Of a stretch of 64,000 bases of DNA, positions 1 to 64,000 are shown in pieces. Each line of letters begins with the position of its first letter. Positions within the stretch are counted from its first letter, which is position 1. This DNA is from Phyllobacterium myrsinacearum (GTDB lineage: Bacteria > Pseudomonadota > Alphaproteobacteria > Rhizobiales > Rhizobiaceae): the NCBI RefSeq assembly GCF_002980555.1, contig NZ_PVBT01000002.1, forward strand, positions 186,001 to 250,000, written 5' to 3'. The notes beneath the pieces were generated by a model. The model was not told the DNA's origin. It did not search any database and saw only the letters and a program-made list of their open reading frames with translations. A program made the position numbers and the translations under genes.

Positions 1-55
1 GCTGGGCAATCGCCTTGGCGATATCGGGCATGTCTTCCACGACAAGAATGCGCAA
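1..55 (-). CDS. Response regulator receiver domain, N-terminal fragment (runs off the left edge)
   Basis: Read leftwards from a TTG codon at 55-53, the frame gives LRILVVEDMPDIAKAIAQ and leaves the window. The RILVVED start followed by an exposed acidic pocket is the classic first strand and loop of a two-component receiver domain. A GGGGG stretch sits about seven bases before the TTG, and an in-frame stop lies a little further upstream, so TTG is the likely start. The gene diverges from the importer at 171. The output domain is outside the window, so the regulated process is unknown. Confidence 0.6.
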   Translation of the reverse strand, partial: MRILVVEDMPDIAKAIAQ

Positions 56-170
56 ATCGTGCCCCCGAAACGTGAGTCAGGTATGTGTCAGTTACCGCAA
101 GTACAGTCGAGGTGGGAGTTTTGTCAACGTTACGGCGTTGTGCAAAAGAGACGACGCATTGGGAGGAAGT

Positions 171-947
171 ATGACTTTGCATCAGTCCTTTGATGCTCGC
201 GGCGCATTATTGAGCGTCGAGGGCGTCACATTGCAATACAAGACGGAAGATGCGCTGGTGACCGCCACGCATCGCGTCGATTTTCAGGTTTTTCAATCCG
301 ACCGCTTTGTACTGCTCGGGCCATCGGGCTGCGGCAAGTCGACCTTGCTCAAGGCCATCGGCGGTTATCTCACGCCGACCGAAGGCCAGATCACGCTCAA
401 GGGCAAGGAAGTCACCGAACCCGGACCGGACCGGATGATGGTCTTTCAGGAATTCGACCAGCTTCTGCCGTGGAAAACGGTCGGTGAGAATGTCGTCTTC
501 GCCCTTACTGCCAGCGGACGGGCAAAGCCGGCAGAGGCACGCGAACGCGCCCGAAGCTATATCGACAAGGTCGGTCTGACGAAATTCATCGACAGCTATC
601 CCCATATGCTGTCTGGCGGCATGAAGCAGCGTGTGGCTATCGCGCGCGGCATGGCCATGGAACCGGATGTGCTTCTCATGGATGAGCCGTTCGCAGCGCT
701 CGACGCACTGACGCGCCGCAAGATGCAGGATGAATTGCTGCAACTCTGGGACGACACACATTTCACCGTCCTGTTCGTGACGCACTCCATCGAGGAGGCC
801 ATCCGCATCGGCACCCGCATTCTGCTGCTTTCGCCCCACCCGGGTCAGGTGAAAGCCGAGCTGAACAGCATACCGCCCAGCGAGCTTGGCACCGGTACGC
901 AGGCGGCACTCGAAACCCGCATCAACGACATGTTGTTCGCCAGTTGA
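171..947 (+). CDS. ABC transporter ATP-binding protein, SsuB/TauB/NrtD family
   Basis: 258-residue cytoplasmic ATPase of a nitrate/sulfonate/taurine-type importer. Walker A GPSGCGKST lies at residues 50-58, the Q-loop glutamine at 93, signature LSGGM at 147-151, Walker B VLLMDEP at 167-173, and the H-loop histidine at 205. The start at 171 is preceded by GGGAGGAAG; an earlier in-frame ATG would add an unrelated arginine- and serine-rich stretch and is rejected. It is the first gene of a three-gene operon (ATPase, permease, binding protein). The substrate cannot be read from the sequence; organosulfonates, riboflavin-like compounds and pyrimidine precursors all use this family. Confidence 0.9.
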   Translation: MTLHQSFDARGALLSVEGVTLQYKTEDALVTATHRVDFQVFQSDRFVLLGPSGCGKSTLLKAIGGYLTPTEGQITLKGKEVTEPGPDRMMVFQEFDQLLPWKTVGENVVFALTASGRAKPAEARERARSYIDKVGLTKFIDSYPHMLSGGMKQRVAIARGMAMEPDVLLMDEPFAALDALTRRKMQDELLQLWDDTHFTVLFVTHSIEEAIRIGTRILLLSPHPGQVKAELNSIPPSELGTGTQAALETRINDMLFAS

Positions 948-961
948 GATTGGAAGATTCG

Positions 962-1828
962 ATGACTGAAGTTCTCTACACACGTCCGGAGATTGTGCGC
1001 GGCGACGGCAAGAAGGATTTCCTGCAGGTCGAGAAGACGCTCTCCGCTTTCGAACGCATCTATCGCATCGGTGCGGTGCGAAAAGCTTTTATCCTGTTCG
1101 TTCTCGCTGCGGCCTGGGAGATTTACGGGCGCTGGCTTGGCAACCCGCTGCTGTTCCCGAGTTTTTCCGAGACGGTGACGGCTTTCGCTGCCAATATTGC
1201 TGACGGCACCATTCCGGCCAGAGCACTCGCATCCATCAAAACGCTGCTCATCGGCTATGGCATCGGCATCGTGCTGGCTGCGCTCTTGACCACCCTCGCC
1301 ATTGGATCGCGCATTGGTGCCGATCTGCTGGAAACACTGACCTCCATGTTCAATCCGCTCCCGGCCATTGCATTGCTGCCGCTGGCACTGATCTGGTTCG
1401 GTCTGGGGCAGGGGAGCGTGATCTTCGTGCTGGTGCACTCTGTGCTGTGGGCCATCGCCTTGAACACCCATGCCGGTTTCCGGTCCGTTTCCAACACGAT
1501 GCGGATGGTCGGCCTGAATTACGGCCTGCGCGGTCTCAAGCTCGTCCGCCATATCCTGATACCGGCTGCCTTTCCATCCATTCTGACGGGTTTGAAAGTC
1601 GGCTGGGCCTTTGCATGGCGCACGCTGATCGCCGCCGAACTGGTGTTCGGCGTATCGTCCGGTTCCGGCGGTCTTGGCTGGTTCATCTTCGAGAACCGCA
1701 ACCAGCTGGAAACCGCCAATGTCTTTGCAGGCCTGTTCACGGTTATCTTGATCGGCCTTGCCGTCGAGAACCTGATCTTTGCCACGATTGAAAAGAAAAC
1801 CATTCGCCGCTGGGGAATGCAGGCTTGA
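962..1828 (+). CDS. ABC transporter permease, SsuC/TauC family
   Basis: 288-residue inner-membrane permease (BPD_transp_1 fold). Hydrophobic segments recur through the protein, for example near residues 38-55 and 95-115. The EAA-type cytoplasmic loop is visible as NTMRMVGLNYGLRGLKLVRHILIP-like sequence in the middle of the protein. The ATG at 962 has GGAAG just upstream; a TTG at 944 would overlap the previous stop but has no ribosome site. It lies 14 bases after the ATPase gene and 43 bases before the binding-protein gene, so co-transcription is likely. Confidence 0.9.
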   Translation: MTEVLYTRPEIVRGDGKKDFLQVEKTLSAFERIYRIGAVRKAFILFVLAAAWEIYGRWLGNPLLFPSFSETVTAFAANIADGTIPARALASIKTLLIGYGIGIVLAALLTTLAIGSRIGADLLETLTSMFNPLPAIALLPLALIWFGLGQGSVIFVLVHSVLWAIALNTHAGFRSVSNTMRMVGLNYGLRGLKLVRHILIPAAFPSILTGLKVGWAFAWRTLIAAELVFGVSSGSGGLGWFIFENRNQLETANVFAGLFTVILIGLAVENLIFATIEKKTIRRWGMQA

Positions 1829-1871
1829 GTTTAAACCGCCGGGAACCGGTATGTATCAAGGGAGGACTACG

Positions 1872-2891
1872 ATGAAAATGATGAAGCAGCTCTGTGCCGC
1901 CGTGCTCGGCATTGGCCTTGGATTGGCAGGCGCAACGGGTGCTGCCCGCGCCGAAGTCAGCGAAGTGCGGATTTCCAAGGGATACGGCATTCTCTATCTG
2001 CCGCTGATCGTCATGGAAAACCAGAAGCTGATGGAAAAGCAGGCGGCAAAAGCCGGTCTTGGCGACGTCAAGGTGACATGGCTGATGCTGGATGGCGGCA
2101 ATGTCATCAACGATGCGATGATGGCCGGTTCGCTCGATTTTGCCGGAACGGGCGCGCCGGGCTTTGTCACCCTCTGGGCCAAGGCCAAGGGCATTCCGAA
2201 TGTCGAAGTTGTCGGCATCAGCGGTCTCAGCGCGACGTCGCTGTGGCTGAATTCGAACAATCCCGAGGTCAAGACGCTGAAAGATCTGACACCCAAGGAC
2301 AAAATTGCCCTGCCGGGAATCAAGACTTCGCTCTCGGCGGTTGTCCTGCAGATGATGGCGGCGCATGAATTCGGACGCGAGAACTATGCCAAGCTCGACC
2401 CGCTGACGGTCAGCCTGCCGCATCCGGAAGCCCTGGCTGCGGTAACAAGCGGCCAGACCGAGATTACGGCCCACTTCACCTCGCCGCCGTTTTCCTATCT
2501 TGAGTTGAAAGACCGGAAGATTCACCGGGTGGTCAATTCCGTTGATGTCATCGGCAATATCACGCTTGATGTGACCTTTGCGCCGAAGAAGTTCGTCGAT
2601 GCCAATCCAAAGACCACAGAAGCGTTCCTGGCAGCGCTGGATGAGGCTAATGCTTTCATTGCTGGCAACAAGCAAGCCGCCGCGGAGATTTTCGCCAAGA
2701 GTTCGAAGGTGAAAGTGTCCGTCGACGAGGTCCTCGAGATGCTGAACGACAAGGATTCGCAATTCTCGACGACGCCGAATGGTGTCATGCAGTTCGCCGA
2801 GTTCATGCATTTGGCCGGTACGATCAAGGTCAAGCCTGCAAGCTGGACCGACCTGTTCATTCCGCAGCTCCATGCGCGCAGCGGGAGTTAA
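1872..2891 (+). CDS. ABC transporter periplasmic substrate-binding protein, NMT1/SsuA-like
   Basis: 339 residues with a clear Sec signal peptide (KMMKQ positive end, hydrophobic LCAAVLGIGLGLAGATG core, cleavage expected after GAARA near residue 25). The body resembles NMT1/THI5/SsuA-type binding proteins: an early lobe around GYGILYLPLIVMENQ and a DGGNVINDAMMAGSLDFAGTGAP block like those that line the ligand pocket. ATG 1872 is preceded by GGAGGACTACG. It completes the operon and is followed by a strong terminator. Ligand unknown. Confidence 0.88.
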   Translation: MKMMKQLCAAVLGIGLGLAGATGAARAEVSEVRISKGYGILYLPLIVMENQKLMEKQAAKAGLGDVKVTWLMLDGGNVINDAMMAGSLDFAGTGAPGFVTLWAKAKGIPNVEVVGISGLSATSLWLNSNNPEVKTLKDLTPKDKIALPGIKTSLSAVVLQMMAAHEFGRENYAKLDPLTVSLPHPEALAAVTSGQTEITAHFTSPPFSYLELKDRKIHRVVNSVDVIGNITLDVTFAPKKFVDANPKTTEAFLAALDEANAFIAGNKQAAAEIFAKSSKVKVSVDEVLEMLNDKDSQFSTTPNGVMQFAEFMHLAGTIKVKPASWTDLFIPQLHARSGS

Positions 2892-2933
2892 GGCAGGGCT
2901 GCCTTTCACCGACCCGCCAAGTTGACCAACAAG

Positions 2934-2968
2934 AGCCGGTTGTTATCAGCGATAACGGCCGGCTTTTT
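2934..2968 (+). terminator. Rho-independent terminator of the importer operon
   Basis: AGCCGG-TT-GTTATC and GATAAC-GG-CCGGCT pair around an AGC loop, followed by five T residues. It lies 43 bases after the binding-protein stop codon. Confidence 0.85.
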
Positions 2969-3086
2969 GACGCCGCTGGTGGCGGAAACGTGATGACCGG
3001 CAGGATCTATGTTTTGGGTTTTGCTTGCCAGAATCGACCAGCCGGGGGATAAAGCAGCGACTTCACAAAGCGAAAGTATTGCGGCC

Positions 3087-4259
3087 ATGGTTGATGCGAC
3101 ACACGAACACGGCACGTCAGGCCAGCCGCTCAATGTCAGCTTCAACACTGAAGATGGTCAGGCCATGGTTGTCCTGGCCGGCTCCTGGGTTACACGCTAT
3201 GTCGGGCGTGTGAACGCGCAAATGCGCAAGATCGAGCACCGGAAGGATTTCTCCACCGCCGTCATCGATCTGTCCGGTGTCGACGCCTTGGATACGGCGG
3301 GTGCCTGGCTCGTCGACCGCATGCGCGTTGCGCTGGAAACCGCCGGCAAGCAGGTCGAGATACGGGGACTCAAACAGCATTGGGAAACGCTTTTTGATGC
3401 TGTCGGGAAAACCGCATCTGCTCAGGCTGATGCAAACCCGCCGCTGCACAAGCCGAATCTTGGAATTCAGATTCTCGACACAATTGGCCGGACAGTGGTC
3501 AATTTCGGCGATGATTTTATCAAATCCATGCATGTGCTGGGTGCGGTTGTCACCGGGTCCCAGATGCGGGGCGGCAAGGGAAGCCCGATCCGGTATCCGG
3601 CATTCTTCCACCAGATCGACCGGCTGGGTGTCGGGGCAATCCCGGTCGTGGTGCTGATTTCGTTCATCATGGGTGCCATTGTCGCGCAGCAGGGTGCCTA
3701 CATGCTGAGCACCTATGGCGCGGAAACTTACGCGGTGAATCTCGTCGGCGTGCTGGTCCTGCGCGAGACCGGCGTCCTGTTGACGGCGATCATGATCGCG
3801 GGCCGTTCGGGAAGCGCCATCACCGCGGAACTCGGGTCGATGAAAATGCGCGAGGAAGTCGACGCCCTGCACGTCATCGGTCTCAACCCGATCAGCGTTC
3901 TGGTGTTCCCCCGCCTGGTTGCGCTGAGCATTTCGTTGCCGCTTCTGACAATTATCGCGGATTTCGCCGGGCTTGCGGGCGGCGCCGTCGCCCTCTGGCT
4001 CTATTCGGACGTATCGCCCGGCATCTATGTCGCCAATCTGCGCGATGCCATCACGGTCCAGTATTTCCTCGCCGGCCTGATCAAGGCCCCTTTCATGGCC
4101 ATGATCATCGGTACCATTGCCGCGGTTGAAGGAATGAAGGTTGGCGGAAGCGCGGAGTCGCTGGGTCTGCGCGTGACAGCGTCGGTGGTCAAGTCGATCT
4201 TCATCGTCATCGTCCTCGATGGCGTCTTTGCCATCTTCTACGCGTCGATCAATTTCTGA
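3087..4259 (+). CDS. STAS-domain MlaE-family permease (phospholipid transport type)
   Basis: About 390 residues. The N-terminal ~100 residues form a STAS-like domain (STAVIDLSGVDALDTAGAWLVDRM). The rest is an MlaE/YrbE permease with family motifs IPVVVLISFIMGAIVAQQG, RSGSAITAELGSMKMREEVDAL and the closing membrane helices to the C-terminus. MlaE proteins move phospholipids between the membranes with an MlaF ATPase and an MlaD/MCE binding protein. Neither follows here: the next gene points the other way 11 bases later. An earlier ATG at 3009 is possible (it has GGCAGG upstream); 3087 avoids a hydrophobic stretch not typical of the family, but has a weak ribosome site. Confidence 0.85.
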   Translation: MVDATHEHGTSGQPLNVSFNTEDGQAMVVLAGSWVTRYVGRVNAQMRKIEHRKDFSTAVIDLSGVDALDTAGAWLVDRMRVALETAGKQVEIRGLKQHWETLFDAVGKTASAQADANPPLHKPNLGIQILDTIGRTVVNFGDDFIKSMHVLGAVVTGSQMRGGKGSPIRYPAFFHQIDRLGVGAIPVVVLISFIMGAIVAQQGAYMLSTYGAETYAVNLVGVLVLRETGVLLTAIMIAGRSGSAITAELGSMKMREEVDALHVIGLNPISVLVFPRLVALSISLPLLTIIADFAGLAGGAVALWLYSDVSPGIYVANLRDAITVQYFLAGLIKAPFMAMIIGTIAAVEGMKVGGSAESLGLRVTASVVKSIFIVIVLDGVFAIFYASINF

Positions 4260-4270
4260 GACCTGCCGGT

Positions 4271-5053
4271 TTACCTGCGGCTGATGATGAGCCGCAGGGA
4301 CCCTTCAAAGAAGGGTTGCTTGCGCAGGCTTCCGTACATGGCGTTCCAGACGCCCGTGTCAAGATCGTCACCCAGTCTGTCGACAAACCGCTCGGCGACG
4401 GACGGGTCGACAAAGCTCCAGGCTGAATTGGCCAGCCGCGCACCTTTTTCCAGCAGGCGTTCGGGGCGCCCGTAATAGGCTTCGCCAAAGCCGTCGATAC
4501 AGTTGAGCGGTATAGGGACAGGGATGATCTCGGCCCTGCCGCCAAGCCCGTCCCGGATCGACCGCATCGAGGGATAGCGCCGCGCTTCGACCGCAATCAT
4601 TTCCGGCGCGTATTCGGCAAGCCATGACCGGTGCAGTTCATCGGGATCACAGGACAGGATCAGGATGACGCCACGCGTCACCCGGCGCATTTCCGCCAGA
4701 CCAGCGGCAAGGTCGGGCCACTGGTGCACCGTGAAGGTTGCCATGCTCGCATCGAAGCTTTGATCTGGAAAGGGCAGGTTTTCGGCGACGCCGTCGACGG
4801 CAATGGGCAGATGAGGTGGCCGTTGCGCGCGCATGGATGCGGAGGGTTCAAGGGCCGTCACTTCCCGGTCGACGGGTTCATACGATCCTGCACCGGCACC
4901 GACATTGAGAACAGTCCGTGCATCTCCAAGGGCCGCGCGAATGAATTCCGCAATGTGCGGGTCCGGCTGGCGGTATTGTGTGTAGCCTGCGCCGATCACG
5001 CCGTAATTGGCATCGCCGGCACTGCCGTCTTTATGTCTGTTCAGCACGATCAT
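4271..5053 (-). CDS. Class I SAM-dependent methyltransferase
   Basis: 260 residues of the UbiE/Methyltransf_11 type. Motif I TVLNVGAGAGSYEP is at about 47-60, the acidic end of strand 2 is TALEPSASM, and the motif-II region LPFPDQSFDASMATFTVHQW is followed by LAEMRRVTRGVILIL. ATG 5053 is preceded by GAGGAGAC. Its substrate is unknown. It is convergent with the MlaE permease and divergent from the LysR gene at 5237, which may control it. Confidence 0.85.
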   Translation of the reverse strand: MIVLNRHKDGSAGDANYGVIGAGYTQYRQPDPHIAEFIRAALGDARTVLNVGAGAGSYEPVDREVTALEPSASMRAQRPPHLPIAVDGVAENLPFPDQSFDASMATFTVHQWPDLAAGLAEMRRVTRGVILILSCDPDELHRSWLAEYAPEMIAVEARRYPSMRSIRDGLGGRAEIIPVPIPLNCIDGFGEAYYGRPERLLEKGARLANSAWSFVDPSVAERFVDRLGDDLDTGVWNAMYGSLRKQPFFEGSLRLIISRR

Positions 5054-5210
5054 GTCTCCTCGATCAGGGGATTGCAGTTGCAGATTTAGTCACATGGCGC
5101 CCGACGGGCCCGGCGGCGGTTAGTCCCGAGGTCGCGTATCCATATTCAGAGAATCTGCAGGTTTGTGTGGAGAAAACACTGTTGAAGCCTTGCTGAAAAG
5201 CGATATGATT

Positions 5211-5225
5211 GAACAAGTATTGTTC
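5211..5225. promoter_or_regulatory. Palindrome GAACAA-GTA-TTGTTC, candidate LysR operator
   Basis: Perfect six-base arms with a three-base centre, ending 11 bases before the LysR start codon in the shared divergent region. LysR proteins usually bind dyads in such regions and repress themselves. Assignment is by position only. Confidence 0.45.
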
Positions 5226-5236
5226 GGAAAACGCAC

Positions 5237-6133
5237 ATGGCTCGTAAAATTCCCTCCCTGACGGCGCTGCGTGCGTTCGAGGCCGCCGGTCGGCATGGGC
5301 GCATGACCCTGGCCGCCGACGAACTCAATGTGACGCACAGTGCGATCAGCCGTCAGGTTCAGCATCTGGAGGATGTGTTGGGCGTTCCGCTGTTCGAGGG
5401 GCCGAAAAATGCTCTTCGTCTCACCGACGCCGGAACGCGGCTGCTGTCGGGACTTGTCCCGGCTTTCGACCAGATCGACCTTGCCGTGCGGTTGGTGGCG
5501 GATACAGAAGACGGGCCGCTTGACGTCTCTTGTCCCGGCACATTCACGATGCGGTGGCTCATCCCGCGCCTGTACCGGTTTCAGGCGGCGCATCCTGATA
5601 TCGACGTTCGTCTGACCTCCTCAAGCAAAGCGGTTGATTTCTCCCGTGACGGGTTTGATGTTGCAATCCGTGTTGGATCGGGTCCGTGGCCGGAAGCGGC
5701 AGATGTCATTCCGCTTTTCAGTGAGCAGATCGGCCCGGTTCTGGCATCATCGCTCGCACCCATGGCGTCAGCAAGTTTTGCCGGCATTGCGCTGCTGCAT
5801 TCGAAAACGCGTCTGCATGCGTGGCCGGACTGGTGCGCGCGGTCAGGTATAGCCATAGGCCATGCACCGGGCAGGGAATATGAGCATTTCTATTTCATGC
5901 TGGAAGCGGCGATGGGCGGCCTTGGTGTCTGCATTGCGCCCTGGCCGTTCGTTGCGGACGATATAAGAGCCGGCCGTCTCGTCGCGCCGCATCGCTTCAT
6001 CGGCAGCGGGCAGGATTATGTCGCGTTGCGCCGGGCGCGCCGTCACCGCAAATCGTCGCTCTTCTGTGCGTGGCTTGCCATGGAGGCGCAGGCCTTCACC
6101 GCCGCCTCGGAAGCGGTGCTGTTGCAGAGGTGA
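5237..6133 (+). CDS. LysR-family transcriptional regulator, GcvA-like
   Basis: 298 residues. The N-terminal winged HTH (PSLTALRAFEAAGRHGRMTLAADELNVTHSAISRQVQHLEDVLG, residues ~6-50) has the GcvA-subfamily wording THSAISRQV. A periplasmic-binding-like effector domain follows (LDVSCPGTFTMRWLIPRLYRF; FDVAIRVGSG). Divergent from the methyltransferase gene with a palindrome between them, so that gene is its most likely target. Effector unknown. Confidence 0.9.
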   Translation: MARKIPSLTALRAFEAAGRHGRMTLAADELNVTHSAISRQVQHLEDVLGVPLFEGPKNALRLTDAGTRLLSGLVPAFDQIDLAVRLVADTEDGPLDVSCPGTFTMRWLIPRLYRFQAAHPDIDVRLTSSSKAVDFSRDGFDVAIRVGSGPWPEAADVIPLFSEQIGPVLASSLAPMASASFAGIALLHSKTRLHAWPDWCARSGIAIGHAPGREYEHFYFMLEAAMGGLGVCIAPWPFVADDIRAGRLVAPHRFIGSGQDYVALRRARRHRKSSLFCAWLAMEAQAFTAASEAVLLQR

Positions 6134-6226
6134 GATTCGCGCTGTATCTCTGTCCGGATAGCCGTTCTCCCATGCGAGGCGGCGGATTGCAGCCACGATG
6201 GTTGGCACGAAAAGGATAGGCATCCG

Positions 6227-6724
6227 ATGTTTGCGGCAAAGACGATGGATCACACTGACAAGACCGAGTTCTATCGCGAACTCTGCGATCAGTTGAGCGG
6301 CCTTCTCGCTGGTGAAAACGATGCCATTGCCAATGCTGCAAATACCTCGGCCCTGATCTTCCAGATGGTGCCCGATCTCAATTGGGCCGGATTCTATTTT
6401 CTCTATTCCGATGACGAACTTGTTGTCGGTCCCTTTCAGGGCAAGCCAGCCTGTGTGCGTATCGCTGTCGGCAATGGTGTCTGCGGAACAGCGGTTGTGC
6501 AGGGAACCTCGATTCTCGTCGAGGATGTCCACGCCTTTCCCGGACATATCGCCTGCGATGCCGCATCCCGTTCGGAGCTTGTCGTGCCGCTTTTCCATGA
6601 TGGACGCATCCTGGGTGTTCTTGATCTGGACAGTCCGATACCCGGCCGGTTTGACAGCATCGATCAGTTCGGCATGGAAAAACTCGCCGCAATCTATGTG
6701 GCCGCGTGCAATTGGGACGATTGA
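6227..6724 (+). CDS. msrC: Free methionine-(R)-sulfoxide reductase (GAF-domain fRMsr)
   Basis: 165-residue single GAF domain. It reduces free Met-R-sulfoxide in the cytoplasm. Three cysteines at residues 76, 86 and 110 have the same spacing (10 and 24) as the catalytic/resolving cysteines of E. coli fRMsr, in GKPACVRIAVGNGVCGTAV and FPGHIACDAASRSELVVP. The conserved NWAGFYF and LGVLDLDSP motifs are present. The start could also be ATG 6245. It stands alone between two regulators. Confidence 0.93.
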   Translation: MFAAKTMDHTDKTEFYRELCDQLSGLLAGENDAIANAANTSALIFQMVPDLNWAGFYFLYSDDELVVGPFQGKPACVRIAVGNGVCGTAVVQGTSILVEDVHAFPGHIACDAASRSELVVPLFHDGRILGVLDLDSPIPGRFDSIDQFGMEKLAAIYVAACNWDD

Positions 6725-6836
6725 GCGATAATTTTTCGCATCGGCCAACATCTTGTTAAAATTCCATATTTTTCGATTTTTGGATCGGCTGTGACCGGGA
6801 ATCCCACAGGTTCTTGCGGCCGGTTCTGAATCCCGG

Positions 6837-6865
6837 TTGACAAGAACCGTGAAGTGCAGTTGTCT
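6837..6865 (+). promoter_or_regulatory. Possible promoter of the LacI operon
   Basis: TTGACA at 6837-6842 is a perfect -35 match. A weak -10-like TTGTCT lies 17 bases later and touches the operator array, so a bound repressor would block it. Transcription start is not provable here. Confidence 0.4.
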
Positions 6866-6910
6866 TGTAAAGCGATTTACTAAACCGCTTTACAAATGGG
6901 GAAAGCGCTT
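6865..6910. promoter_or_regulatory. Triple LacI-type operator array
   Basis: Three overlapping or adjacent LacI-like dyads: GTAAAGCGATTTAC (6867-6880), CTAAACCGCTTTAC (6880-6893) and GAAAGCGCTT (6901-6910). The outer edges of the first two also form a perfect ten-base inverted repeat, TTGTAAAGCG (6865-6874) and CGCTTTACAA (6886-6895). The array ends at the proposed GTG start of the LacI gene, which predicts tight autorepression of the whole operon. Confidence 0.7.
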
Positions 6911-7933
6911 GTGATCAAGAAGACAACGCCCAGTCTGAAAGACGTCGCTGCTGCTGCCGGTGTTTCCGTGACCACCGTTTCCCGGCTGGTCAATGGCAGT
7001 CTTGATCTGCCCTACCACACCAAGAAGCGCATCGAGGATGCGATCAAATCGCTGAACTACATTCCCAACCCGCATGCGCGGCGTTTGAGCATGGGCCGCT
7101 CGGACACTATCGGTCTGGTCGTTCCCGAAATTGCCAATCCATTCTTTTCAACCCTGGTTGCTGCCGTCGAGCAGGCAGCGGACGAGCGCAAGCTGGCGGT
7201 CTCGCTGCATGCGACACTCAACCGGGCGGGGCGTGAAATCGAGTATCTGCAACTGATCGAGCGCAATCATGTTGACGGGCTCATCTTCATCACCAACCAC
7301 CCGGATGACGGTGCGCTTGCGGGCCTTATCAACCGCTCGGGCAAGGTCATCATCGTCGATGAAGACGTTCCGGGTTCGAAAGCGCCAAAACTGTTCTGCG
7401 ACAATGATCACGGCGGTTATCTCGCCGGTCTGCACCTTGCGCAACAGGGGCACAGCCATGTTCTGTTCATCGGCGGCGACGAGCGCATGATCAGTGCGCG
7501 CCGCCGTTTCGATGGCCTGATGCGCGCGCTGCGCGGACAGCATGGCGATATGGCGAAGGTTGACCGGTACGCCGGTGAATACACCATCGATTATGGACGG
7601 CAGGCCGCCATCCGCTATCTGGAAGAACAGCACGCGGCAACCGCCATTTTTGCCAGCTCCGACGAAATTGCCATCGGCCTGATTGAGGTTTTCAAAGATC
7701 GCAATGTGTCGGTTCCCGGCGATGTCTCGATCATCGGTTTCGACGATGTCGGGCCGCTGCATCTCTTTGCGCCGCCGCTGACCGTCATTCGTCAGCCGGT
7801 CCGCCAGCTCGGACGGCGGGCGCTCGAACTGCTTCTGGAAACAAACTGGCAGGAGTGGAAGCCTTCCGCTTCGGAAGAGCTGCTGCCGGTCGAAATCGTC
7901 GTGCGGAACTCCGTTGCCCCGCCGGCGAAATAA
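6911..7933 (+). CDS. LacI-family repressor of the downstream catabolic operon
   Basis: 340 residues. The HTH is SLKDVAAAAGVSVTTVSRLVNGS with the hinge IPNPHARRLSMGRSDTIGLV, followed by a type I periplasmic-binding-like sensor (VVPEIANPFFS; IFASSDEIAIGLIEVF; SIIGFDDV). The GTG at 6911 is chosen because GGGGAAAG lies five bases upstream; the ATG at 6896 has no ribosome site and sits inside the operator. First gene of a nine-gene same-strand series with small gaps, so it probably regulates itself and the cluster. Effector is likely the imported compound or its phosphate. Confidence 0.9.
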   Translation: MIKKTTPSLKDVAAAAGVSVTTVSRLVNGSLDLPYHTKKRIEDAIKSLNYIPNPHARRLSMGRSDTIGLVVPEIANPFFSTLVAAVEQAADERKLAVSLHATLNRAGREIEYLQLIERNHVDGLIFITNHPDDGALAGLINRSGKVIIVDEDVPGSKAPKLFCDNDHGGYLAGLHLAQQGHSHVLFIGGDERMISARRRFDGLMRALRGQHGDMAKVDRYAGEYTIDYGRQAAIRYLEEQHAATAIFASSDEIAIGLIEVFKDRNVSVPGDVSIIGFDDVGPLHLFAPPLTVIRQPVRQLGRRALELLLETNWQEWKPSASEELLPVEIVVRNSVAPPAK

Positions 7934-7972
7934 CAAGATGGAACGGTAAGAAAACCAACAGAGGATGAGAAC

Positions 7973-8926
7973 ATGACTTTGAATTTGAGCAGGAGAACAT
8001 TGATTGCATTGGCTGGCTTCACGGCATTGAGCTGCGCCAGCGCATCGACAGCAATCGCACAGGAGAAGAAGACGATCGCGCTGGTGCAGATCAACCAGCA
8101 GGCGCTTTTCTTCAACCAGATGAACCAGGGCGCGCAGAAGGCCGCCGACGCCGCCGGCGTCAAGCTGGTTATTTTCAATTCCAACAATGAACCAACGGCG
8201 CAGAACAGTGCCGTTGAGACCTATATTCAGGAAAAGGTATCGGGTCTTGCGGTCGTCGCCATTGACGTCAACGGCCTGATGCCCGCCGTCAAGCAGGCCG
8301 CCGACGCGGGTATTCCGGTTGTCGCCATCGACGCGATCCTTCCCGAAGGTCCGCAGAAAGCCCAGATCGGCGTCGATAACGCCAAGGCGGGTGCCGATAT
8401 GGGCAAGTTCTTCCTTGATTACGTCAAAGCCAATATGGGCGGCAAGGCCAAGATCGGTGTTGTCGGCGCGCTGAACTCCTATATTCAGAATGTCCGGCAG
8501 GAAGGCTTTGAAAAGACGATCAAGGGTGCTGACGGCGTTGTGATTGCCGGTGTCGTCGACGGCCAGAATGTGCAGGACAATGCGCTTGCGGCAGCCGAGA
8601 ACCTGATTACCGGCAATCCGGACCTGACAGCGATCTATGCAACCGGCGAGCCTGCCCTGATGGGCGCCATCGCCGCCGTGCAAAGCCAGGGCAAGCAGGG
8701 CACCATCAAAGTATTCGGCTGGGATCTGACTGCGGAAGCCATTGCCGGCATCGATGCCGGATTTGTCGCTGCGGTTATCCAGCAGGACCCGTCAGCAATG
8801 GGCGCCGCCGCCGTGAATGCCTTGCAGAAGGTTGCGGCTGGCCAGACCGTCGAGAAAAACATCGCCGTTCCCGTCACCATCGTCACCAAGGCGAATGTTG
8901 ATCCATACAGGGCCGTGTTCAAATGA
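7973..8926 (+). CDS. Ribose/sugar-type ABC periplasmic binding protein (RbsB-like)
   Basis: 317 residues with a Sec signal (NLSRRTLIALAGFTALSCASASTAIAQ, cleavage near residue 29). The body is a class I sugar-binding protein: TIALVQINQQALFFNQMNQGAQKAADAAGVKLVIF, then SGLAVVAIDVNGLMPAVKQAADAGIPVVAID, typical of RbsB/ALS-binding proteins. ATG 7973 follows GAGGATGAGAAC. It delivers the ligand to the permease encoded two genes on. Ligand unknown; a free or glycosidic sugar is suggested by the family and the PfkB kinase downstream. Confidence 0.9.
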   Translation: MTLNLSRRTLIALAGFTALSCASASTAIAQEKKTIALVQINQQALFFNQMNQGAQKAADAAGVKLVIFNSNNEPTAQNSAVETYIQEKVSGLAVVAIDVNGLMPAVKQAADAGIPVVAIDAILPEGPQKAQIGVDNAKAGADMGKFFLDYVKANMGGKAKIGVVGALNSYIQNVRQEGFEKTIKGADGVVIAGVVDGQNVQDNALAAAENLITGNPDLTAIYATGEPALMGAIAAVQSQGKQGTIKVFGWDLTAEAIAGIDAGFVAAVIQQDPSAMGAAAVNALQKVAAGQTVEKNIAVPVTIVTKANVDPYRAVFK

Positions 8927-9738
8927 TCGAGGTCGGTCAGCAAAGATCTGCTGCCACCGGTTCCGGAGGGGGTATTCCCTCCGGACACATCGGCAACGCA
9001 CATTCCACCCCGCGTATTTCCCTGCGCGGCATACGCAAATCATTCGGCTCGCACCAGGCATTGCGTGGAGTTGATCTCGATATTTATCCCGGCGAATGCC
9101 TCGGCCTTGTCGGTGACAATGCCGCGGGCAAGTCGACGCTGACAAAGATCATTTCCGGCACCTACATTCCGGACGGCGGCACCATGTCCATCGAGGGTGA
9201 GGACATTCATCTCACCGGCCCTGGCGACGCGCGCAGCCGGCATATCGAAATGGTCTTCCAGGATCTGAGCCTTTGCGACGAGATCGATGTGGTCGGCAAT
9301 CTCTTTCTTGGCCGCGAGCTGAGCAAGGGCATGTTCCTTGACAGCAAGGCCATGCTGGCCGAAGCGCGCAAAATGCTGGACGCGCTGGAAATCCGTATTC
9401 CCAAATTGACCAGCAAGGTTGCCCATCTCTCCGGCGGCCAGCGGCAGGCCATCGCGATTGCCCGTGCAGCGTCGTTCAAGCCGAACGTCCTGATCATGGA
9501 CGAGCCGACATCGGCGCTCGCCGTGGCCGAAGTTGAAGCGGTTCTCTCCCTGATCAATCGCGTCAAGGCCAATGGCGTCTCGGTCATCCTCATCACGCAC
9601 CGCCTCCAGGATCTTTTTCGCGTCTGCGACCGGATTGCCGTGATGTATGAGGGCACGAAGGTTGCAGAACGCCAGATCGGGGGCACCAATCTTGAGGACC
9701 TTGTCAAACTGATCGTTGGCGAAGGAGCGAAGCAATGA
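8923..9738 (+). CDS. ABC ATP-binding protein, single-domain RbsA-like (FrcA/half-size type)
   Basis: 271 residues, one nucleotide-binding domain rather than the two of RbsA, as in fructose importer FrcA. Walker A GDNAAGKST at 64-72, signature LSGGQRQA, Walker B VLIMDEPTSALA, H-loop LITHRL. The ATG overlaps the previous stop by four bases (ATGA). The first ~30 residues are poorly structured and not part of the ABC fold. Confidence 0.92.
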   Translation: MIEVGQQRSAATGSGGGIPSGHIGNAHSTPRISLRGIRKSFGSHQALRGVDLDIYPGECLGLVGDNAAGKSTLTKIISGTYIPDGGTMSIEGEDIHLTGPGDARSRHIEMVFQDLSLCDEIDVVGNLFLGRELSKGMFLDSKAMLAEARKMLDALEIRIPKLTSKVAHLSGGQRQAIAIARAASFKPNVLIMDEPTSALAVAEVEAVLSLINRVKANGVSVILITHRLQDLFRVCDRIAVMYEGTKVAERQIGGTNLEDLVKLIVGEGAKQ

Positions 9739-10739
9739 CCGTCTATACCGAACGCGGTCACGGATCGCGCCTTGCTGACTTTTTCGGCGAGCACGCGCAG
9801 GTTCTGTCGATCGCCGTGTTTTTCATCGCCTGCATGGTGTTTTTCTCGATCGGCAGCGATACGTTCCTGACCCTTGGCAATATTCTCAATATCGTGCGGC
9901 AGGCGGCTCCGCTGCTGATTGTTGCGATCACCATGACCTTCGTCATCATCACCGGCGGCATCGATTTGTCGGTGGGCTCGCAAGTCGCCCTTATCAATGC
10001 GGTTGCGGCTGTCGTCATGGCGATGGGATATCCCTGGCCATTGGTCGTGGTTGCAATGATTGTGCTCGGCGGCGGCCTTGGTTTCGTTCAGGGCTGGTTC
10101 ATCGCCTATCAGGGCATTCCAGCCTTCATCGTTACACTTGCCGGTCTTTCCATCCTGCGGGGATTTGCGCTCTACCTGACGCAGGGCTATTCGATCCCCA
10201 TTCAGGATGCGCCGGGCTTCTTTGCGCTGGGTCGCGGCGTGATTGGGGGTGTCCCCGTTCCGGCCATCATCGCCGCCGTCGTTGCCGTTCTGGGCTACGT
10301 GGCGATAACATCGACCAAATATGGCCGTCAGGTTGTGGCGGTCGGTTCCAACGCGGAAGCCGCCCGCCGGGTCGGCATGCCTGCCAAGTGGATCATCGCT
10401 TCGGTCTATCTCATTTCCGGCGTGGCCTGCGCCGTGGCCGGTTTGCTGATCGCGGCACGACTGGGGTCCGGATCGTCCAATGCGGCTGTCGGTTTCGAAC
10501 TGCAGGTGATCGCGGCTGTCGTTCTCGGCGGCACATCGCTGATGGGCGGGCGCGGCACCATCCTTGGAACGGTTCTCGGCACGCTGACCATCGCGGTGAT
10601 CGGCAACGGGCTGATCCTGATGCACATCTCGCCATTCTTCACGCAGATCGTCACCGGTGCGATCATCCTGATCGCCATCTGGCTGAACACACGGATATTC
10701 ACGGCAAACTTCCGCTTTGGCAGCGGCAGGAAGAGGTGA
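9735..10739 (+). CDS. ABC permease, RbsC-like
   Basis: 334-residue membrane protein of the branched-chain/ribose permease family. Family blocks: TFVIITGGIDLSVGSQVALINAVAAVVMA, GIPAFIVTLAGLSILRGFAL, GRQVVAVGSNAEAARRVGMP and VIAAVVLGGTSLMGGRGTILGTVLG. Overlaps the ATPase gene by four bases. With the two preceding genes it forms a complete importer. Confidence 0.93.
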   Translation: MTVYTERGHGSRLADFFGEHAQVLSIAVFFIACMVFFSIGSDTFLTLGNILNIVRQAAPLLIVAITMTFVIITGGIDLSVGSQVALINAVAAVVMAMGYPWPLVVVAMIVLGGGLGFVQGWFIAYQGIPAFIVTLAGLSILRGFALYLTQGYSIPIQDAPGFFALGRGVIGGVPVPAIIAAVVAVLGYVAITSTKYGRQVVAVGSNAEAARRVGMPAKWIIASVYLISGVACAVAGLLIAARLGSGSSNAAVGFELQVIAAVVLGGTSLMGGRGTILGTVLGTLTIAVIGNGLILMHISPFFTQIVTGAIILIAIWLNTRIFTANFRFGSGRKR

Positions 10740-10744
10740 GCGCC

Positions 10745-11812
10745 GTGAGCCACGATCTGTCAGAAGCTCATATCCGTTCCGGCAAGGTGATGACGGTCAA
10801 TGGCCCCATCGCAGCGGAAGCGCTCGGCATCACGTTGATGCATGAGCACATCCTCAACGATTGCCGCTGCTGGTGGCATGCGCCGAAGACGCCGGAACGG
10901 CAGTACCTCGCCGGTGGCTTCGTCTGCATGGAAATATTGGGCGAACTCAAGCAGGACCCTTTCGTCAACAAGCACAACATCACGCTTGATGACGAACCGC
11001 TGGCGATTTCAGAACTGCGCGCCTTTGCCAATGCCGGCGGTCAGACCGTGGTGGAGCCGACATGCCGGGGCATAGGCCGCAATCCGCTGGCTCTCCGGCG
11101 TATTGCCAAAGCCGCGGGTCTCAATGTGGTGATGGGGGCCGGCTATTATCTTGGCTCCTCTCATCCGGCCGAAGTCGCTGATATGACCGTTGGCGATATC
11201 GCCAACGAGATCGTGCGGGAGGCGGTGGAGGGTGTCGATGGCACCGACGTCAAAATCGGGCTCATCGGCGAAATCGGCGTTTCGTCGGATTTCACTGCAG
11301 AAGAGGAGAAGTCGTTGCGCGGTGCAGCTCAGGCGCAGGTGCGGACGGGTCTTCCCCTCATGGTGCATTTGCCTGGCTGGTTCCGGCTCGGTCACCGCGT
11401 GCTCGACGTCGTGGCGCAGGAGGGGGCCGATATAAGGCATACGGTTCTTTGCCACATGAACCCATCCCATGACGATTTCAGCTATCAGAGTGAACTCGCC
11501 GCCCGCGGTGCGTTCATTGAATATGACATGATCGGCATGGACTTCTTCTATGCGGATCAGCAGGTGCAATGCCCAAGCGATGAAGAAGCCGCCCGCGCCA
11601 TCGTACGCCTGGCCGAGGCTGGTTATCTCGACCGGGTTCTCCTGTCGCACGACGTGTTTCTGAAGATGATGCTGACCCGCTATGGCGGTAATGGCTATGC
11701 CTATGTGCTGCGCCATTTCCTGCCGCGCCTCAAGCGGCATGGCCTCGACGAAACGGCCCTCGACCAGATGATGCGGGTCAATCCGCGCGCTGTTTTTCAG
11801 GCTGGTGCCTGA
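10745..11812 (+). CDS. Phosphotriesterase-family metal-dependent hydrolase
   Basis: 355 residues, amidohydrolase-superfamily TIM barrel. Metal ligands are visible: HxH in ITLMHEHILNDC (H33, H35), a carboxylate in IGLIGEIGVS at the position often held by a bridging carbamylated lysine, histidines in LPLMVHLPG and VLCHMNPSHDD, and an aspartate in RVLLSHDVFLK. GTG 10745 is chosen with GAGG eight bases upstream; GTG 10736 would overlap the permease stop. Family members hydrolyse lactones, phosphoesters or N-acyl bonds; the substrate here is unknown. Confidence 0.85.
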   Translation: MSHDLSEAHIRSGKVMTVNGPIAAEALGITLMHEHILNDCRCWWHAPKTPERQYLAGGFVCMEILGELKQDPFVNKHNITLDDEPLAISELRAFANAGGQTVVEPTCRGIGRNPLALRRIAKAAGLNVVMGAGYYLGSSHPAEVADMTVGDIANEIVREAVEGVDGTDVKIGLIGEIGVSSDFTAEEEKSLRGAAQAQVRTGLPLMVHLPGWFRLGHRVLDVVAQEGADIRHTVLCHMNPSHDDFSYQSELAARGAFIEYDMIGMDFFYADQQVQCPSDEEAARAIVRLAEAGYLDRVLLSHDVFLKMMLTRYGGNGYAYVLRHFLPRLKRHGLDETALDQMMRVNPRAVFQAGA

Positions 11813-11854
11813 CGCTAACCCCTATTTTGACATTTATGAAAGTTTGGTGATCCC

Positions 11855-12619
11855 ATGACAAAGAAAGTCCTTCTCGTCGGTGAAAGCTGGGTCAGTTCGG
11901 CCACGCACTACAAAGGTTTCGATCAGTTCGGCAGTGTAACGTTTCACCTGGGCGCAGAGCCGCTGGTCAAGGCTCTCGCGGGCAGTGCATTCGAGCTGAC
12001 CTATATGACGGCGCATGAAGCGGTCGATAAATTCCCCTATGAGATGGCAGGGCTGGATGTCTATGACGTCATCATCCTGTCGGATATCGGCGCAAACTCC
12101 CTGCTGCTGCCGCCAGAGGTGTGGCTGCATTCGCGCACGGTCCCCAACCGGTTGAAGCTGATCAAGGCCTGGGTGGAAAAGGGCGGGGCGCTGCTGATGG
12201 TCGGCGGGTACTTCTCGTTCCAGGGCATCGACGGCAAGGCGCGCTGGCGGCGGACGCCCGTGGAAGACGTATTGCCAGTGACCTGCCTTCCCTATGATGA
12301 CCGCGTTGAAATTCCTGAAGGCACGACGGCGAAGATCCTCATGCCGGACCATCCCGTCATGGCCGGTCTTGGCGGCGAATGGCCGGTGCTTCTCGGGGTC
12401 AATGAGGTTGAAATTCGTGACGGAGCGGATGTCGAAGTGGTTGCGACGCTGCCGGACGATCAGGGCGGCCATCCGCTGCTGGTTCTCGGGCGCTATGGCA
12501 AGGGCAACACGGCCGTCTGGACCTCCGATATCGGGCCGCATTGGTTGTCCCCGGCCTTCTGCGAATGGGAAGGCTACGGCAAACTCTGGAAAAATATTCT
12601 GGCCTGGCTGACGCGCTGA
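11855..12619 (+). CDS. GATase1-like protein (PF07090-type, 'glutamine amidotransferase-like')
   Basis: 254 residues with a Rossmann-like class I amidotransferase fold: KVLLVGESWVSSATHYKG start, YDVIILSDIGANSLLL, WVEKGGALLMVGGYFSFQG, and a C-terminal NTAVWTSDIGPHWLS. The nucleophile elbow that holds cysteine in true glutamine amidotransferases reads VGGYFSF here, so glutaminase activity is doubtful. Cofactor-free hydrolase or sugar-binding roles are possible. The family name is from general likeness; function unknown. Confidence 0.75.
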   Translation: MTKKVLLVGESWVSSATHYKGFDQFGSVTFHLGAEPLVKALAGSAFELTYMTAHEAVDKFPYEMAGLDVYDVIILSDIGANSLLLPPEVWLHSRTVPNRLKLIKAWVEKGGALLMVGGYFSFQGIDGKARWRRTPVEDVLPVTCLPYDDRVEIPEGTTAKILMPDHPVMAGLGGEWPVLLGVNEVEIRDGADVEVVATLPDDQGGHPLLVLGRYGKGNTAVWTSDIGPHWLSPAFCEWEGYGKLWKNILAWLTR

Positions 12620-12671
12620 TTTTTTTCGAAGCGCGCAAGCCGCTATCTCAAAACCTATGAAAGGGAACGAC

Positions 12672-13514
12672 ATGCAGGAAATATCGGATCGTAGCTCCAA
12701 CGCGGTGCAGGAGATATTCGGCACCAACAAGGTGCTCATTGGAATGATCCATTGTCCGGCATTCCCCGGGGCCCCCCGCTACAAGGGGGCTGACATGGAT
12801 GCGATCTATGATGCCTGCATGCGGGACGCCGAGGCCTGCGTGGAAGGAGGATTGCACGGACTGGTCATTGAAAACCATGGCGATATTCCCTTTTGCAAGC
12901 CCGATGATATCGGACCCGAAACAACCGGATTCATGTCCGTTGTCACGGATCGCATTGCCCGGGCCATCGGCATCCCGCTCGGGATCAATGTGCTTGCCAA
13001 TGCGCCCATTCCGGCTTTTGCCATTGCCATGGCCGGCGGTGCCAAGTTCATTCGGGTCAATCAGTGGGCCAATGCCTATGTGGCGAATGAAGGCTTCATG
13101 GAGGGCAGGGCGGCTGAGGCGATGCGCTACCGGTCGATGCTGCGCGCCGAGCACATCAAGGTCTTTGCCGACAGCCACGTCAAGCACGGCAGCCACGCCA
13201 TCGTTGCAGACCGGACGATCGAAGAATTGACGCGTGATCTTGCGTTCTTTGATGCCGATGGTGTCATCGCCACGGGGCAGCGCACGGGCAACGTCGCAAC
13301 AATTGAAGAGATCGAGGAAATCGGCTCGGCAACGCATCTGCCGCTTCTGGTCGGATCGGGTGTCAACAGCGACAACATCGTCGAAATACTCAAGCGGACC
13401 AACGGCGTCATCGTGGCATCCTCGCTGAAGCAGGGCGGTGTCTGGTGGAACCCGGTGGACGTTGAGCGGGTCAAGGCGTTCCGTGCCGCCGCAGAACCGG
13501 CGCTGGAGCGCTGA
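12672..13514 (+). CDS. BtpA/SgcQ-family TIM-barrel protein
   Basis: 280 residues. Diagnostic wording: IGMIHCPAFPGAPRYKG near the start, GLHGLVIENHGDIPF, GINVLANAPIPAFAIAMAGGAKFIRVNQW, IKVFADSHVKHGSHA and LPLLVGSGVNSDNIVEIL. The family is named after cyanobacterial BtpA (photosystem I accumulation) and E. coli SgcQ (an uncharacterised sugar operon); its chemistry is not established, though the glycine-rich end looks like a phosphate-binding site. ATG 12672 has AGGGA upstream; ATG 12657 is the alternative. Confidence 0.88.
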   Translation: MQEISDRSSNAVQEIFGTNKVLIGMIHCPAFPGAPRYKGADMDAIYDACMRDAEACVEGGLHGLVIENHGDIPFCKPDDIGPETTGFMSVVTDRIARAIGIPLGINVLANAPIPAFAIAMAGGAKFIRVNQWANAYVANEGFMEGRAAEAMRYRSMLRAEHIKVFADSHVKHGSHAIVADRTIEELTRDLAFFDADGVIATGQRTGNVATIEEIEEIGSATHLPLLVGSGVNSDNIVEILKRTNGVIVASSLKQGGVWWNPVDVERVKAFRAAAEPALER

Positions 13515-13518
13515 GGGC

Positions 13519-14166
13519 ATGGAAAGCGAAAGCCTCTCCGACCGTATCCTGCGGGAAAATGCGGCGGTCCTGCAGACGATGCTGGACCACCGTTTCGTCA
13601 GGGACATAAAGCACGACGCGCTGAGCAAGGACGCCTTCGATCGCTACCTCGTCTATGAAGGCGCTTTTGTCGACACGGCGATTTCGATCTTTGCCTATGC
13701 AGCGGCGACGGCGCAAACCATGGAGCAGAAGCGCTGGCTCATCGCGGTGCTGGATGCGCTCGCCAATGAGCAGATTGTCTATTTCGAGCGCACCTTCGCG
13801 CGCCGGGCCATCGATCCCGCCGCATTCGACGTTACGATTCCAGCGGTTGAGGCCTTCCGGTCGGGGATGCTCTGCATTGCTGCCGAGGGCGGGTTTCTCG
13901 ACATCATTGCCGCGATGTTTGCGGCGGAATGGATGTACTGGACCTGGTCAAAGGAGGCTTCGATGCATCGCATCAGTGATCCGCTTCTCAAGGAGTGGGT
14001 TGATCTGCATGTAAGCCAGGGGTTTGCCGAACAGGCATTGTGGCTGAAGCATCAGCTTGATCTGGCGGGGCCAGGTCTTTCCGAGCAGGGACGTGTCCGG
14101 CTCAGCAGTATATTCGGCCATGCCATGCAGCTCGAAATCGATTTTCATGACGCGCCATATCTCTAA
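13519..14166 (+). CDS. TenA/thiaminase II-family protein lacking the usual active-site cysteine
   Basis: 215-residue all-helical TenA/PqqC-like protein. TenA hydrolyses aminopyrimidines in thiamine salvage. The C-terminal family motif is kept (LEIDFHDAPY, E206), but the segment that carries the nucleophilic cysteine in TenA_C enzymes reads AAMFAAEWMYWTW, with glutamate E137 near the site as expected for the TenA_E branch. It begins five bases after the BtpA stop with GAGGG between. Its place in a sugar-import operon, away from thiamine genes, suggests another pyrimidine-like or N-glycoside substrate. Confidence 0.8.
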   Translation: MESESLSDRILRENAAVLQTMLDHRFVRDIKHDALSKDAFDRYLVYEGAFVDTAISIFAYAAATAQTMEQKRWLIAVLDALANEQIVYFERTFARRAIDPAAFDVTIPAVEAFRSGMLCIAAEGGFLDIIAAMFAAEWMYWTWSKEASMHRISDPLLKEWVDLHVSQGFAEQALWLKHQLDLAGPGLSEQGRVRLSSIFGHAMQLEIDFHDAPYL

Positions 14167-14184
14167 CCTTCAAAAGGTCTGCCA

Positions 14185-15084
14185 ATGCGCGCCTATGTAA
14201 TCGGCAATGTCACCATCGATGAAACAATAATCGTGGATTCACTGCCGGCGTCCGGGGCCTCTATCCTCGGCGAAGTTGGAGCGCATGATCTGGGCGGCAA
14301 GGGAACGAACCAAGCTGTCGTCATGGCCCGGTGCGGGCTGCCAACGACATTGGTCGCGCCGGTCGGAAATGATGCGCGCGCGGCCGTGATCCGCCAGCGC
14401 TTGCAGGATGAGCCGCTCACGACGGAGCTGGTCGAACTGGATGGAAAGTCGAGTGATACCTCCATCATCTTCCGGTTGCCCGACGGCGAAAATGCGATTG
14501 TCACCACAACCGAGTCCGCACAGAACCTCAGCTCATCTGCCGTTGCCGCGAAACTCTCCGCCGCTCAACCCGGCGATCTGGCGATCCTGCAGGGAAACCT
14601 GTCGCATCAGGCGACGCGTGAAATCCTCAGGCAGGCCAGGGGACTTCAGATGGTGACTGCATTCAACCCGTCGCCTTTGCGCCCCTATTTCGCGGATCTC
14701 TGGGCACTGGTGGACATCGTATTTCTCAACCAGGGTGAAGCCGCGGCTTTGACCGGAGCCACGGGGAATGCTGCAGCGAGCCATCTTCTGGAACGCGGTC
14801 TCCGGGATGTCGTGCTGACACTGGGGCGCGAAGGCGCAATTCTTGCGAACCAGCGGGAGACCATCGCCGTTCCGGCCCATCCCGCCATCGTGGTTGACAC
14901 GACCGGGGCAGGAGATACGTTCATGTCCGTGGCTCTTGCATCATCGGCCCGGCGCAACTGCCGTCTGGACAGGCTGGCAATCGAGCATGCGGTGCGGGCC
15001 GCCGCCATAACCGTATCCAGACGGGGGACCCAATCGGCTTTTCCGACATCTCCGGAGCTGGAGGCCTTGCTGGCACTGCCTTGA
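14185..15084 (+). CDS. PfkB/ribokinase-family carbohydrate kinase
   Basis: 299 residues. N-terminal GNVTIDETIIVDSLPASGAS and GGKGTNQAVVMARCG are the sugar-contacting ribokinase signature; C-terminal VVDTTGAGDTF (238-246) has the anion-hole GAGD with catalytic D244. It likely phosphorylates a sugar or nucleoside taken up by the importer. Last gene of the LacI operon, 18 bases after the TenA-like gene. Confidence 0.92.
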   Translation: MRAYVIGNVTIDETIIVDSLPASGASILGEVGAHDLGGKGTNQAVVMARCGLPTTLVAPVGNDARAAVIRQRLQDEPLTTELVELDGKSSDTSIIFRLPDGENAIVTTTESAQNLSSSAVAAKLSAAQPGDLAILQGNLSHQATREILRQARGLQMVTAFNPSPLRPYFADLWALVDIVFLNQGEAAALTGATGNAAASHLLERGLRDVVLTLGREGAILANQRETIAVPAHPAIVVDTTGAGDTFMSVALASSARRNCRLDRLAIEHAVRAAAITVSRRGTQSAFPTSPELEALLALP

Positions 15085-15279
15085 GAATCGGCAGCTTCAA
15101 GCCGTTGTGAATTGTCAGCGCTCGTTTTGCGGCGGATAATTTGGCAGCACCTGCGGGCTGAAGCGGAATTTATCGGGATGACGGCATGAATAATCTGCTG
15201 TCTGGTTGCCAAAAAACCATAATTGTTCCACCAACATTAAACAGCGAAACTGAAACGTTGAAATCGGATCGAAGCTTTA

Positions 15280-17433
15280 ATGCGTATACAATATGGTTTG
15301 CTCAGTGTGTTTCTGGCGTTTGCGCCTCCGGCTTACGCACTGGATGCAAGTTCACCGCCGGTTCTGGCACCGCTGCAGCAGCAGGCGCAGGCCGCCCGCT
15401 TGAGCGCAGAGTTTCTGTCGCGCTATCATTACAAGCCTGTTCCGCTGGACGATGCCCTGTCCGCCAAGATCATGGAGCGGTTTCTCAAGGCGCTTGATCC
15501 CGACAGGTTCCTCTTCGTCCAGACTGATATCGACGAGTTCATGGGCGACAGCACGAAGATCGATGACGCGATCAACAAGGAAGATCTGCGCATCCCTTTT
15601 TCCATTTTCAACGTCTATGAGCAGCGCGTTGTCGACCGTCTGACCTATGCCCGTTCGCTGCTCAAGCAGAATTTCGATTTCAGCGTGAAGGAAGATTATC
15701 CCTTTGTCCGGGACAAGGAGCCCTGGCCGAAATCCGAAGCGGAGAGCGATGAGCTTTGGCGCAAGCGGGTCAAGAATGACTGGCTCCGCCTGAAGCTCGC
15801 CGGAAAGACCGACGCTGCCATTCGTGATACGCTCGACAAACGCTATCAGAATTCGCTGGAACGCGCTTACAAGTACAAGAGCGACGATGTGTTCCAGATT
15901 TTCATGGATGCTTACACCACCTCGATCGAACCGCATACGGATTATTTCGGAGCAACAGCATCAGCCGAATTCGATATTTCGATGAAGCTGTCGCTGGTGG
16001 GCATCGGCGCGGTCCTGCAGGAGCGTGAAGATTATACGACCATTCGCGAGCTGATGGCGGGCGGTCCCGCACAGCTGTCCGGCAAGCTGGCTGTTGGCGA
16101 TCGCATCACCGGTGTGGGTCAGGGCGAGCGTGGTCCAATAAAGGAAGTGGTTGGCACGCGCCTCGACGAAGTCGTCAAGATGATCCGCGGCGCAAAGGAT
16201 TCCGTTGTCAGGCTGGACATATTGCCCGCCGATGCCGGTCCAGACGGCAAGCACCGGGTGATCAGCCTCGTGCGTGACAAGATCAGCCTCGACAAGCAGG
16301 CCGCCAAGAAGACCATTCTGTCGATCAAGGATGGTGATGCCACGCGCAAGATCGGCGTCATTACGCTGCCGGCCTTCTACGAGGATTTTGAAGCGCGCCG
16401 CAAGGGTGACAAGAACTACCGGAGCGCCAGCCGCGACGTGGCCAGGCTCCTGGCAGAACTGAAGAAGGACAAGATCGATAACGTTCTCATCGATCTGCGC
16501 AACAATGGCGGCGGTTCGCTGGCCGAGGCCATTGACCTGACAGGCCTGTTCGTCGGCAAGGGGCCGATTGTACAGGAGCGCAATGCCGGCGGCGAGGTCA
16601 ATGTCGAGAAGGACAATCTGCCCGCGCCGGCATGGACCGGCCCGCTTGCCGTCCTGATCAATCGCGGTTCTGCTTCCGCATCCGAGATTTTTGCGGCGGC
16701 GATACAGGATTACGGCCGGGGTGTCATCGTCGGTGAGCCCAGTTTCGGCAAAGGCACGGTTCAGACCGTCGTCAACCTTGATCAGATCGCCCGCAACAGC
16801 AAGCCGAAATTCGGCGAACTGAAGATGACGGTTGCACAGTTCTTCCGGATAAACGGCGGCACGACGCAGTTGCGCGGCGTCACCCCGGATATCACCCTGC
16901 CTGGCTTCTCCGATCCCAAGAGTTTCGGCGAGTCGAGCTACGACAATGCTTTGCCGTGGGCGCAGGTCAAACCAGCTGATTATACGCCGATCGGCGATGT
17001 GAAGGCATTGCTGCCGCAACTGCAGAACCTGCATGACGCGCGGGTGCAAAAGGATCCGGACTTCCAGCGTTTCGTGGAAGATATGGCCGACCTGAAAGCG
17101 CAGCGGGAGAAGCGGGTTATCTCGCTCAATGAAACCGAACGCCGCGATGAGATGGCGGCGCAGGCCAGCCGCGTCAAGTCGCGCGAGAAGGTGAATGACG
17201 GGACAGGCACGGGCGACGATGACGATTCAGCCGACGCGACGACCCAGGATGACGGCCTGCAGGCCAATGAGCGCAGTCTGAGCGCTGATATCGCCATTGA
17301 GAAAGCCCGCAAGAGCGCCAAGGATGTGCTGTTGAACGAGGCGGCCCATATTCTCGGCGATGAAGCGGATTTGCTGGCAGGCGTTCCGAAACTTGCCGCA
17401 CAGCAGCCGGCCAACAATACAACCGGCAAGTAA
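15280..17433 (+). CDS. prc: Carboxy-terminal processing protease Prc/Tsp (S41A)
   Basis: 717 residues, periplasmic. Signal peptide MRIQYGLLSVFLAFAPPAYA (cleavage near residue 20). Helical N-domain, PDZ domain around residues 230-330 (SLVGIGAVLQEREDYTTIRELMAGGPA), then the S41 catalytic core. The serine-lysine dyad is S466 in NRGSASASEI and K491 in GEPSFGKGTVQT, with the same 25-residue spacing as in E. coli Prc. A charged C-terminal region with a DDDD stretch follows. Prc trims lipoproteins and peptidoglycan hydrolases. Single gene with its own upstream region. Confidence 0.95.
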   Translation: MRIQYGLLSVFLAFAPPAYALDASSPPVLAPLQQQAQAARLSAEFLSRYHYKPVPLDDALSAKIMERFLKALDPDRFLFVQTDIDEFMGDSTKIDDAINKEDLRIPFSIFNVYEQRVVDRLTYARSLLKQNFDFSVKEDYPFVRDKEPWPKSEAESDELWRKRVKNDWLRLKLAGKTDAAIRDTLDKRYQNSLERAYKYKSDDVFQIFMDAYTTSIEPHTDYFGATASAEFDISMKLSLVGIGAVLQEREDYTTIRELMAGGPAQLSGKLAVGDRITGVGQGERGPIKEVVGTRLDEVVKMIRGAKDSVVRLDILPADAGPDGKHRVISLVRDKISLDKQAAKKTILSIKDGDATRKIGVITLPAFYEDFEARRKGDKNYRSASRDVARLLAELKKDKIDNVLIDLRNNGGGSLAEAIDLTGLFVGKGPIVQERNAGGEVNVEKDNLPAPAWTGPLAVLINRGSASASEIFAAAIQDYGRGVIVGEPSFGKGTVQTVVNLDQIARNSKPKFGELKMTVAQFFRINGGTTQLRGVTPDITLPGFSDPKSFGESSYDNALPWAQVKPADYTPIGDVKALLPQLQNLHDARVQKDPDFQRFVEDMADLKAQREKRVISLNETERRDEMAAQASRVKSREKVNDGTGTGDDDDSADATTQDDGLQANERSLSADIAIEKARKSAKDVLLNEAAHILGDEADLLAGVPKLAAQQPANNTTGK

Positions 17434-17579
17434 ACGGCCGGACACCGTTTTTGCGATGCTGCTCCGCCCGGTCAGGCCGGGTGGGGCGGCATGGCACTGC
17501 CGATGATATTTTCCATGAAATATTGCATGGATTCACTGCGCTTTTTTAATGAACAAGTGTTCATCAAGTTAGGTTTCAA

Positions 17580-17600
17580 TAGGTCAATATTATTGACCTA
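17580..17600. promoter_or_regulatory. 21-base perfect palindrome upstream of the amino-acid permease
   Basis: TAGGTCAATA-T-TATTGACCTA, ten-base arms with one central base, about 100 bases before the permease start. A shorter dyad GAACA-AG-TGTTC sits at 17551-17562. The size and AT-rich centre fit a GntR- or AsnC/Lrp-type operator. No regulator gene is adjacent. Confidence 0.55.
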
Positions 17601-17698
17601 CACCCCGCTCCAGTCTCATCCGATCCATGTAATATCCCGCCGACTTCAGAGTCGCATCGACGATTGCTTGATGACATCAGCCAGGAGGAGGGACCGCT

Positions 17699-19099
17699 AT
17701 GACTATGTCGAGCCAATCACAGGATTTGCCTGGAGAGGGCGATCTTGCCCGCAAACTCAAGAGCCGCCACATACACATGATCGCCATTGGCGGCGCCGTC
17801 GGCGTGGGCTTGTTCCTTGGATCAGGCAAGGCCATTTCCATGGCCGGCCCCGGGCTGCTGCTCAGCTATGCCGCTGGCGGCATAGCCGTTTTCTTCATCA
17901 TGCGCGCGCTGGGCGAACTTCTTCTGCACAAGCCGGTTGCGGGCTCTTTCGCTACCTATGCGGAGGAATATGTCGGCCCGTTTGCGGGTTTTGCGACAGG
18001 CTGGTCGTACTGGTTCATGTGGGTCGTGATCGGCATGGCTGAAATCACGGCTGTCGGCGTCTACATTCACTATTGGCTGCCGAACGTGCCGCAATGGATC
18101 CCCGCCATGATAACGCTTGCAGCGCTCTACATCGTCAACGTCGTTGCGGTCCGGCTGTTTGGTGAACTGGAATTCTGGTTCGCGCTGGTCAAAGTGATAA
18201 CGATCGTGGCGCTGATCCTCGGCGGTCTTGCCGTTATTGTCTTCGGCATCGGGGAGCTTGGACAGAAGGCCAGTTTTTCGAACCTGTGGACACATGGCGG
18301 TTTCCTACCGTTTGGCGTTTTGGGCGCGGTGCTGGCCCTGCAGATGGTGATGTTTGCCTATCAGGGTGTGGAACTGATCGGGGTGACGGCCGGAGAAGCC
18401 GAGAATCCTGAACAGGTGCTGCCGCGGGCCACGAATGGCATCATCTGGCGAATCCTGATTTTCTATCTTGGCGCCCTGGCCGTCATCATGGCTTTGTTGC
18501 CGTGGAACCAGCTCGATCCCAACACCAGTCCGTTCGTTTTCGTTTTCGACAAACTCGGACTGAGCATCGCTGCCGATGTCATCAATTTCGTCGTCATCAC
18601 GGCGGCGGCCTCCTCCTGCAACAGCGGTATTTTCAGCAATGGCCGCATGCTGTTCACCTTGGCCCGGGCCGGTCAGGCGCCCCGCATGTTCGGTCGCGTC
18701 AACCGCAATCATATCCCGTTCCTGGGGATCACTGCATCGACGGCGGTGATGTCGATCGGTGTTGTCCTCAACTATGTGGTGCCCGAACAGGCCTTTATCT
18801 GGATCACCAGCATCTCGCTTGTCGGCAGCCTGTGGACGTGGTCGATCATCATGATTGCCCATCTTGGATATCGCCGTGCGGTTGCCAGGGGTGAAGCCAA
18901 GGCCGTGCATTTCCGCATGCCGGGTGCGCCGGTTGCCAATTGGCTGGTCGTGGCGTTTCTGGTGATGGTGGCCGTGTTCCTGGGTTTCGACCCGTCGACC
19001 AGGGTTGCGCTCTATGTTGCCCCGATCTGGTTCGGACTGCTGGCGATTGCCTATCAGTTCACGCGACGGCAGCGGGTGCCCCTACTGACCGCCAGCTGA
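17699..19099 (+). CDS. Amino acid permease, APC superfamily AAT family
   Basis: 466-residue inner-membrane symporter with about 12 hydrophobic segments. It starts in the AAT style: LARKLKSRHIHMIAIGGAVGVGLFLGSGKAI, with later GAVLALQMVMFAYQGVELIGVTAGEAENP. Close relatives transport GABA, proline, aromatic or branched amino acids; the specificity cannot be fixed. AGGAGGAGGG lies eight bases before ATG 17699, a very strong ribosome site. Confidence 0.92.
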   Translation: MTMSSQSQDLPGEGDLARKLKSRHIHMIAIGGAVGVGLFLGSGKAISMAGPGLLLSYAAGGIAVFFIMRALGELLLHKPVAGSFATYAEEYVGPFAGFATGWSYWFMWVVIGMAEITAVGVYIHYWLPNVPQWIPAMITLAALYIVNVVAVRLFGELEFWFALVKVITIVALILGGLAVIVFGIGELGQKASFSNLWTHGGFLPFGVLGAVLALQMVMFAYQGVELIGVTAGEAENPEQVLPRATNGIIWRILIFYLGALAVIMALLPWNQLDPNTSPFVFVFDKLGLSIAADVINFVVITAAASSCNSGIFSNGRMLFTLARAGQAPRMFGRVNRNHIPFLGITASTAVMSIGVVLNYVVPEQAFIWITSISLVGSLWTWSIIMIAHLGYRRAVARGEAKAVHFRMPGAPVANWLVVAFLVMVAVFLGFDPSTRVALYVAPIWFGLLAIAYQFTRRQRVPLLTAS

Positions 19100-19116
19100 T
19101 GGCAGGTTGCCGGACA

Positions 19117-19148
19117 TGAAAAACGGCGGACCGGTATGGCCCGCCGTT
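19117..19148 (-). terminator. Terminator of the leftward porin gene
   Basis: AACGGCGG (19122-19129) pairs with CCGCCGTT (19141-19148); read leftwards the stem is followed by TTTTTC. It may also stop the rightward permease transcript, since it lies just after that stop codon. Confidence 0.7.
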
Positions 19149-19190
19149 CTGTGCAAAGGATTTGACTGGAGATCGTATCAACTTTGCCAC

Positions 19191-19223
19191 TTGGCGATGC
19201 TGGCTGAATGTCAGCATCGCCAA
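19191..19223. repeat. 12-base stem-loop in the porin 3' untranslated region
   Basis: TTGGCGATGCTG and CAGCATCGCCAA are perfect inverted repeats with a nine-base loop. It sits 18 bases after the porin stop and has no T-tract directly after it, so RNA stabilisation or a backup terminator is the likely role. Confidence 0.6.
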
Positions 19224-19240
19224 ATTTCTTGCATCGGGTA

Positions 19241-20317
19241 TTAGAAGTTGCGCTGGAAGCGGATCGCACCGCCGAAGGCATCATCGTTGCCGCCATGGGC
19301 AAGCGAGTAATCCTTACGGGCGCCATCGAACTTGGTGTAGTTGAATTCGGGCGTGATCGTGAAGCCCGGAACGATTTCATAGGCAACGTTCAAAGCGCCA
19401 GCCAGCGTGCCTTCGGATTCATAGGCGAGCTGTGCGTTGATGGTGGCCTTGTCGGAAACCTTGGCAGCCAGGCCGCCCCAGATGGCATAATCGCCTTCCC
19501 AGGTGCCGAACCAGTTGCGGCGGCCGAGCGGTGCATCGTCATAATTGGTCTGATAACCGCCCATGACCCATGCCGACACCGTGTCGGTGAATTTCACGTC
19601 CAGGCGCAGCTTGCCAGCCCATTCTTCGACACGGGAGTCGTAGCCGACGATACCGGAGATCTTGCCCCAGGACTGTTCGTACTTCGCACCGGCCAGCACA
19701 TGCGGCATGTAGTCGTCGATGCGGTAGTCATAGCTGTAATAATTGTTGCCGACGCTTTCGCCCTGTTCAGCGCCGATCATGGCAGAGAAGCCATTTCCAG
19801 CGTTAAATGTATAGCTGACCTGGTTGCTGTGGTCCGACTGATAATTGATCACGTCGTCGTTGATGACATTGCCGGCATAGCCGGTAAACGAGCCGAAGAT
19901 TTCATCGGCCACACCGATACGAAAGCCACCGAGTTCGATGTAGGCATTCGGTATGGAGGTATCGTTAGCACCATTATTATACTGGAAACGCGCCTCGATA
20001 TAGGAGCGCAATGTGCCCAGTTCAGTTTCCGAACGAGCGTCAAAACGCAGCGTGGCGCGCGTCTTCTTTTGCCAGGTTCCGAATTCTCCGCCTTTGTAGA
20101 CATTATCGCCGCCCTTGGCGTCGTAACGCAGATAACCGCCGATTTTCAGGCAGGTTTCGGTGCCGGGAATGTAGAAAAAGCCTTTGCCATAGGCATCGCA
20201 AACGCGAACATATTCAACGGCTTCTGGTTCGGCGACGACAACTGCGTCAGCAGCGCGTGCGCCGGATACTGCAACGAGCGCTGCAGCCGAGCCGAGTAGA
20301 AAGCTCTTGATCGTCAT
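19241..20317 (-). CDS. Outer-membrane porin, Omp2b/porin_2 family (copy 1)
   Basis: 358 residues with signal peptide TIKSFLLGSAAALVAVSGARA (cleavage near residue 22). The mature start AADAVVVAEPEAVEYVRVCDAYGKGFFYIPGTETCLKIGGYLR has the paired cysteines of the Brucella/Rhizobium porin_2 family, and the C-terminus ends in RFQRNF with the terminal phenylalanine required for outer-membrane insertion. ATG 20317 is preceded by GGAGATC; an upstream ATG would extend before the signal peptide and is rejected. A paralogue lies at 33834-34946. Confidence 0.95.
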   Translation of the reverse strand: MTIKSFLLGSAAALVAVSGARAADAVVVAEPEAVEYVRVCDAYGKGFFYIPGTETCLKIGGYLRYDAKGGDNVYKGGEFGTWQKKTRATLRFDARSETELGTLRSYIEARFQYNNGANDTSIPNAYIELGGFRIGVADEIFGSFTGYAGNVINDDVINYQSDHSNQVSYTFNAGNGFSAMIGAEQGESVGNNYYSYDYRIDDYMPHVLAGAKYEQSWGKISGIVGYDSRVEEWAGKLRLDVKFTDTVSAWVMGGYQTNYDDAPLGRRNWFGTWEGDYAIWGGLAAKVSDKATINAQLAYESEGTLAGALNVAYEIVPGFTITPEFNYTKFDGARKDYSLAHGGNDDAFGGAIRFQRNF

Positions 20318-20692
20318 GGGGGATCTCCACAATCTATTGAAGAAGTTGCTCAGCCGTATTGCCTTGCAACGAACAGATGAAATCGCTGTCTGCACAGTCC
20401 GTAATGGAGATTTGTAACGGTTTTATCACGCAACTGATCTGGGCAGGCGAGCCAATGTGGTTTCTTATAAAAACCATGTCATGTCTCGGTCTGTGTGCCT
20501 TTCCTGCAACAGTCGGGAGCCGCTCATTTGAGGTCAGGCCAATGCAATACCGTGACTGAAAACGCGGTGAGTCGGTCGCCGAGCACGACCTGCCGGCCGC
20601 GGCAAAACATTTGCAATGAGAACTGTTTGATTGCGCCGGTAAAACACAGCGGCGGGCTCGACAGGGGATATGAAGCAAAATAACACTGAACC
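20318..20692. other. 375-base divergent intergenic region (porin and bioR)
   Basis: It must hold the leftward porin promoter and the rightward bioR promoter. No convincing small gene or RNA was seen. No TTATAGATAA-type BioR box is visible here, so bioR may not regulate itself through this motif. Confidence 0.5.
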
Positions 20693-21361
20693 ATGACCGC
20701 AGCCAACGAAGACACCATCGCCAATCGCATTAGCCGCATCCTTGCGGACCGGATTGTGACCGGCCAATTGGAGCCGGGTGCAAAGCTGCGGCAGGATCAT
20801 GTGGCGGAAGAATTCGGAGCAAGTCACGTACCGGTCAGGGAGGCCTTTCGCAAACTTGAAGCACAGGGCCTTGCCGTCAGCGAGCCGCGCCGGGGCGTGC
20901 GCGTTGCGTCGTTTGATCTGGCGGAAGTGCGCGAGGTTGCCCTGATGCGCGCCGAGCTCGAGGGGCTGGCGCTCCGCCACGCTGCGCCGCATCTGACATC
21001 CTCCATTCTGGACGAGGCAGAACAGGCCACCGTTGCCGGTGACAATTCCCGCGACGTGCGGTCCTGGGAGGAGGCCAACCGGCGTTTTCATCGGCTGATC
21101 CTCACGCCATGCGCCATGCCGCGTCTCTTGGCGGCCATCGATGACCTTCATGCGGTCAGCGCCCGCTTTCTGTTTTCCGCCTGGCGATCGGAGTGGGAAG
21201 TTCGAACCGACCACGATCACAGGGCGATCCTGGGTTTCCTGCGCCAGGGCAATATCGAAAATGCCGTTGCTGTGCTTGAGCGGCACGTGCAGTGGATCGG
21301 ACAAAAGCCGGTCAAAAGCCCGACGGGCTCGACGCGCGACGTTTTCGCTATCGTCGGCTGA
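20693..21361 (+). CDS. bioR: GntR-family biotin regulator BioR
   Basis: 222 residues: GntR winged HTH (residues ~10-75, AKLRQDHVAEEFGASHVPVREAFRKLEAQGL) and an FCD effector domain (VREVALMRAELEGLALRHAAP ... ANRRFHRLIL). BioR represses biotin synthesis and transport genes in many Alphaproteobacteria. Its identification rests on its position just upstream of bioB and on two BioR-type boxes between them. FCD domains usually bind carboxylates or metals; the signal BioR senses is debated. Confidence 0.88.
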   Translation: MTAANEDTIANRISRILADRIVTGQLEPGAKLRQDHVAEEFGASHVPVREAFRKLEAQGLAVSEPRRGVRVASFDLAEVREVALMRAELEGLALRHAAPHLTSSILDEAEQATVAGDNSRDVRSWEEANRRFHRLILTPCAMPRLLAAIDDLHAVSARFLFSAWRSEWEVRTDHDHRAILGFLRQGNIENAVAVLERHVQWIGQKPVKSPTGSTRDVFAIVG

Positions 21362-21465
21362 CCGAGGCAGGACTTCGTCAGCCTTTCAACTTTTCTGATC
21401 AAACCGACATTGCCGATTGTGCCTGCCGTTCGCGGTGGTTGCGTTTTCGTGCGTCTTTCATAAAA

Positions 21466-21475
21466 TTATAGATAA
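21466..21475. promoter_or_regulatory. BioR box 1, TTATAGATAA
   Basis: Exact match to the TTATMKATAA-type BioR site described for alphaproteobacterial biotin genes. About 70 bases before the bioB start codon. Confidence 0.8.
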
Positions 21476-21484
21476 TTTATGATT

Positions 21485-21494
21485 CTATCTATAA
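21485..21494. promoter_or_regulatory. BioR box 2, CTATCTATAA
   Basis: Matches the reverse-oriented BioR consensus TTATCTATAA at nine of ten positions. Centre-to-centre distance from box 1 is 19 bases, close to two helical turns, which suggests cooperative binding. Confidence 0.7.
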
Positions 21495-21536
21495 TATCCC
21501 GTCAAATGACGCATGAACATACGAGGTCGCACGCAA

Positions 21537-22541
21537 ATGTTGGAACTGTCCACGCAGAAGCCAGACGAATATCCGCCCGCAATGGAGGTGGAGGAGCGAT
21601 GGAACGTCGATACAGCGAAAAAAATCTATAATTTGCCGTTCAACGATCTGCTGTTCCAAGCGCAGACGGTGCACAGGCAGCGCTTCGATCCCAATGCCAT
21701 CCAGTTGAGCAAGCTGCTGTCGATCAAAACCGGCGGATGTCCTGAGGATTGCGGCTATTGCAGCCAGTCGGCGCATTATCCCACCGGGCTCAAGGCTTCA
21801 AAGCTCCTGCAGGTCGAAAAGGTTGTGGCAGAGGCGCGCAAGGCGCGTGACAGTGGTGCAACGCGATATTGCATGGGCGCTGCGTGGCGAAGCCCCAAGG
21901 ACCGCGACATCGACATGGTCGTTGCCATGGTTGAAGGTGTCCGCGCACTTGGCATGGAGACCTGCATGACGCTGGGCATGCTCTCGCCGCAGCAGGCAGC
22001 AAGGCTGGCCGGTGCGGGTCTCGACTATTACAACCACAACATCGATACATCGGAACGCTTCTACAGCGCGATCATCAGCACCCGCAGCTTTGCCGATCGC
22101 CTCGAAACGCTGGCGCATGTGCGCGATGCCGGCATCAAGGTTTGCTCCGGCGGCATCCTTGGCATGGGCGAGACGGTGGATGACCATATCGCCATGCTGG
22201 TCACATTGGCGAACCTGCCCGTGCCGCCTGAGAGCGTGCCGATCAACATGCTCATCCCCATTCCAGGATCGAAGCTGGCCAATGCTGCGCCGGTGGATCC
22301 CATCGAGTTTGTCCGCGCCATAGCCCTTGCCCGCATCCTGATGCCTGAAACCCATGTTCGTCTCTCCGCCGGGCGCTCGGACATGAGCGACGAGATGCAG
22401 GCCTTGTGTTTCCTTGCCGGCGCCAATTCGATCTTTGTCGGCGACACGCTGCTCACAACCGGCAACCCCGGCGAAGACCACGATGCCGCCCTGTTTCGCC
22501 GGCTGGGTCTGAAGGCCATGCCGCTGGGTGCATCGGAATGA
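21537..22541 (+). CDS. bioB: Biotin synthase BioB
   Basis: 334 residues. Radical-SAM enzyme that inserts sulfur into dethiobiotin. The 4Fe-4S motif CPEDCGYC has cysteines at 68, 72 and 75; [22 protein letters not shown] and the SAGRSDM region with the cluster-binding arginine are present. ATG 21537 is chosen because GAGG lies ten bases upstream; ATG 21513 adds eight residues and has no ribosome site. First gene of a five-gene operon with overlapping ends. Confidence 0.96.
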
Positions 22542-23683
22542 CGTCCGGATTTCTCGCTGGATACGAAAAATCCCTGGCCGGGCTGGACCGGAGGGGGAGG
22601 CGGCGTTCGCTCGTGCCCCATGGCGGGGTCGATTTTACGTCCAATGACTACCTCGGCTTTGCCCATTCACAGCGCATCAAAAGCGCTATCGCTGCAGCGA
22701 TGGAGCGCGGCGTCCCGGCTGGGTCAGGCGGCTCGCGTCTCCTACGCGGAAATCATGCGGAACATGCCTTGTTGGAAGAAGAGGCGGCGGCCTTCTTCGG
22801 CTCGCCGCGGATGCTGTATTTCTCAACCGGTTACGCCGCCAACGCCGCGCTGTTTTCAACCCTGCCTCAACGCGGCGATCTCCTCGTCCATGATGCGCTT
22901 ATCCACGCAAGCGCGCGTGAAGGCATTGCCGCGAGCCGGGCGCAGGCGGTGGCGGCGCGGCACAATGATGCCGAAAGCTTTGAAAATGAATTGGCCAAGT
23001 GGCGCAAAGCGGGCGGGCGCGGCCATGGCTGGATCGCAGTGGAAAGCCTCTATTCGATGGATGGGGACCGCGCGCCGCTTGCTGAACTTGCGGCGCTCGC
23101 GGACCGTTATGACAGCTTTCTTGTGATCGACGAGGCGCATGCCACCGGTGTGTTCGGCAGGGATGGCCGTGGTCTCGCAACCGGACTTGAACGGCGGGAC
23201 AATGTTGTCCTCCTGCATACATGCGGCAAGGCGCTGGGGGTATCGGGTGCGCTCCTGGGGGCAAATGCTATGGTCTGCGACTACCTCGTGAACCGCGCCC
23301 GCTCCTTCGTCTACTCAACCGCCCCGTCTCCACTGATGGCGGCAGGGGTGCGCGAAGCGCTCAAAATGCTGGCCGAAGAACCCGGGCGCCGCCTGGATCT
23401 GCAGCGCCTTGCGATGTTTGCGCGGACATATCTTGCCGAAACAACCGGCAGGGGAGGCAGCGGCTCGCAAATACTGCCCGTCATGATCGGTAATGCGATC
23501 CGTGCTTTGCGTGTCGCCGAGCGCATGCGCGCGGAAGGGTTCGACATCCGCGCGATCCGCCCGCCAACGGTGCCGGAAGGCACCGCGCGATTGAGGATAG
23601 CGATCACATTGAATGTCGATGAAACCGCCATCGCCCGGATGCTGGATTGCCTGAAAACAGCCCTTGCCGAGGAGGCCGCATGA
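22538..23683 (+). CDS. bioF: 8-amino-7-oxononanoate synthase BioF
   Basis: 381 residues, PLP enzyme joining pimeloyl thioester and alanine. [12 protein letters not shown] start, [21 protein letters not shown] (D198, H201) and PLP lysine K231 in [12 protein letters not shown]. Its ATG overlaps the bioB stop by four bases, which indicates translational coupling. Confidence 0.95.
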
Positions 23684-24318
23684 CACAGCGTTTTGTCGTG
23701 ACAGGAACCGATACCAATATCGGCAAGACGGTCTTTTCCGCCGCATTGGCCGATGCGCTCGGCGCTTCTTACTGGAAGCCGGTCCAGGCCGGTCTTGAGG
23801 GGGAAACGGATAGCGAGGCTGTCAAGCGCCTCGGCGGGATCCCTGCCGAAAGGATCATGCCCGAGGCATGGCGCCTGCGTACGCCGGCATCTCCGCATCT
23901 CGCTGCCCGGCTGGACAATGTCCGGATACAGCCAGAATTGCTGGTTCCGCCCCCGATGCGGTCGCCGCTGATTATCGAGGGTGCCGGCGGCGTCTTGGTT
24001 CCCCTGACGGAAACCATGGTGTTCGCCGATGTCTTCTCCCGCTGGCAGATACCGGTCATTCTGTGCGCCCGCACGGGATTGGGAACGATCAATCATACAT
24101 TGCTGTCGCTGGAGGCCTTGCGGCAGCGCTCGGTACCGGTTTTCGGCGTCGCCTTCATTGGCGATGAGGTCGCGGATAGCCAGCACATCATCGGCGCACT
24201 GGGGCGGGTCCGCTGCCTCGGACGGCTGCCGCTGCTTGAAGCCATGACACTCGACACGCTGCGTCAAGCCTTTCGGCGGCATTTCGACATTGCGCATTTC
24301 CGGACGGTAACCGCATGA
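23680..24318 (+). CDS. bioD: Dethiobiotin synthetase BioD
   Basis: 212 residues, P-loop ligase closing the ureido ring. [13 protein letters not shown] is the modified Walker A at the N-terminus, YWKPVQAG and [12 protein letters not shown] are catalytic or substrate motifs. ATGA overlap with bioF. Confidence 0.95.
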
Positions 24319-25595
24319 CCGGCGCCCTCGCATCATCGCCGGTCTGGCATCCATTCACGCAGCACGCGCTTGAACCCGCAATGAAACACATTGTCAAAAC
24401 GGAGGGAGCCTGGCTGTTCGATGCGGAAGGCAATGCCATCCTTGATGCGATTTCTTCCTGGTGGGTCATCACGCACGGCCATCGGCATCCACTGATCATG
24501 GAGGCGATCCGCACCGCCTGCGACAGCTACGACCAGATCATCTTTGCCGAATTCACCCATGAACCGGCGGAAAAGCTGGCGCGCGGCCTGCTGGCCGTGG
24601 CGCCCGCAGGCCTAGCGCATGTGTTCTATTCGGACAGCGGGTCGACCTGCGTGGAAGTGGCGCTGAAGATGGCGCTCGGCTTCTTCCACAACACCGGTGC
24701 GCCGCGCTCGCGCATTGTCGTCATGGAAGACAGCTATCACGGCGACACGATTGGAACCATGTCGGCCGGGGAGCGCGGCACCTTCAATGCGCCCTACCAG
24801 TCTCTGTTGTTCAGTGTCGACCGGCTGCCGTTTCCATCGCCCGGCTGCGAACAGGCCACGCTCGATGCGTTTGAAAGGCTGTGCCTGGGCGGTCAGGTCG
24901 CGGCATTGCTGGTTGAGCCGCTGGTGCTCGGGGCAGGGGGCATGCGGATGTATCCGGCTTTTGTGCTGGCCGAACTGAAGCGGATTGCCGGGCGGCATGG
25001 CGCATTGCTCATCGCCGACGAGGTGATGACAGGCTGGGGGCGTGCCGGAACGCTCTTTGCCTGTGATCAAGCTGGCATTGCGCCGGACATATTGTGCACG
25101 TCAAAGGGCCTGACCGGCGGTGCCCTGCCGCTGGCCGCCACGCTGTGCTCAGCGCCGGTCTTTGAGGCGCATCTGTCGACAGACCGCAGCCGGATGTTCT
25201 TTCATTCGAGTTCCTACACCGCGAATCCGATTGCCTGCGCAGCGGCCCTCGCCAACCTTGCCGTGTGGGAAAACGAGCCGGTCGAGGCGCGTATTCAAGC
25301 GCTGCAAGCCATGCATCGCGAAAAACTCAAACGGTTTGCGGCCGATGACCGGTTCAGCAATGTGCGGCAGACGGGCACGATTGCAGCGCTTGATCTGGAC
25401 GTTCCCGCATCGGGTTATCTCTCGGATGCCGGACCGAAACTGCGGGCGTTCTTCCGCTCCCGAAACCTGCTGATCCGCCCGCTCGGCAATGTCGTCTATC
25501 TGATGCCGCCCTATGGCGTGGGGGAGGCCGATCTTGATCGTGCCTATGACGCGATTGACGAGGCCGCGGACTTGTTTGCGACAGGCGCACGATGA
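24315..25595 (+). CDS. bioA: Adenosylmethionine-8-amino-7-oxononanoate aminotransferase BioA
   Basis: 426 residues, class III PLP aminotransferase using SAM as amino donor. VWHPFTQH near the start and [16 protein letters not shown] are BioA hallmarks; [11 protein letters not shown] holds the PLP-binding aspartate and K264 in CTSKGLTGG is the Schiff-base lysine. Overlaps bioD by four bases. Confidence 0.96.
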
Positions 25596-26566
25596 GCCGT
25601 ATCGCCGGTTTGGGCCATTACGTTCCGGAGCGCCGCGTGGAAAACGCGGAGATAGAGAGCAACCTTGGGCTGGAACCCGGCTGGATCGAGCGAAGGACGG
25701 GTATCCGCACCCGGTACTGGGCTAGGGATGGCGAACGGCTCACCGACCTCGCCGCAAAGGCCGGGCAGTCGGCAATCGATGACGCCGGGCTGCAACCGGC
25801 CGATATCGCATTGACGCTGCTGGCCACCTCAACGCCCGACCATCTTCTGCCACCGTCGGCGCCGTTGCTTGCGCATCGGCTCAAGCTCGTCAATTCGGGT
25901 GCCCTTGATCTTGCGGGCGCCTGTTCGGGTTTCCTCTATGCGCTGACACTCGCGGATGGTTTCGTGCGCACGCAGAAGCGTCCGGCTCTCGTGGTTGCCG
26001 CCAACATCTTAAGCCGCCGCATCAACCCGGCCGAGCGGGCCAGTGCCGTCCTCTTTGCCGATGCGGCAGGTGCGGTCATTCTGGCGCCATCGGCAGAACC
26101 GGACGCAGGTCTGCTCGGTGTGGATTTGGCCGCCGATGGCAGCCATTATGACCTGATCTCCATTCCCGCCGGAGGATCGAAAAGGCCGTTTTCGCCTGAC
26201 ATGGCGGCAGCGGACGGCCTGATGACCATGCGTAACGGCAAGGAAATGTTCGCGCAGGCCGTGCATATGATGACGCGCTGCGCCGAACGGGCAATGGCGG
26301 ATGCGCGTATTGGCCCGCAGGACGTCAGCCGGTTCGTGCCGCACCAGGCCAATGCGCGTATTTTTGATCTCGTCAGCGGCAATCTTGGCATTGACGGGGC
26401 GCGGACGGTCCGCACCATAGCGGCCTACGGCAATTCCTCGGCGGCCACCATTCCGCTGTCCCTGTCGCTGGCGCATCGCGACCGGCAATTCACGTGCGGT
26501 GAACGGCTATTACTGACGGCTGCCGGTGCCGGTCTGACCGGCGGTGCCGTTGTCTGGGGTGTCTAG
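25592..26566 (+). CDS. bioZ: BioZ, KAS III-like enzyme of pimeloyl-ACP synthesis
   Basis: 324 residues, thiolase fold. Catalytic triad C111 (GACSGF), H250 (VPHQAN) and N280 (YGNSSAA). BioZ condenses glutaryl-CoA with malonyl-ACP to a precursor of pimeloyl-ACP in Brucella- and Agrobacterium-type bacteria and so replaces the BioC/BioH route, neither of which appears here. The overlap with bioA supports this over a housekeeping FabH. Confidence 0.93.
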
Positions 26567-26598
26567 GCCGGTGTCCGAGTGAGCTGGCACGCGCCGCA

Positions 26599-27252
26599 CT
26601 ATTTCTGAATGTTGCGCATGATCATGTCGTAATGCGCGTTCACATAGTCGTCGAGTTGCGGCAGGTTGGTCTGGCAGTCCAGGAGTTTGTCGATCGTCAA
26701 TGTCAGTGCGGGGCTGAGCAGGATATGGCTGCTCTCGCTGGTTGCAGCTCCCGGCCGGAAAACACCTTCCCGGACACCCTTTTCAATGAGGTTCTGAAAC
26801 ATGGTCAGCATGGGCAGGACAAACTCATTGTAATGAGCCGCAGTCAGCTCGGGAAAACTCCGGCCGTCGGAAATCAGAAAGCGCAGGATTTCCCGCGAGT
26901 AAGGATTGACGGTCATGTGCTCGTAGACCGTATCGAGGAAAAGCCGGATGAGTTCATGCGGCGGGCGGTTCTGATGCTCGCTCAGAAACTGTTCCTCGTT
27001 GAAAATCGGCTGCGAGAGTTTGCGCACGACATCGTGAAACAACTCTTCCTTGTTCTGGAAATAGAGATAGATCGTGCCTTTGGTCACGCCCGCCCGCCTG
27101 GCCACATCTTCGATGCGGGTGGCCGTATAGCCGCGCTCGACAAATTCATCGAACGCCGCGTGCAGAATCTCCTGCGGACGCTGCGCCTTGCGGCGGGCCC
27201 GCACGCCGGTGCCTGGTCCGGTTGCGCTTGACGCATTTTTTATTTCGGCCAT
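26599..27252 (-). CDS. TetR-family repressor of the RND efflux operon
   Basis: 217 residues. The N-terminal HTH is EILHAAFDEFVERGYTATRIEDVARRAGVTKGTIYLYFQNKEELF. The C-terminal part resembles the TetR_C domain of AcrR-like efflux regulators. ATG 27252 (GGA eight bases upstream) is preferred over an ATG at 27300 that would lie in the operator. It diverges from the efflux genes with a 22-base palindrome between. Confidence 0.88.
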   Translation of the reverse strand: MAEIKNASSATGPGTGVRARRKAQRPQEILHAAFDEFVERGYTATRIEDVARRAGVTKGTIYLYFQNKEELFHDVVRKLSQPIFNEEQFLSEHQNRPPHELIRLFLDTVYEHMTVNPYSREILRFLISDGRSFPELTAAHYNEFVLPMLTMFQNLIEKGVREGVFRPGAATSESSHILLSPALTLTIDKLLDCQTNLPQLDDYVNAHYDMIMRNIQK

Positions 27253-27298
27253 GATTTCATCCAATGGAGCCTTGAAGTCGACTTGGATAACATTATAC

Positions 27299-27320
27299 AT
27301 TGACTGAACAACCAGTCAAT
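27299..27320. promoter_or_regulatory. 22-base palindrome, TetR operator
   Basis: ATTGACTG-AACAAC-CAGTCAAT has perfect eight-base arms and lies between the divergent TetR and adaptor genes. It contains ATTGACT, which may also serve as a promoter -35 element. Confidence 0.8.
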
Positions 27321-27355
27321 AATATACCCGTCACACCTTTTCATGGATTGGTTGA

Positions 27356-28501
27356 ATGATGCGGCCTGACTTTTACTCCTCTGGATTTGTGGTTGAGCGC
27401 CAGCGGCAATGGTATGATCCGTCTGCAGTGCCCAAGGTGCTGGGATTGGTTTTAGGGCTTGTCCTGCTGGCGGGTTGTCAGCCGCAAAAGGCCGCTGAAC
27501 AGAAGCCACCGGCGCAGGTGAATGCTGCGAAGGTTGAATTCACCGACTATGCGCAGAGTGTTTCGGTGACCGGCGAGATCAGGGCGAAGATCGACAGCAA
27601 TCTTTCGTTCCGGGTGAGCGGCAAGGTGACCGAACGGCTTGTGGATGTAGGGGACCATGTTGCTGCGGGCGACGTGCTTGCGCGCATCGACCCGGCCCAG
27701 CAGCAGGCCGACGTTGCCGCGTCCGATGCGGCGGTTCGCTCCGCCGAGGCGCAGCTGCGCCAGACCACTTCCGCCTTCGACCGGCAAAAAGCGCTGCTCG
27801 CACAGGGTTTCACCACGAGGAGCGCCTATGACAGTGCCGAGGAAGCCCAGCGTACGGCACAGGGCTCTCTCGATGCGGCCAGGGCGCAGTTGCAGACATC
27901 GCGCGAAACCCTGTCCTATACGGAGTTGAAAGCTGATGCTCCCGGCGTGGTGACCGCGCGCAATATCGAAGTGGGGCAGGTGACGCAGATCGCATCGACC
28001 GCTTTCACGGTGGCGGTGGATGGTCCGCGCGATGCAATCTTCAACGTCTATGAAGGATTGGTGACGCGCAATATCGGCAATCAACAGATCCAGATTGTTC
28101 TGTTCGACAACCCCGCCGTAACGGCTGCCGGAACCATTCGCGAGGTCTCCCCGACGGTCGACGGTGCCTCGGGTACCGTGCGGGTCAAGGTCGCGGTACA
28201 AAACCCGGCACCTGAGATGGCCCTTGGTTCCGTGGTGATCGGAACGGTGAAGTTGCCGGCCGTCAAGGCAGCCGTGCTGCCATCGTCAGTCTTGACATCG
28301 GACAATGGCAAGCCTGCCGTATGGGTCATCGATCCGCAGACCAGTGCCGTCGGCCTGCGCAATGTGACCGTGACGGCCTATGAGTCGCTGACCGTCGCCA
28401 TCGGCGGCGGATTGCAGGCGGGCGAACAGGTCGTGACGACAGGTGGGACGCGGTTGCGGCCAACCGAGATTGTAGCAATCAAGAGTGGTGATCCGTCATG
28501 A
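27356..28501 (+). CDS. RND efflux periplasmic adaptor lipoprotein 1 (HlyD/MFP family)
   Basis: About 381 residues. A hydrophobic segment ends in the lipobox LLAGC, so the mature protein should be lipid-anchored in the periplasm. The membrane-fusion pattern follows: lipoyl half GKVTERLVDVGDHVAAGDVLARIDPA, a helical hairpin (residues ~110-185) and the second lipoyl half LKADAPGVVTARNIEVGQVT. The 5' end is uncertain: a GTG at 27428 would place the lipobox closer to the N-terminus, as is normal. Confidence 0.88.
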   Translation: MMRPDFYSSGFVVERQRQWYDPSAVPKVLGLVLGLVLLAGCQPQKAAEQKPPAQVNAAKVEFTDYAQSVSVTGEIRAKIDSNLSFRVSGKVTERLVDVGDHVAAGDVLARIDPAQQQADVAASDAAVRSAEAQLRQTTSAFDRQKALLAQGFTTRSAYDSAEEAQRTAQGSLDAARAQLQTSRETLSYTELKADAPGVVTARNIEVGQVTQIASTAFTVAVDGPRDAIFNVYEGLVTRNIGNQQIQIVLFDNPAVTAAGTIREVSPTVDGASGTVRVKVAVQNPAPEMALGSVVIGTVKLPAVKAAVLPSSVLTSDNGKPAVWVIDPQTSAVGLRNVTVTAYESLTVAIGGGLQAGEQVVTTGGTRLRPTEIVAIKSGDPS

Positions 28502-29583
28502 GGCGTGTTCTCGTTTGCGGCGCAAGCCTTGTGTGTCTGGGTGTTGCTCTCAGTGCCTGCCAGAGGGAAGGCGAGGCCAAGCAGCCGGAAGTCGTGCGTC
28601 CGGTCCTGTCGGTCGTCGTCAAATCGCAAACACTGCAGGTCCGGGGATTTGCCGGCAAGATCGAACCGCGTTTTGAAACCCAGCTCGGCTTCCGTACCCT
28701 TGGCCGTATCGTGCGTCGCGACGTGTCGGTCGGAGACCAGGTTTCAAACGGACAGGAGATTGCGGCAATCGATCCGCTCGCGCTGGAACTGGCCGTGCAG
28801 GCGGCGCAGGCGAACCTGTCATCGACCAAGGCCCAGCTGGCCAATGCGGCATCAACGGCCGACCGGCAGAAGGCACTCCTCAGCCAGAATTCGGCAACGG
28901 AAGCTGTCGTCGATCAGGCGCAGCAGGCCTATGAAGCCGCCGTCGCCTCGGTTGTGCGCTCAGAGGCTGACCTGACGAAGGCGCGCGAAGAACTCGGTTA
29001 TGCGGTGCTGCGATCCGACTTCGATGGCGTGGTGACATCTCTGCAGGCGGATGTCGGGCAGACGGTGACCGCTGGCCAGCTGGTGGCCGTCGTCGCGCGG
29101 CCTGATGTGCGTGAGGCGGTTGTCGATATTCCCGAAACGGTGGCCGGCGCGATCACAGCCGGAAGCAAGTTCGGTGTCTCGCTGCAAACCGATCCGACCA
29201 TACAGACGGCGGGTGTCGTCCGGGAAATCGCGCCGCAGGCGGATGAAGCCACACGCACACGCCGGACACGCATCACGCTGCAGCAGCCGCCGGAAGGGTT
29301 CCGCCTGGGAACCACGGTGACGGCGTATCTCACCACCGCCGCCGATCCGCGCATCCGCATTCCGGCAACGGCAATCCTCGACAGGGATGGCAAGGCCTTC
29401 GTCTGGCTGATCGATGAAAAACAGGCGGCGGTTTCGGCCAGGGAAGTCAAGCTGGAAGACCGCACCCATGCGGATGCCATTGTCGTGTCCGGGCTGGCCG
29501 ACGGCGACCGGATCGCCACGGCCGGGGCGCATAGCCTGGCCGAAGGCCAGAAAATCAAGATGACTGACGGGAATCCGCTATGA
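28498..29583 (+). CDS. RND efflux periplasmic adaptor lipoprotein 2 (HlyD/MFP family)
   Basis: 361 residues with a short signal ending in lipobox ALSAC (cysteine near 21). Lipoyl halves LGRIVRRDVSVGDQVSNGQEIAAIDP and LRSDFDGVVTSLQADVGQTVTAGQ flank a coiled hairpin rich in alanine and glutamine. It differs clearly from adaptor 1, so the two may form a hetero-hexamer. ATGA overlap with gene 1 and with the pump gene. Confidence 0.9.
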   Translation: MRRVLVCGASLVCLGVALSACQREGEAKQPEVVRPVLSVVVKSQTLQVRGFAGKIEPRFETQLGFRTLGRIVRRDVSVGDQVSNGQEIAAIDPLALELAVQAAQANLSSTKAQLANAASTADRQKALLSQNSATEAVVDQAQQAYEAAVASVVRSEADLTKAREELGYAVLRSDFDGVVTSLQADVGQTVTAGQLVAVVARPDVREAVVDIPETVAGAITAGSKFGVSLQTDPTIQTAGVVREIAPQADEATRTRRTRITLQQPPEGFRLGTTVTAYLTTAADPRIRIPATAILDRDGKAFVWLIDEKQAAVSAREVKLEDRTHADAIVVSGLADGDRIATAGAHSLAEGQKIKMTDGNPL

Positions 29584-32500
29584 AGAAGTTCAACCTCTCG
29601 GAATGGGCGCTCGATCACCGCTCTCTCGTCTGGTATTTCATGATCGTTTTCACGATTGCAGGGATTTTCTCCTATCTCAATCTCGGCCGTGAAGAAGACC
29701 CGAACTTCACCATCAAGACCATGGTGATCTCGGCGCAATGGCCGGGAGCCTCGGTCGACGACACGACGACTCAGGTCACCGAGCGGATCGAAAAGAAGCT
29801 CGAGGAACTCGATACGCTGGACTACACCCGCAGTGTCAGTTCGCCGGGATCGACGACGATTTTCCTCAACCTCAAGGATACTGTGCGCGGCGATGCCGTC
29901 ACGCAAACCTGGATCCGTGTCCGCAACATGATCCGCGATATTTCCCCGCAATTTCCGCAAGGTGTTGTCGGCCCGTTCTTCAACGACCAGTTCGGCGATG
30001 TCTATGGCAATGTCTACGGTTTCACTTCGGACGGGTTGAGCCGGCGGCAACTGCGTGATTACGTCGAGGACATCAGACGGAAAATCCTGACAGTTCCGGA
30101 TGTCGGCAAGGTCGAGCTTGTGGGTGCGCAGGACGAGGCGATCTATCTGGAGTTCTCGCCCAAGCAGGTTGCGGCCCTCGGGCTCGACCAGCAGGCCATC
30201 ATCAGCACCCTGCAGGCGCAGAATGCGATTACCCCGTCGGGCGTCATCGAAACCGGCCCTGAACGGGTGATGATCCGGGTGAACGGCCAGTTCGTATCGG
30301 AGAAGAGCCTGCAGGCCATCAACCTTCGCGTCAATGACCGCTTCTTCCGGCTGAGCGATGTCGCACGGGTTACCCGCGGCTATATCGATCCGCCGACGAG
30401 TCTGTTCCGCGTGAACGGCAAGGAAGCCATCGGTCTTGCCATCGGCATGAAGCCGAACGGCAACCTCTTGAAGTTTGGCGAACACCTCAAGGCGCAGATG
30501 CAGCAGATCACGGCCGATTTGCCCGTGGGCGTTGGCGTCAATCTGGTTTCGGACCAGCCGCAAATCGTCGAGGAGGCCGTATCGGGCTTTACGCGCGCGC
30601 TGTTTGAAGCCGTCGCTATTGTGCTGGCGGTCAGCTTTGTCAGCCTGGGCATGCGTGCCGGTTTCGTGGTTGCGCTGGCCATACCGCTTGTCCTGGCGAT
30701 CACCTTCATGGTGATGGAATATATGGGCATCTCGCTCCAGCGTATTTCACTGGGCGCGCTGATCATCGCGCTGGGTCTGCTCGTCGATGATGCGATGATC
30801 GCCGTCGAGATGATGGTGGCGCGGCTTGAGGCAGGAGACAATCTGCGCAAGGCCGCCACCTATGTGTACACGCACACAGCCTTTCCAATGCTGACGGGCA
30901 CGCTGGTGACGGTGTCCGGCTTCATTCCCGTTGGCCTCAACAGCAGCGCGGCGGGTGAATTCACCTATACGCTGTTCGTCGTGATCGCCGTATCGCTGAT
31001 TGTTTCGTGGATCGTGGCGGTCATTTTCACACCGCTGCTCGGCGTGACATTGCTGCCGAAGACCATGAAGAACAAGCACGAGAACCCTGGGCGGTTTACC
31101 CTGTGGTTCCAGCGCATTCTCCTGCTCTGCATGCGGTTCCGCTGGGTGACCATCGCCGCCACTGTCGTGATTTTCGCGGTGTCTTTGTACGGAATGGGTC
31201 ACGTCCAGCAGCAGTTCTTCCCCAACTCCGACCGTCATGAGCTGATCGTCGACTGGAACCTGCCGCAGAATGCCTCGATCCTCGAAACCAAGGCGCAGAT
31301 GGATAAGTTCGAGGCGGAGCAACTGGCCGGCAACGCCGATATTGATCATTGGAGTTCCTATGTCGGGCAGGGTGCCATCCGCTTCCTTCTGTCATTCGAC
31401 GTGCAGCCGTCAAATCCGTTCTTCGGGCAGACGGTGATCGTAACGAAGAGCCTGGAGGCCCGCGACCGGCTGCGGACGAAATTGCAGGCCTGGCTGAAGA
31501 ACGAGTTTCCGAGCACGGACGCCTTTGTGCATCTGCTGGATATCGGCCCGCCCGTCGGCCGCCCGGTTCAGTACCGGGTCAGCGGTCCTGACGTGCAGAA
31601 GGTGCGCGACTACGCCCACGACATGGCCAATCTGATTGCCGGCAATCCGTCCATCGGCGACATCACCTTTGACTGGAACGAGCCCTCCCGCGTCATCAAG
31701 GTCGACGTGCTGCAGGACAAGGCGCGGCAGCTCGGAATCACCTCGGAATCGATTGCCTCGTCGCTCAATGCCGTTGTCGGCGGTTCGACGATCACGCAGG
31801 TCAGGGATTCGATCTATCTCATCAATGTGGTTGCGCGGGCCCGCGCCGATGAACGCGGCTCGATCGATCAGCTTCGCAATATCCAGCTGACGACCAGCAA
31901 CGGCCAGTCCGTGCCGGCTGCCGCTGTTGCAAACTTCCGCTATGAACTCGAGCAGTCCGTGGTCTGGCGCCGGGCACGTCAACCCACCATCACGCTGAAA
32001 GCGGGCATCCTCGGCGACCTTCAACCCGCAACAGTGGTGTCGCAACTCGCACCCAGGGTTGCCGAGTTCGCCGGCAAGCTGCCGCCCGGCTACGGCGTCG
32101 TCGTTGGCGGTGCGGTGGAAGAAAGCGGCAAGGCCCAGGCGCCCATCGCGGCGGTTGCTCCGCTCATGCTGTTTGCTATGGTGACCCTTTTGATGATCCA
32201 GTTGCAAAGCTTCCAGAGGCTGTTCCTGGTCTTTGCGGTGGCGCCGCTGGCCATCATCGGTGTCGTTGCCGCGTTGCTCTCCAGCAATTCCCCGCTGGGT
32301 TTTGTGGCTTTGCTTGGCGTCCTCGCATTGATCGGCATTCTGATCCGCAATTCGGTGATCCTTGTCGTCCAGATCGAGGATCTCAGACGGGAAGGCAAGG
32401 ATCCATGGAGCGCGGTGGTCGAAGCGACGGAGCATCGCATGCGGCCGATCATGCTGACGGCTGCCGCGGCCAGCCTTGCGCTCATTCCGATCGCCCGGGA

Positions 32501-32669
32501 AATATTCTGGGGTCCGATGGCCTATGCCATGATGGGCGGCATTATCGTGGGCACGGTGCTGACGCTTCTGTTCCTGCCTGCTCTCTACATCGCATGGTTC
32601 CGCATCAAGGCGCCGGACAATACTGCCCCGCCGCAAGCGCATCAGGAACCGGCAGGTGTAAACGCATGA
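29580..32669 (+). CDS. RND-family efflux pump, inner-membrane subunit
   Basis: 1029 residues, HAE-1/AcrB-like. It begins with one membrane helix (SLVWYFMIVFTIAGIFSYLNLGREEDPNFTIKTM), has two large periplasmic loops, and carries the proton-relay aspartates in LIIALGLLVDDAMIAVEMM around residue 400. The repeat half ends with TEHRMRPIMLTAAAASLALIP. GREEDP and two adaptor genes are typical of a Gram-negative RND subgroup that exports drugs or fatty compounds. No outer-membrane channel gene is nearby, so a shared TolC-like protein is expected. Confidence 0.94.
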   Translation: MKKFNLSEWALDHRSLVWYFMIVFTIAGIFSYLNLGREEDPNFTIKTMVISAQWPGASVDDTTTQVTERIEKKLEELDTLDYTRSVSSPGSTTIFLNLKDTVRGDAVTQTWIRVRNMIRDISPQFPQGVVGPFFNDQFGDVYGNVYGFTSDGLSRRQLRDYVEDIRRKILTVPDVGKVELVGAQDEAIYLEFSPKQVAALGLDQQAIISTLQAQNAITPSGVIETGPERVMIRVNGQFVSEKSLQAINLRVNDRFFRLSDVARVTRGYIDPPTSLFRVNGKEAIGLAIGMKPNGNLLKFGEHLKAQMQQITADLPVGVGVNLVSDQPQIVEEAVSGFTRALFEAVAIVLAVSFVSLGMRAGFVVALAIPLVLAITFMVMEYMGISLQRISLGALIIALGLLVDDAMIAVEMMVARLEAGDNLRKAATYVYTHTAFPMLTGTLVTVSGFIPVGLNSSAAGEFTYTLFVVIAVSLIVSWIVAVIFTPLLGVTLLPKTMKNKHENPGRFTLWFQRILLLCMRFRWVTIAATVVIFAVSLYGMGHVQQQFFPNSDRHELIVDWNLPQNASILETKAQMDKFEAEQLAGNADIDHWSSYVGQGAIRFLLSFDVQPSNPFFGQTVIVTKSLEARDRLRTKLQAWLKNEFPSTDAFVHLLDIGPPVGRPVQYRVSGPDVQKVRDYAHDMANLIAGNPSIGDITFDWNEPSRVIKVDVLQDKARQLGITSESIASSLNAVVGGSTITQVRDSIYLINVVARARADERGSIDQLRNIQLTTSNGQSVPAAAVANFRYELEQSVVWRRARQPTITLKAGILGDLQPATVVSQLAPRVAEFAGKLPPGYGVVVGGAVEESGKAQAPIAAVAPLMLFAMVTLLMIQLQSFQRLFLVFAVAPLAIIGVVAALLSSNSPLGFVALLGVLALIGILIRNSVILVVQIEDLRREGKDPWSAVVEATEHRMRPIMLTAAAASLALIPIAREIFWGPMAYAMMGGIIVGTVLTLLFLPALYIAWFRIKAPDNTAPPQAHQEPAGVNA

Positions 32670-32714
32670 CGGATAGGCGGGCGCCAAGTGCTCCCGCCAG
32701 AGAATGGAAACAGC

Positions 32715-33767
<1,053 letters not shown>

Positions 33768-33786
33768 CAGACGAAATTGGCGCCAA

Positions 33787-33814
33787 TAAAAATCCGGGGC
33801 CTTGCGGCCCCGGA
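33787..33814 (-). terminator. Terminator of the second porin gene
   Basis: TCCGGGGCC-loop-GGCCCCGGA followed leftwards by TTTTT. It lies 20 bases after the porin stop codon and is also placed to stop rightward transcripts from the racemase gene. Confidence 0.9.
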
Positions 33815-33833
33815 CTGTCCCATCTTGCGATGA

Positions 33834-34946
33834 TTAGAAGTTGCGCTGGAAGCGGATGATACCGCCGAAGGCATCGTCGTTGCCGCCATGGGCAAGCGAG
33901 TAGTCCTTACGCGCACCGTCAAACTTGGTGTAGTTGAGTTCCGGTGTGATCGTGAAGCCAGGAACAAGTTCGTAGGCCACGTTCAAAGCAGCAGCAAGGG
34001 TGCCCTGTTCTTCGTAAGCAACCTGTGCATTGACCGTTGCCTTGTCGGAAACCTTGGCAGCCAAGCCGCCCCAGATGGCGTAATCGCCTTCCCACGTACC
34101 GAACCAGTTGCGATGGACGTTGGTGTTGAAAGACCTGTCGTCATAGTTGGTCTGGTAGGCACCCATTACCCATGCGGTAACGGCATCGGTAATCTTCACG
34201 TCCAAGCGAGCCTTGAAGCCCCACTCTTCGACGGCAGAATCATAACCGGCGATACCGGAGATCTTGCCCCAGCTCTGTTCCCACTTCGCACCAATGAGTG
34301 CATGGGGCATGTAGTCATCGATGCGGTAGTCGTAGCTCTGACCATTCAGCGTTTCAGCTTCGCCCTGTTCAGCGGCGATGATGGCCGAGAAGCCGTTTCC
34401 GCCCGTATAGGTGTAGCTGACCTGGTTGCTGGCAAAGCTGTTGTACTGGATCACGTCGTCGTTGATGATATCGCCGGCATAACCAACCCACGAACCGAAG
34501 ATTTCATCGGCGACGCCGATGCGGAAACCGCCCAGTTCGATAAAGGCCTGCGGAATGGAAGTGCCATTGGAACCGTTCCGGTAGTTGAAACGGGTTTCAA
34601 TGTACGAACGCAATGTGCCAAGTTCAGTTTCCGTACGGGCATCAAAGCGGATCGTGGCACGGGTCAGAAAGTCGTATGTGCCGTCACCGTTGGGATCGCT
34701 GCCCTGATTGACGTGACCGCCGGTGTAAACACTGTCACCGCCCTGAACGTCAGCACGCAGATAGCCGCCGATCTTCAGACATGTTTCCGTGCCCGGAATA
34801 TAGAAGAAGCCGGCACCATATGCGTCACACACTTTGACGTATTCGACGGCTTCCGGTTCAGCGACAACGACTGCATCGGCAGCGCGGGCCCCCGATACCG
34901 CGATAAGCGCAGCAGCGGAGCCAAGAAGAAGACTTTTGATATTCAT
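33834..34946 (-). CDS. Outer-membrane porin, Omp2b/porin_2 family (copy 2)
   Basis: 370 residues, signal peptide NIKSLLLGSAAALIAVSGARA. Same mature N-terminus (AADAVVVAEPEAVEYVKVCDAYG), cysteine pair, constriction-loop region and C-terminal RFQRNF as copy 1; the main differences are surface-loop insertions, such as the GSDPNGDGTYDF segment near residue 85. ATG 34946 is preceded by CTGGAGATC. Confidence 0.95.
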   Translation of the reverse strand: MNIKSLLLGSAAALIAVSGARAADAVVVAEPEAVEYVKVCDAYGAGFFYIPGTETCLKIGGYLRADVQGGDSVYTGGHVNQGSDPNGDGTYDFLTRATIRFDARTETELGTLRSYIETRFNYRNGSNGTSIPQAFIELGGFRIGVADEIFGSWVGYAGDIINDDVIQYNSFASNQVSYTYTGGNGFSAIIAAEQGEAETLNGQSYDYRIDDYMPHALIGAKWEQSWGKISGIAGYDSAVEEWGFKARLDVKITDAVTAWVMGAYQTNYDDRSFNTNVHRNWFGTWEGDYAIWGGLAAKVSDKATVNAQVAYEEQGTLAAALNVAYELVPGFTITPELNYTKFDGARKDYSLAHGGNDDAFGGIIRFQRNF

Positions 34947-35535
34947 GTTGATCTCCAGTTAAGGATCATTGTTTTAGGGGCAAGCCAAATTCGCAATGCC
35001 TCACTTATGTCTTACTTTGGTACCCTTTTGGTCAAAGGACATAACTGGTGGTATATTGCTACTAGAAGCATTGTTGCCAATTTGCATCAATCGCTCATGT
35101 CCAAAATGGCATCATTGCGAACCTGTTTTGGTTTTCAGGCCGAGCGAAACGCCCAGCCGGCTTAGAGTTTTTCGATGCAAATCAAATCTTTGTAAGGCTT
35201 GAGCCACGCCAGGGGATGCCAACAGAACCCGCATATGAAAACCGCAGTTTTCGGTAAATGGCGCGGGAAAGCGGTGTTTGGAACGATTGTGCGGTGCAAA
35301 ATTGGTAGCAAAAAGCCACCAGTTTTATCCTTTGACTGCCTTGGAAATCGGATGCAACGTGACGAGGCAAATTCTCGTCCGCGTAGAAGGACTGCGTCGG
35401 ACGGAAGGCAAATGAGTTTAATTGATCTCCAGTCAATGCTCAGCGACCCCGCCCCATTCCTTGAGGCGGGGTCATTTCATTTGAGCGTGAAGAGGTTGGG
35501 TGGCCGGAGAATCTGCTCTGTCAGAGCGGCCGCAC
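34947..35535. other. 589-base gap upstream of the second porin
   Basis: No supported protein-coding gene. The left part is AT-richer and should hold the porin promoter and a long leader. The only structured element recognised is the GC hairpin at 35445-35473. A small RNA ending at that hairpin is possible but not shown. Confidence 0.45.
35445..35473. terminator. Nine-base GC stem-loop, possible terminator
   Basis: GACCCCGCC and GGCGGGGTC pair perfectly around an 11-base loop, followed on the + strand by ATTTCATTT. It stands about 60 bases beyond the leftward regulator gene's stop. The weak U-tract makes its direction uncertain. Confidence 0.5.
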
Positions 35536-36483
35536 TCAGGCGTTGCGGTCTATGGGCAGCAGATCATAATCCTCGTTGGCGAGATGAAGGTCGAATTGGG
35601 CGCGGGCTATGTGGGCGGCGACCATGTTTTCGAAGACATCATCAAGGGCCGGCAATATCTCGATCTGCCGGCCGCCATCTTCCAGCAGACGGACGAGCCC
35701 TTCCGCTTCAGCCCGTTTCATGAGCCGGCGTATGTGGGTGCGTGACACACCGAAGAGATTGCCGATTTCATCATAGGGAAAGCTGACAATGTTCTCCCGG
35801 TCTGCCGTTTGCTGTTCCTTCATTGTCATCAGCTTGCACAGAAGGACTCCGCCGCCATCGCTGATGGCGAAGAGCTGGGAACTGTGCAGATTGGAAATCA
35901 TGGTGCTGACATTGAGCAGCGAGTGCAGGCTGGAGGCGAAATAGCGCTCAACGAAACCGTCGGTGCCATCAATCAACTGCTTGTAGTGCCGCGAAGGAAA
36001 CAGTTTGTCGGCCGCAGCGATGGCAACGCCGACAATCCTGCGCATGCCGGATATCAGCTTGTCGGTTGGTTGGATAAGATGGTTCCGGTGGTCGGTTTCA
36101 TCAAGGACGCGGCTGACAAGGCCGATATTCTCCAGGAGATCGATCGTCGCGGACGTGGTATTCTTGCTGCAGAGCTTCAGGCTCGATGTGATGTTCTGGA
36201 TGCTGGAAATGGTTGCGCCGTGATGGCCGTTGTCACGGGTGAAATGCAGCGCAAGAATCGACATGCAGATGACCTGGCGGGCCACATTGGCCATAACCTT
36301 GTTGGCCATGTACCGGCCTTCAAAAATTCCGACGGCATCCTCGGCATAGTCAGCCGCCGCTTTGCTGAAGTTCGGATGCTGGCGCAGGATCGCAACGCGC
36401 TGCAGCAGCCACTGGGACCGTGTTTCATGGCTTATGAAAGGAAGGGTTTCCGGCATCCGGTCGTTCATGAAGGCTATTCCCAT
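35536..36483 (-). CDS. Putative transcriptional regulator with two winged-HTH segments
   Basis: 315 residues, no close family recognised. The C-terminal ~90 residues hold a Crp-like HTH (VSFPYDEIGNLFGVSRTHIRRLMKRAEAEGLVRLLEDGG). An earlier part (residues ~85-140, HHGATISSIQNITSSLKLCSKNTTSATIDLLENIGLVSRVLDETDHRN) reads like a MarR-type winged helix with its wing. A cNMP-binding beta-barrel is not seen. The start may be ATG 36468 instead. Nearest neighbour is a TetR gene on the same strand, 286 bases upstream. Confidence 0.7.
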   Translation of the reverse strand: MGIAFMNDRMPETLPFISHETRSQWLLQRVAILRQHPNFSKAAADYAEDAVGIFEGRYMANKVMANVARQVICMSILALHFTRDNGHHGATISSIQNITSSLKLCSKNTTSATIDLLENIGLVSRVLDETDHRNHLIQPTDKLISGMRRIVGVAIAAADKLFPSRHYKQLIDGTDGFVERYFASSLHSLLNVSTMISNLHSSQLFAISDGGGVLLCKLMTMKEQQTADRENIVSFPYDEIGNLFGVSRTHIRRLMKRAEAEGLVRLLEDGGRQIEILPALDDVFENMVAAHIARAQFDLHLANEDYDLLPIDRNA

Positions 36484-36769
36484 TCGATTGCCACTCCGTC
36501 TGGATTCGCACCAGTATGATTTTGCCCCTTGCGGGCAGTTGGTTCGGCGGGTGTCGGGAAGCCCTGTCCTGATTGCGTAATGTACATGCTCCTGCGACGA
36601 ACGCTGATAACAAGTGCGTGAATCAGAACGGGCTCATTTGAAGGTTGTCCGGCTTCCCGGGGATAGGGCGAACAGCCTCCAGCCCCAGGCAATCGATCTT
36701 GCCTGGCGCGCGGCTTTTCGCGGCTGGATTATCAGGGTTATGGCGGCGAAGGCTGGGCGCCCGCGGCCG

Positions 36770-37402
36770 TCATTTGGCGGAGTAGGCGGCAATCATGGCA
36801 TCGCACGCCCGTTTCAACTGTTGCTGGGGGCCCTCCACGCCAGCGCTTTGGCCGCACACGCGCGCGCCTTCGACAAGCAGCACAAGGGCATCCGCCAATT
36901 GTTCGGCTTGGCTGATGCCTGCCATGCGGCAAAGATCGATCAGGCGCTGCTTGTGCACTTGCTTGGCATCGACGATCACTTTGAACGCCGGATGATTCGC
37001 TTCCTTGAGTTCAATGGCGGCATTGGCCAGGTCGCATCCGCGCGGATCGCTGAACACGCATTCGGCGGCTTCATGAATCCAGCCGCGTATCTGCGCCAGC
37101 GGATCATCCGGAAAGGCCGCTTCCAGATCGCGCCAGATCTGTTCACGCCGTGCGGACACCTGTTTGAGGCATTCGCAGATCAGATCGTCCTTGGATCCGA
37201 AATGGCGATAGAGCGTCATCTTGTTGGAATCGGCGGCCTCGGCAATGGCGTCAACACCGACACCCTTGATGCCCTGCTGGCGAAACAGCTCAATGGCGCT
37301 GGCCACGATGCGGGCGCGCGGCGGCATTCGGCCGCCGTCGGATTCCCCTGATATAACAGTATCGTGAGGTTTCGAAATTTCCTGCGTAGGCGCGCTTGAC
37401 AT
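36770..37402 (-). CDS. TetR-family transcriptional regulator
   Basis: 210 residues. The HTH is RIVASAIELFRQQGIKGVGVDAIAEAADSNKMTLYRHFGSKDDLI. The C-terminal part contains DPRGCDLANAAIELKEANHPAF, common in rhizobial TetR proteins. Two copies of GTTAC-N6-GTAAC lie just before its start. The divergent small gene at 37566 is the obvious second target. Confidence 0.88.
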   Translation of the reverse strand: MSSAPTQEISKPHDTVISGESDGGRMPPRARIVASAIELFRQQGIKGVGVDAIAEAADSNKMTLYRHFGSKDDLICECLKQVSARREQIWRDLEAAFPDDPLAQIRGWIHEAAECVFSDPRGCDLANAAIELKEANHPAFKVIVDAKQVHKQRLIDLCRMAGISQAEQLADALVLLVEGARVCGQSAGVEGPQQQLKRACDAMIAAYSAK

Positions 37403-37406
37403 AGAT

Positions 37407-37446
37407 GTTACCGTCCAGTAACTGTGGGTTGTTACTTACCGGTAAC
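37407..37446. promoter_or_regulatory. Duplicated TetR operator GTTAC-N6-GTAAC
   Basis: Copies at 37407-37422 (spacer CGTCCA) and 37431-37446 (spacer TTACCG); the second also contains the perfect palindrome TTACCGGTAA. Their centres are 24 bases apart. They sit immediately upstream of the TetR start codon. Confidence 0.7.
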
Positions 37447-37565
37447 ACGCATTTGGTTCTCATGTCAATTTTTCAAATTGGTGTTCGGGCCGGCGCCTTA
37501 CAAAAGTACTGATTTACCATTCTATTCGTTGTTGCGGCGCGATTGCCGCTGAGAAGGAGAGCATC

Positions 37566-37820
37566 ATGCCACAGACATATGCCGATCTTACCCTTGCTGA
37601 AGCTTTATCAGATCCCATGATCAACGCCGTCATGCGCGCTGACCATGTGACCCGCAGCGAGCTTGAACTCCTTATGAAGTCTGTGGCGCGAAAAAATATT
37701 GAAGCTGCCACATCCAATACGTGGCAACGCCCGTTTACGGTAGACCAGCCCGCCGTATCCAAGAGCCTGCTTGCCATGGGCGCGCGCGTTCGCTCCGCCT
37801 GCTGCGAAGGTTCCGTTTAG
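37566..37820 (+). CDS. Small hypothetical protein (84 residues)
   Basis: A strong ribosome site (AAGGAG six bases before ATG) and a perfect 11-base terminator after it support a real gene. The sequence is acidic at first (TYADLTLAEALSDPMINAVMRADHVTRSELELLMKSVARK), likely helical, with a small cysteine pair near the end (RSACCEG). No signal peptide or membrane segment. Not recognised. Divergent from the TetR gene. Confidence 0.72.
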   Translation: MPQTYADLTLAEALSDPMINAVMRADHVTRSELELLMKSVARKNIEAATSNTWQRPFTVDQPAVSKSLLAMGARVRSACCEGSV

Positions 37821-37858
37821 CGTTCGGGCAGTCCGCGGATTGCCAATGTGAATGATCG

Positions 37859-37893
37859 CCGGCAGTTCCCACGGGAGCTGCCGGTTTTGTTTT
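37859..37893 (+). terminator. Terminator of the 84-residue gene
   Basis: An 11-base stem (37859-37869 with 37874-37884), a four-base loop and TTTTGTTTT. It separates this transcript from the glnII control region. Confidence 0.88.
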
Positions 37894-37925
37894 GCGGCGA
37901 GCGCTGCTGCACAGGATTTTCGCAG

Positions 37926-37955
37926 TTGCACAAAATATCGGCAGACACTGTGCAA
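37926..37955. promoter_or_regulatory. Candidate NtrC enhancer half-sites upstream of glnII
   Basis: TTGCACA (37926-37932) and TGTGCAA (37949-37955) are inverted half-sites resembling TGCACCA-N3-TGGTGCA. They lie about 115-140 bases upstream of the sigma-54 promoter, a normal enhancer distance. A further TGCACA is at 37908. Each full site is only half conserved. Confidence 0.45.
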
Positions 37956-38064
37956 TCGGTGAGCGCGGGTTTTTGCCTTGGCGGCCTGGTTTTGTTTGCT
38001 GGCAAGCTATCATGTGCTGTTTTTGCGCGTGCGGGCAGGGCCGCAATAAAGTCTCCGCTGAAAG

Positions 38065-38080
38065 TGGCACGCAAATTGCT
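38065..38080 (+). promoter_or_regulatory. Sigma-54 promoter of glnII
   Basis: TGGCAC-GCAAA-TTGCT matches the -24/-12 consensus TGGCAC-N5-TTGCW exactly, with GG and GC ten bases apart. Expected transcription start is near 38091, about 80 bases before the start codon. This fits nitrogen control through NtrC. Confidence 0.88.
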
Positions 38081-38172
38081 TTGGGTAGTGTATCCGCAGG
38101 TGATGGCGCACGATTGGGCGCAGCACCCGCAAAAAGGATCAGCACGCACACCTACCTATGAGAGAAGCCATA

Positions 38173-39219
38173 ATGACAAAATACAAACTCGAATACATCT
38201 GGCTCGACGGTTATACGCCGGTCCCAAACCTTCGCGGCAAGACGCAGGTCAAGGAATTCGATGCTTTCCCCAAGCTGGAACAGCTGCCTCTCTGGAACTT
38301 TGACGGAAGTTCGACAATGCAGGCCGAGGGCAGAAGTTCGGATTGTGTTTTGAAGCCGGTTGCGGTTTATCCTGACAGCGAACGCAAGAATGGCGTTCTC
38401 GTCATGTGCGAAGTGATGATGCCCGACGGCAAGACACCGCATCCCTCCAATATGCGCGCGAGCATCAATGATGATGAGGGCGCTTGGTTCGGCTTCGAAC
38501 AGGAATATTTCCTCTACAAGAATGGCCGTCCGCTCGGCTTCCCCGAAACCGGTTTTCCTGCACCCCAAGGCCCCTATTATACGGGTGTTGGCTACAGCAA
38601 TGTCGGCGACGTCGCCCGCAAGATCGTCGAAGAACATCTCGATATCTGCCTGGCTGCCGGTTTGAACCACGAAGGCATCAATGCGGAAGTGGCCAAGGGA
38701 CAGTGGGAATTCCAGATTTTCGGCAAGGGCTCCAAGACGGCCGCCGATGAAATCTGGATGGCGCGCTATCTCCTGCAGCGTCTGTGCGAAAAGTACGGCA
38801 TTGACGTCGAATACCATTGCAAGCCGCTTGGTGATACCGACTGGAATGGCTCCGGCATGCATGCCAACTTCTCGACCGCCTATATGCGCGAAGTCGGCGG
38901 CAAGGAATATTTCGAACAGGTCATGGCGGCATTTGAAGGCGCCTGCGACGATCATATCGCCGTATATGGGCCGGACAATCACCTGCGGCTGACCGGCAAG
39001 CACGAGACCCAGTCCATCCATCAGTTCAGCTATGGCGTTGCCGATCGCGGCGCGTCGATCCGGGTACCGCACAGCTTTGTCGCCAATGGCTATCGCGGCT
39101 ACCTCGAAGACCGCCGCCCCAATTCTCAGGGCGATCCCTACCAGATCGCGGCGCAGATTCTGCGCACGATCGGATCGGTTCCTGAACCGGTCGAAGACAG
39201 GCTCGCCGCCGTCGCTTGA
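38173..39219 (+). CDS. glnII: Glutamine synthetase type II (GSII)
   Basis: 348 residues, the short eukaryote-like form found in rhizobia beside GlnA. Family motifs: KLEYIWLDGYTPVPNLRGKT, LPLWNFDGSSTMQAEG, WFGFEQEYFLY, PQGPYYTGVG, GINAEVAKGQWEFQIF and NGSGMHANFST. It makes glutamine from glutamate and ammonia and is not controlled by adenylylation like GSI. ATG 38173 is preferred over ATG 38158 because of the family N-terminus MTKYKLEYIWLDG. Single-gene transcript from a sigma-54 promoter with its own terminator. Confidence 0.95.
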   Translation: MTKYKLEYIWLDGYTPVPNLRGKTQVKEFDAFPKLEQLPLWNFDGSSTMQAEGRSSDCVLKPVAVYPDSERKNGVLVMCEVMMPDGKTPHPSNMRASINDDEGAWFGFEQEYFLYKNGRPLGFPETGFPAPQGPYYTGVGYSNVGDVARKIVEEHLDICLAAGLNHEGINAEVAKGQWEFQIFGKGSKTAADEIWMARYLLQRLCEKYGIDVEYHCKPLGDTDWNGSGMHANFSTAYMREVGGKEYFEQVMAAFEGACDDHIAVYGPDNHLRLTGKHETQSIHQFSYGVADRGASIRVPHSFVANGYRGYLEDRRPNSQGDPYQIAAQILRTIGSVPEPVEDRLAAVA

Positions 39220-39262
39220 TTATATGAACGGCAGCAGATTACCGGCTCTATAGTGGCTTGTG

Positions 39263-39296
39263 CGCCCGGACAGTTCAATTGCCTGTCCGGGCGTTT
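39263..39296 (+). terminator. Terminator of glnII
   Basis: CGCCCGGACAG and CTGTCCGGGCG form an 11-base stem with a nine-base loop, followed by TTT. Confidence 0.85.
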
Positions 39297-39387
39297 CTGC
39301 TTGCAACTTCACGCCTTTTCTGGCGTCATCCAATGCTCACAGAGGCCGTATAGTATCCGGCTCTGCTCGCGCAAACAGGAGAATGCC

Positions 39388-39813
39388 ATGCCGATCCAGG
39401 ATCTGGTGACCACCATCGCGACCCAAGCCAATCTCGATCCGCAGGCCGCGGAAAAGGCAGCGGGAACCGTGCTGTCCGTGCTCCAGCATGAAGCCCCGGA
39501 ACAGGCCGCCAGCCTTTTTGCAAAAATGCCGGGCGCCGCGCAATTGGCGCAGAGTTTTGATGTCATGGCTCCGGGCAACCAGTCGGGCGGGCTCATCTCC
39601 AGCATAACCGGGTTTCTCGGCGGCGCTGCGGGTGAAAAAGTCGGCGCGCTCGTCAATGGCATGGCTGCGCTCAAGGCCAGCGGCTTGACGGTTGAGCAGA
39701 TTCAACAGGCGGGTACCGCCGTGATCGCCCATGCCAAACAATCCGCCGATCCGCAGCTGGTCGACAAGATTGTTGCATCGGTCCCCGGCCTGAAAGGGCA
39801 TTTTGGCCTGTGA
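39388..39813 (+). CDS. Small helical protein, DUF2267/DUF2780-like
   Basis: 141 residues. PIQDLVTTIATQANLDPQAAEKAAGTVLSVLQHEAPEQAASLFAKMPGA resembles the helical repeat of DUF2267/DUF2780 proteins. A glycine-rich stretch (SGGLISSITGFLGGAAGEKVGALV) and a second helical set ending LVDKIVASVPGLKGHFG follow. ATG 39388 has CAGGAG upstream. Function unknown; the family assignment is tentative. Confidence 0.75.
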   Translation: MPIQDLVTTIATQANLDPQAAEKAAGTVLSVLQHEAPEQAASLFAKMPGAAQLAQSFDVMAPGNQSGGLISSITGFLGGAAGEKVGALVNGMAALKASGLTVEQIQQAGTAVIAHAKQSADPQLVDKIVASVPGLKGHFGL

Positions 39814-39909
39814 AGCAAACGCTTTGATGCGGTTGCCAGCTGACAACCGCCGCATCACCGGATAAACCGCTTCTCGTATCGCCACGGGTTATGCGAAGGA
39901 GCGGGCAGG

Positions 39910-40281
39910 ATGAACGGAACGCGACGCGCGTTTTACTTCGCGCTTGGCTGGGTGATGGTTGCGCTCGGCTTTATCGGCGCATTGCTTCCCGTCATGCCCA
40001 CCACCATTTTCCTGATTATTGCCGCCTGGTGTTTCGGCCGTTCTTCGCCGCGTTTCGAGAAATGGCTGCTGGAACACCCGGTCTTCGGCCCGACCCTGGT
40101 GCAGTGGCAGCGCCATGGCGCCATTCCGCTCCGGATAAAATGGATTGCCTGTGGCGGCATGGCATTCGGTTTTGCCACGTTCTGGTATTTCGCCCGGCCA
40201 ACGCCGCTTCTGGGTGCCGTTGTGGCGTTGTTCTTCATCGCCTGCGCCCTGTATGTCGCGTCCCGTCCGAACGGACAATGA
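39910..40281 (+). CDS. DUF454 (YbaN-like) membrane protein
   Basis: 123 residues with three hydrophobic segments. GWVMVALGFIGALLPVMPTTIFLIIAAWCFGRSSPRFEKWLLEHPVFGP is the DUF454 signature. Inner membrane, function unknown. An upstream GAGCGGGCAGG lies near the start. Confidence 0.88.
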   Translation: MNGTRRAFYFALGWVMVALGFIGALLPVMPTTIFLIIAAWCFGRSSPRFEKWLLEHPVFGPTLVQWQRHGAIPLRIKWIACGGMAFGFATFWYFARPTPLLGAVVALFFIACALYVASRPNGQ

Positions 40282-40407
40282 CCCGCGCCGGTGAACGAAA
40301 AGGTGCAGGAAACGGGTGGACATTGGGCATGAGGGAGCAGCGCCGTCCCGAAAAACAGTTGACAAGCGCGTGCAAAAATCCAACTCTATTACATTAAAAG
40401 GGGATAT

Positions 40408-40425
40408 ATTCCATTGTAATGGAAT
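40408..40425. promoter_or_regulatory. Palindrome ATTCCATT-GT-AATGGAAT, candidate operator
   Basis: Perfect eight-base arms, 19 bases before the GNAT gene's GTG start, with a TTGACA -35-like element at 40359-40364. The distal AraC gene at 47472 is not the obvious binder, since AraC sites are usually direct repeats; an unlinked repressor may bind here. Confidence 0.5.
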
Positions 40426-40444
40426 TATTGGATGAGGAGCGGCG

Positions 40445-40924
40445 GTGTCTGATTTACTTGTAAGCTTGTACACCGGCAAGCTGGCCGACCTGAAGAACCG
40501 GGCTGAAGCTGTGGCTGTCACCATCCGTCCGGTGCTTGCGCCCGAGGCGCAACTGGTCACAGACTGGGTCCGCGAGCATTTCAGCGCCAACTGGGCGAGC
40601 GAAGTCACGGTTGCTATCACCCGCCAGCCTTCCGCCTGTCTTATCGCCATCGAGGATGGCGCGCTTGCAGGATTTGCCTGTTACGACGCGATTGCGCGCG
40701 GCTTTTTCGGCCCGACGGGCGTGCATCCCGACAAGCAGGGCAGAGGTATCGGACTGGCGCTTTTCTCGGCAACTCTGCAAACCATGAAGGCGCTCGGCCA
40801 TGCCTATGCGTTCATCGGCGATGCGGGTCCGGTGGACTTTTATGTGAAAGCCGCCGGCGCCATTGAGATCCCGGCCGACGACAAAGGCATCTATCAGGGC
40901 ATGTTGCGCGTAAAGCGGACATAG
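40445..40924 (+). CDS. GNAT-family N-acetyltransferase
   Basis: 159 residues. The acetyl-CoA loop is GVHPDKQGRGIGLALFSATLQTMKALGH. GTG start with GAGGAG five bases upstream. First gene of an apparent operon with a NagZ-like hydrolase and an oligomer importer, so an amino-sugar or muropeptide acceptor is suggested by context only. Confidence 0.88.
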   Translation: MSDLLVSLYTGKLADLKNRAEAVAVTIRPVLAPEAQLVTDWVREHFSANWASEVTVAITRQPSACLIAIEDGALAGFACYDAIARGFFGPTGVHPDKQGRGIGLALFSATLQTMKALGHAYAFIGDAGPVDFYVKAAGAIEIPADDKGIYQGMLRVKRT

Positions 40925-40961
40925 GCCTCTCCCCAATCACAGTTTCCATGGAGTGAATACA

Positions 40962-41987
40962 GTGTCCAGCCAATTGCCTCTCGCCCTGTTCGTCGGCATC
41001 CCCAATCCGGTCCTGTCGCCCGATGAGATCGCGCTGTTTCGCGAGACCAATCCGCTCGGCCTTTTTGTTGGCCGCCGCAACCAGCGCGAACCCGAACAGG
41101 TCAAGGCATTGATCGAAAGTTTCCGCGAGGCTGTCGGGCGCGCCGATGCGCCGGTCTTCACCGATCAGGAGGGCGGCCGCGTTCAGCACCTTGATGCCGG
41201 TCCATGGCCGCTCTTCCGCAGTTTTGGCGAGTTTGCCCGCCTCGCGCGGCATGACCTTGAGGTGGCGCGAAAGGCGCTGCGTCTGTCTTCACGTGCGATG
41301 GGCACGATGATGACCGAGCTTGGTCTTTCCAGCGGCTGCTCGCCAGTGCTCGATCTGGTGTTCGATACCACAAGCGATGTCATCGGCGCCCGGTCGTTCG
41401 GGGCTGATCCGGAACTCGTGACGCTGCTCGGCCGCGAGGTGATCGACGGTCTGCTGGAAACGGGCAACATGCCGGTTATGAAGCACATTCCGGGCCATGG
41501 CCGCGCCACGCTGGATTCGCACAAGGAGCGGCCTGTTGTCGATGCGAGCAGGGAGACCCTCCTTGCCACGGACTTCAAACCCTTCATCGATCTCAAGGAT
41601 ACGCCTTGGGCAATGGTGGCCCATGTGGTCTATTCGGCCTATGACAAGGAGCGGCCCGCTTCCGTCTCTCCCGTCATGCTCGATATCATCCGCAAGGATC
41701 TGGGGTATGACGGCGTCCTTATCTCCGACTGCATTTTCATGAATTCTCTGAGCGGTACCATGCCGGAGCGGGTTGCGCAGGTTCTCGATGCGGGCTTTGA
41801 CATTGCCCTGCACAGTCACGGCGATCTCGCCGACAGCGAAGCGGCAGCAAAGGCATCGCGTCCGCTGACGGATGACGCAGCCCGCCGCATTGCCACGGCC
41901 AATGCCCGCCTTGGATCGCTGAAAGTGGAGGTCAAGGCAGTGCACGCCGAAGTCGAAGACATGTTTGCCGGCGCGCAGGTCAGCTGA
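40962..41987 (+). CDS. nagZ: NagZ-like beta-N-acetylhexosaminidase, GH3 family
   Basis: 341 residues. GH3 NagZ motifs: FTDQEGGRVQHL, SPVLDL, GARSFGADPELV, the substrate loop MKHIPGHGRATLDSHKERPVV with the acid/base histidine-aspartate region, and LISDCIFMNSL holding the nucleophile aspartate. No signal peptide, so cytoplasmic. NagZ removes terminal GlcNAc from muropeptides or chito-oligosaccharides. GTG 40962 has GGAG eight bases upstream. Second gene of the cluster, next to an importer. It could be a second, dedicated copy beside the housekeeping nagZ. Confidence 0.85.
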   Translation: MSSQLPLALFVGIPNPVLSPDEIALFRETNPLGLFVGRRNQREPEQVKALIESFREAVGRADAPVFTDQEGGRVQHLDAGPWPLFRSFGEFARLARHDLEVARKALRLSSRAMGTMMTELGLSSGCSPVLDLVFDTTSDVIGARSFGADPELVTLLGREVIDGLLETGNMPVMKHIPGHGRATLDSHKERPVVDASRETLLATDFKPFIDLKDTPWAMVAHVVYSAYDKERPASVSPVMLDIIRKDLGYDGVLISDCIFMNSLSGTMPERVAQVLDAGFDIALHSHGDLADSEAAAKASRPLTDDAARRIATANARLGSLKVEVKAVHAEVEDMFAGAQVS

Positions 41988-42020
41988 TCGTCTTTAATCA
42001 ATAAAAATAGGGGAATACGC

Positions 42021-43673
42021 ATGTCGAGAAACCGTCTGTTTGCAGCAGCTTCTGCAATGATGCTCCTGTCTGCGCCTGCCATGGCGCAGACAGTGCTGAC
42101 CGTCAACATCGAGCCGGCCACCACCTGGGTGCGCAATTTCAATCCGTTCAATCAGACATCGGCGCGTCAGAGCACGCTTGATTTCATCTACGAGCCGCTT
42201 GTCATCTTCAACCGCTTCGACAACAACAAGCCGAACTATCGCCTCGCCGAAAGTTTCAAGCTGGCGGACGATCTGAAGAGCATCGAGTTTAAGCTGCGGC
42301 CGGACATGAAATGGTCGGATGGCAAGCCGCTGACCTCCGCCGACGTCAAATTCACCTATGACTATCTGCAGAAGTTCCCGGCGCTGGATTTCGTCAGCAT
42401 CTGGAAATTCATCAGCGGCGTCGAGGTTGTCGATGCGCAGACCGTTCGGTTCACGCTGGTCAATCCCAGCTCGCTGGCCGCCGACCAGCTGGTGCAGGTT
42501 CCGATCATTCCGGAACATGTCTGGAAGGAGATTGCCGATCCGGTGACCTTCGCCAACGAGAACCCGGTCGGCAGCGGCCCGATGACCGAGATTGCGCGGT
42601 TTACCGGCCAGACCTACGACCAGTGCCGCAACCCAAACTACTGGGATGCCAAGGACCTCAAGATCGACTGCATGCGCTTCCCGCAATTGGCCGATAACAA
42701 CCAGATCCTGACCGCAACCGCGAATGGTACGCTCGATTGGGGTGTGTCGTTCCTGCCGGATATCGAAAACACCTATGTGGCAAAGGACCCGAAGAACTTC
42801 CACTACTGGTACACGCCGGGCAGCATGGTTGCCTTCCTGTTCAACCTGGAAACGGCCAATGCCAACAACCGCAAGGCTTTCAACGACGTGAAGTTCCGCC
42901 GTGCCGTGAGCATGGCGCTTGACCGCAAGGGCATGATCGACGTGGCCGGTTATGGCTATCCCACGCTGAACGACGATCCCTCGGGCATGGGCGAACTGTA
43001 CAAGAACTGGTCCGATCCGTCCGTGCTCGCCGATTTCGGCAAATACGGCAAATATGACACGGATGCGGCCAAGGCTCTGCTCGACGAGGCGGGCTATGTG
43101 GACAAAGACGGCGACGGTTTCCGTGACAATCCCGATGGCACCAAGCTGTCGTTCTCGCTGATCGTGCCCAATGCCTGGACGGATTGGATCGACACGGTGC
43201 AGATCGCCATTGAAGGCATGCAGGCAGCCGGGCTCGACGTGAAGATTGCGACGCCGGAAGAAGCCGTGTGGTCGGGTAGCCTGATCAATGGCAATTTCGA
43301 CATGGCCATCAACAGCCTGCCGGCGGCTGCCTCGCCCTATTATCCCTATCAGCGCGCCTATAACGAACAGGACAAGGGCAAGACCCGCTTTACCGCGCAG
43401 CGCTGGTTCAACCCTGATCTTGCCAAGCTGCTGGTGGATTTCACACGCACCGCCGATCCGGCCGAACAGAAGGCCGTGATGAACAAGGCCCAGCGCATTG
43501 TTGCGGAAAACCTGCCGATGATGCCGGTGTTCAACAATCCGAACTGGTATCAGTACAACACCAAGCGGTTCACCGGCTGGTCGACAAAGGAGCACCCCTT
43601 CGTCAATCCGTCGATCACCCGCAACAACCCGGCGCGTCTCATTCACCTCCTGGCGCTCGAGCCGGTCAAATAG
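42021..43673 (+). CDS. ABC periplasmic binding protein, family 5 (oligopeptide/oligosaccharide)
   Basis: 550 residues, signal peptide RNRLFAAASAMMLLSAPAMA (cleavage near 23). SBP_bac_5 motifs follow: NFNPFNQTSARQSTLDFIYEPL, KLRPDMKWSDGKPLTSADVKFTYDYL and DVKFRRAVSMALDRKGM. Binding proteins of this type carry peptides, but also cello- or chito-oligosaccharides. The NagZ neighbour favours a GlcNAc-containing ligand. GGGGAA lies six to eight bases before ATG 42021. Confidence 0.88.
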   Translation: MSRNRLFAAASAMMLLSAPAMAQTVLTVNIEPATTWVRNFNPFNQTSARQSTLDFIYEPLVIFNRFDNNKPNYRLAESFKLADDLKSIEFKLRPDMKWSDGKPLTSADVKFTYDYLQKFPALDFVSIWKFISGVEVVDAQTVRFTLVNPSSLAADQLVQVPIIPEHVWKEIADPVTFANENPVGSGPMTEIARFTGQTYDQCRNPNYWDAKDLKIDCMRFPQLADNNQILTATANGTLDWGVSFLPDIENTYVAKDPKNFHYWYTPGSMVAFLFNLETANANNRKAFNDVKFRRAVSMALDRKGMIDVAGYGYPTLNDDPSGMGELYKNWSDPSVLADFGKYGKYDTDAAKALLDEAGYVDKDGDGFRDNPDGTKLSFSLIVPNAWTDWIDTVQIAIEGMQAAGLDVKIATPEEAVWSGSLINGNFDMAINSLPAAASPYYPYQRAYNEQDKGKTRFTAQRWFNPDLAKLLVDFTRTADPAEQKAVMNKAQRIVAENLPMMPVFNNPNWYQYNTKRFTGWSTKEHPFVNPSITRNNPARLIHLLALEPVK

Positions 43674-43684
43674 GCATCGCACAG

Positions 43685-43711
43685 GCGGGGACGGGTAAAA
43701 CCTGTCCCCGC
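43685..43711 (+). repeat. Intercistronic stem-loop after the binding-protein gene
   Basis: GCGGGGAC (43685-43692) pairs with GTCCCCGC (43704-43711); the loop has GGGTAAAACC that can extend the stem. No T-tract follows, so it is likely an RNA-stabilising or partial-attenuation hairpin that raises binding-protein yield over permease. Confidence 0.7.
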
Positions 43712-43728
43712 TGCGATGGGAGATGCAT

Positions 43729-44706
43729 ATGGCCTTTCTGCTTCGACGCCTCGGATTCTATCTGGCTGCCTTTATTGCAGCTGCCACGATCAATTTCTTC
43801 CTGCCGCGCCTCATGCCGGGGGATCCGATCCAGATCATGTTTTCCAGCACTGGCACGGAACTGTCGGCGGAAAACCTCGCATCGCTGAAACTGACCTTCG
43901 GTTTTGTCGACGGGCCGCTCTGGCAGCAGTATCTCACTTATCTCAAGAGCATTTTTACCGGCGATCTCGGTCGGTCGATCAAGTATTTCCCGCTGCCGGT
44001 CACAGAGGTGCTCGGCCATGCCCTGATCTGGACCGTGGCGCTGATGGGAACCGCCACGCTGATCAGTTTCACGCTTGGGACATTCCTCGGCATTCTCGCC
44101 GCCTGGCGGCGCGGCAGTGTTTTTGATGTGGTCGTGTCCGTTGGCGCGATCTTTGCCACCTCGGTTCCGGCGGTGGTCACGTCGCTGATCGTGCTTTTCT
44201 TCTTCGGCTTCACGCTTAACTGGTTTCCGACCGGCTATTCCGCCGATCCGGCGCTCGATCCCGCGTTCTCCCTGACCTATATCCTCAGCGTGCTCTATCA
44301 CGGCATCCTGCCGATGCTGACCCTTTGTACGGTGCTGACCGGCGGCTTTGCCGTCACCATGCGCAACAACATGATCAATCTTCTTGGCGAGGATTACATT
44401 GTCATGGGGCGGGCCAAAGGGCTTTCCGATAGCCGGGTGATGATCTGGTATGCGGCGCGCAATGCGCTCCTGCCGACGGTCAGCAGTCTTGCCATCGCCA
44501 TCGGCACCGTGCTCGGTGGCTCGCTGGTGACCGAAGTCGTGTTCAATTATCCCGGCCTCGGTAATATCCTCTACCAGGCCATTCTCGCCCGCGACTATCC
44601 CGTCATCCAGGGCCAGCTCCTGATCATGACCATCGCCATGCTTGTCGCCAATTTCATCGTGGATATCAGCTATGTGCTGCTCGATCCACGCCTGCGGAGG
44701 ACATGA
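43729..44706 (+). CDS. ABC permease, DppB/OppB-like
   Basis: 325 residues, membrane protein of the peptide/nickel importer family. AFLLRRLGFYLAAFIAAATINFFLPRLMPGDPI is the OppB N-terminal signature; MGRAKGLSDSRVMIWYAARNALLP is the EAA loop. ATG 43729 has GGGAG six bases upstream; ATG 43723 is too close to it. Confidence 0.92.
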   Translation: MAFLLRRLGFYLAAFIAAATINFFLPRLMPGDPIQIMFSSTGTELSAENLASLKLTFGFVDGPLWQQYLTYLKSIFTGDLGRSIKYFPLPVTEVLGHALIWTVALMGTATLISFTLGTFLGILAAWRRGSVFDVVVSVGAIFATSVPAVVTSLIVLFFFGFTLNWFPTGYSADPALDPAFSLTYILSVLYHGILPMLTLCTVLTGGFAVTMRNNMINLLGEDYIVMGRAKGLSDSRVMIWYAARNALLPTVSSLAIAIGTVLGGSLVTEVVFNYPGLGNILYQAILARDYPVIQGQLLIMTIAMLVANFIVDISYVLLDPRLRRT

Positions 44707-44709
44707 GCC

Positions 44710-45600
44710 ATGCAACCTCTCATCGCCGGACTTGTCCGCAACCGCAAAGCTCTGGTTGGCATGATCATCCTCCTGATCATTGTCCTGATTGCGCTCGCTG
44801 CACCGCTGCTGACGGAATATGATCCCGCTGCCCGCGTGGGCCGGCCGCACCAGCCGCCATCGGCCGAGCATTGGCTCGGCACCACGCGTATCGGTCAGGA
44901 CGTGTTTGCCCGGCTGATCTACGGTGCGCGGACATCGCTTGCCGTCGGCTTCGGCGCCGGGCTCCTGATCACGGTGCTGGGCACGGCGCTCGGCATCATT
45001 GCCGGATACCGCGGCGGCAAGACGGATGAGGCCATCAGCTTCTTCACCAATATGGTGCTTGTGGTGCCCAACCTGCCGCTGCTGCTGGTGCTTGCTTCTT
45101 TTATCGGACAGGCCAGCCCGCTGGTCATCGCCGTCATTCTCGGCTGCACATCCTGGGCCTGGGGCGCGCGCGTCACCCGCGCCGAAACCCTGTCGGTCAA
45201 GCAGAAGGATTTCGTCAAATCGGCCGAAATGATGGGCGAGCCGCGCTGGCGCATCATGACCTTTGAAATCTTTCCGAACCTCATTTCCATTGTCGGCATC
45301 AATTTCATCGGCAGCGTGATTTTTGCGATCATTACGGAGGCAACGCTGGAATTCCTTGGCCTCGGCGATCCCAAGACCGTGTCCTGGGGCATGATGCTGT
45401 ACAACGCGCAAAAAGCGTCGGCCCTGTCCGTCGGCGCCTGGTGGGATATCCTGACGCCGTGTTTTGCTCTCGCCTTGCTGGGGATCGGCCTGTCGCTGCT
45501 GAACTTTGCCGTCGACGAGATCGCCAATCCGCGCCTTCGCACGGGAAACAGCATGAGCCGCTGGTCGGCGCTGATCCGCTCCGGGGAGGGCCGCCTGTGA
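44710..45600 (+). CDS. ABC permease, DppC/OppC-like
   Basis: 296 residues. N-terminal helix GMIILLIIVLIALAAPLLTEYDP, then RPHQPPSAEHWLGTTRIGQDVFARLIYGARTSL, the OppC hallmark, and a conserved EAA loop (EMMGEPRWRIMTFEIFPNLIS). Pairs with the preceding permease. Confidence 0.92.
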   Translation: MQPLIAGLVRNRKALVGMIILLIIVLIALAAPLLTEYDPAARVGRPHQPPSAEHWLGTTRIGQDVFARLIYGARTSLAVGFGAGLLITVLGTALGIIAGYRGGKTDEAISFFTNMVLVVPNLPLLLVLASFIGQASPLVIAVILGCTSWAWGARVTRAETLSVKQKDFVKSAEMMGEPRWRIMTFEIFPNLISIVGINFIGSVIFAIITEATLEFLGLGDPKTVSWGMMLYNAQKASALSVGAWWDILTPCFALALLGIGLSLLNFAVDEIANPRLRTGNSMSRWSALIRSGEGRL

Positions 45601-46412
45601 CCGCGCCGCTGCTTCAGGTGAAGAACCTCACCATCGATTATATCGGCGACAGCACGGATTTCCGCGCAGTGGACGATGTCAGCTTCGACGTCGCCCGCGG
45701 GGAAGTCTTCGGTCTTGCCGGAGAGTCCGGATGCGGCAAGAGCACCATTGCCTTTGCCATCAGCCGCCTGCACAAGCCGCCGGCATTGATCCGCTCGGGC
45801 CGGATATTGCTGGAGGGCAGGGATGTGCTCGATCTCAACCCCGCGCAGCTGCGGGATTTCCGCTGGCGCGAAGTCGCCATGGTGTTCCAGAGCGCCATGA
45901 ATTCGCTCAATCCCGTGCTGCGTGTCCAGGAACAGTTTTATGACGTGCTGCGCACGCACCAGAAGATGAACCGGGCGCAGGCGCGCGAGCGGACGGCGGA
46001 AATGCTGCGCCTTGTCGATATTCCGCCCGACCGGATGAAGGATTATCCGCACCAGTTTTCCGGTGGTATGCGCCAGCGCATCGTCATTGCCATCTGCCTT
46101 GCGCTTAACCCGAAGATTGTCGTGATGGACGAGCCGACCACCGCGCTCGATGTGGTGGTGCAGCGCGAAATCCTGCAGCGCATCAACGAGTTGCGCCGCA
46201 CCTTCGGTTTTTCCGTGCTGTTCATCACCCATGATCTCGGCCTGATGGTGCAGTTCTGCGACCGCATCGGCATCATGCTGGCGGGCAAACTGGTTGAGCA
46301 GAACACGGCGGAAAACATCTATGGCGCGCCACAGCACGACTACACCAGAAAGCTCTGGGCTTCCTTCCCCTCGCTGCATGGAGAACCCGTGATGGAAAAG
46401 GTATCGATATGA
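45597..46412 (+). CDS. ABC ATP-binding protein, DppD/OppD-like
   Basis: 271 residues. Walker A GESGCGKST at 42-50, signature FSGGMRQR, Walker B IVVMDEPTTALDVVVQ, H-loop FITHDLGLM. GTG 45597 overlaps the DppC stop by four bases (GTGA). Shorter than OppD proteins that carry an iron-sulfur C-terminal domain; no such cysteine cluster is seen. Confidence 0.92.
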   Translation: MTAPLLQVKNLTIDYIGDSTDFRAVDDVSFDVARGEVFGLAGESGCGKSTIAFAISRLHKPPALIRSGRILLEGRDVLDLNPAQLRDFRWREVAMVFQSAMNSLNPVLRVQEQFYDVLRTHQKMNRAQARERTAEMLRLVDIPPDRMKDYPHQFSGGMRQRIVIAICLALNPKIVVMDEPTTALDVVVQREILQRINELRRTFGFSVLFITHDLGLMVQFCDRIGIMLAGKLVEQNTAENIYGAPQHDYTRKLWASFPSLHGEPVMEKVSI

Positions 46413-47335
46413 GCGATCCGCAAACGGCTATCCTTGCGCTCGACCGCGTATCGAAGTCCTTCGGCACGGCGCCCTACAAGGTGAATGCGGCGCAGTCGGT
46501 TTCCTTCGAACTGCATGCCGGCCGGACCCTTGCGCTTGTCGGTGAATCCGGCAGCGGCAAGACCACCTGTGCCCGGCTGGTGATGCGGGAATATATGCCA
46601 AGCGAAGGCCAGCTGCTGTTCAAGGGCAAACCTGTCTCGACCGATAATGCCAAGGCGCTCGCCGCCTATCGCCGTTCGGTGCAGATGATCTTCCAGGATC
46701 CGTTTTCCTCACTCAACCCGGCCCATACCATCGACTATCACCTGCGCCGCCCGCTGCAGCTGCACCGGCGCGACCTCCGGGGAAAACAGATCGATGCGGC
46801 CGTTGAGGAATTGCTGAGCCGGGTCAAGCTCGACCCGAAAATCGTCGCGCGCAAACACCCGCATGAGCTTTCGGGCGGACAGCGCCAGCGCGTCAACATC
46901 GCCCGCACGCTGGCGGTCGGTGCTGAAGTGATCGTGGCAGACGAGCCGACCTCGATGCTCGATGTGTCGGTGCGTCTCGGTGTTCTCAATCTGCTCAACG
47001 AGATGAAGCGGGACATGAAACTTGCGCTGCTTTACATCACCCATGATATCGCCACTGCCCGCTACGTCGCCGAGGATATTGTCGTCATGTATGCCGGACA
47101 GATCGTCGAATGGGGCGATGTCAACAAGGTGATCGACAACCCGCAGCATCCCTATACCCGGCTTCTCCTCTCGGCGGTGCCCGATCCGGAGATGCGGTTT
47201 GACGATCCGAAGGCGCAATTGAAGGCGGCCGATGTCGACGAAGTCCGGCGGTTATCGGCGGTGCCGCAGGATCGCATCGTCGCTGTCGAGCCCGGCCATT
47301 TCATCCGCCAGATCGCGAGCGGCAGGGCGGCGTAA
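46409..47335 (+). CDS. ABC ATP-binding protein, DppF/OppF-like
   Basis: 308 residues. Walker A GESGSGKTT at 45-53, signature LSGGQRQRVNIAR, Walker B VIVADEPTSMLDVSVR, and the OppF C-terminal block GQIVEWGDVNKVIDNPQHPYTRLLLSAVPDP. ATGA overlap with DppD completes the importer. Confidence 0.92.
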   Translation: MSDPQTAILALDRVSKSFGTAPYKVNAAQSVSFELHAGRTLALVGESGSGKTTCARLVMREYMPSEGQLLFKGKPVSTDNAKALAAYRRSVQMIFQDPFSSLNPAHTIDYHLRRPLQLHRRDLRGKQIDAAVEELLSRVKLDPKIVARKHPHELSGGQRQRVNIARTLAVGAEVIVADEPTSMLDVSVRLGVLNLLNEMKRDMKLALLYITHDIATARYVAEDIVVMYAGQIVEWGDVNKVIDNPQHPYTRLLLSAVPDPEMRFDDPKAQLKAADVDEVRRLSAVPQDRIVAVEPGHFIRQIASGRAA

Positions 47336-47471
47336 GACGCGCGGTCGCGATTGACCAAAACTGCCGGATGATTGCACAATCCTCCAAAGCGGATCATAGC
47401 TGGCGGTTCGGCACTGGTGCGCGCGCGGGATGACACCTAGATAGGGTGGGCATTATCCGAGGAGAGCTGCC

Positions 47472-48374
47472 GTGGACAAAATTACCGAGCTTGCACAATT
47501 GATCGAAAAGCACACGGGTGCCGATGGGCTGTTTTCGACGGATATTCCGCGCCTGAACCTTGCCCGTGCCACGGCGCCGACCGAGCCGAACCATGTGGTG
47601 CATGAACCGGCGGTCTGTGTGATCGCCCAAGGCCGCAAGCGCACCATGCTGGGTGACGAGGTCTATTATTACGACAAGGCAACCTATCTGACCGTTTCCG
47701 TTGACCTGCCCATTGTCGGGCATGTCATCGAAGCGTCGGAAGACGAGCCCTATCTGTCGCTGCGCCTTGACCTTGATCCCACCATGCTCAGCGCACTGCT
47801 GCTGGAAGCGCCGAAGGAAAGTTTCAGCAACCAGTTGCCCGACCGCGGCATGTCGCTCAATCCGATGGGGCCGGACCTGCTCGACAATGTCGTGCGGCTG
47901 GTCCGCCTTCTCGATACGCCGAAGGACATTTCCATGCTGGCGCCGCTGACCGAGCGTGAACTGCTCTACCGGCTCCTGACGGGCGAACAGTCCGGCCGCC
48001 TGCGCCAGATCGCCCAGTCGGAAAGCCGCCTGCATCAGGTGAACAAGGCCATCGGACTGATCAAGCGCAATTTTCGCAAGACGCTGCGCATCGAGCATGT
48101 GGCCTCCGAAGCCAATATGAGCCCGTCCTCCTTCCATCAGCATTTCAAGGCGGTGACGTCGATGAGCCCGCTGCAATACCAGAAGCAGCTGCGGCTGCAG
48201 GAAGCCCGGCGGCTGATCCTCAGCCAGTCGCTGGACGCGGCAACGGCGGGCCATGCGGTGGGCTATGACAGCCCGTCGCAGTTCAGCCGCGAATATGCGC
48301 GCCTCTTTGGCCAGCCGCCGCTGCGCGATATCGCCCGGCTGAAGGACATGCCGGACTATCTGCTGGAAGGCTGA
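47472..48374 (+). CDS. AraC-family regulator with AraC_N (cupin-like) domain
   Basis: 300 residues: N-terminal AraC_N domain (EPAVCVIAQGRKRTMLGDEVYYYDKATYLTVSVDLPI) and a C-terminal double HTH (KTLRIEHVASEANMSPSSFHQHFKAVTSMSPLQYQKQLRLQEARRLIL). GTG 47472 has GAGGAG upstream. It is 136 bases after the importer and on the same strand, so a link to it is possible. Relatives control aldehyde- and stress-related genes, and a target elsewhere is equally likely. Confidence 0.88.
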   Translation: MDKITELAQLIEKHTGADGLFSTDIPRLNLARATAPTEPNHVVHEPAVCVIAQGRKRTMLGDEVYYYDKATYLTVSVDLPIVGHVIEASEDEPYLSLRLDLDPTMLSALLLEAPKESFSNQLPDRGMSLNPMGPDLLDNVVRLVRLLDTPKDISMLAPLTERELLYRLLTGEQSGRLRQIAQSESRLHQVNKAIGLIKRNFRKTLRIEHVASEANMSPSSFHQHFKAVTSMSPLQYQKQLRLQEARRLILSQSLDAATAGHAVGYDSPSQFSREYARLFGQPPLRDIARLKDMPDYLLEG

Positions 48375-48377
48375 AGA

Positions 48378-49450
<1,073 letters not shown>

Positions 49451-49454
<4 letters not shown>

Positions 49455-50386
49455 TGCGCATTCTCCGGCGTGGTGTCGAGGTCATGGCTGTCATAGCGGC
49501 GGGGTACGGTGGAGATGGCTTTGGATGCCACATGGACACCGGCGGCGATGCAGTGTTGCAAGGGCATGTCCCGGGCGAGGGCGGCGAGGAAAGCTGCATT
49601 GAAAACGTCGCCCGCGCCAATCGTGTCGGCAACGGATACCACCGGCGCATCGGCTGTCACCAGCTGATTGTCCGGACCGACGGCCAGGGCGCCATCCGCT
49701 CCGCTTTTGACCACGATGATGGCGTTTTCCGGCATCAGCGCCTTCAGCGCGTGCGCCGCGTCTGCGGGCTCGATCCTGTTGGCAAGCCGCGTCGTTTCCA
49801 CCTCGTTGAACAGGGCGCAGTGACAGCGCGACAGCCATTGACGTGCTGCCGCACGGTTGGCTTCGCTCCAGCCGCCGGCTGGCCAGCCGGTGTCGAGCGC
49901 GACGCGGATATCGTTGGCATCGGCCCAGTCGAACAGCGCGTCGTAATCCGCAACCAGCGTATCGGTCAGGAACGAGCCGCACAGGAGGACATAGCCGCCA
50001 CGCAGCCGGTGCGTGTCCAGCATCGACAGGACATCCGGCCAGGAAAGCGCGCCGAGATGGCCGCGCGTCGTGAAGAATGTGCGTTCGCCATTGGGATGGG
50101 TAATACCGACGGACAGGGTTGTTCCCATCGGGGCGACAGGCCAGCGCTGGCCGCGCACGCCGAATTCCTCGCGCAGCCATTGGCCGAACTGGTCGCTGCC
50201 GACATTGGCGGCAATCTGGAAGTCGATGCCGAGCCCTTCCCAGGTCAAAGCCGAATTGCCGGCCGAACCGCCGACGCGCAGTTCGTCGTAGTCGACCATG
50301 ATCTCCGTGCCGGGCGTCGGCCATGGATCGGCAGGGCCGAGGATCAGGTCCACGTTGACATTTCCAATGACGGCCAGCGGGCGCAT
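49451..50386 (-). CDS. PfkB-family sugar kinase, FrlD-like context
   Basis: 311 residues. AVIGNVNVDLILGPADPWPTPGTEI start, RVGGSAGNSALTWEGLG sugar motif, and VSVADTIGAGDVFNAAFL with the catalytic GAGD aspartate. In the frl-type model it phosphorylates C6 of an imported fructosamine. ATG 50386 is used; the upstream in-frame stretch is arginine-rich and falls in the SIS gene. Confidence 0.9.
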
Positions 50387-50390
50387 GATC

Positions 50391-51413
50391 CTATTCGCTC
50401 CGCGTAATCTTGGTCGAGCGGACAGGCGTTCCGACGTCGGCAACCCGTTCACCGGCAAAGGCGATCATGAAACGCTGCGCGGCAGGCAGCAGGGCGAAAA
50501 TCGCGGCGATGCCGGCGGCTTCACCTGTGCTGACGGTGGTGGCGCCATCAATCGGCTTTTCGCCCAAGGCGTCGAACACCACGACAGGCGATCCTGCTTC
50601 GCACGCGGACACAGCCATTCCGGCAACCAGTCCGGCGGTGGCATCCTTGCCGCGGAACAGCACGACACCGACCCTTGGCCCAAGCATTTCCATCGGCCCG
50701 TGGCGCAGTTGCCCGCCTTCCAGGGAAAAGCAGGGGATGCGCGACAGTTCGGTCAGTCCCAATGCAATGGCTTCGGCGACACCCTGCAACCGGCGGCCGG
50801 AGGTTACAACCGAGGAAACATGGGAGAGGGCTTTGACCGCCGCATCGATCTGCGCTGTGCTGCCGCCTTCAAGGCGCGCGAGCGCCGCCGAGGGATCATC
50901 GCCCAACGCCGCGAGGATGGCGAGATGCAGGCCAAAACTGACAGTCAGGCTGCGGGTGGCGGCAAAGGCGTTTTCCGTGCCGCCCGCGCCCACAAGCGAG
51001 GGAACGGTGCGGGCCAGCGTCGATCCGCCTTCGAGCGTCAGACCGAACGTATCGGGCGCCACGCCTGTCTCGGCGAACCAGCGCAGCACTTCGGCGCTTT
51101 CACCGGACTGGGAGGTTACAAACACTGTCTTGCCGCTTGTCGGCAGCGGCTGCCCAAGCTGTTCCGACAGGGGCAGTGCCACCGCATCGATGCCCAGGCT
51201 GCGATAGAGCGGCTCGACGGCCCGGCTGACCGCGTGGGAGCCGCCCATGCCGAGCAGCAGGAGACGTCCGGTCTGGCGCAGCGACTGGGCGATTGTCGCG
51301 GCAAGCGGCTTTGCCGCTTCGAAGGACGCGATTGCATCGGCATTCTGCCGCGCCATTTCCCGTTCAATCGCCATAAGGCCGGCGGGCAGGTTCGGGTCAG
51401 ATGTCATGCTCAT
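50391..51413 (-). CDS. SIS-domain sugar isomerase/deglycase, FrlB-like
   Basis: 340 residues with two SIS halves. The first has LLLLGMGGSHAVSRAVEPLYRSLG and VFVTSQSGESAEVLRWF (serine-rich phosphosugar loop); the second has LEGGQLRHGPMEMLGPRVGVVLF, similar to GlmS and FrlB. Length matches FrlB (about 330 residues), which splits fructosamine-6-phosphates to glucose-6-phosphate and an amino acid. A GlmS-like deaminase of amino sugars is the alternative. Confidence 0.85.
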   Translation of the reverse strand: MSMTSDPNLPAGLMAIEREMARQNADAIASFEAAKPLAATIAQSLRQTGRLLLLGMGGSHAVSRAVEPLYRSLGIDAVALPLSEQLGQPLPTSGKTVFVTSQSGESAEVLRWFAETGVAPDTFGLTLEGGSTLARTVPSLVGAGGTENAFAATRSLTVSFGLHLAILAALGDDPSAALARLEGGSTAQIDAAVKALSHVSSVVTSGRRLQGVAEAIALGLTELSRIPCFSLEGGQLRHGPMEMLGPRVGVVLFRGKDATAGLVAGMAVSACEAGSPVVVFDALGEKPIDGATTVSTGEAAGIAAIFALLPAAQRFMIAFAGERVADVGTPVRSTKITRSE

Positions 51414-52255
51414 CCCTTGACGCCGCCATTGGTCAGGCCCGAAATCAGGGCACGCTGCATGAACAGACCGATGATCAGCGGCGGCAGGGCGGCCAGCACA
51501 CCCGCTGTGGCGATCAGTCCGTAATCGGAAACCCGGCCGCCCGCCAGATCGGCAATGGCGACGGTAAGGGTCTTGGCCCGCTGGTCGGAGGTGAACAGCA
51601 GCGCGTAGAAGAATTCATCCCAGGCGAGCAGGAAGGCAAAGAGCGCCGCGGTCGCCATGACCGGCGCAGCCAATGGCAGGGTGATCAGGCGCAGTATCTG
51701 GTCAAGCCGCGCGCCATCGACCGTCGCGGCACTTTCGATTTCGCGCGGAATGGAATCGAAACCGGATTTCATCAGCCAAGTGGTGAAGGGCGCAAGGATG
51801 GTCAGATATACAAGAGCCAGCCCGAAAACATTGTTGAGAAGACCGAGGGCTGACAGGGCCATATAGAGCGGGACGGCGAGCGCCACCGGCGGCAGCATGT
51901 AGGTGGCGATAACCGCATAAAGCGACCAGCCGACGCTTGGCGTGCGCGAGACCGCCCAGGCCGAGGGTATGGCGACGACAAGCGCTGCCGCAGTTGCCAT
52001 CCCCGCCACTTTGAGACTGTTGAAAAGCGAGGCGACGAACGCTTCTCCGGCACTGTTGGCAACGCTCGACAGGAGAACGCCATAGCGTGAGAGGTCGATG
52101 GTTTCGGGCCACCAGCGCAGCGGCTTGGTGATGAGGTCGGTGGTCGAGGAAATGCTCATGATGAACAGCCAGACCACCGGCGCGAGGATGACCGCCGCCA
52201 GAATAAGCGCTGCGGCATGGACAAGGATGGTGGCTGTCAGGCTGCGGCGTTCCAT
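51410..52255 (-). CDS. Sugar ABC permease, MalG-like
   Basis: 281 residues, six hydrophobic segments. EAA loop is ESAATVDGARLDQILRLITLPLAAPVMA. Carbohydrate-uptake class 1 permease. Four-base overlap with the SIS gene. Confidence 0.92.
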   Translation of the reverse strand: MERRSLTATILVHAAALILAAVILAPVVWLFIMSISSTTDLITKPLRWWPETIDLSRYGVLLSSVANSAGEAFVASLFNSLKVAGMATAAALVVAIPSAWAVSRTPSVGWSLYAVIATYMLPPVALAVPLYMALSALGLLNNVFGLALVYLTILAPFTTWLMKSGFDSIPREIESAATVDGARLDQILRLITLPLAAPVMATAALFAFLLAWDEFFYALLFTSDQRAKTLTVAIADLAGGRVSDYGLIATAGVLAALPPLIIGLFMQRALISGLTNGGVKG

Positions 52256-53136
52256 CAGGAGGCTCCTGCGCTTTTGCGGATCAGGGCGGCATAGGCGACG
52301 GCAAGAATGGTGATGAGAAGCGTGACGATCAGGGCAAGCGAGGCACCGGACCCCGCGCGCTGGAACGAGAAGGCTTCCTGATAGACAAGGATGGACAGCG
52401 TGCGGGTGCTGTTGGCCGGGCCGCCGCGCGTCATCACCCAGATGAGGTCAAAAACCTTGAATGCTTCGATGGTGCGAAGGACCAGTGCCACCATCAGCGG
52501 ACCGGCGAGATAGGGCATGATGACGAAACGGAACCGGGCCCAGGCACCGGCGCCGTCCACCATCGATGCGGCGGTGATATCACGCGGCACGGCCTGCAGC
52601 GCGGCCAGCGCGATCAGCGCCACCAGCGGAAAATTCTTCCAGCAGTCGGCAACGATCAGGGCGGTCAGCGCCGTGCCGGGCTCACCGAGCCACGAGCGGT
52701 AGGTGTCGAGAAGGCCGATCTGTGTGAGCGCCGCATTGAGCGCGCCATATTCCGGGTTGTAGATCAGCCGCCACAGCGTGGCATTGACCACCGTCGGCAG
52801 AGCCCATGGCAGGATCATCAGCGCCCGCAAGACGGAGCGGCCGTAAAACTGCTGGTTGAGGAGGAGGGCGGCGAGAACGCCGATCACCATTTCCGCCGCG
52901 ACCGAAAGCACGGCAAAGAGCGTGGTGGTAACAAGGGTTCGCTGGAAATTCGAGCCGGACAGCATTTTCACATAATTGTCGAGGCCCACGAAGCTGCCCG
53001 CCGTGCCGACCAGTTTGGCATCGGTGAAGGAGAGGCGTACGGTATCGACCAGCGGCCAGCCGATAATCGCAATCATGACGATAAGGAGCGGCAGCATCAG
53101 GAGCCACGCGCGTGTCGTAATCCAATTGCTCGTCAT
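52255..53136 (-). CDS. Sugar ABC permease, MalF-like
   Basis: 293 residues. N-terminal helix WLLMLPLLIVMIAIIGWPLVDTVRLSF, EAA loop ITAASMVDGAGAWARFRFVIMPYLAGPL. One-base overlap with MalG-like gene (shared A of ATGA-type junction). Separated from the binding-protein gene by a 164-base palindromic element. Confidence 0.92.
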   Translation of the reverse strand: MTSNWITTRAWLLMLPLLIVMIAIIGWPLVDTVRLSFTDAKLVGTAGSFVGLDNYVKMLSGSNFQRTLVTTTLFAVLSVAAEMVIGVLAALLLNQQFYGRSVLRALMILPWALPTVVNATLWRLIYNPEYGALNAALTQIGLLDTYRSWLGEPGTALTALIVADCWKNFPLVALIALAALQAVPRDITAASMVDGAGAWARFRFVIMPYLAGPLMVALVLRTIEAFKVFDLIWVMTRGGPANSTRTLSILVYQEAFSFQRAGSGASLALIVTLLITILAVAYAALIRKSAGAS

Positions 53137-53171
53137 GAAGGAACGCCTGTTTCATCAATTCGTGGTGTCAA

Positions 53172-53335
53172 TTCACCCCCCTCTGGGCTGCCGCCCATCT
53201 CCCCCACAAGGGGGGAGATCAGCCAGCTTAAGCGACATCAAGCACACTTCACCATGACAAATCGCTCAAGAGCTTCATGTCGATGTGATCTCCCCCCTTG
53301 TGGGGGAGATGCCCGGCAGGGCAGAGGGGGGTGAA
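53172..53335. repeat. 164-base imperfect inverted repeat, RIME/Bru-RS-like element
   Basis: Left arm 53172-53221 and right arm 53286-53335 match at 46 of 50 positions as inverted repeats, around a 64-base centre. Each arm also holds its own hairpin: ATCTCCCCC with GGGGGAGAT, and a GC mini-hairpin around TGCC. The four mismatches lie in the mini-hairpin and swap GG/CC pairs, keeping its pairing. It lies between the binding-protein and permease genes of one operon. Similar palindromic repeats are scattered in Rhizobiales genomes. Confidence 0.82.
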
Positions 53336-53351
53336 GCAGCACGTCGCGGTA

Positions 53352-54590
53352 TCACAGGCCGCTGTTTGCGGCGGCTGTCTTGAGCGCATCTTCCGGCTTG
53401 GCCTGGCCGAGCAGCGATTCCTGCACCGCCTGCTGCAGGGCGGTCGACAGCTCCTGATATTTCGGCGTCGTCGGGCGCGGATACATGACCGCAAGGCTCT
53501 GCTTGGCCGCCGCAATCAGTTCTTCCTGACCTTTTGAGACAGCCGGGTCCGCATAGGATGACGTCCAGATCGGCAGGCTCAGCTTGGCATACTGGTTCTG
53601 CGTCTGCTGCGAGGTCATGAAGGCAATATATTTCCACGCCTCATCGGGGTGCTTGCTGGTGGAGGTGATGCCAAGGCCCATCGAGCCGTTGACGGCGGAG
53701 ACAGTGCTCTTGCCGTCGATACCCGGAGCGGGAACAACGCCGGCCTTGCCGGCAACCTTGCTGTCCTTCGGATCATTGGCCATGTTGTACATGTAGGTCC
53801 AGTTGAGCGCGAAGGCAGCTTCGCCGTTCTGGAACACGCGGCGCACATCCTCTTCGAGGAATTCCTTGGAGTTGGGGTTGGTCAGGCCGGACTTGTAGCT
53901 GTCGACCATGTAGTTGAGCGCATCGAGGCCGCCGCCCGACTGGAAGACGGGCTTGCCGTCCTTGATGAAGCTGCCGCCATAGGCACTGACCAGCGTGGCG
54001 TAATCGCAGATCGCGGCTTCCGCCTGCGACCAGCTCCAGGCAATCGGCGTGGCCAGGAGGCCCTTGTCCTTGATGATTTTGGCCTGCTCGGCCAGTTCCG
54101 CCCAGGTCTTCGGCGGCGTCTTGATGCCGGCCTTTTCGAGGATTTCCTTGTTGTAGAACAGGTATTTTGTGTCAAGAATCCACGGCATGCCGTAGCGCTT
54201 GCCCTGATATTCGACCGTGGTCCATGCACCCGGCAGCACGCCGGTCTTCATGTCGCCGGTGATCTTGTCCGAGACGTCAAGCAGCACCTTGTTGGTGGCG
54301 TATTCCGCCGGCCAGATCACGTCGAACAGAACCACGTCGTAACCGCCGCCCGAACCCTGGGCCAGCACGGTCTTGTCATGCAGGCCTTCGTAGGGCACGA
54401 ATTCGAGATTGACGGTGACATCCGGATTGGCCTTGGTGAAGGCCTCGGTCATGGCGCGGACATCGGCTTCGCTATAGGCAGCCTGCGCCATGAAAAGCGC
54501 ATTGATCTTGGTCTCTGCATGGGCGGGAGAGGCAAGTGCGGCTCCCAGAAGTGTTGCGCCAAGCAGCGCGGTCTGGATGGATTTCAACAT
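53352..54590 (-). CDS. Sugar ABC periplasmic binding protein, family 1 (FrlO-like context)
   Basis: 412 residues. Signal peptide LKSIQTALLGATLLGAALASPAHA (cleavage near 25). SBP_bac_1 features: INALFMAQAAYSEADVRAMTEAFTKANPDVTVNLEFVPYEGLHDK, YGMPWILDTKYLFYNKEILEKAGI and NGSMGLGITSTSKHPDEAWKYIAFM. First gene of the leftward operon, divergent from the ROK repressor. Confidence 0.92.
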   Translation of the reverse strand: MLKSIQTALLGATLLGAALASPAHAETKINALFMAQAAYSEADVRAMTEAFTKANPDVTVNLEFVPYEGLHDKTVLAQGSGGGYDVVLFDVIWPAEYATNKVLLDVSDKITGDMKTGVLPGAWTTVEYQGKRYGMPWILDTKYLFYNKEILEKAGIKTPPKTWAELAEQAKIIKDKGLLATPIAWSWSQAEAAICDYATLVSAYGGSFIKDGKPVFQSGGGLDALNYMVDSYKSGLTNPNSKEFLEEDVRRVFQNGEAAFALNWTYMYNMANDPKDSKVAGKAGVVPAPGIDGKSTVSAVNGSMGLGITSTSKHPDEAWKYIAFMTSQQTQNQYAKLSLPIWTSSYADPAVSKGQEELIAAAKQSLAVMYPRPTTPKYQELSTALQQAVQESLLGQAKPEDALKTAAANSGL

Positions 54591-54779
54591 GGTACCTCCT
54601 ATTTGGCTCTTGTGGCCGGAACCTGTCCGTGACGAACCGGCGCCGGTTGATGGTCATTATGCGCGGGAGCTTTGTCGTTCAGGACCTGTCCGCGACGTGC
54701 CAACGTCCAGCCAGTGCTCACGTTCCCCCAAGACTCTTGCGGTCTTTTGTATTAAATCAATTGTCTTGACTTATTTCTT

Positions 54780-54793
54780 GATCAATATTGATC
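54780..54793. promoter_or_regulatory. 14-base perfect palindrome, candidate ROK operator
   Basis: GATCAATATTGATC, self-complementary, 20 bases before the ROK start in the divergent region. Nearby TTGACTTATTTCTTG includes a -35-like TTGACT at 54766-54771. NagC/Mlc-like ROK repressors bind AT-rich dyads, so autorepression and control of the sugar operon is expected. Confidence 0.5.
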
Positions 54794-54813
54794 TGGTGTC
54801 AAGAGGGGGCGGA

Positions 54814-56028
54814 ATGGACGCGAGAAAATCGATCCGGGCCAAGAGCGGAACCAATCTGGGTGGCGCAAGCGCGCATAACCGCCGCATCATGATCGATGCG
54901 CTGCGGATCAATGGCGCCTTGTCGCGCGCCGACCTTGCCCGTGCCACGGGGCTGACCCCGCAGACCGTGTCCAACATCATCGAGGAACTGGCCCGCGACG
55001 GGCTTGTGCAGTCGCAGGCCAGTGTCCGCAAAGGGCGGGGCCAGCCCGCCACGCCCTATCATCTCGTGCCCGATGGCGCTTTTGCCATCGGCCTGCAGAT
55101 CGACCGGCATGTCACGCGCACCGTCATCGTCAACCTGGTTGGCGACGTGCTGGTGCAGACGGAATCCAAGCTGCCCTCCGGCGGTCCTGCGGAAGGGGTT
55201 CTTGTCATTCTCGATATCGTTGGGAAGGCCTGCGAAACGCTGATGGCGCAGTTCCCGCATGCGGCGGGCAAGCTTGTCGGTCTTGGCCTTGCCATGCCCG
55301 GCCCCTTCGGCATCAATGAACTTTATGACGATCCGTGGATGATGACGGCCTGGCAGAACTTTCCGCTGGCCGAACGGATCGCGGAGGGCACCGGCCTCGA
55401 AGTTGCGCTACAGAACGATGCCTCGGCGGCCGCAACGGCGGAAAGGCTGCTGGGCGCTGCCCACGGCCTTGACCACGTCGTGTGCATTTATCTCGGCTAT
55501 GGCCTTGGCGCCGGACTGATCCTCAATGGCGAGATCTACGGCGGCGCCTATTCCAATGCCGGTGAGATCGGCATGATGCTGGCGCTGGCTCCCGGCGACG
55601 ATGCGAATGTCGAGCCGCTGGAGCACTACACATCCATGGCCTCCCTGTGCAACGTGCTGGGTATCGACCCCTCCGATCCCCGGCTCTTTGCCCTCGTCAC
55701 CGATGCGGTGGCCGATGGCGGCCCGGCGGTGGAGCGCTGGATCAACAATGCGGCGGACCGCTTGCGCCGGACTGTGCAGATGCTGGAATCGATCTTCGAT
55801 CCGCAGACCACCATTCTGTGCGGCGGTGCACCGCAAGCACTGATTGACCGGCTGATAGAGCGGATGGGACCGCTGATGCCGTCGATAGCGGACCGGGCCC
55901 AGCGTTACCCTGAGCCCCGCCTTCAGGCAGGGCTCGCTGATCCTTGGTCGGTCGCCTTGGGAGCGGCAGCGGAACCGATTGCACGGGCCTTTGACCCGCG
56001 CTTCTCGGCAATTCTGAAAACGCCCTGA
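54814..56028 (+). CDS. ROK-family repressor (NagC/XylR-like)
   Basis: 404 residues. N-terminal winged HTH (NRRIMIDALRINGALSRADLARATGLTPQTVSNIIEELARDGLV). C-terminal ROK kinase-like sensor: VGLGLAMPGPFG, ALQNDASAAATAERLLG, LGYGLGAGLILNGEIYGGAYSNAGEIG. The CxCGxxGCxE zinc motif typical of ROK proteins is absent after NAGEIG. ATG 54814 follows AGAGGGGG. Divergent from the binding-protein gene. Confidence 0.9.
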   Translation: MDARKSIRAKSGTNLGGASAHNRRIMIDALRINGALSRADLARATGLTPQTVSNIIEELARDGLVQSQASVRKGRGQPATPYHLVPDGAFAIGLQIDRHVTRTVIVNLVGDVLVQTESKLPSGGPAEGVLVILDIVGKACETLMAQFPHAAGKLVGLGLAMPGPFGINELYDDPWMMTAWQNFPLAERIAEGTGLEVALQNDASAAATAERLLGAAHGLDHVVCIYLGYGLGAGLILNGEIYGGAYSNAGEIGMMLALAPGDDANVEPLEHYTSMASLCNVLGIDPSDPRLFALVTDAVADGGPAVERWINNAADRLRRTVQMLESIFDPQTTILCGGAPQALIDRLIERMGPLMPSIADRAQRYPEPRLQAGLADPWSVALGAAAEPIARAFDPRFSAILKTP

Positions 56029-57357
56029 TCAGGCTGCTTTCTTGATGGCGTCGCCCAGCATGGAGACGATGGTGTCGATCTGCTCTTTCTCGATGATCAA
56101 GGGCGGAGAAAGAGCAACAATGTCACCGGTGACACGCACCAGCAGGCCGTTTTTGAAGCAGTCGGTGAAGACATCGTAGCCGCGCGCACCCACAGCGTCT
56201 GGACGCGATGCCAGTTCGATGCCGGCAACAAGGCCGATGGTGCGGATGTCGACAATGCCGGGCAGGCCCTTGAGGCTGTGGATCGCGTCCTGCCAATGGT
56301 CGGCCATGGCGGCAGCGCGGGTCAGGAGCCCTTCCTCCTGATAGACTTCCAGCGTGGCCAGACCGGCGGCACAGGCGACGGGATGCCCGGAATAGGTATA
56401 GCCGTGGAAAAGCTCGATCTGGCTCTCGGGGCCGTGCATCAGTGCGCCGTAGATGGTCTCGCTGGCAAACACGGCGCCCATGGGCACCGCCCCGTTGGTC
56501 AGGCCCTTGGCCGTGGTGACGAGATCGGGCACCACGCCAAAGTAATCGACGGCAAAGGGGGTGCCGAGGCGGCCGAAGCCGGTAATGACTTCATCGAAAA
56601 TCAGCAGGATGCCATGTTTCTGGCTGAGGGCGCGCAAACGCTCGAGATAGCCCTTCGGCGGCAGAAGAACGCCGGTCGACCCGGCAACCGGTTCGACGAT
56701 GACGGCGGCAATGGTTTCCGCGCCATGCAGCGCGACCAGCCGTTCCAGATCGTCGGCCAGATCGGCACCGTGTTCAGGCAGCCCTTTGACGAAGGAATTG
56801 CGGACGGGATCGTGCGTGTGGCGGATATGGTCGGTGCCCGGCAGGAGCGGGAAGACGCGGCGGTTGTTGACAAGGCCGCCGACGGAAATGCCGCCGAAGC
56901 CGACGCCGTGATAGCCGCGCTCGCGGCCGATGACCCGGGTGCGCGTGCCCTGTCCGATGGCGCGCTGATAGGCGATGGCGATCTTCAACGCAGTGTCGAC
57001 GGATTCCGAGCCGGAGCCGGTGAAGAACACCTTTGTCAGGCCGGCCTTCTTGCCGCCCGGTGCGTGCGCCGCTAGTTTTTCGGCAAAGTCGAAGGCCAGG
57101 GGATGACCCATCTGGAAGGACGGCGCATAATCCATGGTGATCAACTGGCGCGCCACGGCATCGGCGATCTTTTCGCGCCCGTGCCCGGCATTGACGCACC
57201 AGAGGCCCGCCGTGCCGTCGAGCACCTGTCCGCCATCGACGTCGGTGTAGTACATGCCCTTGGCGGAGGCGAGCAGGCGCGGCGCTGCCTTGAACTGCCG
57301 GTTCGCCGTGAATGGCATCCAATAGTTTTCGAGTGATGGGGTATTGCTCATGAGCAT
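56029..57357 (-). CDS. Class III omega-amino-acid:pyruvate aminotransferase
   Basis: 442 residues. YWMPFTANRQFKAAPRLL, the cofactor-phosphate turn FFTGSGSESVDTALKIA, FDEVITGFGRLG with PLP aspartate, and TTAKGLTNGAVPMGA with the Schiff-base lysine. FHGYTYSGHPVACAAGL is typical of beta-alanine or omega-amine:pyruvate transaminases. ATG 57357 has AGGAG seven bases upstream. It diverges from an XRE-cupin regulator like PuuR, which supports a polyamine or beta-alanine substrate. Its stop abuts the ROK stop (TGATCA). Confidence 0.88.
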   Translation of the reverse strand: MLMSNTPSLENYWMPFTANRQFKAAPRLLASAKGMYYTDVDGGQVLDGTAGLWCVNAGHGREKIADAVARQLITMDYAPSFQMGHPLAFDFAEKLAAHAPGGKKAGLTKVFFTGSGSESVDTALKIAIAYQRAIGQGTRTRVIGRERGYHGVGFGGISVGGLVNNRRVFPLLPGTDHIRHTHDPVRNSFVKGLPEHGADLADDLERLVALHGAETIAAVIVEPVAGSTGVLLPPKGYLERLRALSQKHGILLIFDEVITGFGRLGTPFAVDYFGVVPDLVTTAKGLTNGAVPMGAVFASETIYGALMHGPESQIELFHGYTYSGHPVACAAGLATLEVYQEEGLLTRAAAMADHWQDAIHSLKGLPGIVDIRTIGLVAGIELASRPDAVGARGYDVFTDCFKNGLLVRVTGDIVALSPPLIIEKEQIDTIVSMLGDAIKKAA

Positions 57358-57433
57358 ACGGGTTTCTCCTCTTCTTATCACAGGGAGCCATGCTTTCTAT
57401 TGACCAACAAGTCCTTTTCTGCGTTGACGTAAG

Positions 57434-57459
57434 ATATTGATTTTACTTATATTGATTTT
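57434..57459. promoter_or_regulatory. Direct repeat ATATTGATTTT x2
   Basis: Identical 11-base units at 57434-57444 and 57449-57459, period 15 bases, in the divergent region between aminotransferase and XRE-cupin genes. Likely operator half-sites or tandem promoter elements. A TATATCGAACATATAG stretch follows at 57471-57486. Confidence 0.45.
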
Positions 57460-57506
57460 CATAAATTCATTATATCGAACATATAGAACAGCCAAAGGAG
57501 CATCCG

Positions 57507-58055
57507 GTGCAAATAGATCTGGGCGGGCGTCTGCGTTTCCTGCGGCAAAGGCACAACCTGTCGCAGCGCGAACTGGCCAAGCGGGCGGGTGTGACCAACT
57601 CCACCATCTCGCTGATCGAGTCCAACCAGACCAATCCGTCCGTCGGTGCGCTCAAGCGCATTCTCGATGGCATTCCCATCGGCCTGTCTGAATTTTTCGC
57701 CCTTGAACCGGACCGCAAGCAGAAGGTGTTCTACGAGGCAGGCGAGCTGGTCGAAATCGGCAAGGGCAACATCTCCTATCTGCAAATCGGCGAGAACCTG
57801 TTCGGCCGTGCCCTGCAGATCCTGAAAGAGCGCTATGAACCCGGCGGCGATACCGGCCGTATCATGCTCGTGCACGAGGGGGAGGAGGGCGGCGTCGTCA
57901 TCAGCGGCCGGATTGAAGTCACCGTCGATGACCAGCGGCGCATTCTCGGTCCGGGCGACGCCTATTATTTTGAAAGCCGCCAGCCGCACCGCTTCCGCTG
58001 TGTCGGCCCCAATCCCTGCGAAGTCGTCAGCGCCTGCACGCCGCCGACATTCTGA
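57507..58055 (+). CDS. XRE-cupin transcriptional regulator (PuuR-like)
   Basis: 182 residues. The HTH_3 is RLRFLRQRHNLSQRELAKRAGVTNSTISLIESNQTNPSVGALKRIL (8-53). The C-terminal cupin is MLVHEGEEGGVVISGRIEVTVDDQRRILGPGDAYYFESRQPHRFRCVG. PuuR-like proteins repress amine catabolism and are released by putrescine or related ligands. GTG start with AAAGGAG upstream. Confidence 0.9.
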   Translation: MQIDLGGRLRFLRQRHNLSQRELAKRAGVTNSTISLIESNQTNPSVGALKRILDGIPIGLSEFFALEPDRKQKVFYEAGELVEIGKGNISYLQIGENLFGRALQILKERYEPGGDTGRIMLVHEGEEGGVVISGRIEVTVDDQRRILGPGDAYYFESRQPHRFRCVGPNPCEVVSACTPPTF

Positions 58056-58643
58056 TCAGCGCAGGGAGGAAAACCAGGCGATCAGCTCGGCACTGTTGCG
58101 CAGCCCGAACGCGCGCATGATGCGGGCGCGATGCGCCTCGATGGTGCGTTTGGACAGGCCTATTTCCTGGGCGATCTGCGCATTGGTCTTGCCCTGCGAG
58201 ACCAGCGTCAGCACCTGCTTCTGCCTGTCTGAAATGAGGTTGGCATTGCCAGCCACCGTCCGGTTCATGGGCTCGAAACAATAGAGCGCCTCGGCAAAGG
58301 GATCGGCGTGGTTGCCGCTACGCCCGCGCACCCGGCACCAGAAGCTGGCGCCGTCGCGCCGCCGCATCACCCGCTCGTCGTAATAGACGCGGCCGCCGGC
58401 GAAATTTGTTCGCCACATTTCTCCGGTACGAACGAAATCGGTGATCTTGGGATAGAGGCGGCTAAAACTCTGGTCGATCAGTTCGCCGCGTTCATAGCCG
58501 AAGGTCTCGGCGAATTCGAAATTGCAATCGCGTATGATACGGTGTGTCGCATAGACCATCGGCACGGGCATGTCGGTCAGTACGAAGCGTTTTGCGCTTC
58601 CTGCAACGGCAATGTCGGAGATAGGAAACTCGGCTGTGGTCAT
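58056..58643 (-). CDS. PAS-LuxR (GerE) DNA-binding regulator
   Basis: 195 residues. N-terminal PAS-like sensor (residues ~20-125: VYATHRIIRDCNFEFAETFGYERGELI ... DGASFWCRVRGR) and C-terminal LuxR HTH (ISDRQKQVLTLVSQGKTNAQIAQEIGLSKRTIEAHRARIMRAFGL). No receiver domain. Divergent from the CoA-transferase genes and so may sense their pathway. Confidence 0.9.
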   Translation of the reverse strand: MTTAEFPISDIAVAGSAKRFVLTDMPVPMVYATHRIIRDCNFEFAETFGYERGELIDQSFSRLYPKITDFVRTGEMWRTNFAGGRVYYDERVMRRRDGASFWCRVRGRSGNHADPFAEALYCFEPMNRTVAGNANLISDRQKQVLTLVSQGKTNAQIAQEIGLSKRTIEAHRARIMRAFGLRNSAELIAWFSSLR

Positions 58644-58646
58644 GCA

Positions 58647-58656
58647 GTATTAATAC
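58647..58656. promoter_or_regulatory. Palindrome GTATTAATAC in the LuxR/CoA-transferase divergent region
   Basis: Perfect ten-base dyad directly upstream of the PAS-LuxR start codon. Position fits an autoregulatory operator; short enough to arise by chance. Confidence 0.3.
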
Positions 58657-58749
58657 GACTACCAGTGCCATCAAGACAAGCCATACCGTTGCGGCAACGG
58701 CAGCGTTCAGACCCTGCCGCAGAGGATGCAGAACAATGGGAGAGTGTTC

Positions 58750-59472
58750 TTGAAAAAAGTTCGATCAAATGTAAGCGATGCGCTGGACGGCGTGCTGTTT
58801 GACGGCATGACGATCATGGCGGGAGGCTTTGGCCTGTGCGGCATTCCGGAAGCCCTGATCTATGCGATCCGCGATTCCGGCGTGAAGGATCTGACAGTCA
58901 TTTCCAACAATGCGGGCGTTGATGGCATCGGTCTTGGCGTGCTCCTGGAAACCAAGCAGATCCGCAAGATGATCTCGTCCTATGTCGGCGAAAACAAGCT
59001 GTTCGCCCAGCAATATCTCTCGGGCGAACTGGAGCTGGAATTCAATCCGCAGGGCACGCTGGCCGAGCGCATCCGCGCCGGTGGCGCCGGTATTCCGGCA
59101 TTCTTCACCAAGACAGGCGTTGGAACCATCATTGCCGATGGCAAGGATGTACGCGAGTTCGATGGCGAGTCCTATGTCATGGAACGCGGCCTGTTTGCCG
59201 ATCTGTCCATCGTTCATGCCTTCAAGGGCGATACTGAAGGCAATCTTGTCTACCGCAAGACGGCACGCAATTTCAATCCGATCATGGCGACAGCCGCCAA
59301 GGTGACGATCGCCGAAGTGGAAAACCTGGTCGATGCCGGCAAGATCGACGGCGACCATGTCCATACGCCGGGCATTTTCGTCAAGCGCATCGTGCATGTG
59401 CCGAACCCCGTCAAACATATCGAGCAACGGACGACACGTCCGCGTCTTGTCGCTGCAAGCGAGGTGAACTGA
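58750..59472 (+). CDS. 3-oxoacid CoA-transferase subunit A
   Basis: 240 residues. [35 protein letters not shown] is the SCOT-A start with the GGFG.CG motif; later [23 protein letters not shown] and [13 protein letters not shown]. Moves CoA from succinyl-CoA to 3-oxoacids such as acetoacetate. TTG 58750 is chosen with GGGAG seven bases upstream and because homologues begin MKK; ATG 58726 is the alternative. Confidence 0.9.
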
Positions 59473-59473
59473 G

Positions 59474-60115
59474 ATGGCCTGGACACGTGATCAGATGGCC
59501 GAACGGGCCGCGAAGGAACTGCAGGACGGTTTTTATGTCAATCTCGGCATCGGCATTCCAACCCTTGTCGCCAACTACATCCCGACCGGCATGAGCGTTC
59601 AACTGCAGAGCGAGAACGGCATGCTCGGCATGGGGCCATTCCCCTACGAGGGCGAGGAAGATGCCGACCTCATCAATGCCGGCAAGCAGACCATCACCGA
59701 ACTGCCGACAACCAGCTATTTCTCCGGTGCCGACAGTTTCGGCATGATCCGCGGCGGACACATCGACCTGTCGATCCTTGGTGCCATGCAGGTGGCGCGC
59801 AATGGCGATCTGGCCAACTGGATGGTTCCGGGCAAGATGGTCAAGGGCATGGGCGGCGCCATGGACCTGGTGGCCGGTGTCAAGAAGGTCGTGGTCGTCA
59901 TGGAACATGAGGCCAAGGGCGAAGCCAAGCTTCTGGAAGCGTGCACGCTTCCGCTCACGGGACAGCGCGTCACCGATCTCGTCATCACCGATCTTGGTGT
60001 TTTCACCCTTGAACGGCGCGGCGAGCCGAAAATGACTCTCATCGAGATTGCGCCTGGCGTCACCGTGGACGAAATCAAGGCAAAGACACAGGCGGCATTC
60101 GACGTCGCCCTGTAA
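59474..60115 (+). CDS. 3-oxoacid CoA-transferase subunit B
   Basis: 213 residues. The catalytic glutamate is E47 in [26 protein letters not shown] and [19 protein letters not shown] are also conserved. It begins one base after subunit A ends, forming the A2B2 enzyme. A GC-rich terminator follows. Confidence 0.93.
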
Positions 60116-60142
60116 AGGCGGCCGATCTTCGGTGCGATATGC

Positions 60143-60182
60143 GAGCCGGCAGGGCATCAGCCTTTGCCGGCTCTTTTCTTTC
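60143..60182 (+). terminator. Terminator of the CoA-transferase operon
   Basis: GAGCCGGCA (60143-60151) pairs with TGCCGGCTC (60165-60173), followed by TTTTCTTT. Confidence 0.88.
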
Positions 60183-60410
60183 CTGGCGGGCGTTAACGCC
60201 ATTTTATCTCGATTCCATCGGCATTTGGTCTGCAATGCTGCCGCAATCTCGTCCTGCGATGATCGAAACCAGGATAGAATGACGGCCGTTGCCCCGGCGC
60301 GCGGTCGATAGTAAAAAGGTTCATCGCATTGAAGTCGGTTTTTTATGCGCTTATGTCACCCCGAGCGCTTAGGCGCATTGTGCAACCCATCAAGCGAATG
60401 GCGTAACGGC

Positions 60411-61670
60411 GTGGACTCCTCAAGCAATCAACCTGATCTGAGCAAGACTCTGGCGTCCATTGTCGACAACAAAAGCCGGCGCAATATCGTTCGCAGGCAT
60501 CCCATTCTGTTTGGCGGCGGATTTCTCATCATCCTGGCTTTGCTGGGCCTGAGCTGGTTTTCACGCGGAACACACTATGAATATACCCAGAAGCCGCTGA
60601 CGAAGGGCACCCTGTCCATCACCGTGTCGGCGACCGGTACCGTTCAGCCCACGGAACAGGTGGATGTATCAAGCGAGCTTTCCGGCACCGTGCGCACCGT
60701 TCTGGTCGACTACAACAGTTTCGTCGCCAAGGGCGACGTGCTGGCAACGCTGGATATCGACACGATCAAGACCAACATCGAGAGCTCGAAGTCAAAACTT
60801 CTGGCGTCGCGTGCGCGGGTCGTGCAGTCGCAGGCAACGCTTGAGGCCAAGAAGAACGCGTTCGAGCGCATGACCTCGCTGCAGGACAGCAAGGTTTCAT
60901 CGGTGCGCGAGCTGGATGTGGCCAAGTCGGAATATGACTCTGCAGTTGCGGCGCTCGATGTCGCCAATGCCGAGGTGGCGGTTTCGGAAGCGGACCTGCA
61001 GGTCAACGAGACCTCCCTGCGCAAATCCAAGATCGTTTCGCCGATTGACGGTGTCGTGCTCAGCCGCTCGGTCGATCCGGGGGCAACGGTGGCGGCCGCC
61101 TTCCAGGCGCCCGTTCTGTTCAAGCTTGCCGGCAACCTGAAGAAGATGCAGCTTCAGGTCAATGTCGATGAAGCCGATGTTGGTCTGGTCAAGCCGCAGC
61201 AGGACGCGACCTTCAACGTCGATGCCTATCCGGACCGGACATTTCCGGCGAAGATCGTCAATATCCGCTTCCAGCCGGAAACCGTGTCGAACGTCGTAAC
61301 CTACAAGGCGATGCTGGCCGTGGAGAATGACGATCTGGCCTTGCGTCCGGGCATGACGGCGACGGCCTATGTCAAGGTCAGGGAGGTCAAGGATGCCCTG
61401 CTGGTGCCGAATGCCGCCCTGCGCTTCACGCCGCCCAACGAGCCGGCGAAAACCGAGGCGGCCGTCAGTCCAGAGCAGACGGCAAGCACGCCCGATACGG
61501 CGAAGAAGGAAGCCGGCGTGCAGCGGTCGGTCTGGGTGCTGCGTGCCGGCAAGCCGGAAAAAATCGAGGTACGGGCGGGGTCGACGGATGGGCGCAACAC
61601 GATTGTTCTGTCCGGCGGCGTCAAGGAAGGCGATCAGGTCATCGTGGCAGCGAGCACGCCGCCCAAATGA
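60411..61670 (+). CDS. MacA-like periplasmic adaptor of an ABC exporter
   Basis: 419 residues. N-terminal cytoplasmic stretch, one membrane helix (HPILFGGGFLIILALLGLSWF), then the MFP pattern: SATGTVQPTEQVDVSSELSGTV, VAKGDVLATLDID, a long coiled hairpin (residues ~105-200) and KIVSPIDGVVLSRSVDPGATV. The start is uncertain: GTG 60411 precedes the helix directly, while ATG 60345 adds 22 residues. First gene of a MacAB-type three-gene set. Confidence 0.88.
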   Translation: MDSSSNQPDLSKTLASIVDNKSRRNIVRRHPILFGGGFLIILALLGLSWFSRGTHYEYTQKPLTKGTLSITVSATGTVQPTEQVDVSSELSGTVRTVLVDYNSFVAKGDVLATLDIDTIKTNIESSKSKLLASRARVVQSQATLEAKKNAFERMTSLQDSKVSSVRELDVAKSEYDSAVAALDVANAEVAVSEADLQVNETSLRKSKIVSPIDGVVLSRSVDPGATVAAAFQAPVLFKLAGNLKKMQLQVNVDEADVGLVKPQQDATFNVDAYPDRTFPAKIVNIRFQPETVSNVVTYKAMLAVENDDLALRPGMTATAYVKVREVKDALLVPNAALRFTPPNEPAKTEAAVSPEQTASTPDTAKKEAGVQRSVWVLRAGKPEKIEVRAGSTDGRNTIVLSGGVKEGDQVIVAASTPPK

Positions 61671-62386
61671 CCATCCAGTCCGTGCAAAAGACCGTGCCGC
61701 TGATCGAATTCCGCCGGATTACCAAGAGTTACGGTGCGGGCGAGGCGGCAGTCCACGCGCTGGCCGGGGTGGACTTCGCCATCGAACGGGGGGATTTCGT
61801 GGCCATCATGGGGCCTTCCGGTTCCGGCAAGTCGACGGCGATGAACCTCATCGGCTGTCTCGACCGGCCGAGCACGGGGCAGTATCTGTTCGGCGGCACC
61901 GGCATCGACCAGCTCGACCGGCATCAGCAGACGACGCTGCGGCGCGAATTGCTGGGCTTTGTCTTCCAGGGGTTCAATCTGCTGCGGCGCACATCCGCCG
62001 TGGAGAATGTCGAGCTGCCCCTCATCTATCGCGGCATGGGCGGTGCGGAACGGCGAAAGCGGGCGCTGGAGGCGTTGCGGCAGGTGGGGCTGGCCAGCCG
62101 CGCCAATCACGTCCCTTCGGAATTGTCGGGCGGCCAGCAGCAGCGCGTGGCGATTGCCCGCGCCATCGTCACCAACCCGCAGGTGCTGCTTGCCGACGAG
62201 CCGACCGGCAATCTCGATACCAAGACCAGCGTCGAGATCATGGAGCTGATCTCCGGCTTTAACCGCGACAACGGCATTACCGTGATCATGGTCACGCACG
62301 AGCCGGATATTGCCGCCTATGCCAAGCGCATCATCCGCTTTGTCGATGGCCACATCCAGAGCGACGAACGCAGACAGGATATATAA
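61667..62386 (+). CDS. ABC exporter ATP-binding protein, MacB/LolD type
   Basis: 239 residues. Walker A GPSGSGKST at 49-57, signature LSGGQQQRVAIARAI, Walker B LLADEPTGNLD, H-loop MVTHEPDIA. Unlike E. coli MacB the ATPase is not fused to the permease. ATGA overlap with the adaptor gene. Confidence 0.93.
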   Translation: MTIQSVQKTVPLIEFRRITKSYGAGEAAVHALAGVDFAIERGDFVAIMGPSGSGKSTAMNLIGCLDRPSTGQYLFGGTGIDQLDRHQQTTLRRELLGFVFQGFNLLRRTSAVENVELPLIYRGMGGAERRKRALEALRQVGLASRANHVPSELSGGQQQRVAIARAIVTNPQVLLADEPTGNLDTKTSVEIMELISGFNRDNGITVIMVTHEPDIAAYAKRIIRFVDGHIQSDERRQDI

Positions 62387-62388
62387 CC

Positions 62389-63588
62389 ATGCTGCTTGAA
62401 GCGTTCCGGCTGGCACTGCACTCCATGTCGCGCAACATGATGCGCTCCTTCCTGACGATGCTGGGCATTGTCATCGGCGTCGGCGCGGTGATCGCCATGG
62501 TCACCGTCGGCAATGGCACCCGCCAGAGGGTCACCGGCGAAATCTCCAAGCTCGGGACCAATCTTCTCTTCGTGTCGCCGGGCAATCCCGAACGCCGGTC
62601 AACCCTTCCGCCGCGCCCCTTTGATATCCGTGATATCGATGCGGTCCGCGACCAGGTGCCGGGCGTGGCTGCAGTTGCGCCGCTCGGCCAGGTCTCGGGC
62701 ACCGCCATCCGCGAGGGCAGCAGCCGGACCGTATCGATCGTCGGTTCCACCAATGACTACTTCACCACCATGAACTGGCAGCTTGCCACGGGCCGTAACT
62801 TCCTGGAATCGGAGGAGCGCAGCGGCCGCTCCGTCTGCATTATCGGCCCGACGGTGCAAAAGGTGCTTTTCGGCAACAGCGTGCCCGATGGCGAGCGGAT
62901 CCGCATCAACCGCATTTCCTGCGAAGTCATCGGTACGCTGCTTTCCAAGGGCAAGGCGATCGATGGGCAGGATCAGGACAATATAGTCCTCATCCCGTTC
63001 CGCATGTTCCAGCGGCGTATTGCCGGCTCGACCGACGTCTCCCTGATAACGATATCGGCGAGAGATGGAGCGACGGCGCCGGTCAAGGCGGCACTTGAGG
63101 ACCTGTTCAAGGAGCGCCGCAAAATCCGCCAGTCTGGCGACAGGGATTTCGAGGTGACCGATCTCAGCCAGATCCTCGGCATCGTTTCCATGACCACGGT
63201 GATCCTGACCGGGCTTTTATCGTCCATCGCTGCGGTCAGCCTGCTCGTCGGCGGCATCGGCATCATGAACATCATGCTGGTCTCCGTCACCGAGCGCACG
63301 CGTGAGATCGGCGTGCGCCTGGCCATCGGCGCGACGGAACGGCAGGTGCTGACGCAGTTTCTGGTCGAGGCCATCGTGCTTTGCCTGTTCGGCGGCCTGA
63401 TCGGCATGATTATCGGGCTGGCGCTTGCCTTCACGGCGGTGACTTTGATGGGCGCGCCGTTCGTGTTCGATCCGTCGATCGTTCTTATCGCCTTCGGTTT
63501 TTCCGCCCTGATCGGTGTGCTCTTCGGCTATTTCCCGGCACGCCGTGCGGCGCGAATGAACCCCATCGATGCATTGCGCTACGAGTAA
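62389..63588 (+). CDS. MacB-type ABC permease
   Basis: 399 residues. Membrane helix 1 in MMRSFLTMLGIVIGVGAVIAMV, a large periplasmic domain (residues ~60-270), and three C-terminal helices with VGGIGIMNIMLVSVTERTREIGVRLAIGATERQVLTQFLVEAIVLCLFGG, the FtsX-family signature. With the two preceding genes and a TolC-type channel it should export a peptide, lipid or macrolide-like compound. Confidence 0.93.
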   Translation: MLLEAFRLALHSMSRNMMRSFLTMLGIVIGVGAVIAMVTVGNGTRQRVTGEISKLGTNLLFVSPGNPERRSTLPPRPFDIRDIDAVRDQVPGVAAVAPLGQVSGTAIREGSSRTVSIVGSTNDYFTTMNWQLATGRNFLESEERSGRSVCIIGPTVQKVLFGNSVPDGERIRINRISCEVIGTLLSKGKAIDGQDQDNIVLIPFRMFQRRIAGSTDVSLITISARDGATAPVKAALEDLFKERRKIRQSGDRDFEVTDLSQILGIVSMTTVILTGLLSSIAAVSLLVGGIGIMNIMLVSVTERTREIGVRLAIGATERQVLTQFLVEAIVLCLFGGLIGMIIGLALAFTAVTLMGAPFVFDPSIVLIAFGFSALIGVLFGYFPARRAARMNPIDALRYE

Positions 63589-63774
63589 TCAAATAAAATG
63601 ATGTGGTCTTGAAAATACAAAATGCGGATTTTTGGTATTTACTGTTCAAAACATACGGTTAAGTCAAAGTAATTCAAAATTATCAGCAAAAATGAATTAT
63701 AACAATTTGTTAGAGATGAGGATTACTATTGAGTAATAATGGAGGCGCAAATTTATTAACATGGAGGAATGTTA
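63589..63774. other. AT-rich intergenic leader before the 26-residue peptide gene
   Basis: Clearly AT-rich by eye against GC-rich neighbours, with runs such as AAAAATGAATTATAACAATTTG. It contains two tiny frames (MEAQIY at 63739 and MEEC at 63761) whose stops lie just ahead of the peptide start; the second ends in TAATG, overlapping that start. Confidence 0.6.
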
Positions 63775-63855
63775 ATGTTTGGAGATCTCATTAAAGGTGT
63801 TCTTGAGGCTGTTGCCCATCTTATCGCTGGTATACTCGGCAGCCTGCCAATCTAA
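63775..63855 (+). CDS. 26-residue amphipathic peptide
   Basis: M-FGDLIKGVLEAVAHLIAGI-LGSLPI, one open frame ending in TAA. GGAGGA lies six bases before ATG, a near-perfect ribosome site, and a 14-base perfect hairpin follows. Hydrophobic residues recur every three to four positions (L5, I6, V9, L10, V13, L16, I17, I20, L21), with D4, K7, E11 and H15 on the other face, so a membrane-active amphipathic helix is likely. It follows a MacAB-type exporter. Candidates: exported peptide, small membrane regulator, or type I toxin. No homologue recognised. Confidence 0.6.
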   Translation: MFGDLIKGVLEAVAHLIAGILGSLPI

Positions 63856-63861
63856 TATCTT

Positions 63862-63892
63862 CGCCCGGATGTTAAGATTTAACATCCGGGCG
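63862..63892. terminator. 14-base perfect hairpin, likely bidirectional terminator
   Basis: CGCCCGGATGTTAA and TTAACATCCGGGCG with a three-base GAT loop. It lies seven bases after the peptide stop and four bases before a leftward stop codon, so it can end both transcripts. The nearest T-tract on the + strand is GTTTT ten bases later. Confidence 0.7.
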
Positions 63893-63895
63893 ATT

Positions 63896-64000
63896 CTATC
63901 GTTTTAAAGATCTTTGCCGGACATATTTTTCAAGCGCTCTTTTCGGAGTTTCCCCCGCACTCATGGCTCCCGAGACAGGACAGCTGCGCTGTTCGTTTTT
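63896..64000 (-). CDS. C-terminal fragment of an unknown leftward gene (runs off right edge)
   Basis: The leftward frame is open from the window edge to TAG at 63898-63896 and reads KNEQRSCPVSGAMSAGETPK then RALEKYVRQRSLKR. The basic helical end and the shared terminator suggest a real gene end, but 34 residues are too few to name it. Confidence 0.3.
   Translation of the reverse strand, partial: KNEQRSCPVSGAMSAGETPKRALEKYVRQRSLKR

Follow-up and report, generated by a model that had tools for sequence, protein, structure and literature searches.

The Salmonella gene cluster STM3547-STM3550 is already in print, and its authors suspected that its pathway is an unrecognised one; RikA (STM3547) phosphorylates ribose (PMC13432705). 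A second point of comparison is the URC pathway: DUF1688 is urg3 (PMC2174524), urg3 is an ortholog of URC4 (PMC3869809), and URC4 degrades ribosylurea to urea (PMC7530994). For a nucleoside pathway of halophiles (PMC9700705), the word BtpA is absent from the main text. Literature searches for the ligand of the operon described here found none; the pRL90085 transporter (PMC3333776), judging by its number, probably lies elsewhere on pRL9.

The operon lies in a 64,000-nucleotide stretch of the Phyllobacterium myrsinacearum genome, the whole of which is called the window below. In it, a PF07090 protein, a BtpA/SgcQ protein and a Cys-less TenA, all from families without settled function, share one operon, one importer and one operator with a 3k2g-type PTE protein; one ligand would therefore give leads on all these families and on the Salmonella RikA cluster.

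Results

The nine ORFs (6865-15084 with the operator) were confirmed to lie on the same strand without internal stops (Table 1). Family calls in the first-pass annotation agreed with Pfam/NCBIfam for all nine genes, and the compact layout that it described was confirmed: the genes for the binding protein and ATPase, and those for the ATPase and permease, overlap by 4 bases, and with the tabulated starts 4-52 bases separate the other neighbours. The LacI gene more likely starts at the GTG than at the listed ATG, because the conserved operator fills the region up to that ATG. The PTE gene probably starts at GTG 10745, giving 355 aa (compare the 1080-bp gene RL_RS26945), and the btpA-type gene probably at ATG 12672, giving 280 aa, a length shared with many relatives. 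A promoter scan returned 4 sites versus 3.5 in shuffled sequences, with none over the operator.

Table 1. Features of the P. myrsinacearum operon (positions in the window).
Feature	Position	Strand	Remarks
Putative tandem LacI operator TTGTAAAGCGATTTACTAAACCGCTTTACAA	6865..6895	.	two palindromes, CG centres 13 bp apart
LacI-family regulator	6911..7933	+	PF00356/PF13377; probable GTG start, listed ATG 6896
CUT2-type periplasmic binding protein	7973..8926	+	PF13407 (Peripla_BP_4), 177.7 bits
Single-domain ABC ATPase, 271 aa	8923..9738	+	PF00005
CUT2-type permease	9735..10739	+	PF02653 (BPD_transp_2)
PTE-family binuclear-metal-type hydrolase	10745..11812	+	PF02126, 221.6 bits; probable start; core from ATG 10790
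GATase1_like protein, Cys-less, ThuA-like fold	11855..12619	+	PF07090, 425.6 bits
BtpA/SgcQ protein	12672..13514	+	PF03437, 240.7 bits; probable start, listed ATG 12657
TenA-like protein without active-site Cys	13519..14166	+	PF03070 (TENA_THI-4), 52.3 bits
PfkB kinase, ribokinase type	14185..15084	+	PfkB, 147.6 bits

The first-pass annotation had made its proposal depend on these genes staying together in other genomes, and they do. Using the best 80 of 433 PTE relatives from a species-genome scan, selected by PTE similarity, we tallied gene presence around the PTE loci by tblastn. LacI, importer, PTE, BtpA and PfkB genes occurred together in 80/80 loci, the GATase1-like gene in 78, the TenA gene in 70 and an extra M20 carbamoylase-type gene in 46. 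Because the arrangement recurs in all 80 loci although just 58 of 249 genomes from the order carry BtpA (PF03437), it is far beyond chance. A perfect GTAAAnCGnTTTAC was found upstream of the LacI gene in 77/80 loci versus 4/400 control stretches, and the first operator half is the sole exact site in the 5.44-Mb genome. The idea of a single conserved, separately regulated catabolic unit is supported by these counts. Bearers of the set include soil bacteria, many root-nodule bacteria and some gall bacteria.

In four gammaproteobacterial clusters, GTAAACCGGTTTAC precedes the ATPase gene. The operator scan of the loci also gave a further site in L067 and another, 125 bases after the TenA gene, in L192.

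The combination that proves most portable is GATase1-like plus PfkB, often joined by BtpA. Roseomonas has LacI-GAT1-BtpA-PfkB with a peptide-type (dipeptide-type) importer, and Escherichia/Salmonella have the arrangement PfkB-GAT1-DMT-PTE.

The components of the operon scored below the cut-offs of their ribose counterparts: 121.2 versus 337 for the binding protein (RbsB), 202.4 versus 398 for the permease, 193.6 versus 299.65 for PfkB (ribokinase, TIGR02152) and 233.8 versus 382 for the regulator (RbsR). The best PDB match of the binding protein was 5hsg (410 bits), and the closest entries to PfkB were 3i3y/3ikh. We compared the pockets of 107 binding proteins, including that of the window, with ribose-binding protein, using what we take to be its list of ribose contacts. 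F15, F16, D89, R141, D215 and Q235 were kept in 107/107 proteins and N105 in 106; the pocket differed at the conserved positions N13, N64, R90, S103, F164 and N190, with S103V, F164G and N190G in 107/107, N13A in 106, R90A in 102 and N64V in 99. A canonical ribokinase (352.3 bits) is encoded with ribose-type importers at a separate locus of the same genome. A plain ribose operon was rejected on these three grounds, and, judged from the sequences, the ligand is probably not plain ribose.

The PTE protein matched PDB 3k2g with 570 bits; we know of no native substrate for the subgroup of this structure. Its metal ligands H18, H20, E161, H193, H222 and D288 (counted from ATG 10790) match H26, H28, E169, H201, H230 and D298 of PTER. 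In the alignment, however, the PTER substrate residues R204, R233 and H300 are replaced by G196, P225 and F290, and a PTER-type N-acyl-beta-amino-acid hydrolase was rejected for this reason. Its scores with Pmi1525 and PTER (215 and 212 bits) and with Php (135 bits) exceed those with lactonase-type PTEs (at most about 113 bits).

For the GATase1-like protein, membership in PF07090 stood, but the amidotransferase nature implied by the name did not. No Cys was found among the positions conserved in at least 98% of 131 sequences, and the fold is ThuA-like; the conserved polar residues include E10, H18, D77, R99, E137, D225 and H229. With no conserved nucleophile-elbow cysteine, a class I glutamine amidotransferase was rejected, and the protein is probably not an amidotransferase.

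In the TenA-like protein, the active-site Cys position is Ala136, followed by the conserved Glu137; Glu206 is also present. Given this residue and a score of 47.6 versus the cut-off of 130 for thiaminase II (TIGR04306), a classical thiaminase II was rejected, and chemistry of that kind is not implied. A fixed BtpA/TenA pair, as once proposed, found no support: the TenA gene is missing from 10/80 close loci and from 18/22 PTE loci of the other draw.

BtpA passes TIGR00259 (225.3 versus a cut-off of 153.4), and its AF2 model (pLDDT 80.7) is a TIM barrel close to HisA/HisF/TrpF. The best Foldseek matches were HisF/HisA, with E values of 1e-9 to 5e-8 for HisF/HisA/TrpF; by Z, MJ1099, a hexulose-phosphate synthase, KDPGal aldolase and DHPS rank at least as high. 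These lists consist of generic TIM barrels, and a family missing from them is not thereby excluded.

A search for enzymes that join the set, as suggested in the first-pass annotation, found a recurrent amide hydrolase, either an amidase of the M20 hydantoinase/carbamoylase family or one of another kind; this suggests a ureide or amide as the ligand. A representative M20 partner scored 389.2 with TIGR01879 'hydantoinase/carbamoylase' (cut-off 204) and a representative ArgE/DapE deacylase 242 (cut-off 217.6); for CN_hydrolase partners, the best NCBIfam names were nitrilase and N-carbamoylputrescine amidase, both below cut-off. An amidase adjoins a 51% BtpA relative. In distant neighbourhoods, the companions of GATase1-like and PfkB genes are amide or ureide hydrolases and, in a few cases, DUF1688/URC4, PRPP synthetase or nucleoside hydrolase. 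At locus L090, DUF1688 directly follows PfkB, in place of BtpA/TenA; in Rhodococcus, where four plasmids were covered, GAT1-LacI-PfkB is accompanied either by PRPP synthetase, HAD phosphatase and nicotinate phosphoribosyltransferase or by nucleoside hydrolase. The window genome gave 0 matches to DUF1688/URC4, which is present in 60 of 249 genomes from the order, and the URC pathway proper was rejected on that account.

Discussion

Our leading proposal, a tentative one, is that this LacI-repressed operon serves the uptake and dismantling of a small amide or ureide that carries an N-glycosyl group. The compound would most likely be a riboside and look like a nucleoside that has been damaged, modified or opened in its ring. 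The N-glycoside of the first-pass annotation best fits the gene company; the extra genes shift it to a ureide or amide. We infer both the ligand and the following order of steps. The binding protein, ATPase and permease would take up the riboside, and PfkB would phosphorylate the sugar, with either the whole riboside or released ribose as its substrate. PTE may act as a hydrolase on the nitrogen side, at an amide, ureide or lactone-like bond, the product being trimmed by the TenA-like protein and, where present, the M20 carbamoylase. The phosphosugar intermediate would be the substrate of BtpA, and BtpA and/or the GATase1-like protein would break or rearrange the sugar-nitrogen link. As ribose 5-phosphate, the sugar would enter the pentose phosphate pathway, leaving the nitrogen fragment to serve as N source. 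Importers and aglycone hydrolases may be swapped according to substrate around the portable GATase1-like/PfkB core, often with BtpA.

It is unlikely that the pathway concerns sugar only, with an unusual pentose or a sugar lactone or ester imported, PTE acting as lactonase or esterase, PfkB phosphorylating, BtpA serving as aldolase or epimerase, and TenA and GATase1-like as auxiliaries. In its favour, ribose models come closest to the binding protein, permease, LacI and PfkB, other BtpA genes accompany FGGY pentulokinase-type kinases and M42 peptidases, and phospho-furanose lactonases exist within the PTE family, their model matching the window PTE weakly (60.9 versus a cut-off of 630). Against it, lactonase-type PTEs are not the closest relatives of the window PTE, and such a pathway leaves unexplained the repeated amide/ureide hydrolases, TenA in 70/80 loci, DUF1688 and the PRPP/NAPRT company in Rhodococcus.

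A conjugate of a sugar with an amino acid or its lactam, of the Amadori, opine or glycosylamine type, as the compound that these enzymes cleave is similarly doubtful. The Roseomonas importer, the ArgE/DapE and amidase partners, the occurrence in root-nodule and gall bacteria, and, on pTiChry5, a GAT1 relative close to genes for hydantoinase A/B, SIS and fructoselysine 6-kinase are in keeping with it. However, identity to the pTiChry5 GAT1 is only 38%, an opposite-strand LysR gene stands between that GAT1 and the fructoselysine-type operon, the window operon lacks a SIS deglycase, and its kinase is ribokinase-like, scoring 39.4 with the fructoselysine 6-kinase model (cut-off 247).

A salvage pathway in which TenA-like and deacylase enzymes process a thiamin pyrimidine in glycosylated or degraded form, on the model of the YlmB-TenA route, is very unlikely: in Pantoea, TenA has a second importer and an ArgE/DapE deacylase for neighbours, and on a Klebsiella plasmid GAT1-nitrilase lies opposite an NMT1/THI5-like binding protein, but the latter scores best with a sulfonate-type NCBIfam model (below cut-off), the operon lacks a thiamin kinase or phosphatase, its TenA has no catalytic Cys and is not constant among the loci, and two better TenA proteins are encoded elsewhere in the genome.

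To return to the N-ribosyl amide or ureide, an extended form of this proposal, improbable as a whole, would make PF07090/BtpA/PfkB a portable N-ribosyl-dismantling core in which PF07090 cleaves the sugar-nitrogen bond and BtpA handles the phosphoribosyl part. Differing importers and amide/ureide hydrolases would let rhizosphere bacteria grow on modified nucleosides; dihydrouridine or ribosylureas that arise in RNA turnover or pyrimidine damage would be examples. In some actinobacteria the core might be reused to recycle a ribose handle that had been attached to N-heterocycles so that their rings could be opened. Should the ligand prove to be a modified nucleoside or ribosyl ureide, the operon would represent a new route of nucleoside catabolism among plant-associated bacteria; identifying the ligand would explain several orphan protein families together.

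Among known systems, the rbs operon likewise has a LacI regulator, a CUT2 importer and a ribokinase-type kinase, but the window operon has a single-domain ATPase and four extra enzymes, and all its parts fall under the rbs cut-offs. The E. coli sgc operon (SgcQ) shares the BtpA/SgcQ family, and other BtpA loci have sugar kinase and M42 partners; its BtpA group, however, is about 30% identical, and the operon has a PTS importer and lacks PTE and GATase1-like genes. Pairs of hydantoinase/carbamoylase and dihydropyrimidinase/beta-ureidopropionase resemble the set in combining an amidohydrolase-type gene with an M20 carbamoylase-family gene (46/80 relatives), whereas the window operon has the PTE family in place of dihydropyrimidinase, a sugar kinase and an importer, and no M20 gene. 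With URC uracil catabolism (URC1-URC6) it would share the idea of removing nitrogen fragments from a ribosyl group, but URC1 and phosphoribosyltransferase are absent from it. The Salmonella RikA cluster has PfkB, PF07090 and PTE-family genes together, with a DMT transporter where the window has a CUT2 ABC importer, and without BtpA, TenA and LacI. The RikA-type copy of E. albertii is only 27% (PfkB), 45% (GAT1) and 39% (PTE) identical to the window proteins, but its PTE shares G196, P225 and F290 with that of the window.

Gene content and start codons of the operon

Pfam and NCBIfam matches confirmed the families that the first-pass annotation had named for the nine frames, all of which are on the + strand with no internal stops. 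The phosphotriesterase-family hydrolase (PTE) is 99% identical to that of P. calauticae and 98% to that of P. myrsinacearum, its closest named relatives being from Phyllobacterium. Judged from sequence, and for PTE and BtpA (BtpA/SgcQ family) from comparison with relatives, three genes probably start at codons other than those listed.

Coordinates of features in the window and in gene neighbourhoods (L-numbers) of relatives
Feature	Sequence	Position	Remark
Nine open frames	window	6896-15084	+ strand
Exact operator site	window	6867-6880	
LacI start	window	6911	GTG, probable
PTE start	window	10745	GTG, probable
BtpA start	window	12672	ATG, probable
PfkB-DUF1688	L090	10439-12512	
Rhodococcus set	L189, L205	about 3000-14800	plasmids pNit, pA
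Type C importer genes	L168	33-6000	Kaistia soli
PF07090 gene and operon	L193	8004-15584	pTiChry5
BtpA and kinase	L242	5998-7768	Haloferax larsenii plasmid

Conservation of the gene set

A single scan of the species-genome collection, based on ten aligned PTE proteins (A1), gave 433 relatives. The best 80 of these, chosen by PTE similarity and almost entirely from Rhizobiales, were scored by tblastn for genes at most 7.5 kb from PTE. Within these best 80 of 433, LacI, binding protein, ATPase, permease, PTE, BtpA and PfkB were present at 80/80 loci, the GATase1-like PF07090 protein (GAT1) at 78 (absent from L156 and L168), TenA at 70 (absent from L127-L133, L137, L139 and L144) and an M20 carbamoylase-type gene at 46.

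A second draw, anchored on PF07090, covered 249 genomes of the order and 349 of the phylum, partly overlapping; all 48 strong loci (>200 bits) besides the window's own were fetched, and long proteins with weaker, partial matches were left out. PTE was found in 22/48. These 22 loci had GAT1 and permease in all cases, binding protein and ATPase in 21 each, PfkB in 17, BtpA in 15, M20 carbamoylase in 10, LacI in 6, TenA in 4 and DUF1688 in 1. At least one of PTE, M20 and CN-hydrolase occurred in 32/48, and in 13/48 no PTE, PfkB, BtpA, M20 or CN-hydrolase lay within 7.5 kb. At E 1e-20, few genomes of two further orders from the phylum had PF07090 (6/247 and 2/200, one of the latter two matches being partial).

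Directly upstream of LacI there is a double palindrome, GTAAAnCGnTTTAC then TAAAnCGnTTTAC. Among the best 80 of 433 PTE relatives, the best 14-base site retained 12/12 fixed bases at 77 loci, 11/12 at two and 9/12 at one (L168); a perfect site was found in 4/400 random stretches from the same loci. The exact site is unique in the whole genome to which the window belongs, so this LacI probably has the operon as its sole target. The palindrome also precedes the ATPase gene in gammaproteobacterial clusters L083, L187, L201 and L202.

Types of neighbourhood

Neighbourhood genes were clustered by BLAST, and one representative per cluster was annotated (Pfam/NCBIfam). Type A is the arrangement of the window operon. 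Type B (L057, L078, L080, L091-L093, L095, L097, L099; also L241) comprises a cupin-HTH regulator, importer, PTE, GAT1, PfkB, BtpA and M20 carbamoylase; L102 lacks M20, and L098 lacks PfkB and BtpA. Type C (L059, L079, L089, L100) runs GAT1-ATPase-binding protein-two permeases-ArgE/DapE deacylase, with LacI adjoining GAT1 in 3/4 loci. In type D (L058, L060, L061), GAT1 is accompanied by a CN-hydrolase gene and an importer of the SBP_bac_1 kind.

L109, L163, L167 and L169 have a second, type C-like GAT1 next to their type A genes, and Pantoea dispersa holds type A and type C parts in one locus, where TenA adjoins the second importer and the ArgE/DapE deacylase. On a Klebsiella plasmid, GAT1 and a CN-hydrolase are opposite an NMT1/THI5-like importer; in Roseomonas, a dipeptide-type importer is joined to LacI-GAT1-BtpA-PfkB. 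In Kaistia soli, the type A operon is directly preceded by a second BtpA (47%) and by type C importer and ArgE/DapE deacylase genes that lack GAT1. On pTiChry5, a PF07090 gene (38%) is located between trb genes and a hydantoinase A/B-SIS-fructoselysine 6-kinase operon.

Importer, kinase and enzymes

The binding protein scored 410 bits against 5hsg, which we take to be an apo Klebsiella protein. At the presumed ribose contacts of E. coli ribose-binding protein, F15, F16, D89, N105, R141, D215 and Q235 were kept across 107 sequences (N105 in 106), and N13, N64, R90, S103, F164 and N190 were lost in the window protein and in nearly all the others. Because several of these replacements run from large to small, the pocket suggests a ligand larger than, or different from, ribose. 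The ribokinase model gave PfkB 193.6 bits, below its cut-off of 299.65, and gave 352.3 bits for a second locus elsewhere in the genome, which lies beside ribose-type importer genes.

The BtpA model (pLDDT 80.7, loops weak) gave HisF and HisA as best Foldseek matches, with TrpF within the first 20; by Z, MJ1099 with PRPP ranked first (20.4), closely followed by other phosphate-binding barrels. BtpA was called in 19 of 20 further stretches of the order. Judged from annotated representatives, several of these stretches keep sugar kinases, either FGGY together with an M42 peptidase, or PfkB together with importers of the ribose type plus an amidase or M20-like gene. L220-L223, L226 and L229 form a separate, about 30% identical BtpA group, whose neighbours cluster with FGGY kinase and M42 peptidase (L220 annotated); apart from the missing PTS, we take this group to resemble the sgc genes of E. 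coli. A Haloferax BtpA adjoins a convergent carbohydrate kinase gene, so that archaea may also pair BtpA with a kinase.

In TenA, the active-site Cys is replaced and Glu137 and Glu206 are conserved; two better TenA proteins are encoded elsewhere in the genome.

Ribosyl-linked neighbours and interpretation

Two Rhodococcus plasmids (R. rhodochrous, L189; R. pyridinivorans, L205) join GAT1-LacI-PfkB to PRPP synthetase, HAD phosphatase, luciferase-like monooxygenase and nicotinate phosphoribosyltransferase; flavin reductase, amidohydrolase and aldehyde dehydrogenase are also included. The set looks like N-heterocycle catabolism through a ribosyl or phosphoribosyl handle. On a third plasmid, GAT1-LacI-PfkB is accompanied by PRPP synthetase and nucleoside hydrolase along with pentose phosphate genes, and on a fourth the trio lies near other sugar-phosphate genes. 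These loci lack PTE, BtpA and TenA. Sugar-phosphate genes lie near GAT1-LacI-PfkB in L206 and L195.

In L090, without BtpA, TenA or M20, DUF1688 starts 10 bases after PfkB; DUF1688 occurs in 60/249 genomes of the order and was seen next to PfkB only there. PMC2174524 and PMC3869809 equate it with urg3/URC4, reported in PMC7530994 to convert ribosylurea to urea.

GAT1 and PfkB are tied to PRPP by their Rhodococcus neighbours, which in two sets also include nicotinate phosphoribosyltransferase. The kinase and BtpA barrel point to a sugar ending as phosphate. The hydrolases suggest bonds of the amide, ureide or amine kind. The simplest common denominator, an N-bound sugar that is probably ribose, is favoured tentatively, because it is relatives (DUF1688 in the single cluster L090, and the Rhodococcus loci) that supply the best evidence for a ribosyl group. 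A sugar-only substrate and a sugar-amino acid conjugate are less likely alternatives.

Comparison with known systems

We filed the operon as a LacI-regulated ABC-importer catabolic operon. The literature searched, from which most subscription journals were absent, yielded no paper on an operon of this type and no pathway for its enzyme set. PTE shares the metal ligands reported for PTER but not the three PTER substrate residues (PMC11374699, PMC13311154). The GAT1 model (high confidence, pLDDT 94.0) is nearest to Salmonella STM3548 and STM1381, then to a planctomycete GATase1-like protein and ThuA-like proteins, with GH42 domains lower; no conserved Cys was found in GAT1 by sequence alignment. 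Escherichia albertii, whose PTE has G196, P225 and F290 in common with the window enzyme, carries a PfkB-GAT1-DMT-PTE set like that of Salmonella.
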